Made by a program: the position numbers and the translations under genes
The notes under the pieces: generated by a model
What the model saw: the letters and a program-made list of their open reading frames with translations, nothing else
What the model was told of the DNA's origin: nothing
Databases searched by the model: none
Shown here: positions 1-35,613 of the stretch, in pieces
Layout of the letters: each line of letters opens with the position of its first letter
Position numbering within the stretch: the first letter of the stretch is position 1
DNA from: a bacterium
GTDB taxonomy: Bacteria; Myxococcota_A; UBA796; GCA-2862545
Reading direction: 5' to 3'
Length of the DNA: 35,613 nucleotides
NCBI GenBank assembly: GCA_030424555.1
Contig: JAUHWK010000001.1
Span: 1-35,613, forward strand

Positions 1-631
1 CGCCGATCTTCTCGAGGAACGCGTCGACCGCCGCGAGCTCCAGCTTCACGCGAGCGAGCTGCGAGGCGCGCGACGACGAGAACTGCGCGCGCTCCTCGAG
101 GCCGCGGGCGCGGCTGAGCAGCCTGCTACGGATCTTCCGGATGGCCCAGCCCTCGGGCGGCGGGAGCTGTGGCTGGATGGAGTCGAGCCACCGCACGTAG
201 CCGACGACGTCGACTTCCACGTCGGCGGTGCCGGGCTTCGGCATGGCGAAGACCGGATGGTGGTGCCAGCCGCCCTTCACGCGCGTGCGGCGCAGGTAGC
301 TGGACGACGGCTCCAACAGGGTGAACCCGCGGTCGTACATGCGAGAGCGGAGCTGCCCAAGGACAGGCCGACCACCCGGACCACGGGTCACGCCCTCCAC
401 CCCAGATCGGATGTCGACCCGCATCAGCTCGGGCACCACGTGGGCCGCGCCGTTCTGGTCCACCATCACCGTGTACCGATCGGCGCGGTACGCGTACAGG
501 AACGGCGGGGTGGGCGTCACGGTGGGCAGGCGCTCCCGCGACGGACCCTCGGCCTCGAGGACCTCGACGGTCTCCGTGTGGGTGAGCCCAGGCGTCGGGG
601 CCGTGGGCGGTGGCGCGATCACGCGGGCCAT
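1..631 (-). CDS. Post-capsid virion protein, N-terminal part (runs off left edge)
   Basis: The minus strand is open from an ATG at 631 to base 1 with no stop, so the gene is cut by the window edge. A GGAG box lies 5 nt before the ATG. The 210 visible residues begin MARVIAPPPTAPTPG. They have a proline-rich N-terminus, a mixed middle part, and a charged helical stretch near residues 160-210. The gene follows the major capsid gene in the same direction, so a head decoration or head-completion role is likely from position. I do not recognise the family. Read across the edge into 35613, the frame continues without interruption into the right-edge partial gene, giving a 335-residue protein; this join is an inference. 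Confidence 0.8.
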   Translation of the reverse strand, partial: MARVIAPPPTAPTPGLTHTETVEVLEAEGPSRERLPTVTPTPPFLYAYRADRYTVMVDQNGAAHVVPELMRVDIRSGVEGVTRGPGGRPVLGQLRSRMYDRGFTLLEPSSSYLRRTRVKGGWHHHPVFAMPKPGTADVEVDVVGYVRWLDSIQPQLPPPEGWAIRKIRSRLLSRARGLEERAQFSSSRASQLARVKLELAAVDAFLEKIG

Positions 632-725
632 CGGTTCTCCATGGGTGGTGCCCGGTGTGACCGGGCCGTTGAGGGGCGCATGCGGGTCGGCCCCTCCAGC
701 TCACGCGAGCGGAGGGGCCGGTGCG

Positions 726-1652
726 TCAGGACGCGGAAACGCCGGAGACGAGCTTCACGCCGCGGGCGTCCTGGCCGATGCTCATGCCGAGGTACAGGTT
801 GAGGATGTACTCGGACAGCGCCTTGCGCCCGGAGCGGTCGAGCTCGAACGTGCCGTGCGGGATCTGCACCTGACGGGTCGGGTCGTCGATGGGCGGGACG
901 CCGTCCGCCCACACCAGGCCACCGGCGGCCACCAGCGCGCCGGCAAAGTCGGCGTCGGCGTTGATCTTGGTCACGCGGTTGGTGACGAAGATGTCGCTGC
1001 CGAACAGCTTGCCCTTGTACCCGGTGCCACGCCGCGCCACGAGCTCGGCGGTGGCGGGCTGCCACTGCACGGTGCCGCCGGAGTCGAGGGCCAGCTCGGC
1101 GCGGAGGTTGAACCACTGCTGAGGTGCCAGCAGCGCCAGGGTCTCCCCGTCGGCGTTGGCGACGTCCAGGTCCTTCTGCGCCTCGAGGAAGGCCTCGGCA
1201 CCGAGGACCTGGCCGGACGTTCCGACAGACCCGGTGAAGCCCGCCGCCGTCGAGGCCGCCAGCTTCACGAGCTCCTGCATCGCGGTTGCGAACGCGTCCT
1301 GAACGAAACGCTCAGGCGTGAGCACGTTGAGGTTGTCAGTCATCCGGGCCATGTCCGACGGCGCGTACGCCTTGCCCTTGCGGGCGACGGTCACGGTCAC
1401 CTTGTCGTCGGGGAGCTGGGTGAAGCCCATCTCCTCGATCTCGGTGAGGTCCTCGGTCATGTCGTTGGCGTCGATGCCGATGAACGGCAGCGTCTTGGTG
1501 AGGATGCCCTCGCCGTTGACGCGGCCGGCGTACCGCAGCGCCGGGTGCTGGGGCAGACTGGTGCGCTCCGCGAGGAAGCGCTCGTAGTCGCCCATGATGA
1601 TCTCGGAGGCACGCGAGTCGGTCAGGTTCGCGATCAGGGTCTCGTTGGCCAT
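726..1652 (-). CDS. Major capsid protein
   Basis: The 308-residue product starts MANETLIANLTDSRASEIIM, with GGAG 8 nt before the ATG. Its length, acidic N-terminal segment, lack of membrane segments and C-terminal region (TNRVTKINADADFAGALVAA and onward) fit HK97-fold coat proteins of the kind annotated as phage capsid protein in siphophages. Its place after portal and scaffold genes supports this strongly. No N-terminal delta domain or protease cleavage site is evident, and a separate scaffold gene precedes it, so capsid maturation may not involve a prohead protease. The family is assigned from context and general appearance, not a diagnostic motif. Confidence 0.8.
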   Translation of the reverse strand: MANETLIANLTDSRASEIIMGDYERFLAERTSLPQHPALRYAGRVNGEGILTKTLPFIGIDANDMTEDLTEIEEMGFTQLPDDKVTVTVARKGKAYAPSDMARMTDNLNVLTPERFVQDAFATAMQELVKLAASTAAGFTGSVGTSGQVLGAEAFLEAQKDLDVANADGETLALLAPQQWFNLRAELALDSGGTVQWQPATAELVARRGTGYKGKLFGSDIFVTNRVTKINADADFAGALVAAGGLVWADGVPPIDDPTRQVQIPHGTFELDRSGRKALSEYILNLYLGMSIGQDARGVKLVSGVSAS

Positions 1653-1764
1653 GGTCCCGTCTCCAGGAAGGGGGGTGTGGTGCTCCCCACAGCGAGACGC
1701 GACGACGGCCTTGTCGGGGGCCGGGCCCGGAATGACGCGTGCTGTGGTGTCACCTCACGCGGCC

Positions 1765-1782
1765 ATCCGGCTGCCTACCCAC
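1765..1782 (-). repeat. Late-junction 18-bp motif, copy 1
   Basis: On the minus strand this reads GTGGGTAGGCAGCCGGAT. It starts just after the stop codon of the scaffold gene, in the 131-bp gap before the capsid gene. It matches the motif at 3900-3917, 5939-5956, 6038-6055 and 32731-32748 with two or three differences. The rest of the gap (1653-1764) holds a palindromic CCGGGCCCGG and the capsid ribosome binding site. I see no clear sigma-70 promoter there. Confidence 0.75.
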
Positions 1783-1783
1783 G

Positions 1784-2434
1784 TCAGGCGCTACGGTTCT
1801 GCTCGTCCCGATACGCCTGCTTGAGCGCGTCGTACCGAGACCAGTCGCCGGTGCGCTTGCCGTGGTCGCGGGCCTGGGCGAGCGCGTCCCCTGTCACCAC
1901 CCCACCACCGGTGGGCGGCTGATGTGGAGGGCTGCGGTCCGTCGGGGGCTGTGGCGGCACCGCGGGAGGGGCGGCCGGGGGCGGCGCGACGAAGGGGCGC
2001 AGGATTGCCGGCGCCTGGTCTGGAGCGGCACGGTGGCTCTGGATCCAGTCCACCAGGCTACCGCCGCGCTGCTCCTCGGGCATCGACGCGTGGGCAGACC
2101 GGATCGCCCGACGGGTGACGTCGTCGTGCATGCCGAGCGCGTACAACTGCAGGTCCTCGGCTGCCGTCGCCTTCGTCGCCTCGACCTGCCCCTCGAGGTC
2201 AGCGACCCGGGCAGCGAGGGACGTGCGCTCGGCCGCGACCTGGTCGTAGCCCTCCGCCTTCTCCTGAAGTGCGTCGCGCTGGGCGATCACCTCCTGGAAG
2301 CGCGCATAGGGGACAGGACCCGGGCCCGGGTCGGCCGGAGGGGTCGGGGCTGGGGGCGGGTCCGAGGGCGGTGCCGCGCCACCACCTGGTCCTGGCTCGG
2401 CCTGCATCAGCAAGAACGGGAGCATGTGTCGCAT
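1784..2434 (-). CDS. Capsid scaffolding protein
   Basis: The 216-residue product starts at the ATG at 2434, chosen because GAGGAGGA lies just upstream; the frame is open further upstream but without such a site. The N-terminal third is proline- and glycine-rich. Residues about 45-105 form a heptad-rich helix (RFQEVIAQRDALQEKAEGYD and following) typical of a coiled coil. A second proline-rich linker and a basic C-terminus (RYDALKQAYRDEQNRSA) follow. Coiled coil, low complexity, basic tail and position between portal and coat are the usual features of scaffold proteins, which bind coat through a basic C-terminal helix. No protease motif is visible. Confidence 0.72.
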   Translation of the reverse strand: MRHMLPFLLMQAEPGPGGGAAPPSDPPPAPTPPADPGPGPVPYARFQEVIAQRDALQEKAEGYDQVAAERTSLAARVADLEGQVEATKATAAEDLQLYALGMHDDVTRRAIRSAHASMPEEQRGGSLVDWIQSHRAAPDQAPAILRPFVAPPPAAPPAVPPQPPTDRSPPHQPPTGGGVVTGDALAQARDHGKRTGDWSRYDALKQAYRDEQNRSA

Positions 2435-2477
2435 CGGTCCTCCTCGCCCTGTGTCGCCGGGCGTCGCGTGGGGAGGG

Positions 2478-3875
2478 TCAGTCCTGTGGCGGTGGCACGG
2501 GCTGTGGCGCCCGGTCGGCGTCGATCGCCGCAAGCTGGCGACGGGCCTCGCCTTCGGTCACGCTGTGCAGCTCGGCGTAGGCCTGGGCGCGCGACATCAA
2601 GCCGAGGGACATCATCTCGGCGACGTGCTCGCGATGCGCCCGCCGCTCCTCGGCCGTGGGCGGGACGGCGTTGTACCGAACCCTCCACCCTGTGGTCGGG
2701 AGGGCGCCGCCCGTCCGCTGGTTGTGGATCCGGCACACGAGGGACACCAGCTGCTGGTCAGCGGCGGCGGCGGCGGGCTCGAACTTGCGAGCGGCCGCAC
2801 GCTTCCCCTCGCGCGACAGCGCGAGGGCGTAGCCGGACCGTGGGTCGCCGGAGAGACGGGTGAAGTCCGCCGGGCTGATGCCGGCGAACTGCGCCAGGCC
2901 GCCAGCGTACTGCGCCGCGGCGTCCATCATCTTCTGGGGATCGTGGGGGACGTCCCACTGTCCGACCTGGACGCCACCGTCGGTGTCCTCGGTGGCCTCG
3001 ACGTGCACCACGGTCGTTGAGTCCGTGACCACGAAGGACTCGCCGCCGTTGACCCCGTCCGCTCGGATACGGCCTCCGACCACGTACCGCTGTGGCCAGG
3101 AGGCATTCCGCATCGCGTGCCCGGCGTAGGTCCAGTGCATGGCGGATTGGAGTGTGCCGTCCACGAGCTCGCGGCCGTGCCAGGCGTTCCACAGCTTGGC
3201 GCCCTTGAGTGCGTGGTACAGGACGAACGGGATGTAGCCGCCCTCGGCGTCTCGGAACCCGTCGGACGCGGTGCCGTACACCTTACGGGTGATGTCATCG
3301 CCATCGGTGTCCAGGACGCGATGCCCACCTGGCGTCCACTCCTCCCACACCCACGCAAGATCTCCGTCGACCTCGGCGAGGGTGAGCTCGCGCAGGGACG
3401 CAATTTGGTCGGGCTGGTCCGGCTGTGCGGTCGCGATGACCATGTCCGGCGTCACGGGTCGGAACCTGCAGCGACCGGCTCGGTCCACCTCGGGACGGAG
3501 GAGCATCTCGCGGAGGCCCACCGTCTGCTGTTGCACCGACTGCATCAGTGGAGACCACCCGGCGTCGGCCAGCAACTGGCTGACCACCGAGGCCGCCTCG
3601 GCGTCCTCGTGCTCGATGGACGGCGGCACGTCGTAGAGGCAGGCCAGGTCGAACGTGATCGCCGAGAACGGGTTCGACGACAGGTCCGGGTCTCCGATGT
3701 TCGCGCCGCGGCTCTTGCCGAACGTCTTCAGGAGGCGCTCCTCGGCATCCGTTCGCCAGGTGCCGTCCAGGAGGCGGCGCCGCAGACGCGTGTGCTCCCA
3801 CCTCGACGTGTCGTGTGTGCTCGACGGCGCCGGCATTGCGGGGATGGTCTGGTCCAGGTGGTGGCTCGCGGGCAC
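2478..3875 (-). CDS. Portal protein
   Basis: The 465-residue product is best started at the GTG at 3875, which has GAGGAG 5 nt upstream. An in-frame ATG at 3959 would make the gene overlap the terminase by some 40 bases and has no good ribosome binding site. Length and layout fit siphophage portals: an N-terminal alpha/beta clip region, a central part with YALALSREGKRAAARKFEPA resembling the portal stem/crown helices, and a C-terminal EERRAHREHVAEMMSLGLMS region typical of the SPP1 gp6-like portal class. It would form the dodecameric DNA gate at one capsid vertex and dock the terminase. It lies directly downstream of the large terminase, the canonical order. Confidence 0.85.
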   Translation of the reverse strand: MPASHHLDQTIPAMPAPSSTHDTSRWEHTRLRRRLLDGTWRTDAEERLLKTFGKSRGANIGDPDLSSNPFSAITFDLACLYDVPPSIEHEDAEAASVVSQLLADAGWSPLMQSVQQQTVGLREMLLRPEVDRAGRCRFRPVTPDMVIATAQPDQPDQIASLRELTLAEVDGDLAWVWEEWTPGGHRVLDTDGDDITRKVYGTASDGFRDAEGGYIPFVLYHALKGAKLWNAWHGRELVDGTLQSAMHWTYAGHAMRNASWPQRYVVGGRIRADGVNGGESFVVTDSTTVVHVEATEDTDGGVQVGQWDVPHDPQKMMDAAAQYAGGLAQFAGISPADFTRLSGDPRSGYALALSREGKRAAARKFEPAAAAADQQLVSLVCRIHNQRTGGALPTTGWRVRYNAVPPTAEERRAHREHVAEMMSLGLMSRAQAYAELHSVTEGEARRQLAAIDADRAPQPVPPPQD

Positions 3876-3899
3876 GACGACTCCTCGTCTCTCGCGGCC

Positions 3900-3917
3900 G
3901 TCCGGCTGCCTGCCCGC
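3900..3917 (-). repeat. Late-junction 18-bp motif, copy 2
   Basis: The minus strand reads GCGGGCAGGCAGCCGGAC. The motif overlaps the end of the terminase gene by one base and lies about 25 bases before the portal start, in the 43-bp terminase-portal gap. It is identical over 18 bp to copy 4 at 6038-6055. With copy 1 it also shares the flanks TGACG before and GGCCGCG after. Confidence 0.8.
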
Positions 3918-3918
3918 G

Positions 3919-5388
3919 TCAGCGGACGTGGACCGCGGCGATCCGGGGCCGTGGCCCACCCAGCATGATGGTGTCCTTCAGGGCGTAGCGGAGCGCGTCG
4001 ATGTAGTGCTTGAACTCGCTGTCGCGCTTGCCGTCGTACTTCTCGAAGCACTCGATGAGGTGCACGCACCTGGGGTGGACGAAGAACCGACCGCGCACCA
4101 TCTGCTGGTGGAGCCACCGCTCACCAATGGAGACCGACCCACGACCCGCGCCACGGCCCATCTTCGCGGTCCAGATGCCGGGCTTGAGCTCCTTGCGGTT
4201 CCGAACACCCAGGGCGCGGGCGACCTCGTCGCCGAGATCTCGGTTGCCCTTGCGGGCCACGCCACGCCCGGCGGGGATGTCACCGAACACTCGTTCCAGC
4301 TCGGACCACTCGAGCTGCCACCGCTGGAGCATGCCGAGCACGGAGGCCGCGTCCTGCTCGGACGTCGTGGGTCCGGTGGGGGGCGTCTCGTCGATGACGT
4401 ACACGAACGGGAAGCGGTCGCCCGCCCGGTCGTCGACGAGGACCAGGACGCCCGCCTGGTTGCGGTCGGCCGTGCCGTGGTCGACACCGACGTAGGCCTT
4501 GACCTCCCCCTTCGGTACGCGCTCGGTGACGTGGGTGCCCTCGACGTTCTCCACGGAGATGAACGCCGAGAAGATCCGCCCCTCGACGCGCGTCTCCCAT
4601 TCCCCGTCGTTGACGATGGGGCGTTCGTGGGCGGGCGTCAGGGTGTTCTCTCGCTCGACCCACTCCGCGTCGCAGATCGTGCCATCCTCGAGTCGGATGC
4701 GTCGACGGGTGCCGACGAACACCATGTGCCGGGCATCGAACGTGTAGTGGATGTCCTCGATCTCGCCGGACTCGCACCGCTCGCGTAGCCAGTCGGTGGG
4801 CCGGTTGATCGGCGTCAGCGTGAGCAGGATCGTGCCGCCCGTCCGCTGAACGCGCTTGGCGACCTCGTTGAAGATGCGCTCGCTGTACGGGGGCTCGTCG
4901 AACAGAGCCCCGTCGATGGTGGCGCCGGCGAGGTCGAGGGCGTCCTGCTGGGTCGTCTTGATCCGGATGATGGACCCGTTCGCGAACCGCAGGGCGGGAT
5001 GGTGCCCGCCGAACCCCTTCACCGGATCGTACCGCTGGTCAGGGTGGACGGCGTCCTTCGGCACCAGGTCCCAGAGCTTGGCCTGGATGTTCACCGACTG
5101 TTTGTGTGACGCGCACAGGAGCCACCACTCCACCGGCGGCGGGGGCACGTTCTTGAACGGGTGCTTCCCCAGGCAGTGGTAGATGACCTCGGCGCAGCCG
5201 ACGGTCGTCTTGCCGCCCCACTGGTTTCCCAGGCGGAGCAGTCGCCGGCGCGACGAGCTCGACATGAACTCGTGCTGGGGCGGCAGCCATCGCATGTAGG
5301 CGAGCCGATTGCGGTCCGCGGCCTGGGCCAGCCGGACGGCTGCCCGTGCACCACGGCCGAGGCGTCGTGAGGGTGGGGTCCTCGCCAC
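3919..5388 (-). CDS. terL: Terminase large subunit
   Basis: The 489-residue product has both halves of a DNA-packaging motor. The ATPase has a Walker A variant GNQWGGKTT (residues 54-62), Walker B ALFDEPP with D164-E165, and a coupling motif ILLTLTP around 187-193. The nuclease has the first acidic residue in YVGVDHGT (D303) and a late acidic residue in HYIDALRY (D464). It cuts concatemers and drives DNA through the portal. The start is a GTG at 5388, three bases after the small-terminase stop, so translation is probably coupled. An internal ATG near residue 32 is a less likely alternative because sequence before it is already well charged and in frame. Confidence 0.95.
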   Translation of the reverse strand: MARTPPSRRLGRGARAAVRLAQAADRNRLAYMRWLPPQHEFMSSSSRRRLLRLGNQWGGKTTVGCAEVIYHCLGKHPFKNVPPPPVEWWLLCASHKQSVNIQAKLWDLVPKDAVHPDQRYDPVKGFGGHHPALRFANGSIIRIKTTQQDALDLAGATIDGALFDEPPYSERIFNEVAKRVQRTGGTILLTLTPINRPTDWLRERCESGEIEDIHYTFDARHMVFVGTRRRIRLEDGTICDAEWVERENTLTPAHERPIVNDGEWETRVEGRIFSAFISVENVEGTHVTERVPKGEVKAYVGVDHGTADRNQAGVLVLVDDRAGDRFPFVYVIDETPPTGPTTSEQDAASVLGMLQRWQLEWSELERVFGDIPAGRGVARKGNRDLGDEVARALGVRNRKELKPGIWTAKMGRGAGRGSVSIGERWLHQQMVRGRFFVHPRCVHLIECFEKYDGKRDSEFKHYIDALRYALKDTIMLGGPRPRIAAVHVR

Positions 5389-5391
5389 CGC

Positions 5392-5925
5392 CTACCGCTC
5401 GTCGATGTCGAGGATCTCGTCGGGGTCCATGCCGTACCGCTGGAGGGCGACGCGGAGGATCGGCTCGACGAGCTCTGCCGGCAGGGCGGCCACCGCGTCG
5501 ATGATCTCCTCGAGGAGCTCGGTGGGTTCCATGGAGTCCCAGCTGGCTTCTGCCTCCCGCCGGGCACGTTCCTTCTCCTCACGGACCGCCCGCAGCTCGG
5601 CCTGCATCTTGGTGACCGCGGTCCAGCCGCCCTCGTCCGCCGCGATCTTGATGAGGGCCTCGAGGCGACGCTCAGGGTCCCGGGCGCGGTTGGCCTTCAG
5701 CGTCCTGGTGAGCCGGACGGACTCGGCCTGCAGCTCGTCGCGCTTGAGCACGGCGACGTTGGCGGCGCCGAACTGCCCGGCCGCTCGGGCATCCGTGATG
5801 TTCAGGTCGAGATCACGGATGGCCTCGAGGATCGCGCGCCTCCGCTCGGCGACCGACGTCGCGGCCTTGCGACGGCGGGGGGCGGCCGGGAGCTCGTCGG
5901 CCTCGGCGTCGCTGGTGGGGTCCAT
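5392..5925 (-). CDS. terS: Terminase small subunit (by position)
   Basis: The 177-residue product starts MDPTSDAEADELPAAPRRRK, with GGAGG 5 nt upstream. It is almost all helical and highly charged, with a central coiled-coil-like stretch (MQAELRAVREEKERARREAE) suited to ring oligomerisation. An acidic C-terminus (YGMDPDEILDIDER) may bind the large subunit. No classic helix-turn-helix is obvious, so the call rests mainly on its place directly upstream of the large terminase and on length. It would recognise the packaging site, which could lie in the adjacent 5926-6081 gap. Confidence 0.7.
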   Translation of the reverse strand: MDPTSDAEADELPAAPRRRKAATSVAERRRAILEAIRDLDLNITDARAAGQFGAANVAVLKRDELQAESVRLTRTLKANRARDPERRLEALIKIAADEGGWTAVTKMQAELRAVREEKERARREAEASWDSMEPTELLEEIIDAVAALPAELVEPILRVALQRYGMDPDEILDIDER

Positions 5926-5938
5926 CGGGGCCCTCCGG

Positions 5939-5956
5939 GTGGGCAGGCAGCCGGAT
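5939..5956 (+). repeat. Late-junction 18-bp motif, copy 3
   Basis: The plus strand reads GTGGGCAGGCAGCCGGAT. It lies about 14 bp upstream of the small-terminase start, in the opposite orientation (relative to its downstream gene) from copies 1, 2 and 5. It forms an inverted repeat with copy 4. A small CGGA-TTTT-TCCG hairpin follows at 5952-5963. Confidence 0.8.
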
Positions 5957-6037
5957 TTTTCCGCCCTGTGGGCGCGAGAAGGTCGAGAGGAAAGGGCCCC
6001 CGGCTCTTGCTCTGGGGATCACACACCCTTCGGACCC

Positions 6038-6055
6038 GTCCGGCTGCCTGCCCGC
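6038..6055 (-). repeat. Late-junction 18-bp motif, copy 4
   Basis: The minus strand reads GCGGGCAGGCAGCCGGAC, identical to copy 2. It lies 26 bp before the start codon of the first lysis-cassette gene. With copy 3 it brackets the divergent control region. Confidence 0.8.
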
Positions 6056-6081
6056 GCCCTTCCACCCCCATGGAGGCACCC

Positions 6082-6714
6082 ATGACGTCCGTCCGCACCC
6101 TCATCCTCGCGTGCATCCTCTTCTTCACCCCCATCCTGATGGGCGGTATGGCCTGCAGCGCGCACGACCCGCGCATCAACGGCGCCGAGCCGATCACCCT
6201 CGACGGCTTCCTCGAGGTCCAGGAGGGTCTCAGCACGTACGGTGGGTGGGCCGCCGGGGTCATCGGGCCGTCGAGCTGCGACGCCCTCGACTTCTTCCGG
6301 GTGGAGGGCTTCACCCGCGACCTGCTCGAGGAGACCTGCGAGCATGCCTGGGAGGCGTGCGTGGTCGGCCTGACCCGTGGCGAGGCGATCGGCCTCATCC
6401 GTCGCGCCGTCGCCCGAGCCCCCGCGGAGGTCTACCTCGACCTTTCGGTCTGCGGTGACGTGCCGCCGGCGGCGTCCGCGGCCGAGGTGCTGGAGAAGGT
6501 GCGGATGGCCCTGCAGGCCGTCGACGCTTTCCTCACCTCGCGACCCCCGACCTGCGAGCGGTCCAACGCCTCAGAAGGCCTCGGTGCCGCCGTCGACCTG
6601 GTGGGGGACGTCGAGGCTGCCCTCGAGCGTGGTGGTCGGGTCCTCGTCCACGTCCCTGCGCCCACGTACACCCCGTGCGCTGCCGAGGACGCCGACACGG
6701 ACGGGGGTGTCTGA
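6082..6714 (+). CDS. Cysteine-rich putative lipoprotein, first gene of lysis cassette
   Basis: The 210-residue product starts at the ATG at 6082, preceded by GGAGG; an upstream in-frame extension has no good ribosome binding site. Residues 1-24 (MTSVRTLILACILFFTPILM...) form a signal sequence ending GGMAC, so Cys25 could be lipidated. The mature part has six or more further cysteines and mostly helical character. Position ahead of a holin candidate and endolysin suggests an envelope role in lysis, such as an outer-membrane spanin-like partner, but it is far longer than usual o-spanins and I do not recognise the family. Another possibility is a host-envelope modifying protein expressed late. 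Confidence 0.7.
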   Translation: MTSVRTLILACILFFTPILMGGMACSAHDPRINGAEPITLDGFLEVQEGLSTYGGWAAGVIGPSSCDALDFFRVEGFTRDLLEETCEHAWEACVVGLTRGEAIGLIRRAVARAPAEVYLDLSVCGDVPPAASAAEVLEKVRMALQAVDAFLTSRPPTCERSNASEGLGAAVDLVGDVEAALERGGRVLVHVPAPTYTPCAAEDADTDGGV

Positions 6715-7037
6715 TGTCGAGCCGCTGCTCTCGCATCCCCGTGGTGCCCGTGGCCATCGCGATGCTCCTCGGGACGGGCACCGCGGCCGCGCAGTCGATG
6801 GAGGCCCTCGAGGTGATCGCCGACACCGGCATCGACTTCGGCACCCTCCAGCTCCTGGCCGTGCTCGTCGAGCACTTCGGGCCGTGGGGCGTCGTCGGGT
6901 TCGTGGCCTACCACGCGATCGGCCCGGTCAACCGCGTCGCCGACATGCTGTCCAACGCGGCCGACGCCTACCGGGACGGCGACGGCGTGAACATCCGCAT
7001 CGAGCCGATCCGTCGCCCGCCCGACGGTGAGAGCTGA
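6714..7037 (+). CDS. Small membrane protein, holin candidate
   Basis: The 107-residue product begins at an ATG overlapping the preceding stop (TGATG). Residues about 9-25 (IPVVPVAIAMLLGTGTAAA) form a hydrophobic segment that looks like a signal peptide ending AAAQ. A second hydrophobic stretch (LQLLAVLVEHFGPWGVVGFV) lies near residues 42-66. The C-terminal 40 residues are soluble and charged. Size, two hydrophobic segments, charged tail and a neighbour endolysin fit a class II holin or a pinholin. If the first segment is cleaved, the protein would have one membrane span with an external N-terminus, which would be unusual. Confidence 0.6.
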   Translation: MSSRCSRIPVVPVAIAMLLGTGTAAAQSMEALEVIADTGIDFGTLQLLAVLVEHFGPWGVVGFVAYHAIGPVNRVADMLSNAADAYRDGDGVNIRIEPIRRPPDGES

Positions 7038-7039
7038 CC

Positions 7040-7705
7040 GTGGTGATGTCGCTGCTGGACAACGTCCGCGAGTGCTTCGACCTGCGCGACTACGCCTACG
7101 CGACCGAGGTCGGTGCCCTGAACCTGTGGGGCATCCGGGGCCCGGTGCGTGAGGCGGGCGCCTGGGACGACATCATCGGCGCCACCCGGGTCGTCGATGG
7201 TCGCGAGGAGCTGTACGCCTGGCAGGCCACGACGGACCCCGGGCGGACGTACCTGCGCAAGCCCCTGCACGAGCGGGGCACGGCCATCCTCGCGGCCGAG
7301 CAGCACGTGGCGTGCTGGCGTCGCGGACTGCACCGAGGGAAGCACCCCGCCCTGCGCCAGGTGGCGCCGATGCTGGTGCACCGCGACGACACCCAAGACG
7401 ACCTCCTGCAGGAGGTGGGGCCACCCGGCGCCGAGCTCGTGGGCATCAACCTGCACGCCACCTGGTCGCAGCGGCTGCCCGAGGTGGTCGGCCCGTGGTC
7501 CGCCGGGTGCCAGGTCATCCGGAACCCGCGCGACCTCGACAAGGTCCTCGACCTGGTGCGGGACCACGAGCGGGCCGGGCACAGCACCCGCATCACCTAC
7601 ACGCTGTTCGACGCCCGCGAGATCCCGGTCGCCGCCTACGTGTGGAAGCTGCTCCGGACGCAGACCGACCACCGGGCAGAGTCGCAGGCCGCGGCGCTGT
7701 CGTGA
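7040..7705 (+). CDS. Putative endolysin with H...SAGC active-site motif
   Basis: The product is 221 residues from GTG 7040; an ATG at 7046 is an alternative start. Recognisable blocks in order are ATTDPG (63-68), GTAIL (80-84), GLHRGKH (96-102), GINLHA (135-140) and WSAGCQV (153-159). These blocks occur in a family of phage lysis-locus proteins, best known to me from Bacteroidota phages and annotated as hypothetical or peptidoglycan hydrolase. The H139...S154-x-x-C157 spacing resembles the active site of YkuD L,D-transpeptidases (H...[ST]HGC), so a cysteine-based cut in peptidoglycan is plausible. It lies between a holin candidate and a small helical gene, as expected for an endolysin. Enzyme specificity is inference. 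Confidence 0.62.
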   Translation: MVMSLLDNVRECFDLRDYAYATEVGALNLWGIRGPVREAGAWDDIIGATRVVDGREELYAWQATTDPGRTYLRKPLHERGTAILAAEQHVACWRRGLHRGKHPALRQVAPMLVHRDDTQDDLLQEVGPPGAELVGINLHATWSQRLPEVVGPWSAGCQVIRNPRDLDKVLDLVRDHERAGHSTRITYTLFDAREIPVAAYVWKLLRTQTDHRAESQAAALS

Positions 7706-7986
7706 CCGTGGACCCTCTGGCCGTGGCCGGCGGCATCGACGTCGCGCTCGACGTGGGCCTCGACGCGGCCGAGCGCATCGACGACATCGCCCGACGGGTC
7801 GAGCCTGCAGCGCGGGCCAGGCGCATCGCGAACCTCATCGACAGGCTCGTGATGCGGCGTGGCCGACTCCTGCGCCGAGGGGAGCACGAGCTCGCGGACG
7901 CGCTCAGCGACCGCATCGCCCGATGGGAGGTCCGCCTGGCCGCGTGGGACCGCCGGCACGACGAGGACCGCCGCCGTGCGACGTGA
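7702..7986 (+). CDS. Small charged helical protein, last lysis-cassette gene
   Basis: The 94-residue product begins with a GTG that overlaps the endolysin stop (GTGA), so translation is coupled. It is strongly helical with alternating acidic and arginine-rich stretches (DAAERIDDIARRVEPAARAR) and no membrane segment. I do not recognise it. Position might suggest an i-spanin-like gene, but there is no membrane anchor. It ends at a convergent junction with leftward genes. Confidence 0.65.
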   Translation: MTVDPLAVAGGIDVALDVGLDAAERIDDIARRVEPAARARRIANLIDRLVMRRGRLLRRGEHELADALSDRIARWEVRLAAWDRRHDEDRRRAT

Positions 7987-7991
7987 CCCGT

Positions 7992-8030
7992 TGAAGTACT
8001 TCAGGCCCCGCCGGCAGGTGAAGTACTTCG
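7992..8030. repeat. Pair of GAAGTACTTC palindromes able to form a hairpin
   Basis: Two identical 10-bp perfect palindromes, GAAGTACTTC (7993-8002 and 8020-8029), lie 27 bp apart; the first extends to TGAAGTACTTCA. Since each is self-complementary, the two can also pair with each other as an 11-bp stem with a 15-nt GC-rich loop. The pair lies at the convergent end of the lysis cassette and the leftward genes ending at 8096. It could be a bidirectional transcription end, although no T-run follows, or a tandem protein-binding site. The rest of the gap (8031-8095) holds nothing I can assign. Confidence 0.55.
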
Positions 8031-8095
8031 ACCACTCCCCATCCAGTCCGTCCGTCTCGTAGCCCTCAGGGTAGGGAAGTCGCTGGCGGCGTCGG

Positions 8096-8728
8096 TCAGC
8101 AGTACCACCGCGAGAACTTGATCTCGCGGGACGCCAGCGCCTCACGGCAAGCCGCGGCTGGCTCCTCACACCGACCCTCGGCGATGGCCTCAACCAGCGC
8201 CCACAGCATCGCGTCCTCGCCTGCGTGGGCGCCCTCGCTTTCGCCGGCCTCCGCACGGACCCCGTCGACCATGCGGGCGACATCGGCAGGGGTCACGAAG
8301 TCGGGCATCCCCGCGTCGTGCCATGCGGCATGTACGTAGCGGTAGCCGCCTGGGACGTTGTGTCCGCACACCATGCAGGTGCGCCCCTGGTCGGTGTCGT
8401 CGGGGGCGAACTTGGTGGGGTGCGGAGGGCGTGGCACGCCCGCGTGGGCCTCCAACCCTCCGGAATTCCCGGAGAGTTCGGACGGTCGGGGCCGGGCTGC
8501 GGTCCGCAGCTCCTGCTCAGCCAGGGCCTCGACGATGCGCCCGACCTCGGCCTCGGCGGCGGCCCGTCCAGCGTCACCGACCTCTGGCCCGGACGCGGCG
8601 ATATGCCCACGACGACGGATCCGCCATCCGGTGCCGTTCGGTTGTGCTGCGTCCCATACGAACGCGACGATCGTGCCGCCGATGGACGATTCTCCCACCC
8701 AGCCCGTGCTGTCCCTCGCCCACTGCAT
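8096..8728 (-). CDS. Hypothetical protein with central zinc-binding motif
   Basis: The product is about 210 residues. Its ATG overlaps the stop of the upstream gene in the sequence GAGGAGGGATGATG, with the ribosome binding site directly ahead. The N-terminal part reads like a small beta domain (WVGESSIGGTIVAFVWD). The middle has CMVCGHNVPGGYRYVHAAWH, a CxxC followed by histidines that could bind zinc. The C-terminal third is helical and acidic. I do not recognise the family. It is the last of three leftward genes beyond the candidate attP, so it may be expressed separately from the rest of the early operon once the prophage is integrated. Confidence 0.68.
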   Translation of the reverse strand: MQWARDSTGWVGESSIGGTIVAFVWDAAQPNGTGWRIRRRGHIAASGPEVGDAGRAAAEAEVGRIVEALAEQELRTAARPRPSELSGNSGGLEAHAGVPRPPHPTKFAPDDTDQGRTCMVCGHNVPGGYRYVHAAWHDAGMPDFVTPADVARMVDGVRAEAGESEGAHAGEDAMLWALVEAIAEGRCEEPAAACREALASREIKFSRWYC

Positions 8729-8979
8729 CATCCCTCCTCTCTCGATGCCACGCGCCACCCCAGCATCGCCACAACCTGGTCGCGCGGAAGATCGACCAGC
8801 CTCGGCTGTGAACTGGTGCGGGGCACGACGTAGGTGCATCGACGCGTCGTCTTGTCGGGAAACACCGAGTCGACCTCGTCATCCACTGCCCCGATGGACC
8901 AAACGTGGATGGCGCCGCCCCCGACGAGCGGGAGTGCGTCGGGATCGATTCTGATGGTGAAGTCTCCTGGGCGTGCCAT
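8728..8979 (-). CDS. Small hypothetical protein
   Basis: The 83-residue product starts MARPGDFTIRIDPDALPLVG and looks like a compact beta-rich domain. The start codon (8979, or 8982 in the same frame) overlaps the upstream stop within the same GAGGAGGGATGATG junction found again at the next gene, so the three genes form a tight unit. No known family recognised. Confidence 0.65.
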   Translation of the reverse strand: MARPGDFTIRIDPDALPLVGGGAIHVWSIGAVDDEVDSVFPDKTTRRCTYVVPRTSSQPRLVDLPRDQVVAMLGWRVASREEG

Positions 8980-9257
8980 CATCCCTCCTCGCCGCACGCA
9001 GCGGCATCGTTGAACGTCGCGGTCGCTGCGATGCGCAGCGGCACGGATTGAGCGGTCTGCATGCGAACCGCCAGCTCGGCGTCCTCCCGTCGGCGTCGAT
9101 CGGTCGAGAGGCGCAGCATGCTGGGGATCGTCCGGGCGGAGCAGGGCCCGAAGGCTCGCTCGACGTCCGCCACCAGCTTGCGCGCCGTGGCTGCAAGGAG
9201 GGTCCGCTCCCATTCCTCGGCGGCCGCCTTCGCCTGCTCTTCGGTGATGGCCTTCAT
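8979..9257 (-). CDS. Small helical hypothetical protein, first gene beyond attP
   Basis: The 92-residue product starts MKAITEEQAKAAAEEWERTL and is mainly amphipathic helix for 60 residues. The ATG at 9257 is preferred over an upstream in-frame start at 9338, which would run into the integrase-end repeats. It lies just past the candidate attP and reads away from it, so in a lysogen host sequence could supply its promoter. Function unknown. Confidence 0.65.
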   Translation of the reverse strand: MKAITEEQAKAAAEEWERTLLAATARKLVADVERAFGPCSARTIPSMLRLSTDRRRREDAELAVRMQTAQSVPLRIAATATFNDAAACGEEG

Positions 9258-9286
9258 CGGCGCACCACCACTCGCGCCGCCACACC

Positions 9287-9306
9287 GTGCGGGTGAACCG
9301 TGCGGG
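9287..9306 (+). repeat. attP arm-type direct repeat, left copy
   Basis: Exact 20-bp match to 9438-9457, separated by 151 bp start to start. It consists of two overlapping halves of a tandem ACCGTGCGGGT unit. It lies just upstream of the leftward gene at 9257. Confidence 0.75.
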
Positions 9307-9414
9307 TCAGATGGGCTGAGCGCGACCGAAACCCGCACTCGGGTTCAAAAGTGAGCCCGATATGCCAGGAATGACGGTCCGACTCAGAACGCAAAGTAGA
9401 CATACGATGTCCTC

Positions 9415-10584
9415 CTAGTCGAGATCCTCGGGCAACTGTGCGGGTGAACCGTGCGGGAAGTTGAGCACTTTCCGGTCCTCAGGACGCGGTCGCTCGCCCG
9501 CCCGCACGGCCATGGCGGCGGCCTCGAGGTTGGCCCCGCCCGCCCTCGCGTAGGTCTTCCAGATGGTGGCCGGCGTGTTCCCCGACCATGCCGCGATGGT
9601 CTTCACGTCGATGCCCCGGTCGAGCATGGCGTTGATCATCGCGTGCCGCAGGCCGTGCGAGGTGAACCGCTCGACCTCCGCCGCGAAGCACAGCTTGGGC
9701 AGGTCACTGATGACGCGCTGGCGGGCGGTGATTGGCTTCACGCCGAGGATCCAGGCGTCGGACTCAAGCCCCTCGGCGAGGGGCACCAGGAGCTCACGTA
9801 CCGCCGGCACGAGTGGCACCCACCGCTCGCCGGTCTTGCCGGTCCGGTTGGTGTCGATGCGCGAGATCAGCCGAAACCGCCCGCGCTCCAGGTCCAGGTC
9901 TCGGGGCTGGATGCTGGTGCACTCCGACACGCGGCATCCGTAGGCCCACTGTACGTGCAGGGCCGTCCGGATGTAGCCGTCTGCCTTCTGGATGACGGCC
10001 CAGGCGTCCTGGCGGTCGGGCATGTGCCGTGTCCGCTTGGGTGTCACCAAGATCGAGGGCAACTGGAGCCGCTCCGTCGATGTGGCGCCACGGCGGAAGC
10101 CCCAGCCCCACGCGATCTGGAGTACTCGTAGGTCCTGGGACACGGTGGACGTCGCACAGCCGGCGCCGAGCTGCTCGTCTCGGTACCGCTCAAGCGTGCG
10201 GAGGTCGATGGTGTCGATGAGCACGTCGGCGAGCCGTGCCTCGAGGCGGCGCCGATGCGCTCGGTACGCAGACACGCTGCTCCTGGCGAGGTCCTTGCGC
10301 TGCTCGACGTCGTAGAACCAGGCGCGCAGCAGGTGCTGGATCGTGACGACCTCTTCCCCGTCCTCCCCCTCCGGTGGGGCCGCCCAGGCGCCCGACATCG
10401 CGAGCTTGGCCATGTACTGAGACAGTGGCTCGCGGTCCGACCGGCCCGACCACACCGTCGTGGTCTCGCCCTCCCGGTGGACCTCGACGCGCCAGTACCA
10501 CTGGAGGCGGGTCTTCGTGGGGGGCTTGATCGGCCGCGCGATGAGCGGCTCGACGTAGATCTTCTTCGGCTTCCTGGGCATCAT
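9415..10584 (-). CDS. int: Tyrosine-family integrase
   Basis: The product is 389 residues from the ATG at 10584; a second ATG at 10581 follows directly, and GAGGG precedes both. It has an N-terminal arm-binding and SAM-like core-binding region (about 25-185) and a C-terminal catalytic domain. Catalytic residues visible are R218 (GCRVSE), a beta-hairpin lysine near 250 (RTGKTGERWVPL), H310 and R313 (TSHGLRH), W333 (AAWSGN) in the second histidine/tryptophan position, and nucleophile Y345 (WKTYAR). It would recombine attP with the host attB and, with a directionality factor, reverse this. It is the last gene of the leftward early operon and overlaps the putative excisionase gene. Confidence 0.95.
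   Translation of the reverse strand: MMPRKPKKIYVEPLIARPIKPPTKTRLQWYWRVEVHREGETTTVWSGRSDREPLSQYMAKLAMSGAWAAPPEGEDGEEVVTIQHLLRAWFYDVEQRKDLARSSVSAYRAHRRRLEARLADVLIDTIDLRTLERYRDEQLGAGCATSTVSQDLRVLQIAWGWGFRRGATSTERLQLPSILVTPKRTRHMPDRQDAWAVIQKADGYIRTALHVQWAYGCRVSECTSIQPRDLDLERGRFRLISRIDTNRTGKTGERWVPLVPAVRELLVPLAEGLESDAWILGVKPITARQRVISDLPKLCFAAEVERFTSHGLRHAMINAMLDRGIDVKTIAAWSGNTPATIWKTYARAGGANLEAAAMAVRAGERPRPEDRKVLNFPHGSPAQLPEDLD
9438..9457 (+). repeat. attP arm-type direct repeat, right copy
   Basis: Exact 20-bp match to 9287-9306, lying inside the last codons of the integrase gene. Conservation of a DNA repeat inside coding sequence supports a binding-site role. Confidence 0.75.
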
Positions 10585-10871
10585 TCCCTCGACTGAGGCA
10601 GCCGGACCCGACGGCCAGTGCCGTAGTGCTGGTGCATCGTCGGTGGTAGCACACGCTGGCCAGATCTCCGCGCGAGGTCTTCGAGGACCTCCCTCCACAC
10701 CACCCACTCCCGCCGCTTGCCGGCGATCTCCGCTGCGTGCACCAGGCCGGCATCCCGGAGGTACTCCTCGCTCGCCTGGCGACCCCACGGGAGGAGGCGG
10801 CAGGCCTCAGCCACGCCGTGGATGCCATCGCCCCCCTGCAGGGCTCGGAGCTCGCGCGGCGGGGCGCTCAC
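10581..10871 (-). CDS. Putative excisionase / helix-turn-helix adaptor
   Basis: The 96-residue product begins with a GTG that overlaps the preceding stop (GTGA), and its stop overlaps the integrase start. The segment VAEACRLLPWGRQASEEYLRDAG followed by GKRREWVVWREVLEDLARR has the winged-helix pattern of excisionase-type proteins: helix-turn-helix, then a basic strand with a tryptophan and a final helix. Size and place directly upstream of int support a recombination directionality factor. A general small DNA-binding adaptor is the alternative. Its C-terminal codons contain GAGGCAGCCGGAC (10595-10607), an 11-bp match to the late-junction motif, which may be chance. Confidence 0.6.
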   Translation of the reverse strand: MSAPPRELRALQGGDGIHGVAEACRLLPWGRQASEEYLRDAGLVHAAEIAGKRREWVVWREVLEDLARRSGQRVLPPTMHQHYGTGRRVRLPQSRE

Positions 10872-11197
10872 ACGACCTCCACGGACAGCCGCCGGCCGAG
10901 CGCTGGTGTGAAGCGCCCATCGTGATCTCCGGCGACGCGCATCAGACCGGCCGCGCGGAACTCATGCCCCGGGACACTGCGGCCGAGGACCTCGACGTCG
11001 GTGACCACCGCCGACCGGCCCATCCGCCGCAGGTCGATGCGGGCTCGGCCGACGACCAGGTCGACGTGCACGACGAGTAGACTCTCGGTGCCGTGGTGCC
11101 GTGCACGCGCCAGCGCGAACCGCACGGCATCGCCGACGGTCTCGCACCGACCCGCGTGGTCGAGGTGCATCGCCGTGGTGGTCGACGGCACGTTCAT
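10868..11197 (-). CDS. Hypothetical early protein
   Basis: The 109-residue product starts MNVPSTTTAMHLDHAGRCET. Its ATG overlaps the stop of the upstream gene (ATGA) and its own stop overlaps the next start (GTGA). It appears to be a compact alpha/beta domain (VGDAVRFALARARHHG, then LLVVHVDLVVGRARIDLRRM). No family recognised. It is part of the coupled leftward early operon. Confidence 0.65.
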   Translation of the reverse strand: MNVPSTTTAMHLDHAGRCETVGDAVRFALARARHHGTESLLVVHVDLVVGRARIDLRRMGRSAVVTDVEVLGRSVPGHEFRAAGLMRVAGDHDGRFTPALGRRLSVEVV

Positions 11198-11400
11198 CGC
11201 GCCACGCCCTCCGCGAGACGCTCGACGGTCGCCGTGCCGGCCCAGCGGAGCCAGGACGGCCACGATGACGACCGACCCCGACCGCGGTCGTCGTGCCAGC
11301 GGACCCGCAGGGCGTCCACGGCATCGACCCACCGGCGGCCACCTCGGCGGCCTCGCAGGCAGTCGCCCGGCATGGGGGAGGTGGCGGGATCGCGTGTCAT
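11194..11400 (-). CDS. Small arginine-rich hypothetical protein
   Basis: The 68-residue product starts MTRDPATSPMPGDCLRGRRG and is rich in arginine and tryptophan. Both ends overlap neighbours by ATGA, which is the main evidence that it is translated. Function unknown; a nucleic-acid-binding role would suit its charge but is not shown. Confidence 0.55.
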   Translation of the reverse strand: MTRDPATSPMPGDCLRGRRGGRRWVDAVDALRVRWHDDRGRGRSSSWPSWLRWAGTATVERLAEGVAR

Positions 11401-12839
11401 GCCGGATCCACGGTGAAGGAGGGCAGGTTCGCCCGCACGATGGCAGCGGCGACCTGGGGGCAGACGCTGTTCCCGATGCGGGCCACCTGGTCGCGCTTCG
11501 TGCCGATCAGCACGTAGTCGTCGTCGAAGCCCTGGCACCGGGCGAGCTCGCGGGGCTGGAGCATCCGCATCCCGATGTCGGTGACGACGTGGGGCTCGCC
11601 CTCGATGTCGACGGTGACCAGGCCAAACCGGTCGACGCTGGTGATCGTGTCGAGGGGCCGGTCCGCTCGCTGGCCGATGCCGCTGCCGTAGTACTTGATC
11701 AGGAACGCCGCGACGTCCCTACGGTGGTCGAGTGGCAGCTCCACCTGCCGGTTCGCGGGCTTCACCTCGGCCTCGCACACGCTGTGGTGGTCGGTGGCGG
11801 TGATGGTCCCGAGGGGTCGCTCCATGCCATGCCCGACCACACCGGTGTAGTGCTTTGCGATCCAGGCCGACACGAGTGCGCCCTGCGACCCCTTGGCCGT
11901 CACGGTCCAGTACGGTCGCTCCACGGACCGTGTCCGGGGCTTCTGGCCCTTCCGCTCACCGTTGCGCGTGTTCGACAGGTACGGGGCCACAAGGGCGTGG
12001 TGGGTGCCCTGTGCCGAGATCGTGCCGAGCGGCCGCGACACGCCGTGGGTCGACTTGTGCGACGGCGAGGTGCCTCGGAGCGGCGCGATGTACGGCTCTG
12101 GATTGTCGAGCACGTACCGAACCAAGCCGTGGGCGATCCGGCGACAGGTGGCCTTGGCAAGCGGGCGCGGACGGTCGAAGATCGAAGGGCACGGGGTGCT
12201 CCAGTCGATGCACTCGGCGGCGGTCCGGTACGGGAGCGGACGGCCGGGTCCGTGCGATGGCGTGGGCCAGACCGGGTCCCCGTCACGGCGGGCGATCAAG
12301 AACAGCCGCTCGCGGGTGGTCGGGCTGCCGAAGTCGGCCGCGACCAGCTTCCGCCACGACACCCGGTAGCCGAGCCCTTCCAGCTCGCCGACGAACCTCC
12401 GGAATGTCTCGCCCTTGCGCTTGGGGTCGGGCCGGTTGTCGGGGCCGAGCGGCCCCCAGGTCACGAACTCGGGCACGTTCTCCATTGCGATCACGCGGGG
12501 GCTCACTTCCCGGGCCCACCTCACCACCATCCAGGCGAGACCCCTGATCTTCTTCGATACCGGCTTGCCGCCCTTGGCCCGAGAGAAGTGCGTGCAGTCC
12601 GGGCTGGCCCACAAGAGGTCAGGGCGCCGCGATCGGCACGCATCGCGCGGGGACACGCGGGCGATGTCCTCCTGGTAGTGGTGGGTGCTCGGGTGGTTCC
12701 GTTCGTGCATCCGGATCGCGTGTTCGCAATGATTGACGGCGATGTCCGGGTGCAGACCGGTCGCCCGGCGGATGCCCTCAGACGCACCTCCGCCGCCCGC
12801 GAACAGGTCGACGAGGAAGGGGTCGCGACGACTGTTCAC
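11397..12839 (-). CDS. DNA (cytosine-5-)-methyltransferase
   Basis: The 480-residue product starts at a GTG (12839) overlapping the upstream stop. Motif I FLVDLFAGGGG (residues 8-17) binds S-adenosylmethionine. Motif IV is ASPDCTHFS with catalytic C82, an SPDC variant of the usual PPC. Motif VI is MENVPEF (E120). Motif VIII is around TTRERLFLIAR. A late GNSVCPQVAAAIVRAN is motif X. The long variable region (about 210-400) carries repeated SRPLGTISAQGTHHAL / ERPYWTVTAKGSQGAL / ERPLGTITATDHHSV / DRPLDTITSVDRFGL units, four related stretches within the target-recognition part. No restriction enzyme partner is seen, so it is probably an orphan enzyme protecting phage DNA or acting in regulation. 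Confidence 0.93.
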   Translation of the reverse strand: MNSRRDPFLVDLFAGGGGASEGIRRATGLHPDIAVNHCEHAIRMHERNHPSTHHYQEDIARVSPRDACRSRRPDLLWASPDCTHFSRAKGGKPVSKKIRGLAWMVVRWAREVSPRVIAMENVPEFVTWGPLGPDNRPDPKRKGETFRRFVGELEGLGYRVSWRKLVAADFGSPTTRERLFLIARRDGDPVWPTPSHGPGRPLPYRTAAECIDWSTPCPSIFDRPRPLAKATCRRIAHGLVRYVLDNPEPYIAPLRGTSPSHKSTHGVSRPLGTISAQGTHHALVAPYLSNTRNGERKGQKPRTRSVERPYWTVTAKGSQGALVSAWIAKHYTGVVGHGMERPLGTITATDHHSVCEAEVKPANRQVELPLDHRRDVAAFLIKYYGSGIGQRADRPLDTITSVDRFGLVTVDIEGEPHVVTDIGMRMLQPRELARCQGFDDDYVLIGTKRDQVARIGNSVCPQVAAAIVRANLPSFTVDPA

Positions 12840-13147
12840 GACGCCTCCCGCCCCGCGACCACGTCGTCGGGAAAGACCCGGGTGGGCACGTCGCAGACGG
12901 TGCAGCTCGCGTAGCCCTCGGCCAGCAGCATGCAGAGCCCACCCTTGGCGGCCCCGCACCGCTCGCAGGCACCCGTCGCCAGGTCGGGGCGATCGCATGG
13001 ATCCGAAGGGTGCACGACGTGGACGGTGCCCGGGGGCGTGGTGCCCCGCTTGGCGCACCAGGTGCACGTCGTGCCCTCCAGCCTCCACCGGGACTCACCC
13101 GGCGGGGCGAACAGGTCGCCGCAGGCGTGGTCGAGCAGGCGGCTCAC
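12836..13147 (-). CDS. Zinc-ribbon protein
   Basis: The product is 103 residues from GTG 13147, overlapping stops at both ends (GTGA). It holds several cysteine pairs: CTWC near residue 28, then CERC, a lone cysteine and CTVC within about 30 residues, enough for two zinc sites. It sits directly upstream of the methyltransferase and is translationally coupled to it. Possible roles include DNA or RNA binding or assisting the methyltransferase; none is shown. Confidence 0.68.
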   Translation of the reverse strand: MSRLLDHACGDLFAPPGESRWRLEGTTCTWCAKRGTTPPGTVHVVHPSDPCDRPDLATGACERCGAAKGGLCMLLAEGYASCTVCDVPTRVFPDDVVAGREAS

Positions 13148-14763
13148 GCCTCCAGCCCCGGCCAGCGGTAGGCCACGAGCTCGCGCGCCCGTTCGGCCGA
13201 CAGCTTGAACGAGTGGAACTCGGTGCGGTTGTAGAGCTCGTCCAGGGCATCCGTGAGGGCCACCATGGTCGGGCCGTCGTCGACGTCGGCGGACGGTGCC
13301 GGGCTCTGACTCGCGGACCCTGATTGCCGTCGGTCCTTGAGCTCCTTCCAGGTGTCGCGGACCCACAGGAGAGATGTCTCGAAGCCACACTGGCCCGGGT
13401 CCTCAAGCCCGACCGCCTCCGCCACCCGGATGGCCGCGACCTCGTCCGACCAGAACGTCCGGCACTCCTCGCGGCCGTCCGGGTAGCTCAGGCGGAGCAC
13501 CAGGTTGGCGGGCCAGTCGGTGCCATCGTCGTGCGGGTGGCCGCCACCGGCGACCTGGTCGACGACCAGGCGGTGGGCCTCGATGCCGTCCTCATCGGCC
13601 AGGATGGACACCACGCCATGGGCCGCGGCCAGCTGCTCCCGCAGACCGCCCACCACCCTGTCGTACTCACCCTCGAGCTTGGCGTGCTTCTCCCCAAGCT
13701 TGCGGATGGTCCCGAGTGCGGAGAGCTCCTTGGCTCGCGCCTCGTCCCGTTCGGCCTCGACCTTGAGCAGCTTGGCGGCGAGCTCGTCGGCCTCCGGGTT
13801 GGTGGTGACCTGGGCCACCACGGGCTGGGGCGCCGTGGCGATCGGCGGGTCCTTGGCGAGCTGCTCCTCAGAGACCGCGTACAGCCACTTGGGCGCCATC
13901 CCCGGGTGCGGCCAAGGCACACCGAGGTCGAACTCGCGCCGGACCAGGTAGCCCTGGGAGAACATCCCGGAGAGCGTCGTCCCCACCGCGGTCTTGCCCC
14001 CGGGCTGCTCGAGCATCCGGCAGTGGACCGCGGTGTCGTGCGCGGCGACCATGTCCCACAGCGCCCGTCCGGAGGTGCCGGGCTGCGGCTTCTTGGTGCG
14101 CGAGTGCTTTGGCGTCCGTGGCATCTGCGGAGGAGGCGCCAGGGCGGCGGGAGGGGGCTCAGGGATCGGCGGCTCGGTCGCGAGCTGCTCCGGAGTGGCA
14201 GCGTAGACCCACGCCGGTGTGCGTCCATGGATGGGCCAATCCTTGGGGGCCTGGTACGACCTCCGGAGCAGGAACCCAGCCCGCGCGAGGCCGGGGAGCT
14301 GCTGGGAGAGCTTGCGCTGGAGCATCCACGACCCGACGGACGTGTCGATCTCGCGCACCGCGTCGAAGGTCTGGCGGGCGAGCGTGCCGGACCGGGGCAG
14401 GGCTCGCGCTGGCTTCGCCTTGGCGACCGGCGGGGCCTTGGCGGGCACGGGCTGCGGCCGCCGGGGCGGGACCGGTGCCGGTGCCGGAGGCGCGACGGGA
14501 CGTGCCGGCGGGGGGGCCTTGGCAGCCGGCGACCCCTTCACGTCCGTGCGCCACCACCACCACCGGGGGCCGCGCGCGTCGTCCTGGTAGTCGAGGGGGA
14601 GCCCGGCCTCGGCGAGCATCCGGAGGGACTCGCGGGCGGTGGCCGGACTGGCGTCCGTCACGCGGGCCAGCGCGCGAATGCTGAGGCGGTCTCCGCCCTC
14701 CAGGGCGCGCCAGAGGGCGCGCTGGCTTTCGGTGCGGATCCGCGGGTCGGGGGTCGTGTTCAT
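13144..14763 (-). CDS. Multi-winged-helix protein with internal duplication and coiled coil
   Basis: The 539-residue product starts at ATG 14763 (ATGA overlap with the upstream gene). Residues about 10-70 form a winged helix (LSIRALARVTDASPATARES). After a proline/alanine linker come two related units near 145-225 and 245-330. Each begins SG-[TR]-L/A..., contains a helix-turn-helix-like region, GF/GYLVRR or FLLRR, and ends with [PW]-x-W-[VL]-YA-x-[TS]-x-EQLA followed by a PPI segment. A heptad-rich stretch (about 335-400) and a C-terminal alpha/beta domain follow. I know no characterised phage protein with this order. A DNA-binding regulator or replication accessory role is plausible from the winged helices. 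Confidence 0.75.
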   Translation of the reverse strand: MNTTPDPRIRTESQRALWRALEGGDRLSIRALARVTDASPATARESLRMLAEAGLPLDYQDDARGPRWWWWRTDVKGSPAAKAPPPARPVAPPAPAPVPPRRPQPVPAKAPPVAKAKPARALPRSGTLARQTFDAVREIDTSVGSWMLQRKLSQQLPGLARAGFLLRRSYQAPKDWPIHGRTPAWVYAATPEQLATEPPIPEPPPAALAPPPQMPRTPKHSRTKKPQPGTSGRALWDMVAAHDTAVHCRMLEQPGGKTAVGTTLSGMFSQGYLVRREFDLGVPWPHPGMAPKWLYAVSEEQLAKDPPIATAPQPVVAQVTTNPEADELAAKLLKVEAERDEARAKELSALGTIRKLGEKHAKLEGEYDRVVGGLREQLAAAHGVVSILADEDGIEAHRLVVDQVAGGGHPHDDGTDWPANLVLRLSYPDGREECRTFWSDEVAAIRVAEAVGLEDPGQCGFETSLLWVRDTWKELKDRRQSGSASQSPAPSADVDDGPTMVALTDALDELYNRTEFHSFKLSAERARELVAYRWPGLEA

Positions 14764-14993
14764 GGCAGGTCCCAGGCGATGGTGATGACCGCCACCCACA
14801 CCACCACCAGGGCGATGGCGAGCATGGTGTCGATGGCGGCCAGGCGGAGGGGGGAGCTGCCGACGGTGGGCCGGGCGGGGGGACACCCGGGCGCACCCAC
14901 ACCGCCGGCAGCAAGGGGGCGGCTCCGTGGTGGAGCCGTGGAGGGGGTGTCCCCGCCGGCGGCAAGCACCGGGGTGGGGTGGGGGGTGGGCAT
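14760..14993 (-). CDS. Small membrane protein
   Basis: The 77-residue product has a soluble proline/glycine-rich N-terminal 50 residues and one C-terminal membrane segment (AAIDTMLAIALVVVWVAVIT). The ATG at 14993 has GGAGG 8 nt upstream; the frame is open further upstream, where it overlaps the DUF2303 gene. Its stop overlaps the next start (ATGA). Single-pass early membrane proteins of phages are often superinfection-exclusion or host-takeover factors, but nothing specific is visible. Confidence 0.6.
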   Translation of the reverse strand: MPTPHPTPVLAAGGDTPSTAPPRSRPLAAGGVGAPGCPPARPTVGSSPLRLAAIDTMLAIALVVVWVAVITIAWDLP

Positions 14994-15019
14994 GGTGCCG
15001 ACCTCCGACGGGGACGGTG

Positions 15020-15039
15020 TGCGCGCGGGGAAGCGCGCA
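15020..15039. other. GC-rich hairpin in the early operon
   Basis: A perfect 7-bp stem TGCGCGC / GCGCGCA encloses a 6-nt loop, within the 58-bp gap between the DUF2303 gene and the small membrane protein gene. No T-run follows on the minus strand, so it is not a typical intrinsic terminator; an RNA-processing or stability element is possible. Confidence 0.4.
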
Positions 15040-15051
15040 ACGTGGGAGCGG

Positions 15052-16062
15052 TCAGGCAGCATCGGTCTCGGACAGGTTGGCGGGCTCGATGCGCTCGGTC
15101 GCCACCGTGATGTTGCCCTGCGAGGGCTGGTCGCCGTGGGTGCGCCCGAACGCGCTGTGGTCGAGCGGGCGGGGCTCGCCATCGAGTCCCCAGCCCAGGC
15201 GGACGTGGCGGTCGGTGAATCGCGACGTGCCCATGCAGACCAGGAAGTCGTCGTCCTGGCGGTCGAGCTCGCGCTGCAGGTACGCCCCGGCGTCGCGGCT
15301 GGCCTCGCGCATGACCAGGTCGAGGTCGGGGCACCGCAGGCGGAAGATGGGCGGTCCCTTGTCCTGCACCTTCACGTCGAGGTGCAGGTGAACCGCGTAC
15401 ACGGCCAAGCCCCCGGGCTCTTCCCAGACCCCGTCGAACACGGGCACGACGATGTTGAACTCGCTCGGCAGCTTGGCGCTGACGACGTGCTTGTCCGACG
15501 CCGCGGCCGCTCGGTAGTTGCCGTTCTCGTCGAGATCGACCTCGACCGATGCGTCGCGGCTCACCCGCAGGCTCCGGAGTTGGCCGGCGAGCTCGCGGCC
15601 GTAGGATCCCGCGGGCGTCCCGTCGGGAAGCTCCATGGCCTCGAAGTCGTCCCGCGCCGCCACGAACAGCCGGTAGATGGCGGCCTGGTCGAGGTCCACG
15701 TCGAGGGCGTCCTCCCAGCGCGACCAGCGAGGGTGCTTCTGCATCGCGCAGGTCACGGACCACGCGTCGTGGGTGCCGGGCTGGTTGGTCGCCGTGAACT
15801 CGTCCACGTCGAGGAGGACGTCACAGTGCGCCGCGTCCGCCCGTCGTCCCAGGTACAGCGCGAACCCCTTGAGGTCCGTGAACCGGTGAGCCACGGCTGG
15901 CCGCGCGCCGGCCTTGAAGGTCTTCACCTCGTAGCCATCGCGGACCAGGGTTGCGGTTCCGGAGCCATCGGGAAGGACGACGAACGCGGGCTTGGCGGAT
16001 GGGCTGCCGACGCCGAGGCGGTGGGCGAGCGCGTCCCACAGGTCGTGGAAGATGGTGGGCAT
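15052..16062 (-). CDS. DUF2303 (YfdQ-like) protein
   Basis: The 336-residue product starts MPTIFHDLWDALAHRLGVGS. The order of blocks fits the DUF2303 family: a loop ending FVVLPDGSGTATLV, then HRFTDLKGFALYLGRRAD, a core with LLDVDEFTATNQPGTHDAWS and KHPRWSRWEDA, then WEEPGGLAVYAVHLHLDVKV near the C-terminus. This family occurs widely in early regions of phages and cryptic prophages (E. coli YfdQ). Its biochemical role is not established. Length is within the usual 270-340 residues. It probably works with the small downstream and upstream proteins of the operon. Confidence 0.75.
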   Translation of the reverse strand: MPTIFHDLWDALAHRLGVGSPSAKPAFVVLPDGSGTATLVRDGYEVKTFKAGARPAVAHRFTDLKGFALYLGRRADAAHCDVLLDVDEFTATNQPGTHDAWSVTCAMQKHPRWSRWEDALDVDLDQAAIYRLFVAARDDFEAMELPDGTPAGSYGRELAGQLRSLRVSRDASVEVDLDENGNYRAAAASDKHVVSAKLPSEFNIVVPVFDGVWEEPGGLAVYAVHLHLDVKVQDKGPPIFRLRCPDLDLVMREASRDAGAYLQRELDRQDDDFLVCMGTSRFTDRHVRLGWGLDGEPRPLDHSAFGRTHGDQPSQGNITVATERIEPANLSETDAA

Positions 16063-16068
16063 GGTGGT

Positions 16069-16440
16069 CTACTCCTGGTCGTTGGGCGCGACGGCCCGGG
16101 GGTGGAGGGGCAGGCGCTCCTGGACGCCAGCGGGTGGATCCACCAACCACTGGTCTCCACGGAGTCGGGCGCCCCGCTTCACGGCGCGGGACTTCGGCAT
16201 CCGGAGCTGGGTGCGGGCGGTGAGGGCGGTCAGGGCCGCCTCAAGGTCGTGCTCGAACGTGAGCTCGATGGTGACCTTGAACGCCAGGGCGCCCTTCCGC
16301 GCTTCGAAGCGTCGGGGGTCGCACTCGGCATCGGCGATCACCTTCTGGATGGCGTCCAGGTGCTCCTGGAACTGCTCCTCGGCGATGCCGTCGACGGCGG
16401 TGGTGAGCGTGAGGCGCTCGGCTTGGATCACGACGGACAC
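16069..16440 (-). CDS. Hypothetical early protein upstream of the DUF2303 gene
   Basis: The 123-residue product is started at the GTG at 16440 because a perfect AGGAGG lies 4 nt upstream, inside the end of the preceding gene (13-bp overlap). It has a helix-rich N-terminal half (EEQFQEHLDAIQKVIADAE) then an alpha/beta part (LAFKVTIELTFEHDLEAALT) and a basic C-terminus. It is not recognised. The gap to the DUF2303 start is only 6 bases. Confidence 0.68.
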   Translation of the reverse strand: MSVVIQAERLTLTTAVDGIAEEQFQEHLDAIQKVIADAECDPRRFEARKGALAFKVTIELTFEHDLEAALTALTARTQLRMPKSRAVKRGARLRGDQWLVDPPAGVQERLPLHPRAVAPNDQE

Positions 16441-16742
16441 AGGGCCTCCTGTGGTTGGGGGAGTTGAGGGAGGACACCCGCCTCGACGAGGACCGCGCGG
16501 CCGAACTCGGCCTCGGCGAGCACCAGGTCGAAGGCGTCGACGTGGCCGCAGGGGTTCGACCAGCAGTCGACCTCCCGCCGGTCTCGGCCGGACCGGCCCA
16601 TCGACATCATCTGGGTCTTGGGCCAGCCTCGAGGGCCGCCGCACCGGGGGCACGTCGCCTCGATGGTGACCTCGCGGACGTACCCGAGCCCATCGATGAA
16701 CTCGGCGACCCGGACCGACATCGTGACGGGGCGGGCGTTCAC
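16428..16742 (-). CDS. Zinc-ribbon protein, paralog A
   Basis: The 104-residue product starts at a GTG overlapping the upstream stop (GTGA). It has CPRCGGPRGWP and later CWSNPCGHVD, so a CxxC pair and a CxxxxCxH pair can form one zinc ribbon. The gene at 17119-17382 encodes a shorter relative with the same CGGPRG and DWSNPCGH blocks, and both have an N-terminal RV..FIDG / RVIETVHG strand. This indicates duplication within the operon, with one unrelated gene between the copies. Function unknown. Confidence 0.7.
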   Translation of the reverse strand: MNARPVTMSVRVAEFIDGLGYVREVTIEATCPRCGGPRGWPKTQMMSMGRSGRDRREVDCWSNPCGHVDAFDLVLAEAEFGRAVLVEAGVLPQLPQPQEALCPS

Positions 16743-17122
16743 GTCGCCTCCGCGGCGGCGCGAAGGCCCGTCATCAGCACCGCCATTTCGCTGTCCGTAA
16801 GCGGCAACAGGCGTCGGACCCGGTACACGACGGGCGCCCACCCGGGGGGCTTCGGGGCCTTGCTGGCGCGCTCGTCACGCCACACGACGGCATGGAGGCG
16901 GCCCGTCGGGTCCGTGAGGTCCAGGGCGAGCCTCGACAGGCTGATGCAGGACATCGCGGCCGGCTCGCTCTCGTCGTCTTCTCCGGCTTCGACGACGACC
17001 AGGACCGACGTGCATCCGAGCGGGTCTTCGACCACGACGCCGACGCGATGCATGAGCATCACCGGCGCCCCCCGCCGCAACAGCCCCGGCAGGTCGCCGG
17101 GAAGGGTGTGTTGGTCCTTCAC
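16739..17122 (-). CDS. Hypothetical early protein
   Basis: The 127-residue product starts at a GTG overlapping the upstream stop (GTGA), and its stop overlaps the next start. It is a mixed alpha/beta protein (VMLMHRVGVVVEDPLGCTSV early, a helical TDSEMAVLMTGLRAAAEA end). It lies between the two zinc-ribbon paralogs. No family recognised. Confidence 0.65.
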   Translation of the reverse strand: MKDQHTLPGDLPGLLRRGAPVMLMHRVGVVVEDPLGCTSVLVVVEAGEDDESEPAAMSCISLSRLALDLTDPTGRLHAVVWRDERASKAPKPPGWAPVVYRVRRLLPLTDSEMAVLMTGLRAAAEAT

Positions 17123-17382
17123 GACCCCTCCTCGGCCACGAACGCAGCGTGCTGAGCGAAGACGTCGCGGGACGACTCATGGTGACCGCATGGGTTCGAC
17201 CAATCGTCGACGGTGAGGGTCCGGCGCCGATGGTCCATCGTCCAGAGCTGGCGCGTGGCCTCCTTCGGCTCGCCCCGCGGGCCGCCGCACTTCGAGCAGA
17301 CCCACGGGACCTCGACGGATGTCGGCCATGCCTTGCCGTGGACGGTCTCGATGACCCGGACCCTGCGCGTCGGTGTGCTCAT
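17119..17382 (-). CDS. Zinc-ribbon protein, paralog B
   Basis: The 87-residue product starts MSTPTRRVRVIETVHGKAWP. It carries CSKCGGPRGEP and DDWSNPCGHHE, the same pattern as the protein at 16428-16742, though the first cysteine of the second pair is replaced (DDWSNPC instead of DCWSNPC). Zinc may be held by three cysteines and a histidine. Start and stop both overlap neighbours. It is probably a nucleic-acid or protein adaptor; role unknown. Confidence 0.7.
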   Translation of the reverse strand: MSTPTRRVRVIETVHGKAWPTSVEVPWVCSKCGGPRGEPKEATRQLWTMDHRRRTLTVDDWSNPCGHHESSRDVFAQHAAFVAEEGS

Positions 17383-17621
17383 CGACGCACCCCCACGCCC
17401 GCCTGCTCGTCGGACTCCGCCGCCAGGGCGGTCAGCGCGGCGGCCTCCTCGAGGATCGCGGGCCGGTGGCGATGGCCCGCGAGCAGCTCAGCGGCCCGGG
17501 CACGGGCGGCGCGGCCGTAGCAGCGGTCGCCGATGCGGGTGGTGCGCTCGCGCCCGGTGGGCGTGACCACGACGAGCTCGGCGTACGAGCGGCGGACAAT
17601 GTCGGGGACGTGATGACTCAT
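17379..17621 (-). CDS. First gene of the leftward early operon, small hypothetical protein
   Basis: The 80-residue product starts MSHHVPDIVRRSYAELVVVT. It is a short strand region followed by helices (ARARAAELLAGHRHRPAILEE). The ATG lies 6 bases from the operator at 17627-17645, and there is no clear Shine-Dalgarno box (only GGATG within the operator). Repressor binding would therefore directly cover the start region. Function not recognised; an anti-repressor or antitermination role would fit the position but is not shown. Confidence 0.62.
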   Translation of the reverse strand: MSHHVPDIVRRSYAELVVVTPTGRERTTRIGDRCYGRAARARAAELLAGHRHRPAILEEAAALTALAAESDEQAGVGVRR

Positions 17622-17626
17622 GGTGG

Positions 17627-17645
17627 CGCATCCGTTTCGGATTCA
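17627..17645. promoter_or_regulatory. Operator OL1-like
   Basis: Sequence CGCATCC-GTTTC-GGATTCA matches the palindrome TGCATCC-N5-GGATGCA in 12 of 14 arm positions. Its upstream flank ends 6 bases from the ATG of the leftward operon. Confidence 0.75.
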
Positions 17646-17662
17646 ACGCCCGTCCTCTACGC

Positions 17663-17681
17663 TGAATCCGAAACGGATGCA
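17663..17681. promoter_or_regulatory. Operator OL2-like
   Basis: Sequence TGAATCC-GAAAC-GGATGCA matches the consensus in 13 of 14 arm positions and is the mirror copy of the operator at 17627-17645, with centres 36 bp apart. Confidence 0.78.
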
Positions 17682-17830
17682 GCGCCGATGACGTTTCGTG
17701 ACATTCGGTCCAACGACGACGTCAGGGACGCGATCCCGGATCGATTCTGTCCGCTTCGAGATCCCATGCCGTCGCCATGGGGCTAGGATTCGACCTCACG
17801 ACCGAACGGGTGTTCAGTAGGAGGGTGGGA

Positions 17831-18037
17831 ATGGAGATCTTCAAGTCGACGCGGCGGTGGGCCACGTCCGAGGACCGCGAGATGCGAAGGGCGCTCGCCA
17901 CCGCGGTGATCCTGGCGAGTCCAGCAGCCGTGGCACGCGTCTACGAAGCGCTCGAGCAGTGCCCCATCGTCACCGCTGCCGTCGCAGACGGGCTGCTCAC
18001 CATCCCCGCGGCGGGTCCTCATCCAAGGCGACCGTGA
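17831..18037 (+). CDS. Small helical protein next to the left operators
   Basis: The 68-residue product is started at the ATG at 17831, which has AGGAGG 6 nt upstream (17819-17824); an in-frame ATG at 17777 lacks such a site. It is mostly helical (ATSEDREMRRALATAVILAS). It runs rightward from the left control region, diverging from the early operon, and overlaps the 3' end of the opposing DUF4468-like gene by 41 bases. Not recognised. Confidence 0.55.
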   Translation: MEIFKSTRRWATSEDREMRRALATAVILASPAAVARVYEALEQCPIVTAAVADGLLTIPAAGPHPRRP

Positions 18038-18524
18038 GACTCTCGACCATGAGTCGGAACTCGCGTCCGACCTTGGCAGTCATCTCCGCGTGGGTCCGTC
18101 GGTAGAACTTGCTCCGACATCCACCGAGTCCCCCCATCGCGTCGCACGCCACCTGGGATGGGTGCTCGTCCGTGGTGATGGGACCCCAACCACCGTCCCG
18201 TAGCGTGGATCTGTGGGAGCACTGCTCCATCTCCACCCGGACCGCGCCGGGCTTCACGTCGATGCGGAAGACACAGCGGATGTACCCTTGAGTCCGCACG
18301 GTCCAGTTCGGCGACGTGGGCTCGAAGGGAATGACGACCTTCCCCATCAGCAGCGTGTTGGGCCGCTCGACCTCAAGGGCCGAATCGGACGCGACGAAGG
18401 CCTTCACCATCCACTCCCGGGTGCGGTTGTAGAGGGCCTCATCGGATCGACCGGGCTTGTAGATGGCGCGGTCGCTGGACCAGGACCCAGCCATCGCAGC
18501 GGAAAGAAGCCAACCCCACAGCAT
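17997..18524 (-). CDS. Secreted DUF4468-like protein in the repressor operon
   Basis: The 175-residue product starts at ATG 18524, 2 bases after the repressor stop. Residues 1-16 (MLWGWLLSAAMAGSWS) act as a signal peptide with likely cleavage after AMAG. The mature part has the pattern SDEALYNRTREWMVKAF, then LLMGKVVIPF, then GYIRCVFRIDVKPGAVRVEM, which resembles the TBP-like DUF4468 domain of secreted bacterial proteins. Two late cysteines (VACDAMGGLGGC) may form a disulfide. Since it follows the repressor in one transcript, it should be made in the lysogen and exported. A role in lysogenic conversion or superinfection exclusion is inferred. Confidence 0.65.
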   Translation of the reverse strand: MLWGWLLSAAMAGSWSSDRAIYKPGRSDEALYNRTREWMVKAFVASDSALEVERPNTLLMGKVVIPFEPTSPNWTVRTQGYIRCVFRIDVKPGAVRVEMEQCSHRSTLRDGGWGPITTDEHPSQVACDAMGGLGGCRSKFYRRTHAEMTAKVGREFRLMVESLTVALDEDPPRGW

Positions 18525-18526
18525 GC

Positions 18527-18865
18527 TCAACCCCCCAGCTTGGCCAGTCTCTTCGCGATGCCCAGCACGTCGGCCGCGGCGTCGTCGCTCAACCCACCTA
18601 CCACCTCGGCGAACTCCGCCAGGGCGTGAGCCTGCGCTTCCGTCAGGTCGACCTCTCCATCTGGACGTGGGTCGCGCGCCACGATGTCGATCTCGACGCC
18701 GAGCGCTCGACCCCACCGGACGAGGTCCGGGTAGGACGGATCCCGCTGACCTCGCTCCCAGCGCGAAATGGTCATCGACACCACGCCCAGCTCCGCACCG
18801 AGCTGGCGCGTCGTGAGACCCAGCTCCTCCCTCGCCTGCCTGAGGTGATCGCGGATGCGTTCCAT
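18527..18865 (-). CDS. CI-like repressor
   Basis: The 112-residue product has an N-terminal HTH_3 domain (residues about 4-58: LRQAREELGLTTRQLGAELG, then VSMTISRWERGQRDPS) and a short helical C-terminal part (LTEAQAHALAEFAEVVGGLS). There is no S24/LexA-type Ser-Lys protease domain, so RecA-stimulated self-cleavage is not expected and induction must occur another way, such as an antirepressor. It is divergent from the Cro-like gene with three operators between. No Shine-Dalgarno box precedes the ATG, and a -10-like GATACT ends 8 bases before it, suggesting a leaderless or nearly leaderless message, as for lambda cI. Confidence 0.82.
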   Translation of the reverse strand: MERIRDHLRQAREELGLTTRQLGAELGVVSMTISRWERGQRDPSYPDLVRWGRALGVEIDIVARDPRPDGEVDLTEAQAHALAEFAEVVGGLSDDAAADVLGIAKRLAKLGG

Positions 18866-18873
18866 CGGGCGCA

Positions 18874-18902
18874 AGTATCTTGGTGCATCCGCATTGGATT
18901 TG
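18874..18902 (-). promoter_or_regulatory. Candidate repressor-maintenance promoter
   Basis: On the minus strand GATACT (18879-18874) matches four of six positions of the -10 consensus and lies 8 bases from the repressor ATG. The -35 at the proper distance (CAAATC, 18902-18897) is very poor, as in promoters that need activation, and it overlaps operator OR1. Transcription would start at or one to two bases before the ATG. Confidence 0.4.
18884..18902. promoter_or_regulatory. Operator OR1-like
   Basis: Sequence TGCATCC-GCATT-GGATTTG. The left arm matches the consensus fully and the right arm keeps GGAT. It overlaps the -35 of the rightward promoter and the next operator by two bases. Confidence 0.68.
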
Positions 18903-18928
18903 CAGCCGATTTGGCTGCGCGGTAGCGT
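18900..18928 (+). promoter_or_regulatory. Rightward early promoter (PR-like)
   Basis: TTGCAG (18900-18905), a 17-bp spacer and TAGCGT (18923-18928) form a reasonable sigma-70-type promoter with an actinobacterial-style TAnnnT -10. All of it is interleaved with three operators, so repressor binding would block it. The Cro-like start at 18947 lies about 19 bases past the -10. Confidence 0.62.
18901..18919. promoter_or_regulatory. Operator OR2-like
   Basis: Sequence TGCAGCC-GATTT-GGCTGCG, a nearly perfect palindrome in which the central arm base pair differs from the other operators (AGCC/GGCT for ATCC/GGAT). Centre lies 17 bp from OR1. Confidence 0.68.
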
Positions 18929-18946
18929 GCATCCGTGGAGGATGCA
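18928..18946. promoter_or_regulatory. Operator OR3-like, covering the Cro-like ribosome binding site
   Basis: Sequence TGCATCC-GTGGA-GGATGCA is a perfect 7-bp-arm palindrome. It starts at the last base of the -10 and contains GGAGG (18937-18942), the ribosome binding site of the Cro-like gene, whose GTG begins one base after it. Confidence 0.8.
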
Positions 18947-19189
18947 GTGTCTACCCGAATCGGCCAGTTGCTTCGAAAGCTCAGGGGTGATCGCTCCCCC
19001 AGCGACATCGCCGACGAACTCGGTGTCCACCGGAACAGCGTGACTCGATGGGAGTCGGGCACTCGAGTTCCTTCGTTCGATACCCTCCGAAGCCTCCTCG
19101 ACCTGCTGGGCGCGTCGGACGACGAGCGGCTCGAACTGCTGAAGCCCGCCGGCATCGCCGATCACGACGGCACCGAGGAGGCGGCATGA
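18947..19189 (+). CDS. Cro-like regulator
   Basis: The product is 80 residues from the GTG at 18947, chosen for GGAGG upstream; an in-frame GTG at 18935 lies inside the operator and has no ribosome binding site. An HTH_3 domain (IGQLLRKLRGDRSPSDIADE then LGVHRNSVTRWESGTRVPS) fills most of the protein, with a helical tail. It is the first rightward early gene, opposite the repressor and under the operator cluster, as lambda cro. Its own operator overlaps its translation start, so it can autoregulate. Confidence 0.8.
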   Translation: MSTRIGQLLRKLRGDRSPSDIADELGVHRNSVTRWESGTRVPSFDTLRSLLDLLGASDDERLELLKPAGIADHDGTEEAA

Positions 19190-19749
19190 AGTACGGCATG
19201 AAAAGCGGCATGAGGTGCGACTGGATTCGGCGCATCGGCCACGCCAGCCGCTACGGTCCGAACTTGGTTCGCATCGGCACGTCCGACGGAGACGGGAACG
19301 TCGTTGCATGGTGCTTGGTGGTCGGCACGCCGGACCATCCACTGGCGGTCCGCGTCGCCGCTGCCCGGCGTGACGCGTTGTGGATGCGACCAGGTGGGAG
19401 CGCCGTCCCGGAACTCCCGGTCGACATCTTCGTCAAGCAGCCTGGCCAGCCTCTCCATGGGTTCGGCCAGCTGGTAGGCATCTCCTTCGACCCCACGGTC
19501 GCGACCCCGACGCGCGGAATCCTCGAGGCCGAGCCCGACGACCGCGAGGTCATTGGCGAACGCTGGGACGCCATCCAGCGTGGCGCGAGCTTCCTGCTCA
19601 AGGAGATCGTGCTGCCGGCGAGGCCGGCCCAGACCGCATCGTTCGAAGAGGTTGATCGCTGGGTCCACGATGCGGCCCTCGTCCGCGACCTCCAGGGGGC
19701 GATCGTCTACTCGGGCCGTGCGAGCAGCCTCTCCCAGAGGCCGTCGTGA
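19186..19749 (+). CDS. Hypothetical early protein
   Basis: The 187-residue product starts at an ATG overlapping the Cro-like stop (ATGA), after GAGGAGG. The first codons are a small repeat (MKYGMKSGMR) with three in-frame ATGs 12 nt apart, each preceded by GGC. The body is alpha/beta (DGNVVAWCLVVGTPDHPLAV). No family recognised. Its last 43 bases overlap the opposing gene at 19707-20126. Confidence 0.65.
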   Translation: MKYGMKSGMRCDWIRRIGHASRYGPNLVRIGTSDGDGNVVAWCLVVGTPDHPLAVRVAAARRDALWMRPGGSAVPELPVDIFVKQPGQPLHGFGQLVGISFDPTVATPTRGILEAEPDDREVIGERWDAIQRGASFLLKEIVLPARPAQTASFEEVDRWVHDAALVRDLQGAIVYSGRASSLSQRPS

Positions 19750-20126
19750 TCGACCTGCAGGTCGACGTACGGGACGAGGTCCCCGCCTGGACCCTCGATC
19801 CAATCGAGCGCCAGGGCCGTCGTCACACGGCGTGCGTGGGCGTGGGCGTGGCCGCGATCCCACTCCGCCTTCACGGCCTCCTCCCGCTTCATGTTGCTGT
19901 TGGAATGCCAGATGGCCTTCGTGGTGGCGTACCGCGTCGCGACTTGGACCAGCAGCGTGGCCAGCGCTGGCACCGTGCTGATGCCCTGGGCGAAGGACTG
20001 ACGCGTCGTCTCCGCTTGGATCGCTGCCATGTCCGCCGCGGTGAACGTGACACGGAGGACCTCCGACCCCTCCACCAGTTCGCGCTTCGCCACGTAGAAC
20101 GGATCGTTCGCATCGTACCCGGACAT
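19707..20126 (-). CDS. Leftward hypothetical gene inside the rightward early region
   Basis: The 139-residue product starts MSGYDANDPFYVAKRELVEG, with GGGAGG upstream. It contains a beta/alpha part (VLRVTFTAADMAAIQAETTR) and a histidine-rich short segment (RGHAHAHARR). It is the only leftward gene between the Cro-like gene and the late region, so it must have its own promoter in 20127-20172. Such reversed single genes in early regions are often expressed in the lysogen (moron-type), but no promoter hexamers are convincing. Function unknown. Confidence 0.62.
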   Translation of the reverse strand: MSGYDANDPFYVAKRELVEGSEVLRVTFTAADMAAIQAETTRQSFAQGISTVPALATLLVQVATRYATTKAIWHSNSNMKREEAVKAEWDRGHAHAHARRVTTALALDWIEGPGGDLVPYVDLQVDHDGLWERLLARPE

Positions 20127-20172
20127 GCCAGCACCTCCCAAGGTCGCCGCGATCGGTACCACAGGAGGGCCC

Positions 20173-20412
20173 GTGCTCTGGCTGCGTGAGCTCCTCGCCG
20201 AGGCCCTGTGGTGGATCGCCGGACGCATCCAGCGCGTCTCCGACGTCGTCGGGGATGTCGCGTTGGGTGTCTCCGCCGCCGGCTGCCGGGTCGCCTTCGG
20301 ACCACCGCCGCCCATCCCGTGCCCCTCGTGCGGCGCGACGGAGGAGGGCGGCTGCGATGGCTTCTGCGAGGAGCAGGTCTACCCGCGCCCGCTCCAGTTC
20401 CCGCCTCGCTGA
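20173..20412 (+). CDS. Small zinc-finger protein
   Basis: The product is 79 residues from GTG 20173, with AGGAGG (20163-20168) just upstream; the frame is open to 20125 but without this site. An amphipathic N-terminal helix (VLWLRELLAEALWWIAGRIQ) could touch membrane, and CPSCGATEEGGCDGFC near the end can bind zinc. It is not recognised. It diverges from the gene at 20126 and leads into the CII-like gene. Confidence 0.6.
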   Translation: MLWLRELLAEALWWIAGRIQRVSDVVGDVALGVSAAGCRVAFGPPPPIPCPSCGATEEGGCDGFCEEQVYPRPLQFPPR

Positions 20413-20474
20413 CATCCAGCACCTCCGCCCCCGTACTCGCTGGGGCCAACCGTGACCGCCACCCGGAGACGGAC

Positions 20475-20954
20475 ATGATCCCCCTCCTCGCCAGCCTCCT
20501 CCGAGAGGCCACCCAACGTGCCGGCGTGCGTCGCTACGGACTGCACCGGGTCTTCTCGGACCTCGGCCTCACGCACTCCTCCGAGGGCGCCATCAGCAAC
20601 ATGCTCAACGTCGGCCGAGGCCTCTCGATCGAGCACGTCGGCGCCATGCTGGAGCTGCTCGAGGACGACGACCCCGGCCGCCTCCACGTCCTCGGCGAGG
20701 CGTGCGCCAAGCTCGGGGGCGGTGTGTACCTCCGCCCCCGCCGAGGCCTGCGTGACGTCGGGGTGGAGGTCGGCGAGGCTACCGCCCGGTGCGGCCTGGC
20801 GGTCGCCGCGTTCGCCGGCGCCATCGCCGACGGGAATGTCACCAGCGCCGAGCGCGACGAGGTCGCCACCCAGGCACGCCTCCTGGTCGAGGAGCTGCAG
20901 GACGTGATCGCCGCAGCGGAACGGGACGCACACCAGCACCCGTCAGTGGGGTGA
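20475..20954 (+). CDS. CII-like phage regulator
   Basis: The 159-residue product starts MIPLLASLLREATQRAGVRR, with GGAG upstream. It has an N-terminal helical DNA-binding-like part (GLHRVFSDLGLTHSSEGAIS, then LSIEHVGAMLELLEDDDPGR) and a helical C-terminal part (AERDEVATQARLLVEELQDV). This layout, with the fixed placement between Cro-like and replication genes, resembles the CII/CP76-type regulators of P2-like and Pseudomonas phages. It may help choose between lysis and lysogeny or regulate replication. The family call is tentative. Confidence 0.5.
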   Translation: MIPLLASLLREATQRAGVRRYGLHRVFSDLGLTHSSEGAISNMLNVGRGLSIEHVGAMLELLEDDDPGRLHVLGEACAKLGGGVYLRPRRGLRDVGVEVGEATARCGLAVAAFAGAIADGNVTSAERDEVATQARLLVEELQDVIAAAERDAHQHPSVG

Positions 20955-20958
20955 CCTG

Positions 20959-22494
20959 ATGGCCTCAGACCCAAAGACACACCTCGAGTGGGGGCTACGC
21001 GTCGCCGCAGCCAAGGGCATCACCGGCAGCGCTCGGGTGGTCCTGTGGGTGATGGCGCACCACGCGGGCGAGGACGGGATGGTGTGGTGCTCCAAGGCCA
21101 CCGTCGCCGCCGAGTCTGGCCTCGGAACCACCGCGGTGAAGTCCGCCTGGAAGTCCATGGAGGATGCCGGGTGGATCGAGCGAGACACGCGGGCGGGCGA
21201 CTCCGACCTGTTCCTCCTCGTGCCCGACGCGTGGCCCACTGTCCGGCCGAAGCGCAAGGCACAGGGGGGACGACGGACGCCCGGGGGTGGGTCGCCAGAC
21301 GACCGGGTCGCGAGACGACCGGGTCGCGAGACGACCGGGTCGCCAGACGACCGGGGGTGGGTCGCCAGACGCCCGGGGGTGGGTCGCCAGACGACCGGGG
21401 GTGGGTCGCCAGACGACCCCGAACCAACCATGAACCAGCCATTGAACCAACCATGGAACACACACAGCCATGGCGGCGCGCCCGATCTGCGTCCGACCAC
21501 CGGACCCCGGGCTGTGTGTGTGCCACCCACCGGCCTGTCTGATGAGCAGCTCCACCGCCTCGTCGACGGATGCCTGCGGGCGGTCGAGGGCGAGCGGCCA
21601 GCCACCCGGCGGGCCCATGCGGTCGACGTCGTCAGGGCCCTGTGGGCCGACCGAGGTCCGGACGAGCTCGACGCGTTCCTCGAGGACGTCGACCTGGTCG
21701 CACGAGCGTGCCGGGAGTGCCCCGACCGGACCTTCGCCCGGCTGGTGCGTGGTGAGGGCTGGGCGGAGAAGGCGAACAACAGCCGGCGGCTGAGCACCGT
21801 GCTGGACCCACGGGCCTGGGGCGCCCGCTTGCTCGTGGCCCGGGAGTGGTCACCGGCCGCCGAAGCGGCACCAGACCCCGGAGACCACGTGGCGGCGGAG
21901 CTCGCCAGGATGCAAGCGCGGGGCGTGGCGGTCCGTCCGCTGGGTGGCGTGTCCGGGCCCATGCTCGACGACGATCCGGTCGTCCACGAGCGCCTCCTCT
22001 TCCGGGCGACGTTCGCCGGCGGCGGGGACTGGTCGGCCTGGGCGCGTCGCGTGGCCAGTGGACAGGTGGGGCCCTCGTTGCCGACGCTGCCCGCAGAGGA
22101 CCCCGTGGAGTTCGCGCTCGCCGAGCGGTGGATCGAGGCCCCGTCGAGGGTGCTGGAGGCGGAAGCCCGGGCGCTGCTCGGCCGTCTGTCCCCCGGTGGC
22201 GTGCCCTACGCGCCTGGTGCGCCGTGGGACGGCGATGGCGTGGCGCTGCACGATGAGCAGGCCGAGCACGATCGCCGGTGGCTGGTCGTCCAGGTGATCG
22301 GCGGAGCGGACGAGGTCCGTCGGCGATGGAGGCCGCACGCTCACGAGCTGCTCGCCGTCACCATCCGGCACGCCCACGAGCACCTCGCCGAGCTCGGCGA
22401 CCGACACGGCGTCGACTGGCGCGCAGACCCGGCCGGCCTCGCGGCTTGCGAAGGCTGGACCCCAGAACCCCAACTCAAGGTGGTGAGCGGATGA
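20959..22494 (+). CDS. Replication initiator (lambda O / helix_turn_helix_36 type)
   Basis: The product is 511 residues. Residues about 8-95 form a winged helix (GITGSARVVLWVMAHHAGED, then CSKATVAAESGLGTTAVKSA and WIERDTR) like the N-terminal domain of lambda-O-type replisome organisers. Residues 105-180 are a low-complexity linker encoded by the iterons at 21291-21420 and by EPTMNQPLNQPWNTHSHGG. The C-terminal 330 residues are helical with many arginines and acidic patches and lack a Walker A motif, so no helicase is present. It would bind the iterons and recruit the host helicase. The position next to a RuvC-like gene supports a replication role. The start has a weak ribosome binding site (GGGGTGA). 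Confidence 0.75.
   Translation: MASDPKTHLEWGLRVAAAKGITGSARVVLWVMAHHAGEDGMVWCSKATVAAESGLGTTAVKSAWKSMEDAGWIERDTRAGDSDLFLLVPDAWPTVRPKRKAQGGRRTPGGGSPDDRVARRPGRETTGSPDDRGWVARRPGVGRQTTGGGSPDDPEPTMNQPLNQPWNTHSHGGAPDLRPTTGPRAVCVPPTGLSDEQLHRLVDGCLRAVEGERPATRRAHAVDVVRALWADRGPDELDAFLEDVDLVARACRECPDRTFARLVRGEGWAEKANNSRRLSTVLDPRAWGARLLVAREWSPAAEAAPDPGDHVAAELARMQARGVAVRPLGGVSGPMLDDDPVVHERLLFRATFAGGGDWSAWARRVASGQVGPSLPTLPAEDPVEFALAERWIEAPSRVLEAEARALLGRLSPGGVPYAPGAPWDGDGVALHDEQAEHDRRWLVVQVIGGADEVRRRWRPHAHELLAVTIRHAHEHLAELGDRHGVDWRADPAGLAACEGWTPEPQLKVVSG
21291..21420. repeat. Iteron array inside the initiator gene, probable replication origin
   Basis: Seven copies of GTCGCCAGACGACCGG (16 bp, one or two changes) lie at 21291, 21307, 21323, 21339, 21361, 21383 and 21405. 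The first four abut; the last three are each preceded by the spacer GGGTGG, giving 22-bp periodicity. A degenerate eighth copy may lie at 21269-21284. Each unit is itself palindromic (GGTCG-N5-CGACC). Unit lengths of 16 and 22 are not multiples of 3, so the protein frame rotates from copy to copy, which argues that the DNA, not the peptide, is conserved. Lambda ori has the same placement of iterons inside O. Confidence 0.75.
21421..21475. repeat. Lower-GC short repeats beside the iterons (candidate unwinding element)
   Basis: GAACCAACCAT (21421-21431), GAACCAGCCATT (21432-21443), GAACCAACCAT (21444-21454) and a partial GGAACACACACAGCCATGG follow the last iteron directly. The block is about half A+T against about 30% for the window. 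An A+T-richer repeat block adjoining iterons is what an origin needs for strand opening. Confidence 0.58.
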
Positions 22495-23078
22495 TCGTCC
22501 TCGGCGTGGACCCCAGCAAGGGTCGTCTCGGTTGGTGCGTGGCAAGGCACGGGAAGGTGCTGGACCTGGGCGACGCCGTGCCCAACGGCACGTGGGAGTG
22601 GAGCCGGTACCGCACGCTGGCGCACGAGCTCCACAGCATCGCACTCAAGCACGCGTCGATCTACCGGACCGACCTGTACCGGCTGGCGATCGAGCGGACG
22701 CCCATGCACCACGGCGGCGTCCGAGGGAAGGGCGACCCCCGGATCATCGTGCGGGCGGTGTCGGAGCTGGTCGGAGCCCTGACGGTGTCCATGACGCCAG
22801 CCGGCCCCTCCGGCCTCCTGACCTACCCCTGGGTGGTCGAGCCCAACGAGTGGCGCAGCTGGTACGGGATCCGGAGCGGTCGGCGCGGCAACCTCAAGGC
22901 CTGGGCCTGCCGCACGGCGGCCAGCCTCGCGCCCGAGCATCGCGCCAAGCTGATGAAGCACGACGACGTGGCCGAGGCCGTGCTCATCGCCGCGGGCGCG
23001 TCCATGCGTCCGATGGAGGGCCCGGCGGGTCCGTCGCGCCAGACGGCGTCGGTGATGCGCACCTGGGATGGCGGCTGA
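22491..23078 (+). CDS. RuvC-like Holliday junction resolvase
   Basis: The 195-residue product starts at an ATG overlapping the initiator stop (ATGA). MIVLGVDPSKGRLGWCV gives the first RuvC aspartate (D7). LAIERTP holds the second acidic residue (E68), and KHDDVAEAVLIAAGA (H157-D158-D159, E162) supplies the C-terminal acidic cluster. Length fits bacterial RuvC and phage RuvC-like resolvases (about 170-200 residues). It would cut branched DNA from recombination or replication before packaging. It is the last rightward early gene and ends 21 bp from the opposing late transcript. Confidence 0.88.
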   Translation: MIVLGVDPSKGRLGWCVARHGKVLDLGDAVPNGTWEWSRYRTLAHELHSIALKHASIYRTDLYRLAIERTPMHHGGVRGKGDPRIIVRAVSELVGALTVSMTPAGPSGLLTYPWVVEPNEWRSWYGIRSGRRGNLKAWACRTAASLAPEHRAKLMKHDDVAEAVLIAAGASMRPMEGPAGPSRQTASVMRTWDGG

Positions 23079-23099
23079 ACCAGTGGACCCGGGCCGGCG

Positions 23100-23999
23100 C
23101 TACGCCGCTGACCAGGGCATGAGCAGCTGGCTCGCGGCGGGCCGAGGGCTGGCGGCTGGAGATCGGACAGGATCTGCAGCCTGTGCGCGTCGTCGGCGGC
23201 GTGGGGTCGGCCAGGAGATCGGCTCGCCGAGCTCGTCCACCAGGTGCAGGCGCATGGCCACGCGGTGGCCCTCCCCGCCGACCGGACCCCGGAACAGGTC
23301 GTCACCCGCCAGAGGCAGGACCCACCGCTCGTCGACGGTACGCCAGGGGTGATCGTCGGGCAGGACATCGCGCACCACGGAGAACCACCGCTGTGCCGTG
23401 GACGTCGGGGTGCCCCACGCGGCCGCCATGCGCTTGCAGCTCGGGATCCAGTAGAAGGCCGACGCCATGCCCGCGAACGAGCAGAGCACCCCCTCTGGCC
23501 ACGCGCGGGCACGGGTGGACGCGAGCAGGCGCGCGAGGACGTCCTCGAACAAGCCACGCCACTGCAGGTCGGGGAGGTCTGCGGCGACCTCGAGGCGCTG
23601 TCGCGCGGACCTGAGCCGGTCCGAGAGCGTGGAGGTGGGGCAGCCCAGACGCTCGCCGATGCTCTCCAGCGTCCCACCCGACAGCGCTGCCTGGACTGCC
23701 TCGGCGTCCCGACGGTACACGCGGCCGAGGAGGTCCTCGACCTGGTCGACGGCCACAGCTGACGCCGCCTCGTCGGGGCCGCTCATCCACTCGACGACGT
23801 CGTCGGTGCTCAGCCAGGCCGTGGGGTCGCGGTCCCCGAACACCACGGAGAACGGCGCAGCCCCGCCACGGGGTCCAGCCTCGGCACGGTCGGCCGGCTC
23901 GAGGCCGTACAGCCGGTCGATGACGTCGGCCGGCAGGGCGGAGACCTCGGCGGCGGACATGCGTCGGAGGTCGTCGGTCGTGAGGTGCTCGTGTGGCAT
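23100..23999 (-). CDS. Sigma-region-4-like helix-turn-helix protein at the end of the late genes
   Basis: The product is 299 residues from ATG 23999, with AGGGGG upstream; an in-frame start at 24251 would overlap the tail hub and is unlikely. Residues about 110-150 (AVQAALSGGTLESIGERLGC, then PTSTLSDRLRSARQRLE) match the helix-turn-helix of sigma-70 region 4. A helical region with CSFAGMASAFYWIPSCKRM and a second possible helix-turn-helix (AAAWGTPTSTAQRWFSVV) follow. No region 2 is visible, so it is not a complete sigma factor. Placed after the tail genes, it may be a late regulator or a replication/packaging factor. Only the DNA-binding character is supported. Confidence 0.68.
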   Translation of the reverse strand: MPHEHLTTDDLRRMSAAEVSALPADVIDRLYGLEPADRAEAGPRGGAAPFSVVFGDRDPTAWLSTDDVVEWMSGPDEAASAVAVDQVEDLLGRVYRRDAEAVQAALSGGTLESIGERLGCPTSTLSDRLRSARQRLEVAADLPDLQWRGLFEDVLARLLASTRARAWPEGVLCSFAGMASAFYWIPSCKRMAAAWGTPTSTAQRWFSVVRDVLPDDHPWRTVDERWVLPLAGDDLFRGPVGGEGHRVAMRLHLVDELGEPISWPTPRRRRRAQAADPVRSPAASPRPAASQLLMPWSAA

Positions 24000-24064
24000 C
24001 GGTCCCCCTGAACGGGCGTCCCATCGTGCGGTCTGAACACGTCCCCCGCACCTCGGGTAACCTC

Positions 24065-25579
24065 CTACAGGACCAGCGCACCCACGCGAATCCACGCTTC
24101 GTCCCCCCACTCCATGGACTCGACCAAGCACACCAGGTCGTCGGAGCTGAGGTCGGGGTCTGACACCAGGACGACGTCGCCGGCCGCCAGGTCCGGGTAG
24201 CGGTCTTCGGTGATCTCGAGGTCGACCCTCAGCTTGGGCCCCTTCAGCCACAGCTGGTAGCGAGCGATGAAGTCGGCGGTGGCTTCGTCGTACACGTCGA
24301 CGAGGTCGATCTCGGCCGATTGCGGCTTCACGCCGGCGGCGTGGAACGTGGCGTCGGTGGTGGCGCGGGTGACCACCTGGGTCAGGTCATCCTCCGCGGC
24401 GTCGTAGCCGTAGCGGACGCGCACGATCGCGGGGCGACCGGCACCGGTCAGCCGGTACGGACCGTCGCGCACGGCCGTGCCGTCGCCGAGCTCGAACCGG
24501 GCCACCGCATCCTGGGCGGTGGCGTCCCACTGGATGGGCACCAGGCGCAGGCCGTTGCCGACGTCGGCCCGCGCGACGGGCAGGGTGCCGAGCACGCGGT
24601 CCTGCAGCCAGGACATCACGTCGACCGGATCGTCGACGTACCCACTGAGCCGAACGCGGTTGAGGACAGCCAGCGACGCCTTGAGCGATGCGACGTCGTA
24701 GCGCACGCCAGACAGGGCCAGGAGCCGCGCGAGGACGTTGCCCAGGCCGCTTCCCCTCGTGTACGCGGTGTGCCAGCTGATGTAGTACTCGACCTCCTGC
24801 AGCGGCACCGTGCCAGACAGCCCCGCCAGCGACAGCACCACCACCTGCTGGCCTTGCTTGTCGACCCGATGCACCGCGTTGATGGGACCGTGGGAGTCGG
24901 GGTCGTGGTTGTCGCCGCGCCAGTGCAGGGTCACGCTCGGCTCGAAGCTTTCCTCGCACTTGCCCACGGACAACAGAAGCGTGGTGGCGTCACCACCGAC
25001 CGCGGTCTCGTACAGCACAGGTGCTGGCGTCGTCGGCGCGCCGTCCAGGTACGGCTGTCCGAACACCGCGGGGTACGCCGTGCCTTCGATGTCCTGCTTC
25101 ATGCGGTGCGTCAGTGCGCTGGGGTCGAGGAACTCCCACGTCCCCGTCGGATCGTCCGCCGACCAGACCGACACCAGGCTCGATGGGCCCGGCACCTTCC
25201 TGTCGGGCTCGTACTCGTAGGGCACCACCCGGAGGGCGATCACGGACCGGGCGTCGTCGACCTCCACGCCGTCGACGAACGCGCGCAGCAACACGCGTCC
25301 GGGCCACTGTGCGGAGCCGTCTTCCTCGGCCAGCCGGGCGATCGTGACGTCCGCGCCTGCCAGGTGGTGGCCGCGGATGGCGTCGAACGCGTCCACGTCC
25401 TCGGGCAGCACCAGGTCGAGGTTGAGGCCGCTGGACATCGACCGGCCCGAGGTGTCGAGCTTGTCCTCCCAGGTGTCGAGCTCGAGGCCCGACAGGACGC
25501 GGCCCGGAGCGTCGAGGACCTCGACGTCGCGCGACGTGAGGCACCAGCCACCCAGGCCGTCGATGTGCACGGCGAACAA
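24065..25579 (-). CDS. Tail hub / baseplate protein
   Basis: The product is 504 residues, using TTG at 25579; an internal GTG at 25570 is the alternative, and the ribosome binding site is distant in both cases. The N-terminal part (GWCLTSRDVEVLDAPGRVLS ...) resembles the beginning of distal-tail/hub proteins. The middle shows beta-rich domains with EVEYYISWHTAYTRGSGLGN, and the C-terminal part (DLEITEDRYPDLAAGDVVLV) is beta-strand rich like gp27/Tal folds. Position after the large tail protein fits a tail-associated hub. No lysozyme or protease domain is visible. The call is by position and general character. Confidence 0.6.
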   Translation of the reverse strand: MFAVHIDGLGGWCLTSRDVEVLDAPGRVLSGLELDTWEDKLDTSGRSMSSGLNLDLVLPEDVDAFDAIRGHHLAGADVTIARLAEEDGSAQWPGRVLLRAFVDGVEVDDARSVIALRVVPYEYEPDRKVPGPSSLVSVWSADDPTGTWEFLDPSALTHRMKQDIEGTAYPAVFGQPYLDGAPTTPAPVLYETAVGGDATTLLLSVGKCEESFEPSVTLHWRGDNHDPDSHGPINAVHRVDKQGQQVVVLSLAGLSGTVPLQEVEYYISWHTAYTRGSGLGNVLARLLALSGVRYDVASLKASLAVLNRVRLSGYVDDPVDVMSWLQDRVLGTLPVARADVGNGLRLVPIQWDATAQDAVARFELGDGTAVRDGPYRLTGAGRPAIVRVRYGYDAAEDDLTQVVTRATTDATFHAAGVKPQSAEIDLVDVYDEATADFIARYQLWLKGPKLRVDLEITEDRYPDLAAGDVVLVSDPDLSSDDLVCLVESMEWGDEAWIRVGALVL

Positions 25580-25589
25580 GCGCGAGATC

Positions 25590-28500
25590 TCACACCTCCT
25601 CGGTGATGGTCACCGTGCCGATCCGCCACACCTCGCCGTCGGTCTCGTCGCCCTGGACGGACTCGAACCGCACCCGATCGTCGAGCCGGCCGTACACCAG
25701 CAGCGAGCGGCGGGTCACGAACGAGACCCCGGTAGAGCTGCCCGGGACGCCCGCGTCGGCGACGTAGACCACGGGCTTGTCCGGGCCGTCGCAGTAGCGG
25801 ACGATCGCGTCGACCTCGGCAGGTGTGCCACCGCGGTGGACGGAGGGGTACGCCGAGGCGTGATCGTCCCAGGTGACGTCCTCGGGCTCGTGCTCACCGA
25901 GCCAGGCGTTGAGCGCATCGACGCCATCAGGCCACGCGAGGTCGACCGACCGACGGGGAGGGCCACGACGGACGGATCGTCGGGACCCATCGCGGGCGCG
26001 GCTGAGCTCCGTGTTGGCCTCGACCTGGACGACTCGACCCCACCCGTAGGACTCAGGGAAGGGGAGGAAGGCGCCCACCATCAGCACCCGGATCTGATGC
26101 TGGTCGCCCGGCGGACGCGGTGTGTCGGCGTCTGCCTGGTCGGGGACCTCGATCCACAGTTCGTCAGCCGTGACCCCACGGAGGGAGACGAGGACCAGGA
26201 TGGCCGGCGGGTAGATCCGGGCATCGGAGGCGCTCGAGGTGGCCGCTGGCGTCTCGTCGGTGAGGAGCCGAAGCTGGACCGGGTCTGCATCGCCGCCCGG
26301 GGTGTGGGCGCTGTTGTGCGCGATGCGCACGCCCACGCGCTCGGCGTCGGACGCGCCGGTGCCCACCCGTGGGTGGTAGGTCCCGCCCACGAGCTCGTCG
26401 CGCTGGATCACGTCCCCGCTGCCTTGGGCGATCGCCCCCTTGGAGTGCTCGGCGACCGACAGCATCCCGCCGAGGGGACTGCCGCACGGGATCGGGGTGG
26501 CGCCCGAGGAGCCCACGTACAGGTTGAACTGCCCGACGTTGCCGTCCAGGTAGACGGCGAGGACCTCGCTGGGAAGCACGTCGCTGTCCCAGGTGACCTT
26601 GAACGCGTGGGTGTCGCCCCACCCGTTCGCACTCGGGTAGTCGCCTTCCTTCCACACCCGACGCGGCGACGGGTCCAGCGCCGCCTGCAGCGGGTAGTCG
26701 TACGACACGGGCAAGTGCCAGGCGTCGCCCTGCCGGGTGGTGCCGTTGCCATCCGCCCGGAGGTGGTGCTCCGGCGTGACCTCGACGGTGTGGACGGAGA
26801 ACGGACGGCCGCCGTACCCGCCCTCGAGGGGGTCGGCGTCCATGAAGCGCGACATCGCCGACCCGACGTCCTCGCCGGAGTTGTCCACCGCCCACTGGAT
26901 GAAGCCCCAGGTGACGCGCTGCCCGGTGGACCCACCGTTGTTGTCGACCTCGGTGTCGATGTCGATCGTGGTGTTCGTGCCCCCTCCGGTGAACGCCTTC
27001 TCCGCCGTGACGTACAGGGGCTGCGCCACCGGGCGGCCCGCGCTCGCCGAGTAGGTCGACGTCCTCGACCCATCGCCGGACCACAGGTGCACCTTGCAGA
27101 CCTCGTCGCGGATGCCGATCACCATGTCGATCCAGGGCGTGGACACCACGCCCGGCGCGTAGGAGGACCCATCCCGCCACAGGTCGACCGTGGTCGTGGT
27201 GGACCCGTCGGACAAGATGAGCTGCGACCGGGTGACCTTGACCTGGACGCCGGGGTCTCCGGACGTGGCGAAGACCCCCACCACCACACCGCAAGCGAAC
27301 GAGCTGGTGGGGTCGAGGACGTTGCCGCCATGGATGCGGAACCGCAGGTGGAGGTAGACGCCGCCGTTGTCGATGTCGATTTGATTGCCGGTGATCACCT
27401 CGGTCCACCGGCGCTGGCCCGAGCTCGCCGACGTCACCCGCAGGTACCCGCTGGCGTCCGACGCCGTGACGATGCCGGTGTCGGTCTCCGTCCATCCGTA
27501 CGACGCGATGTCACCGAGTGCAGGCCACCGCTTCGGCGTCAGGACAGTGCCGAGCAGGTCGCCGCGGACCGAGCTGGGCAGCGGCGCCGGCGTGTACCCA
27601 CCCCAACGCTCAAGGGCGACGCGACCCACCTCGTCGACCGTGCCGGTGAAGCCGGTGATTGCGTACAGCGCCGTCGGGCCGCCCCCGACCCAGGGTGCGA
27701 TCACCATCCACTCAGGAGAGCCCGAGTAGAGGAGGGCGTACGCTCGGCGTCCCTCTGCGAACGTCAGGCCTCCATCGAACGACCACCGCACCCGCTCGTC
27801 GGCATCGAAGCTCCCGGTGCGGCTGATGTCGGACAGGTTCCGAGCGAACACGAACACCGTGCCGCCCTCGTCCCGACAGAGCGCACCGTCGTACGGGGTG
27901 GGGTCGGCGATCTGGCCGTCGAAGCCATGGGCCGGCACGGCGCCGGCGACGACGTCGGCGATGGTCTCGCCTGGTGCCATCCTCGCGATCTTGACGTAGC
28001 CGGCCGCCGAGGTGGCCTCGGCTGCCCCATCGAGGTGGCAGAACGCCACCAGGAACGCGTGACCGTCCGCGGTGATGTCGGGTCGGTAGTACCCGTCGGC
28101 GCTCGCCGTCGACGCGTGGTCGGTGGAGACCACACCCGCGTAGTGGAAGGTGTGCCCGCCGTCCTCGCTGTCCCACTGGACGCACGGGTACTTGTCGTTG
28201 CTGCGGCTGTTGTCCTTGTAGTTCCCCACGATGGTGACGTGGTCGTCGATGGCGGCCGCCCGGATCCTGTCGACGTCGAACCCGCTACCGTCCTCGACCA
28301 GGTCGTCGGAGACGTGGCCCAGCAAGAACCAGGTGGACCCGTCCTCGGTGAACGCCCCGGCGATCTGCCACGAGCGGGCGCCGGTGCTCGATCGGGTGTT
28401 CGACCACCAGTACACGTGCAGCCGATCTCGGACGACGACGACACACGCATGTCGGATGTCAGCGTCCGTGGTGGCGATCTCCGAGATGGGAGCGGACAGG

Positions 28501-29006
28501 CACGGCGTCGTGTGCGTCTCGGCCCCGTCGGCGTCGCGCAGGATGAGATCCCACCGGCCGCCGACCTGGGCCACGATCGCCAGCCGATCGCCCCACCGGA
28601 CCGCGTCCAGACCCTTCACCTGCAGCGTCAGGTCCGTGGTCGCCCACTCCCAGCGCCCACACCGACGAGGGTCGTTCCAGCCCATCCAGGGCCCGTCCGG
28701 AGACGCGAGGTCCTCGGCAGCGCCGTGCGCCCACAGGAACCCTGCAGGCGTCCCAGGGTAGCCAGGCACAGGCATCGGCAGACCGCCTTGGACGGTTCGG
28801 ACCAGCACGCCGTCGTCGTCCTCCTCCACGATGTCGGGCGTGCGTCGCAGTGCGCGGATCCCCATCACGCGATCGCCGTCGCCCGCGAGACGCACGGCCG
28901 CCCCTGCGTGCCGCCCAGCGCTCGACACGGCCTCCGACGAAGGCAGGGCCTCCGCGGTGATGGTCACGCCCTCGAGGGGCACCACGATGCCTCGGTTCGC
29001 TGCCAC
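25590..29006 (-). CDS. Large tail protein with Asp-box (sialidase-type) propeller
   Basis: The product is 1138 residues from GTG 29006, with GGAGG 7 nt upstream. Two canonical Asp-box motifs occur, SEDGGHTF (280-287) and SFDGGLTF (409-416), with a degenerate TEDGSTW at 220-226. The surrounding beta-rich repeats (about 130-520) look like a BNR/sialidase-type propeller. A concanavalin-like region (VYLHLRFRIHGGNVLDPTSS and onward, about 590-720) and a C-terminal domain of about 160 residues with VTWDDHASAYPSVH and RIGTVTITEEV that may be the tail-tip anchor follow. Directly after the tape measure, where a small distal-tail protein usually sits, it probably carries both tail-tip and receptor-binding or glycan-cleaving functions. 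Catalytic residues cannot be assigned. Confidence 0.7.
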   Translation of the reverse strand: MAANRGIVVPLEGVTITAEALPSSEAVSSAGRHAGAAVRLAGDGDRVMGIRALRRTPDIVEEDDDGVLVRTVQGGLPMPVPGYPGTPAGFLWAHGAAEDLASPDGPWMGWNDPRRCGRWEWATTDLTLQVKGLDAVRWGDRLAIVAQVGGRWDLILRDADGAETHTTPCLSAPISEIATTDADIRHACVVVVRDRLHVYWWSNTRSSTGARSWQIAGAFTEDGSTWFLLGHVSDDLVEDGSGFDVDRIRAAAIDDHVTIVGNYKDNSRSNDKYPCVQWDSEDGGHTFHYAGVVSTDHASTASADGYYRPDITADGHAFLVAFCHLDGAAEATSAAGYVKIARMAPGETIADVVAGAVPAHGFDGQIADPTPYDGALCRDEGGTVFVFARNLSDISRTGSFDADERVRWSFDGGLTFAEGRRAYALLYSGSPEWMVIAPWVGGGPTALYAITGFTGTVDEVGRVALERWGGYTPAPLPSSVRGDLLGTVLTPKRWPALGDIASYGWTETDTGIVTASDASGYLRVTSASSGQRRWTEVITGNQIDIDNGGVYLHLRFRIHGGNVLDPTSSFACGVVVGVFATSGDPGVQVKVTRSQLILSDGSTTTTVDLWRDGSSYAPGVVSTPWIDMVIGIRDEVCKVHLWSGDGSRTSTYSASAGRPVAQPLYVTAEKAFTGGGTNTTIDIDTEVDNNGGSTGQRVTWGFIQWAVDNSGEDVGSAMSRFMDADPLEGGYGGRPFSVHTVEVTPEHHLRADGNGTTRQGDAWHLPVSYDYPLQAALDPSPRRVWKEGDYPSANGWGDTHAFKVTWDSDVLPSEVLAVYLDGNVGQFNLYVGSSGATPIPCGSPLGGMLSVAEHSKGAIAQGSGDVIQRDELVGGTYHPRVGTGASDAERVGVRIAHNSAHTPGGDADPVQLRLLTDETPAATSSASDARIYPPAILVLVSLRGVTADELWIEVPDQADADTPRPPGDQHQIRVLMVGAFLPFPESYGWGRVVQVEANTELSRARDGSRRSVRRGPPRRSVDLAWPDGVDALNAWLGEHEPEDVTWDDHASAYPSVHRGGTPAEVDAIVRYCDGPDKPVVYVADAGVPGSSTGVSFVTRRSLLVYGRLDDRVRFESVQGDETDGEVWRIGTVTITEEV

Positions 29007-29007
29007 G

Positions 29008-31224
29008 TCATCGCCTCCGGTTGCGGTGGCCCGGCCGGCCGCCGGCGCGTCGCAGCGCACGACGGGTGGACGGAGAAGGGCGCTCGAGGGCCATGGCGGT
29101 GGTCGCCTCGATCGTCTCGCTGCCGACCTGGGCCACCACCACGATGGGCCCGGAGCCCACGCCCCGGCCTCGGTTGAGCTCGTCGAGACCTTCCCGGCCG
29201 AGCTGGGCCATGCCCTCGGCGGAGACCACGCCCTCGCCACGACGAGCCGTGATCGACACTTCGTCGGGGGCCGTGCCCCCGCCACCGATGAGGCCGCCGA
29301 CGTGGAAGCTCGGTGGCTTCTGCGCTGCGATCAGCCCGACCTGCACGGCGGCCATGGCGCCGGTGAGCCCCGCCACCACGAAGGACGCCGGAGGGGGCAG
29401 GTTGCCCAGGGCCTGGGTGATGCTGAGCGCGGTGTTGATCGCGGCCTGGGCCAAGGCCGTCGCCTGCTGGATCCGGAACGCCGCCAGCATGGCCTTCTTC
29501 TGTTTCTCGGTCATCCGCTCCTGCGACGTGACGTTGGCACCCGACACCTGCAGGATGAGATCGGAGATCGCCCCGCCGAAGTCCACCGCGGCCTGGCCCA
29601 CCGCGGCAGCACCCTCGACGGCCTTCTGTCGCCGGTCCTGCTCCACCTGGGCGACGTGTTCACGGTACGCGTCGAGCTCCTGCTCGCGCTCGCCCTGCAG
29701 CAACGTCGCCGCGAGGCGCGCCTCTTCGTACTCACCGGAGACCAGACCCAGCTCCCGGATCCGCTGCAGGCGCTTGTCGTACCTCGCGTTGATCGCCTCC
29801 TCGCCCTCCAGCTGCGCCATCTGGAGGCTCTCGATCGTCGACTGCAACTCGACGTACGCATCGTAGGCATCTGCCACGGCGCTGAGGTCGCCGAGCATCT
29901 TTCCGAGGGTGTCAGCAGCGGGGGAGGAGGACTCGGACCCCGCGGCTGGGCCGGACGACCTGGTGGATCCCGGCGCTGAACCGCCGCTGAACGCGGCCTC
30001 TCTCGACGCGCCGTAGCTATCGAGAGCCTCCTTTGCCTTCCTGATCTCGTCAGCGATCTTGGAGGTGTCGATGCTGGCAAGCTCCTCGAACGCGCCGGAT
30101 GCTTCCCATCCACCTTCTGCCAACGCCAGCGCCGCGCCGCCCACGTCGCCGGCCGCCAGCTTCGCCATGGCCACCACGATGTCGTCACCAGCGTTGGCCA
30201 TCTCCCGAAACGCTGCGACGACGGGCGGACCCACGATCTCGACGGTCTTCGCCAGCGCGATCACCTCCATGGAGATCGCCTCCACCGCGCCAGCGAATCC
30301 ATCCCCGTGGCCTGCAGCGGTGAGCAGCGCGTCACCGAGCTTGGAAGTCGCGACGGTGAGCTGCGATTGCGCCGCCTCCCACCTGGCCGCAGCCTCGGCG
30401 GCCGCCGGTCCCACATTGAGGCCGAGCTCGCGCACCAGGGCGACGTGCTCCGACAGACGACGATCGCCAAGCACGGTCATCAGCTTCTGGCCGTCGTCGC
30501 TCATCAGCTGCTGGGCGTACGCGACCTGCTTGCCGCCGTCCTCCATCTGCTGGAGCTTCTCGATGGTCTCGACGAAGACGTCGTTCACGTCACGCAGCGT
30601 GCCGTCGCCACGGTCGACGGCAATGCCGAGGTCTCGGAACGCCTCCTCGGCCGCGCCGCCGCCGTTAGCGAAGTCGAACATCTTCTCGGCGAAGTCCCGA
30701 ACGGAGTCGGCCGCGTCCTTGAACTCGACGTCGGTCCCTTGCGTGGCGAGCTGCAGGGCAGCCATCGTCTCCGCTGCGATCTTGGTCTCGCGGGACGCCT
30801 TCAGGATCTCCACGCGGGCGTCGTAGGCATCGCCGGCGAGGTCGTACAGACCCGCCGCCAGCAGGCCGGTGGCGGCGGCCGCGGCCGTGACGGCGACCAC
30901 TGCACCGCCAATGACCGCCGTCATCCCCCCGGCACCCATGGCCAACGACACCTCATCGGACGCGTCGGCGACCTGGCCTAGGGCCGGGTGGATCTCGTCG
31001 AGCGCACCCCGCAGGCGGTTCTTCCAAGCGTTGGATGCCTGCTCGACTGCCTTGGTCTGCTCTCGAAGGACCTTGCGCTGGTCGTCCTCCTGTTGGCGCC
31101 ACGCTCGCCGGAACTCGGCGGTCATCTTCCGGGCTTCCTTCTTGGTCAGCCCGGGGATGCCCTCCAGCTCCTTCTTGAACTCGTTGAGCTTGGCGCGAAG
31201 CTCGATGTCGACAGCGCGGGCCAT
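29008..31224 (-). CDS. Tail tape measure protein
   Basis: The 738-residue product starts at an ATG overlapping the upstream stop (TGATG). It has a long helical N-terminus (KLNEFKKELEGIPGLTKKEA), a hydrophobic stretch (residues about 95-130: MTAVIGGAVVAVTAAAAATG), many Ala-rich helices, a low-complexity break (SGGSAPGSTRSSGPAAGSES) and a second hydrophobic region, then the common C-terminal pattern FHVGGLIGGGGTAPDEVSIT with ARRGEGVVSAEG. At about 0.15 nm per residue, a known relation for tape measures, it would set a tail near 110 nm. It lies after the chaperone and gp10-like genes and before the tail-tip gene, as in siphophages. Confidence 0.9.
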   Translation of the reverse strand: MARAVDIELRAKLNEFKKELEGIPGLTKKEARKMTAEFRRAWRQQEDDQRKVLREQTKAVEQASNAWKNRLRGALDEIHPALGQVADASDEVSLAMGAGGMTAVIGGAVVAVTAAAAATGLLAAGLYDLAGDAYDARVEILKASRETKIAAETMAALQLATQGTDVEFKDAADSVRDFAEKMFDFANGGGAAEEAFRDLGIAVDRGDGTLRDVNDVFVETIEKLQQMEDGGKQVAYAQQLMSDDGQKLMTVLGDRRLSEHVALVRELGLNVGPAAAEAAARWEAAQSQLTVATSKLGDALLTAAGHGDGFAGAVEAISMEVIALAKTVEIVGPPVVAAFREMANAGDDIVVAMAKLAAGDVGGAALALAEGGWEASGAFEELASIDTSKIADEIRKAKEALDSYGASREAAFSGGSAPGSTRSSGPAAGSESSSPAADTLGKMLGDLSAVADAYDAYVELQSTIESLQMAQLEGEEAINARYDKRLQRIRELGLVSGEYEEARLAATLLQGEREQELDAYREHVAQVEQDRRQKAVEGAAAVGQAAVDFGGAISDLILQVSGANVTSQERMTEKQKKAMLAAFRIQQATALAQAAINTALSITQALGNLPPPASFVVAGLTGAMAAVQVGLIAAQKPPSFHVGGLIGGGGTAPDEVSITARRGEGVVSAEGMAQLGREGLDELNRGRGVGSGPIVVVAQVGSETIEATTAMALERPSPSTRRALRRAGGRPGHRNRRR

Positions 31225-31610
31225 CAGGGCACGCGCCGCATTTCGTCGGTGACGACGTCGCCGAACCGCTCGGCCGCCTTGTCCGCGACCTCGAGCATCG
31301 GGTGGCGGATGAGGTTCTGGTACGCCGGCCCCGTGTGGCGGGAGCTGATGTAGTAGACGTAGCCCCCGGTGTTCCGGTTCCCGAGGTGGGCGTGCACAGC
31401 ATCCGGGCCGATCTCGACCGAGGAGTACAGGTCTCGCTTCGAGCGGCCCGACTTCACGGGCCACTCGTCCACGGCTTCGCGGAACACGCGGTCGGTCTCC
31501 TCCTCGAGCACCGAGAACACGCCACCGGTGGCGCGCTCGATCGCCTGTCGGACGAACCCGCTCAGGTCATCCGACAGCACCGCGTCCTGCCCGATGCGGA
31601 GCTCAGCCAC
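31224..31610 (-). CDS. HK97 gp10-like tail completion protein
   Basis: The product is 128 residues from GTG 31610, overlapping the preceding frame by 8 bases. The block WPVKSGRSKRDLYSSVEIG, then VHAHLGNRNTGGYVYYISSRHTG and a final helix (HPMLEVADKAAERFGDVVTD) fits the HK97 gp10-like family, which forms the head-tail joining or tail-terminator ring. It normally lies before the tail-tube genes; here it lies after the chaperone and before the tape measure, which is unusual. Position and length otherwise fit. Confidence 0.65.
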   Translation of the reverse strand: MAELRIGQDAVLSDDLSGFVRQAIERATGGVFSVLEEETDRVFREAVDEWPVKSGRSKRDLYSSVEIGPDAVHAHLGNRNTGGYVYYISSRHTGPAYQNLIRHPMLEVADKAAERFGDVVTDEMRRVP

Positions 31611-31812
31611 CGCGCACCCCCTTCTTCTTGTTGGTTCTGGCCATGAGGGCGCGGAGGGCCGCCTGTCCCCCGGACGTGGACTTGGTTTCCGCTGGGTTCA
31701 TCCGGACCTTCCACCACGCCACGAGCTCGTGGCGGGTGTCGGGGTCGAGGGCGGCGAACCCGCCGAGGCCGAGGCCGAACGTCGCCTCGAGGTCGAGGAC
31801 GACGAACCTCAG
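31603..31812 (-). CDS. Second frame of the tail-assembly chaperone (G-T type)
   Basis: This open frame lies -1 relative to the preceding chaperone and encodes about 69 residues (LRFVVLDLEATFGLGLGGFA, then ELVAWWKVRMNPAETKSTSG, ending in a basic NKKKG tail). No ATG, GTG or TTG suits its beginning. Either a programmed -1 frameshift near the end of the first frame, as in lambda G-GT, or a rare CTG at 31812 overlapping the stop would express it. No canonical slippery heptamer is seen; TTTCTCC at about 31834-31840 is the nearest. Sequence and position, just upstream of the tape measure except for one gene, support a GT-type extension. Confidence 0.6.
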   Translation of the reverse strand: MRFVVLDLEATFGLGLGGFAALDPDTRHELVAWWKVRMNPAETKSTSGGQAALRALMARTNKKKGVRGG

Positions 31813-32177
31813 TCCGCCTCGGCGGGATCGGAGAAATCCTCCGCCGCCTTCACGTTCGAGCCGTCGATGAACTCCTCCTGCAGCAGGTGGAGCGCAGGGG
31901 CGGCAGCCTCGACGATCTGCAGCGGCGTGAACCCTTGCTTGAGCAGGGCATCGCTGCATGCGACGCCGAACTTCGCGGCGTTGTAGGAGTGCTGCTGCAG
32001 GCTCACCTTGGGCCTTCCGGTGAGGGGCTTGCGCCAGCACGCGACGAGGGCCGCGGCACTGGTGCGCAGGTGCGAGGTCTGCTCGCCGAGCGACAAGATC
32101 TCGAACGCGGAGGTGGGCGAGCCCAGGGGCCCGAGCTCGATCTCCTGGTCGCCGAGCGTGGTGGTGATCTTCGCCAT
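31809..32177 (-). CDS. Tail assembly chaperone, first frame (G type)
   Basis: The 122-residue product starts MAKITTTLGDQEIELGPLGS. It has a short beta N-terminus followed by helices (ATS/TSAAALVACWRKPLTGRPKV, AKFGVACSDALLKQGFTPLQ) and an acidic C-terminus (AAEDFSDPAEAD), as in G-type chaperones that coat the tape measure during tail assembly. It follows the tail-tube gene by 5 bases. Its acidic end overlaps the start of the second frame. Confidence 0.72.
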   Translation of the reverse strand: MAKITTTLGDQEIELGPLGSPTSAFEILSLGEQTSHLRTSAAALVACWRKPLTGRPKVSLQQHSYNAAKFGVACSDALLKQGFTPLQIVEAAAPALHLLQEEFIDGSNVKAAEDFSDPAEAD

Positions 32178-32182
32178 GGCGG

Positions 32183-32698
32183 TCAGCCCTCCGTGATGCT
32201 GAGGTCGCCACCGATGTCACCGTAGATGGTGCCGGTGATGGCGAACTGGTCGGGGTCGCCCTCGGAGAAGTCCAGTCCGAGGTGGACGTCCTCGAAGATG
32301 AGCTGATGGTCGGACCCGTCGCCCAGGTCGGTGCCCTCGAGGTCGAACTGGACGTCGAAGGTCGTCACGTCGCCGATGGCCGTGCTCGTCGACACGCGGG
32401 CCGCGAAGGCGCCGGTGCCGTGGATCATGTCGGCGAGCGTGCCGGTGGTCGCCTCGCTGAACTCTCCCACCTTCGCGGAGAAGGACAGCGTCGGGTACTG
32501 GCGGCCGGTCTTCCGCAGCGAGCTCAGCGCACCGCGGGTCTCGTACGCGGTGTGGGCTCGAAGGTCCGGCACCAGGCCCTGAACGCCGAGGTCGCCGTTG
32601 TCCCAGCGGACCTCGAGCTCGAGCGGCGTGCCCGTCCCGTCCTTGATGGTGATCGTCCCACTGTCGAACTGGTTCTTCACCGCGCCGCTGAGCGCCAT
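32183..32698 (-). CDS. Major tail tube protein (short paralog)
   Basis: The 171-residue product starts MALSGAVKNQFDSGTITIKD, with AGGAGG 4 nt upstream. It aligns along its whole length with the N-terminal 170 residues of the protein at 32756-34009 (shared blocks: QFD..TIT..DG.GTPL, AYE.RGAL.SLR.T, YPTLSFSA, RVSTS..(F/I)GDVTTFDV). The size and beta-rich nature fit siphophage tail tube subunits. Its place directly before the chaperone is canonical. This copy is likely the main tube subunit. Confidence 0.78.
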   Translation of the reverse strand: MALSGAVKNQFDSGTITIKDGTGTPLELEVRWDNGDLGVQGLVPDLRAHTAYETRGALSSLRKTGRQYPTLSFSAKVGEFSEATTGTLADMIHGTGAFAARVSTSTAIGDVTTFDVQFDLEGTDLGDGSDHQLIFEDVHLGLDFSEGDPDQFAITGTIYGDIGGDLSITEG

Positions 32699-32730
32699 GG
32701 TGCCTCCTGTGGCTCACACCCTGCGGAGGC

Positions 32731-32748
32731 GTCCGGCTGCCTGCCCAC
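32731..32748 (-). repeat. Late-junction 18-bp motif, copy 5
   Basis: The minus strand reads GTGGGCAGGCAGCCGGAC. It lies in the 57-bp gap between the two tail-tube paralogs, shortly after the stop of the upstream gene and about 32 bases before the next start, as in copies 1 and 2. Confidence 0.8.
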
Positions 32749-32755
32749 GTCGTCA

Positions 32756-34009
32756 CTACGTGACGTCGAGCCCATCCTCGTCCCGCCGGAGGCGGCGCAG
32801 GACCACGCGGAACTTCACCGAGATGGGTGAACCTGGGTCCAGCACACGCGCCCGCACCACGGGGCGCGGCATGCCCGCTGCAGCTCGTGCGGTGCTGGCA
32901 ATCCGCCGAACGAGGGTCTCTTCAGCCAACGGCATTCGACTGACCGTCGCCGACATGCCCGTGCCGTCGATGACGTCCTCGTCGGTCCCCATCGGCCCCA
33001 CCACCTCGACGTGCCCCACCCGCGAGGCGTCGTTCTCCGGCGCGAAGTCGAACGTGGCCCGGGCGACGATGGACTCGTTCGCGGTCGATGCGCCAACCTC
33101 GGACGTCGTCGTCAGCGCACCGGCCGCCACCGTCCCGAGGCAGCGGCCGACGTAGGACTTGTTGAAGACGCCGTTGCCGGGTCGCCGACCCACCACCACG
33201 AAGGGCCAGTCGGTCTCCGTGCCGTCGTACCACCCCAGCGCGAGGAAGCCGATGAGGCTTGCCGACGGGCGGTCGATCTCGAGGTACGCCTCGCAGCGCC
33301 CCTCCTCGTCGAACACCCGCTGGATGTCGGGCAGCTCACCGAGGTCCCACGCGATGATGCCGTCGCCGGTGCCGCCCTCAAGGTCGAGCTGGAACGACCA
33401 CCCGGCCCCCGGGTCGGTCAGCGTGAGGGGCGCGGACGAACCGGAGGTCGTCAGCTCGGTGGCGTTGTCGAACCACTCGAACGGCGCGACGAGGAGCGGA
33501 ATGTCGGAGAGGACAGATCCATCGATGGAGATCTCCCCGTACACGACCCCGTTGGCCTGGACGGTGTCAGGGTCCCCCTCGGTGATGTCGAGGACCAGGT
33601 GTACGTTGCGCATGAGCAGGATGTGGTCGCGGCCGAGGGCGCCGGGGATCCGCAGCTCGACGTCGAACGTCGTCACGTCTCCGAAGTCGGACGAGGTGGA
33701 CACACGGGACGCGTACGGCGCGTTGCCGAACACCAGGTCGAGAAGCTCGCCAGGGGTGCCGCCGCCGGTGAACTGCGCGAACATCGCGGAGAACGACAGC
33801 GTTGGGTACAGCGGGGTCGTCTGCCGCAGCGACACCAGCGCCCCGCGGGCCTCATACGCGGCGTGGTTGCGCCGGTTTGGAGCCATGGACTGGATCGCGA
33901 AGTCTCCGCGGTCGAACCGGACCTGCACCTGCAGGGGCGTGCCCGACCCGTCGCTCACCGTGATGGTCGCCTGGTCGAACTGCGTCTTGACGTAGGGATC
34001 TTGGGCCAT
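32756..34009 (-). CDS. Tail tube-like protein with large C-terminal extension (long paralog)
   Basis: The product is 417 residues from ATG 34009, overlapping the preceding stop. Residues 1-170 repeat the tail-tube fold of the next gene. Residues about 180-417 are additional: a beta-rich segment (SAPLTLTDPGAGWSFQLDLE), LIGFLALGWYDGTETDWPFV in the middle, and a C-terminal basic domain (RPVVRARVLDPGSPISVKFR). The extension might be a surface decoration on the tube or a special ring at the tail end. It is separated from the short copy by the late-junction motif. Duplication followed by domain gain is the simplest explanation. Confidence 0.72.
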   Translation of the reverse strand: MAQDPYVKTQFDQATITVSDGSGTPLQVQVRFDRGDFAIQSMAPNRRNHAAYEARGALVSLRQTTPLYPTLSFSAMFAQFTGGGTPGELLDLVFGNAPYASRVSTSSDFGDVTTFDVELRIPGALGRDHILLMRNVHLVLDITEGDPDTVQANGVVYGEISIDGSVLSDIPLLVAPFEWFDNATELTTSGSSAPLTLTDPGAGWSFQLDLEGGTGDGIIAWDLGELPDIQRVFDEEGRCEAYLEIDRPSASLIGFLALGWYDGTETDWPFVVVGRRPGNGVFNKSYVGRCLGTVAAGALTTTSEVGASTANESIVARATFDFAPENDASRVGHVEVVGPMGTDEDVIDGTGMSATVSRMPLAEETLVRRIASTARAAAGMPRPVVRARVLDPGSPISVKFRVVLRRLRRDEDGLDVT

Positions 34010-34506
34010 CAGTCGTCTCGCGTTGCCAGGGTGATGCGGGTTCGAAGGTCGATCATCACCGAGGCAGCGGCGGCGGTGCCCCCGTCCTCGGCAGCGATGA
34101 CACCGCGGTAGATCCGCGACAGCACCAGGCCGCTGCAGCGCGTGCCTGCGAGGTCCACCTCGCTCAGCTTGTCGAGGACCTCGGGCTCGGCGTTGGTCGC
34201 GGCGTCCGTGTCGCTGACGACCGCGTCGACGCGAAGGTTCCACAGAAACCGGATCCGGACGAGCTGCTCAGCGTACATCGCCCCGACCCCACGCCGATGC
34301 GACCGCTTGGGGTCGAGCGTGGTGTCGAGATCGCGCAGGGCCACCGCGTACGCGAGGTGCCGGATGTACCGAGGGTCGCGGTGCATCAGCTCTGGCGGGG
34401 ACGGGGACTCCTGGGCCTGGACGCCGGACTCGGCGAATGCCTGCAGGGCCTCGCCGACCTTGTCCGCGATCCGCTTGCGCAACAGCACGAGCTGCGTGTC
34501 GGCCAC
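34009..34506 (-). CDS. Head-tail / tail terminator protein
   Basis: The product is 165 residues from GTG 34506, three bases after the upstream stop. A helical N-terminus (VLLRKRIADKVGEALQAFAE), a middle region with RDPRYIRHLAYAVALRDLDT and a beta-rich end (ASVMIDLRTRITLATRD) fit the tail-terminator or neck class by size and place, between the connector and tail-tube genes. No specific family recognised. Confidence 0.6.
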   Translation of the reverse strand: MADTQLVLLRKRIADKVGEALQAFAESGVQAQESPSPPELMHRDPRYIRHLAYAVALRDLDTTLDPKRSHRRGVGAMYAEQLVRIRFLWNLRVDAVVSDTDAATNAEPEVLDKLSEVDLAGTRCSGLVLSRIYRGVIAAEDGGTAAAASVMIDLRTRITLATRDD

Positions 34507-34509
34507 CGG

Positions 34510-35235
34510 TCACCCCCGCCCACGGAGCCAGGTCACGCCCGGGGTCGCGGCCTTTCGGGCGTCTCCGACCTCGCCGGTGACGTAGGTGAGGGTGAGCCGG
34601 ACCCGGCCCCACGCCTGCTCGAACTCCTTCCGCTTCTGCTGCGCCAGGTCCATCGTGACGGCCGCGGGCTGGGTCGAGATGTTCTCGAGCACCATGGCCA
34701 GGGCCAGGGCCAGGGTGCACTCCCGCAGCGCGTAGGCCGAGGTCGACAGCCACGGCCTACGGCCTGCCTCGATGAGCCGCAGCTGGATGGTGAGCCAGGC
34801 CTCGTCGATGGCGTCGTCGAGGTTGGGGGTGGCCACACGGCTGGTCGCAGACCCGTCCAGGCTCGACATCGCTCGCGTCAGGTCCGCCTTGCCGATCGGG
34901 CACGCCAGCACGTAGCGGCAGACGATGGCGTCCCGTTCGATCTGCAACGTCTCTGAGCCGAACACGAACGACCACCGCTCCCGGTAGCCGTCGCCCAGGT
35001 CCATGGTGGCGGTGGGCAGGGCCGGGGACTCGAGGACAGAGCCGTCGACCGTGCACGCGCCGCTGGCGACCGTGGAGCCGACGGAGTTGACCAGAGCGTA
35101 CGTCCCGGAGTCCGCCGTGGCGGGCTCGCCATCGGCGTCGACCAGGTCGAGGTACGCCTTGTCGGGCGAGGCCTCCGTCGACAGCAGCGACGGCAGCTCC
35201 GCCCGAGGCCGGTAGTTGGGCAGCGGGCGGGCCAT
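34510..35235 (-). CDS. Head-tail connector protein
   Basis: The product is 241 residues from ATG 35235 (MARPLPNYRPRAELPSLLST), one base after the stop of the edge gene; an upstream in-frame start would overlap that gene heavily. The N-terminal 90 residues are beta-rich (an Ig-like pattern with TADSGTYALVNSVGSTVASG) and the C-terminal 140 are helical (NLDDAIDEAWLTIQLRLIEA), the latter resembling gp6/gp15-type adaptor helices. It would join portal and tail. The family is assigned by position. Confidence 0.6.
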   Translation of the reverse strand: MARPLPNYRPRAELPSLLSTEASPDKAYLDLVDADGEPATADSGTYALVNSVGSTVASGACTVDGSVLESPALPTATMDLGDGYRERWSFVFGSETLQIERDAIVCRYVLACPIGKADLTRAMSSLDGSATSRVATPNLDDAIDEAWLTIQLRLIEAGRRPWLSTSAYALRECTLALALAMVLENISTQPAAVTMDLAQQKRKEFEQAWGRVRLTLTYVTGEVGDARKAATPGVTWLRGRG

Positions 35236-35236
35236 C

Positions 35237-35613
35237 TCAGCTCCGGACGTCGATGCCCGCCGCCCGGACGGTGACGGTGCCGGCGCTCGGGTCGTTGTCC
35301 GAACCACCGCTGAACACCAGCTTGAGCGACGTCGTCTCCGAGCCGGCCTGCACCGGGTCGCCGTACGTGATCGCCACGTTGCCCTCGACGAACTGCCCGC
35401 CCGTCTCAAGGGCGGCGGAGTAGTCCTTCGAGTTTCCACCGATGTGGTAGCCGACGACCGTCTTGTCGGTGGGCTGGGTGATCTCGGCGATGGCCGCGAC
35501 GATGCCGGCGGCATCCAGCGTGCCGGTGACCTGGTCGCCGACGATGATGGTCGCCGTGCCAGAGTCGTCCAGGCACAGCGCCACGGCGCGCACCTTGTCG
35601 GCGTCGTTGGTCG
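35237..35613 (-). CDS. Post-capsid virion protein, C-terminal part (enters from right edge)
   Basis: The frame is open from the right edge (T-N-D-A-D-K-V-R...) to the TGA at 35237-35239. An internal GTG at 35593 could serve as a start but has no ribosome binding site and the frame is open before it. The 125 visible residues are beta-rich (TATIIVGDQVTGTLDAAGIV, SAGTVTVRAAGIDVRS) and acidic. Joined to the left-edge gene it completes a 335-residue protein: 631 plus 377 bases is exactly 336 codons including the stop. A separate protein truncated by the edge remains possible. Confidence 0.68.
   Translation of the reverse strand, partial: TNDADKVRAVALCLDDSGTATIIVGDQVTGTLDAAGIVAAIAEITQPTDKTVVGYHIGGNSKDYSAALETGGQFVEGNVAITYGDPVQAGSETTSLKLVFSGGSDNDPSAGTVTVRAAGIDVRS

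Follow-up and report, generated by a model that had tools for sequence, protein, structure and literature searches.

The phage genome and its initiator gene

The window, meaning the whole stretch of DNA that was analysed, is an entire 35.6-kb contig and is part of a 4.4-Mb genome bin. The capsid, portal and terminase genes lie at its left end, and the tape measure gene is found with other minus-strand genes at its right end. Since the gene order, an integrase and the CI-like and Cro-like regulators fit, the contig is consistent with the complete genome of a temperate siphophage, opened at an arbitrary point and presumably circular; no terminal overlap was found on it. Around the initiator gene the order is CI/Cro/CII/O/RuvC-like (Table 1). 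The gene after the initiator is weakly RuvC-like, and the remaining neighbours that were scanned gave no family match. The family profile search recognised no lambda P-like loader among these neighbouring genes; the loader role could be taken by the C-terminal domain of the initiator or by another gene.

Table 1. Genes and sequence elements in the window (aa, residues of the initiator)
Feature	Position	Strand	Basis or remark
Capsid	726-1652		Left end of contig; portal also there
Terminase	3919-5388		Left end of contig
C5-cytosine DNA methyltransferase	11397-13088	-
CI-like repressor (HTH_3)	18530-19342	-	Profile matches; divergent from Cro-like gene
Cro-like gene	18935-19189	+
CII-like transcription activator	20475-20954	+	phrog_101, 7e-11; directly upstream of initiator gene
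O-like replication initiator (P0001, 511 aa)	20959-22494	+	Pfam, PHROG, AlphaFold2, Foldseek
Winged helix	aa ~5-87
Linker encoded by putative origin DNA	aa ~104-170		C-terminal domain beyond
Degenerate eighth iteron GGGACGACGGACGCCC	21267-21282	+	12/16 identical; 22 bp before unit 1
Four abutting 16-bp palindromic iterons	21289-21352	+	Starts 21289, 21305, 21321, 21337
Three palindromic iterons, 22-bp spacing	21359-21418	+	Starts 21359, 21381, 21403; GGGGGT between
GAACC-(N)-RYCA direct repeats, spacing 11,12,12	21421-21467	+	Likely DNA-unwinding / single-strand element; conserved in relatives
Long inverted repeat, 16-nt arms, 15/16 pairs	21454-21525	+	TGGAACACACACAGCC / GGCTGTGTGTGTGCCA; directly downstream of GAACC block
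RuvC-like Holliday junction resolvase, weak match	22491-23078	+	PHROG, 0.001 and 0.01; overlaps initiator gene end
Tape measure	29008-31464	-	Right end of contig

The N-terminus of the initiator matched the Pfam family HTH_36 (1e-7), and its residues 16-108 matched PHROG 1032, 270 and 391 (replication initiation / O-like). Residues 1-104 were modelled with AlphaFold2 as a winged helix (44 related sequences, pLDDT 82.7). When this model was compared with viral structures by Foldseek, the matches included the replication protein O of phage Min27; the PDB fold matches were generic winged helices, the nearest being of the MarR and CodY types. These results bear out the preliminary description, which had placed a lambda-O-like winged helix at the N-terminus of the array-bearing gene. 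For the full-length initiator, no relatives were found by tblastn in phage and plasmid records or by a viral scan with its peptides, and no named phage gave a match.

Palindromic iterons and GAACC repeats within the initiator gene

About 330 bp into the gene and past the winged helix, codons 104-154 carry seven 16-bp units (21289-21418) and a degenerate eighth. Six are exact GGTCG-N5-CGACC palindromes, and the unit at 21359 has a single mismatch in its right arm (CGCCC). The 4 + 3 arrangement of seven units with 16- and 22-bp spacing that had been noted beforehand was confirmed, but one unit proved to be imperfect and the degenerate eighth had been missed. With the latter included, the full spacing is 22,16,16,16,22,22,22.

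Since 16 and 22 are both 1 modulo 3, every step shifts the reading frame by one, and successive units stand in the frames 0,1,2,0,1,2,0. This frame rotation yields the repeating peptides GSPDD, VARRP and GRQTT. The window has four occurrences of the paired palindrome, whereas 100 dinucleotide shuffles produced none. When synonymous codons were resampled with the peptide fixed, a mean of 0.28 units and a maximum of 3 were reached in 5000 trials, whereas 6 were observed; codon permutation with the same peptide gave at most 4. Synonymous shuffles never reached six units, and the earlier argument that frame-rotating unit lengths point to selection on DNA was upheld. The array is kept by selection on the DNA rather than on the peptide. 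Folding of the iteron strand gave nothing beyond the shuffles (z = -0.3). The iterons are rich in CpG and the phage carries a gene for a C5-cytosine DNA methyltransferase, so methylation could affect binding.

The iterons are followed at 21421-21470 by a lower-GC block with 50% A+T compared to 27% for the gene. It lies at the 99.9th percentile of the window and is the least stable 40-bp stretch of the initiator gene. The A+T-richer repeat block of the preliminary description was therefore recovered and is, more exactly, a GAACC-(N)-RYCA direct repeat with 11-13 bp spacing. The sequence from 21421 to 21467 is GAACCAACCAT GAACCAGCCATT GAACCAACCATG GAACAC, where GAACC starts at 21421, 21432 and 21444 (spacing 11 and 12) and GAAC at 21456. 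Judged by density, the window should contain 0.0015 occurrences of three GAACC so spaced. The inverted repeat downstream folds as single-stranded DNA far better than shuffles (z = -3.9) and may form a hairpin when single-stranded.

The bin also carries a second O-like gene, L007, on a 4.2-kb contig, where the gene beside it looks like that of a type I restriction subunit. L007 is the closest homologue of the initiator (37% identity) and possibly a remnant. It has no recognisable palindromes and keeps the GAACC block as GAACCTGTCTCA GAACCAGTCCAT GAACCTGAGATG GAACAC, a DNA design that matches that of the window. The first step is 11 bp in the window versus 12 bp in L007, and because of this the peptide EPxxEPxxEP becomes EPTMNQPLNQP. 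At the position of the inverted repeat, L007 shows only a short CACAC/GTGTG pair. In the distant homologue L008 (G047), the corresponding part of the gene (8422-8558) is occupied by an array of 11/22-bp direct repeats, which shows no clear palindrome or GAACC block and could be a different type of iteron. Relatives that lack the units and keep the peptide had been named beforehand as the case that would speak against the reading; L007 has neither, and the G047 homologue has repeats of its own.

The palindrome and its spacing in other phages

The palindrome was searched as two neighbouring GGTCG-N5-CGACC units in the DNA only, without protein information. The pair was found in 37 viral contigs, and in 27 of these the array lay inside a winged-helix O-like ORF, after the domain. 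The ORFs of the matched phages range from 25 to 63% A+T, and the rest of the protein differs greatly as well. Of 24 unique arrays, which comprise the viral and four genomic ones, 23 are followed by 50 bp with more A+T than the gene (p = 1e-5). The pair is not a repeat of the host lineage, since among 71 genomes from the host's class it occurs in no other than that of the window.

The genome collection gave at least 119 matches, mostly chance or unrelated tandem repeats in GC-rich genomes, and among those listed a handful were O-like, including Streptomyces and acidobacterial contigs. The O-like genes L103, L153, L121 and L144 have the same palindrome as the window, with spacings of 16-17 bp in L103, L121 and L144 and of 22-23 bp in L103 and L153. 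They can be aligned with the window initiator in the winged helix only and, unlike the window, show no obvious GAACC block directly 3' of the array. In the Streptomyces loci L088, L109, L113 and L158, the palindrome pair lies near an ORF start outside O-like genes, with a winged-helix match further downstream.

The O-like genes of named phages contain other 5+5+5 palindromes at the same gene position. Their arms are GTGCA in SfV and a Pseudomonas phage, GTGAC in Vibrio and Psychrobacter phages and TGGGG in a cyanophage. The centre-to-centre spacings below 30 bp were collected from 105 unique arrays with at least three units each, a sample dominated by GTGCA arrays from many near-identical phages: 21 cases fell at 16-18 bp, 320 at 20-24 bp and one each at 15, 25 and 27 bp. 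No 19-bp spacing occurred among the 105 arrays. The 16-18 bp class was seen with the arms GGTCG, GTGCA, GTGAC, CGGCA, CCGCA and CGGAA, among others. The change from 16 to 22 bp, which had been called unusual, is not so, because spacings of either class are found again in many arrays whose arms differ. The two classes fit the earlier idea of two binding modes, and the empty 19-bp class would be consistent with two rotational settings of about 1.5 and 2 helical turns.

GAACC repeats in other phages

The viral contigs were scanned completely for an 11-bp-spaced, frame-rotating GAACC pattern that cannot be a peptide repeat. O-like winged-helix genes contained 83 of the 119 loci, without exception on the sense strand and with each of the three frames represented (63 of 91 with duplicates removed), versus 0 of 29 loci for the reversed control pattern. 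The consensus of 236 units, partly fixed by the search pattern, is GAACC-R-T-C-A, and the phages bearing it span a GC content of 0.45-0.73. Where the peptide allows either codon, GAA to GAG was 21:0 in the O-like blocks compared to 56:58 elsewhere in the same genes (p = 3e-6), in a small sample of 7 blocks, two of them overlapping in one gene, taken from codon-neutral scan loci only and not selected for GAACC.

GAACC-type blocks with 11-12 bp spacing are present in the O-like genes of SfV, Psychrobacter phage Y8A, Vibrio phage D299, Pseudomonas phage BR141a and Arthrobacter phage Renna12. In the first four, the block is preceded by palindromic iterons with the arms GTGCA or GTGAC instead of GGTCG, and in Renna12 no iteron array was called. 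All five blocks use other reading frames than that of the window; the unit frames are 1,0,2,2 in Renna12, 2,1,0 in BR141a and 2,0,1,2 in a Bradyrhizobium phage. A prophage of the host's order bears 22-bp iterons of its own and, after them, 12-bp GAAGCGACCATT repeats.

Discussion

The anatomy of the locus, selection on its DNA and the recurrence of iterons and GAACC block in unrelated phages lead us to conclude that the element is very probably the vegetative replication origin of a temperate phage, located inside its own initiator gene as in lambda. The lambda-like intragenic origin of the preliminary description thus gained support from profile matches, from the fold, from gene order and from DNA patterns searched in unrelated phages. 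A minimum of the cumulative GC skew, which had been expected at the site, was not there: it was located at 49, or at 33410 after detrending, in a signal that is expected to be weak in phages and is confounded by gene strand. DnaA boxes (E. coli consensus TTATCCACA, at most one mismatch) were absent from the window. Further points speak against the origin reading: no P-like loader was recognised among the scanned neighbours, the closest homologue L007 lacks recognisable palindromes although it keeps the GAACC block, lambda has an A-rich tract in place of GAACC repeats, and the full-length initiator matches no named phage.

We infer that the iterons are bound, that the duplex opens, that a single strand is recognised and that the locus acts as an origin. 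In this model, the O-like protein would bind the GGTCG-N5-CGACC palindromes as dimers, by means of its N-terminal winged helix, to give a nucleoprotein complex, and the low-stability block beside the iterons would open next. The GAACC-(N)-RYCA repeats, which lie on the same strand about one helical turn apart, would be a sequence-specific single-strand or helicase-loading element. After opening, the GAACC strand could be read by the O-like protein or by a loader, in analogy to RK2. In lambda, O bound to the iterons forms the O-some, the tract beside them opens, and single-stranded DNA is bound by O as well (PMC7466680). The Rep proteins of RK2 and F bind one strand of the DUE, and in RK2 this binding needs all four 13-mers (PMC4081077).

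Could the palindromes instead be operators, by which the winged-helix protein or another regulator controls early transcription while replication starts elsewhere? Most winged-helix domains belong to transcription regulators, the PDB folds closest to this one are of the MarR and CodY types, and the Streptomyces loci L088, L109, L113 and L158 carry the pair near an ORF start, upstream of the winged helix. We consider this improbable, as the array lies inside the gene, past the winged helix and in the replication slot, and is coupled across unrelated phages to low-stability DNA, here the GAACC block, as in lambda. Still less credit can be given to the view that the repeats matter as protein, in the form of a flexible linker of low complexity that arose by tandem duplication, and have no role as DNA. 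The linker is rich in glycine and arginine, and EPxxEPxx linkers occur in other phages, but the iteron units rotate through three frames and are destroyed by synonymous shuffles, and the GAACC repeats appear in all frames with biased codons.

A less remote, though unlikely, explanation accepts the iterons and takes the GAACC block mainly as an opening or spacer sequence that is not read specifically. The block is the least stable DNA of the gene, lambda opens a plain A-rich tract, and L008 has no GAACC after its array. However, GAACC has a G+C content of 60%, and many phages show it with a fixed strand orientation and period, which plain A+T enrichment would not preserve. On balance, and by analogy, we lean slightly towards a sequence-specific reading of the block. 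With similarly guarded confidence, we propose that O-type origins are a two-part cassette, in which initiator-specific iterons are joined to a conserved, strand-oriented GAACC-(N)-RYCA element (11-13 bp spacing, in any frame and in phages of many bacterial groups) for recognition during opening or loading.

These findings extend the lambda-type intragenic origin, which is widespread, to a high-GC phage lineage. With the GAACC repeats, phage origins can be found from DNA alone, and the element makes the opening and loading step of O-type initiation testable beyond lambda. A DNA motif that is kept while the coding frame rotates is also a clean example of overlapping constraints.

Comparison with known systems

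The lambda origin in gene O (NC_001416; iterons 39034-39118) resembles the window in its O-like initiator and its intragenic 5+5+5 palindromes (CCCTC-AAAAC-GAGGG), and likewise has an easily opened tract beside the iterons and a CII gene upstream (PMC7466680). However, lambda has four iterons with other arms spaced 20, 24 and 23, whereas the window has seven and a degenerate one; its A-rich tract has no GAACC repeats; and the loader gene P comes next, whereas none was recognised beside the window initiator. The 13-mers in the DUE of RK2 oriV, which are bound by TrfA (PMC4081077), resemble the GAACC block in being a series of short direct repeats beside iterons, each with a length of about one helical turn; one strand of the 13-mers is recognised, as would be the case for the GAACC repeats. 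They belong to another initiator family and have another sequence (TAAACnTTnTTTT).

Intragenic O-type origins are a known class. Our search of the open literature turned up neither GAACC repeats at phage origins nor the two spacing classes, an absence that is not proof; a paper on the Pseudomonas phage MD8 mentions repeats within the O-like gene, with no detail (PMC8508860). The GAACC repeat and the spacing classes thus seem to be undescribed. Because a P-like partner was not recognised, the locus is not filed under the lambda O/P module. We class it as an O-like initiator with a probable intragenic origin, in a variant that has 16/22-bp spacing and a GAACC block.
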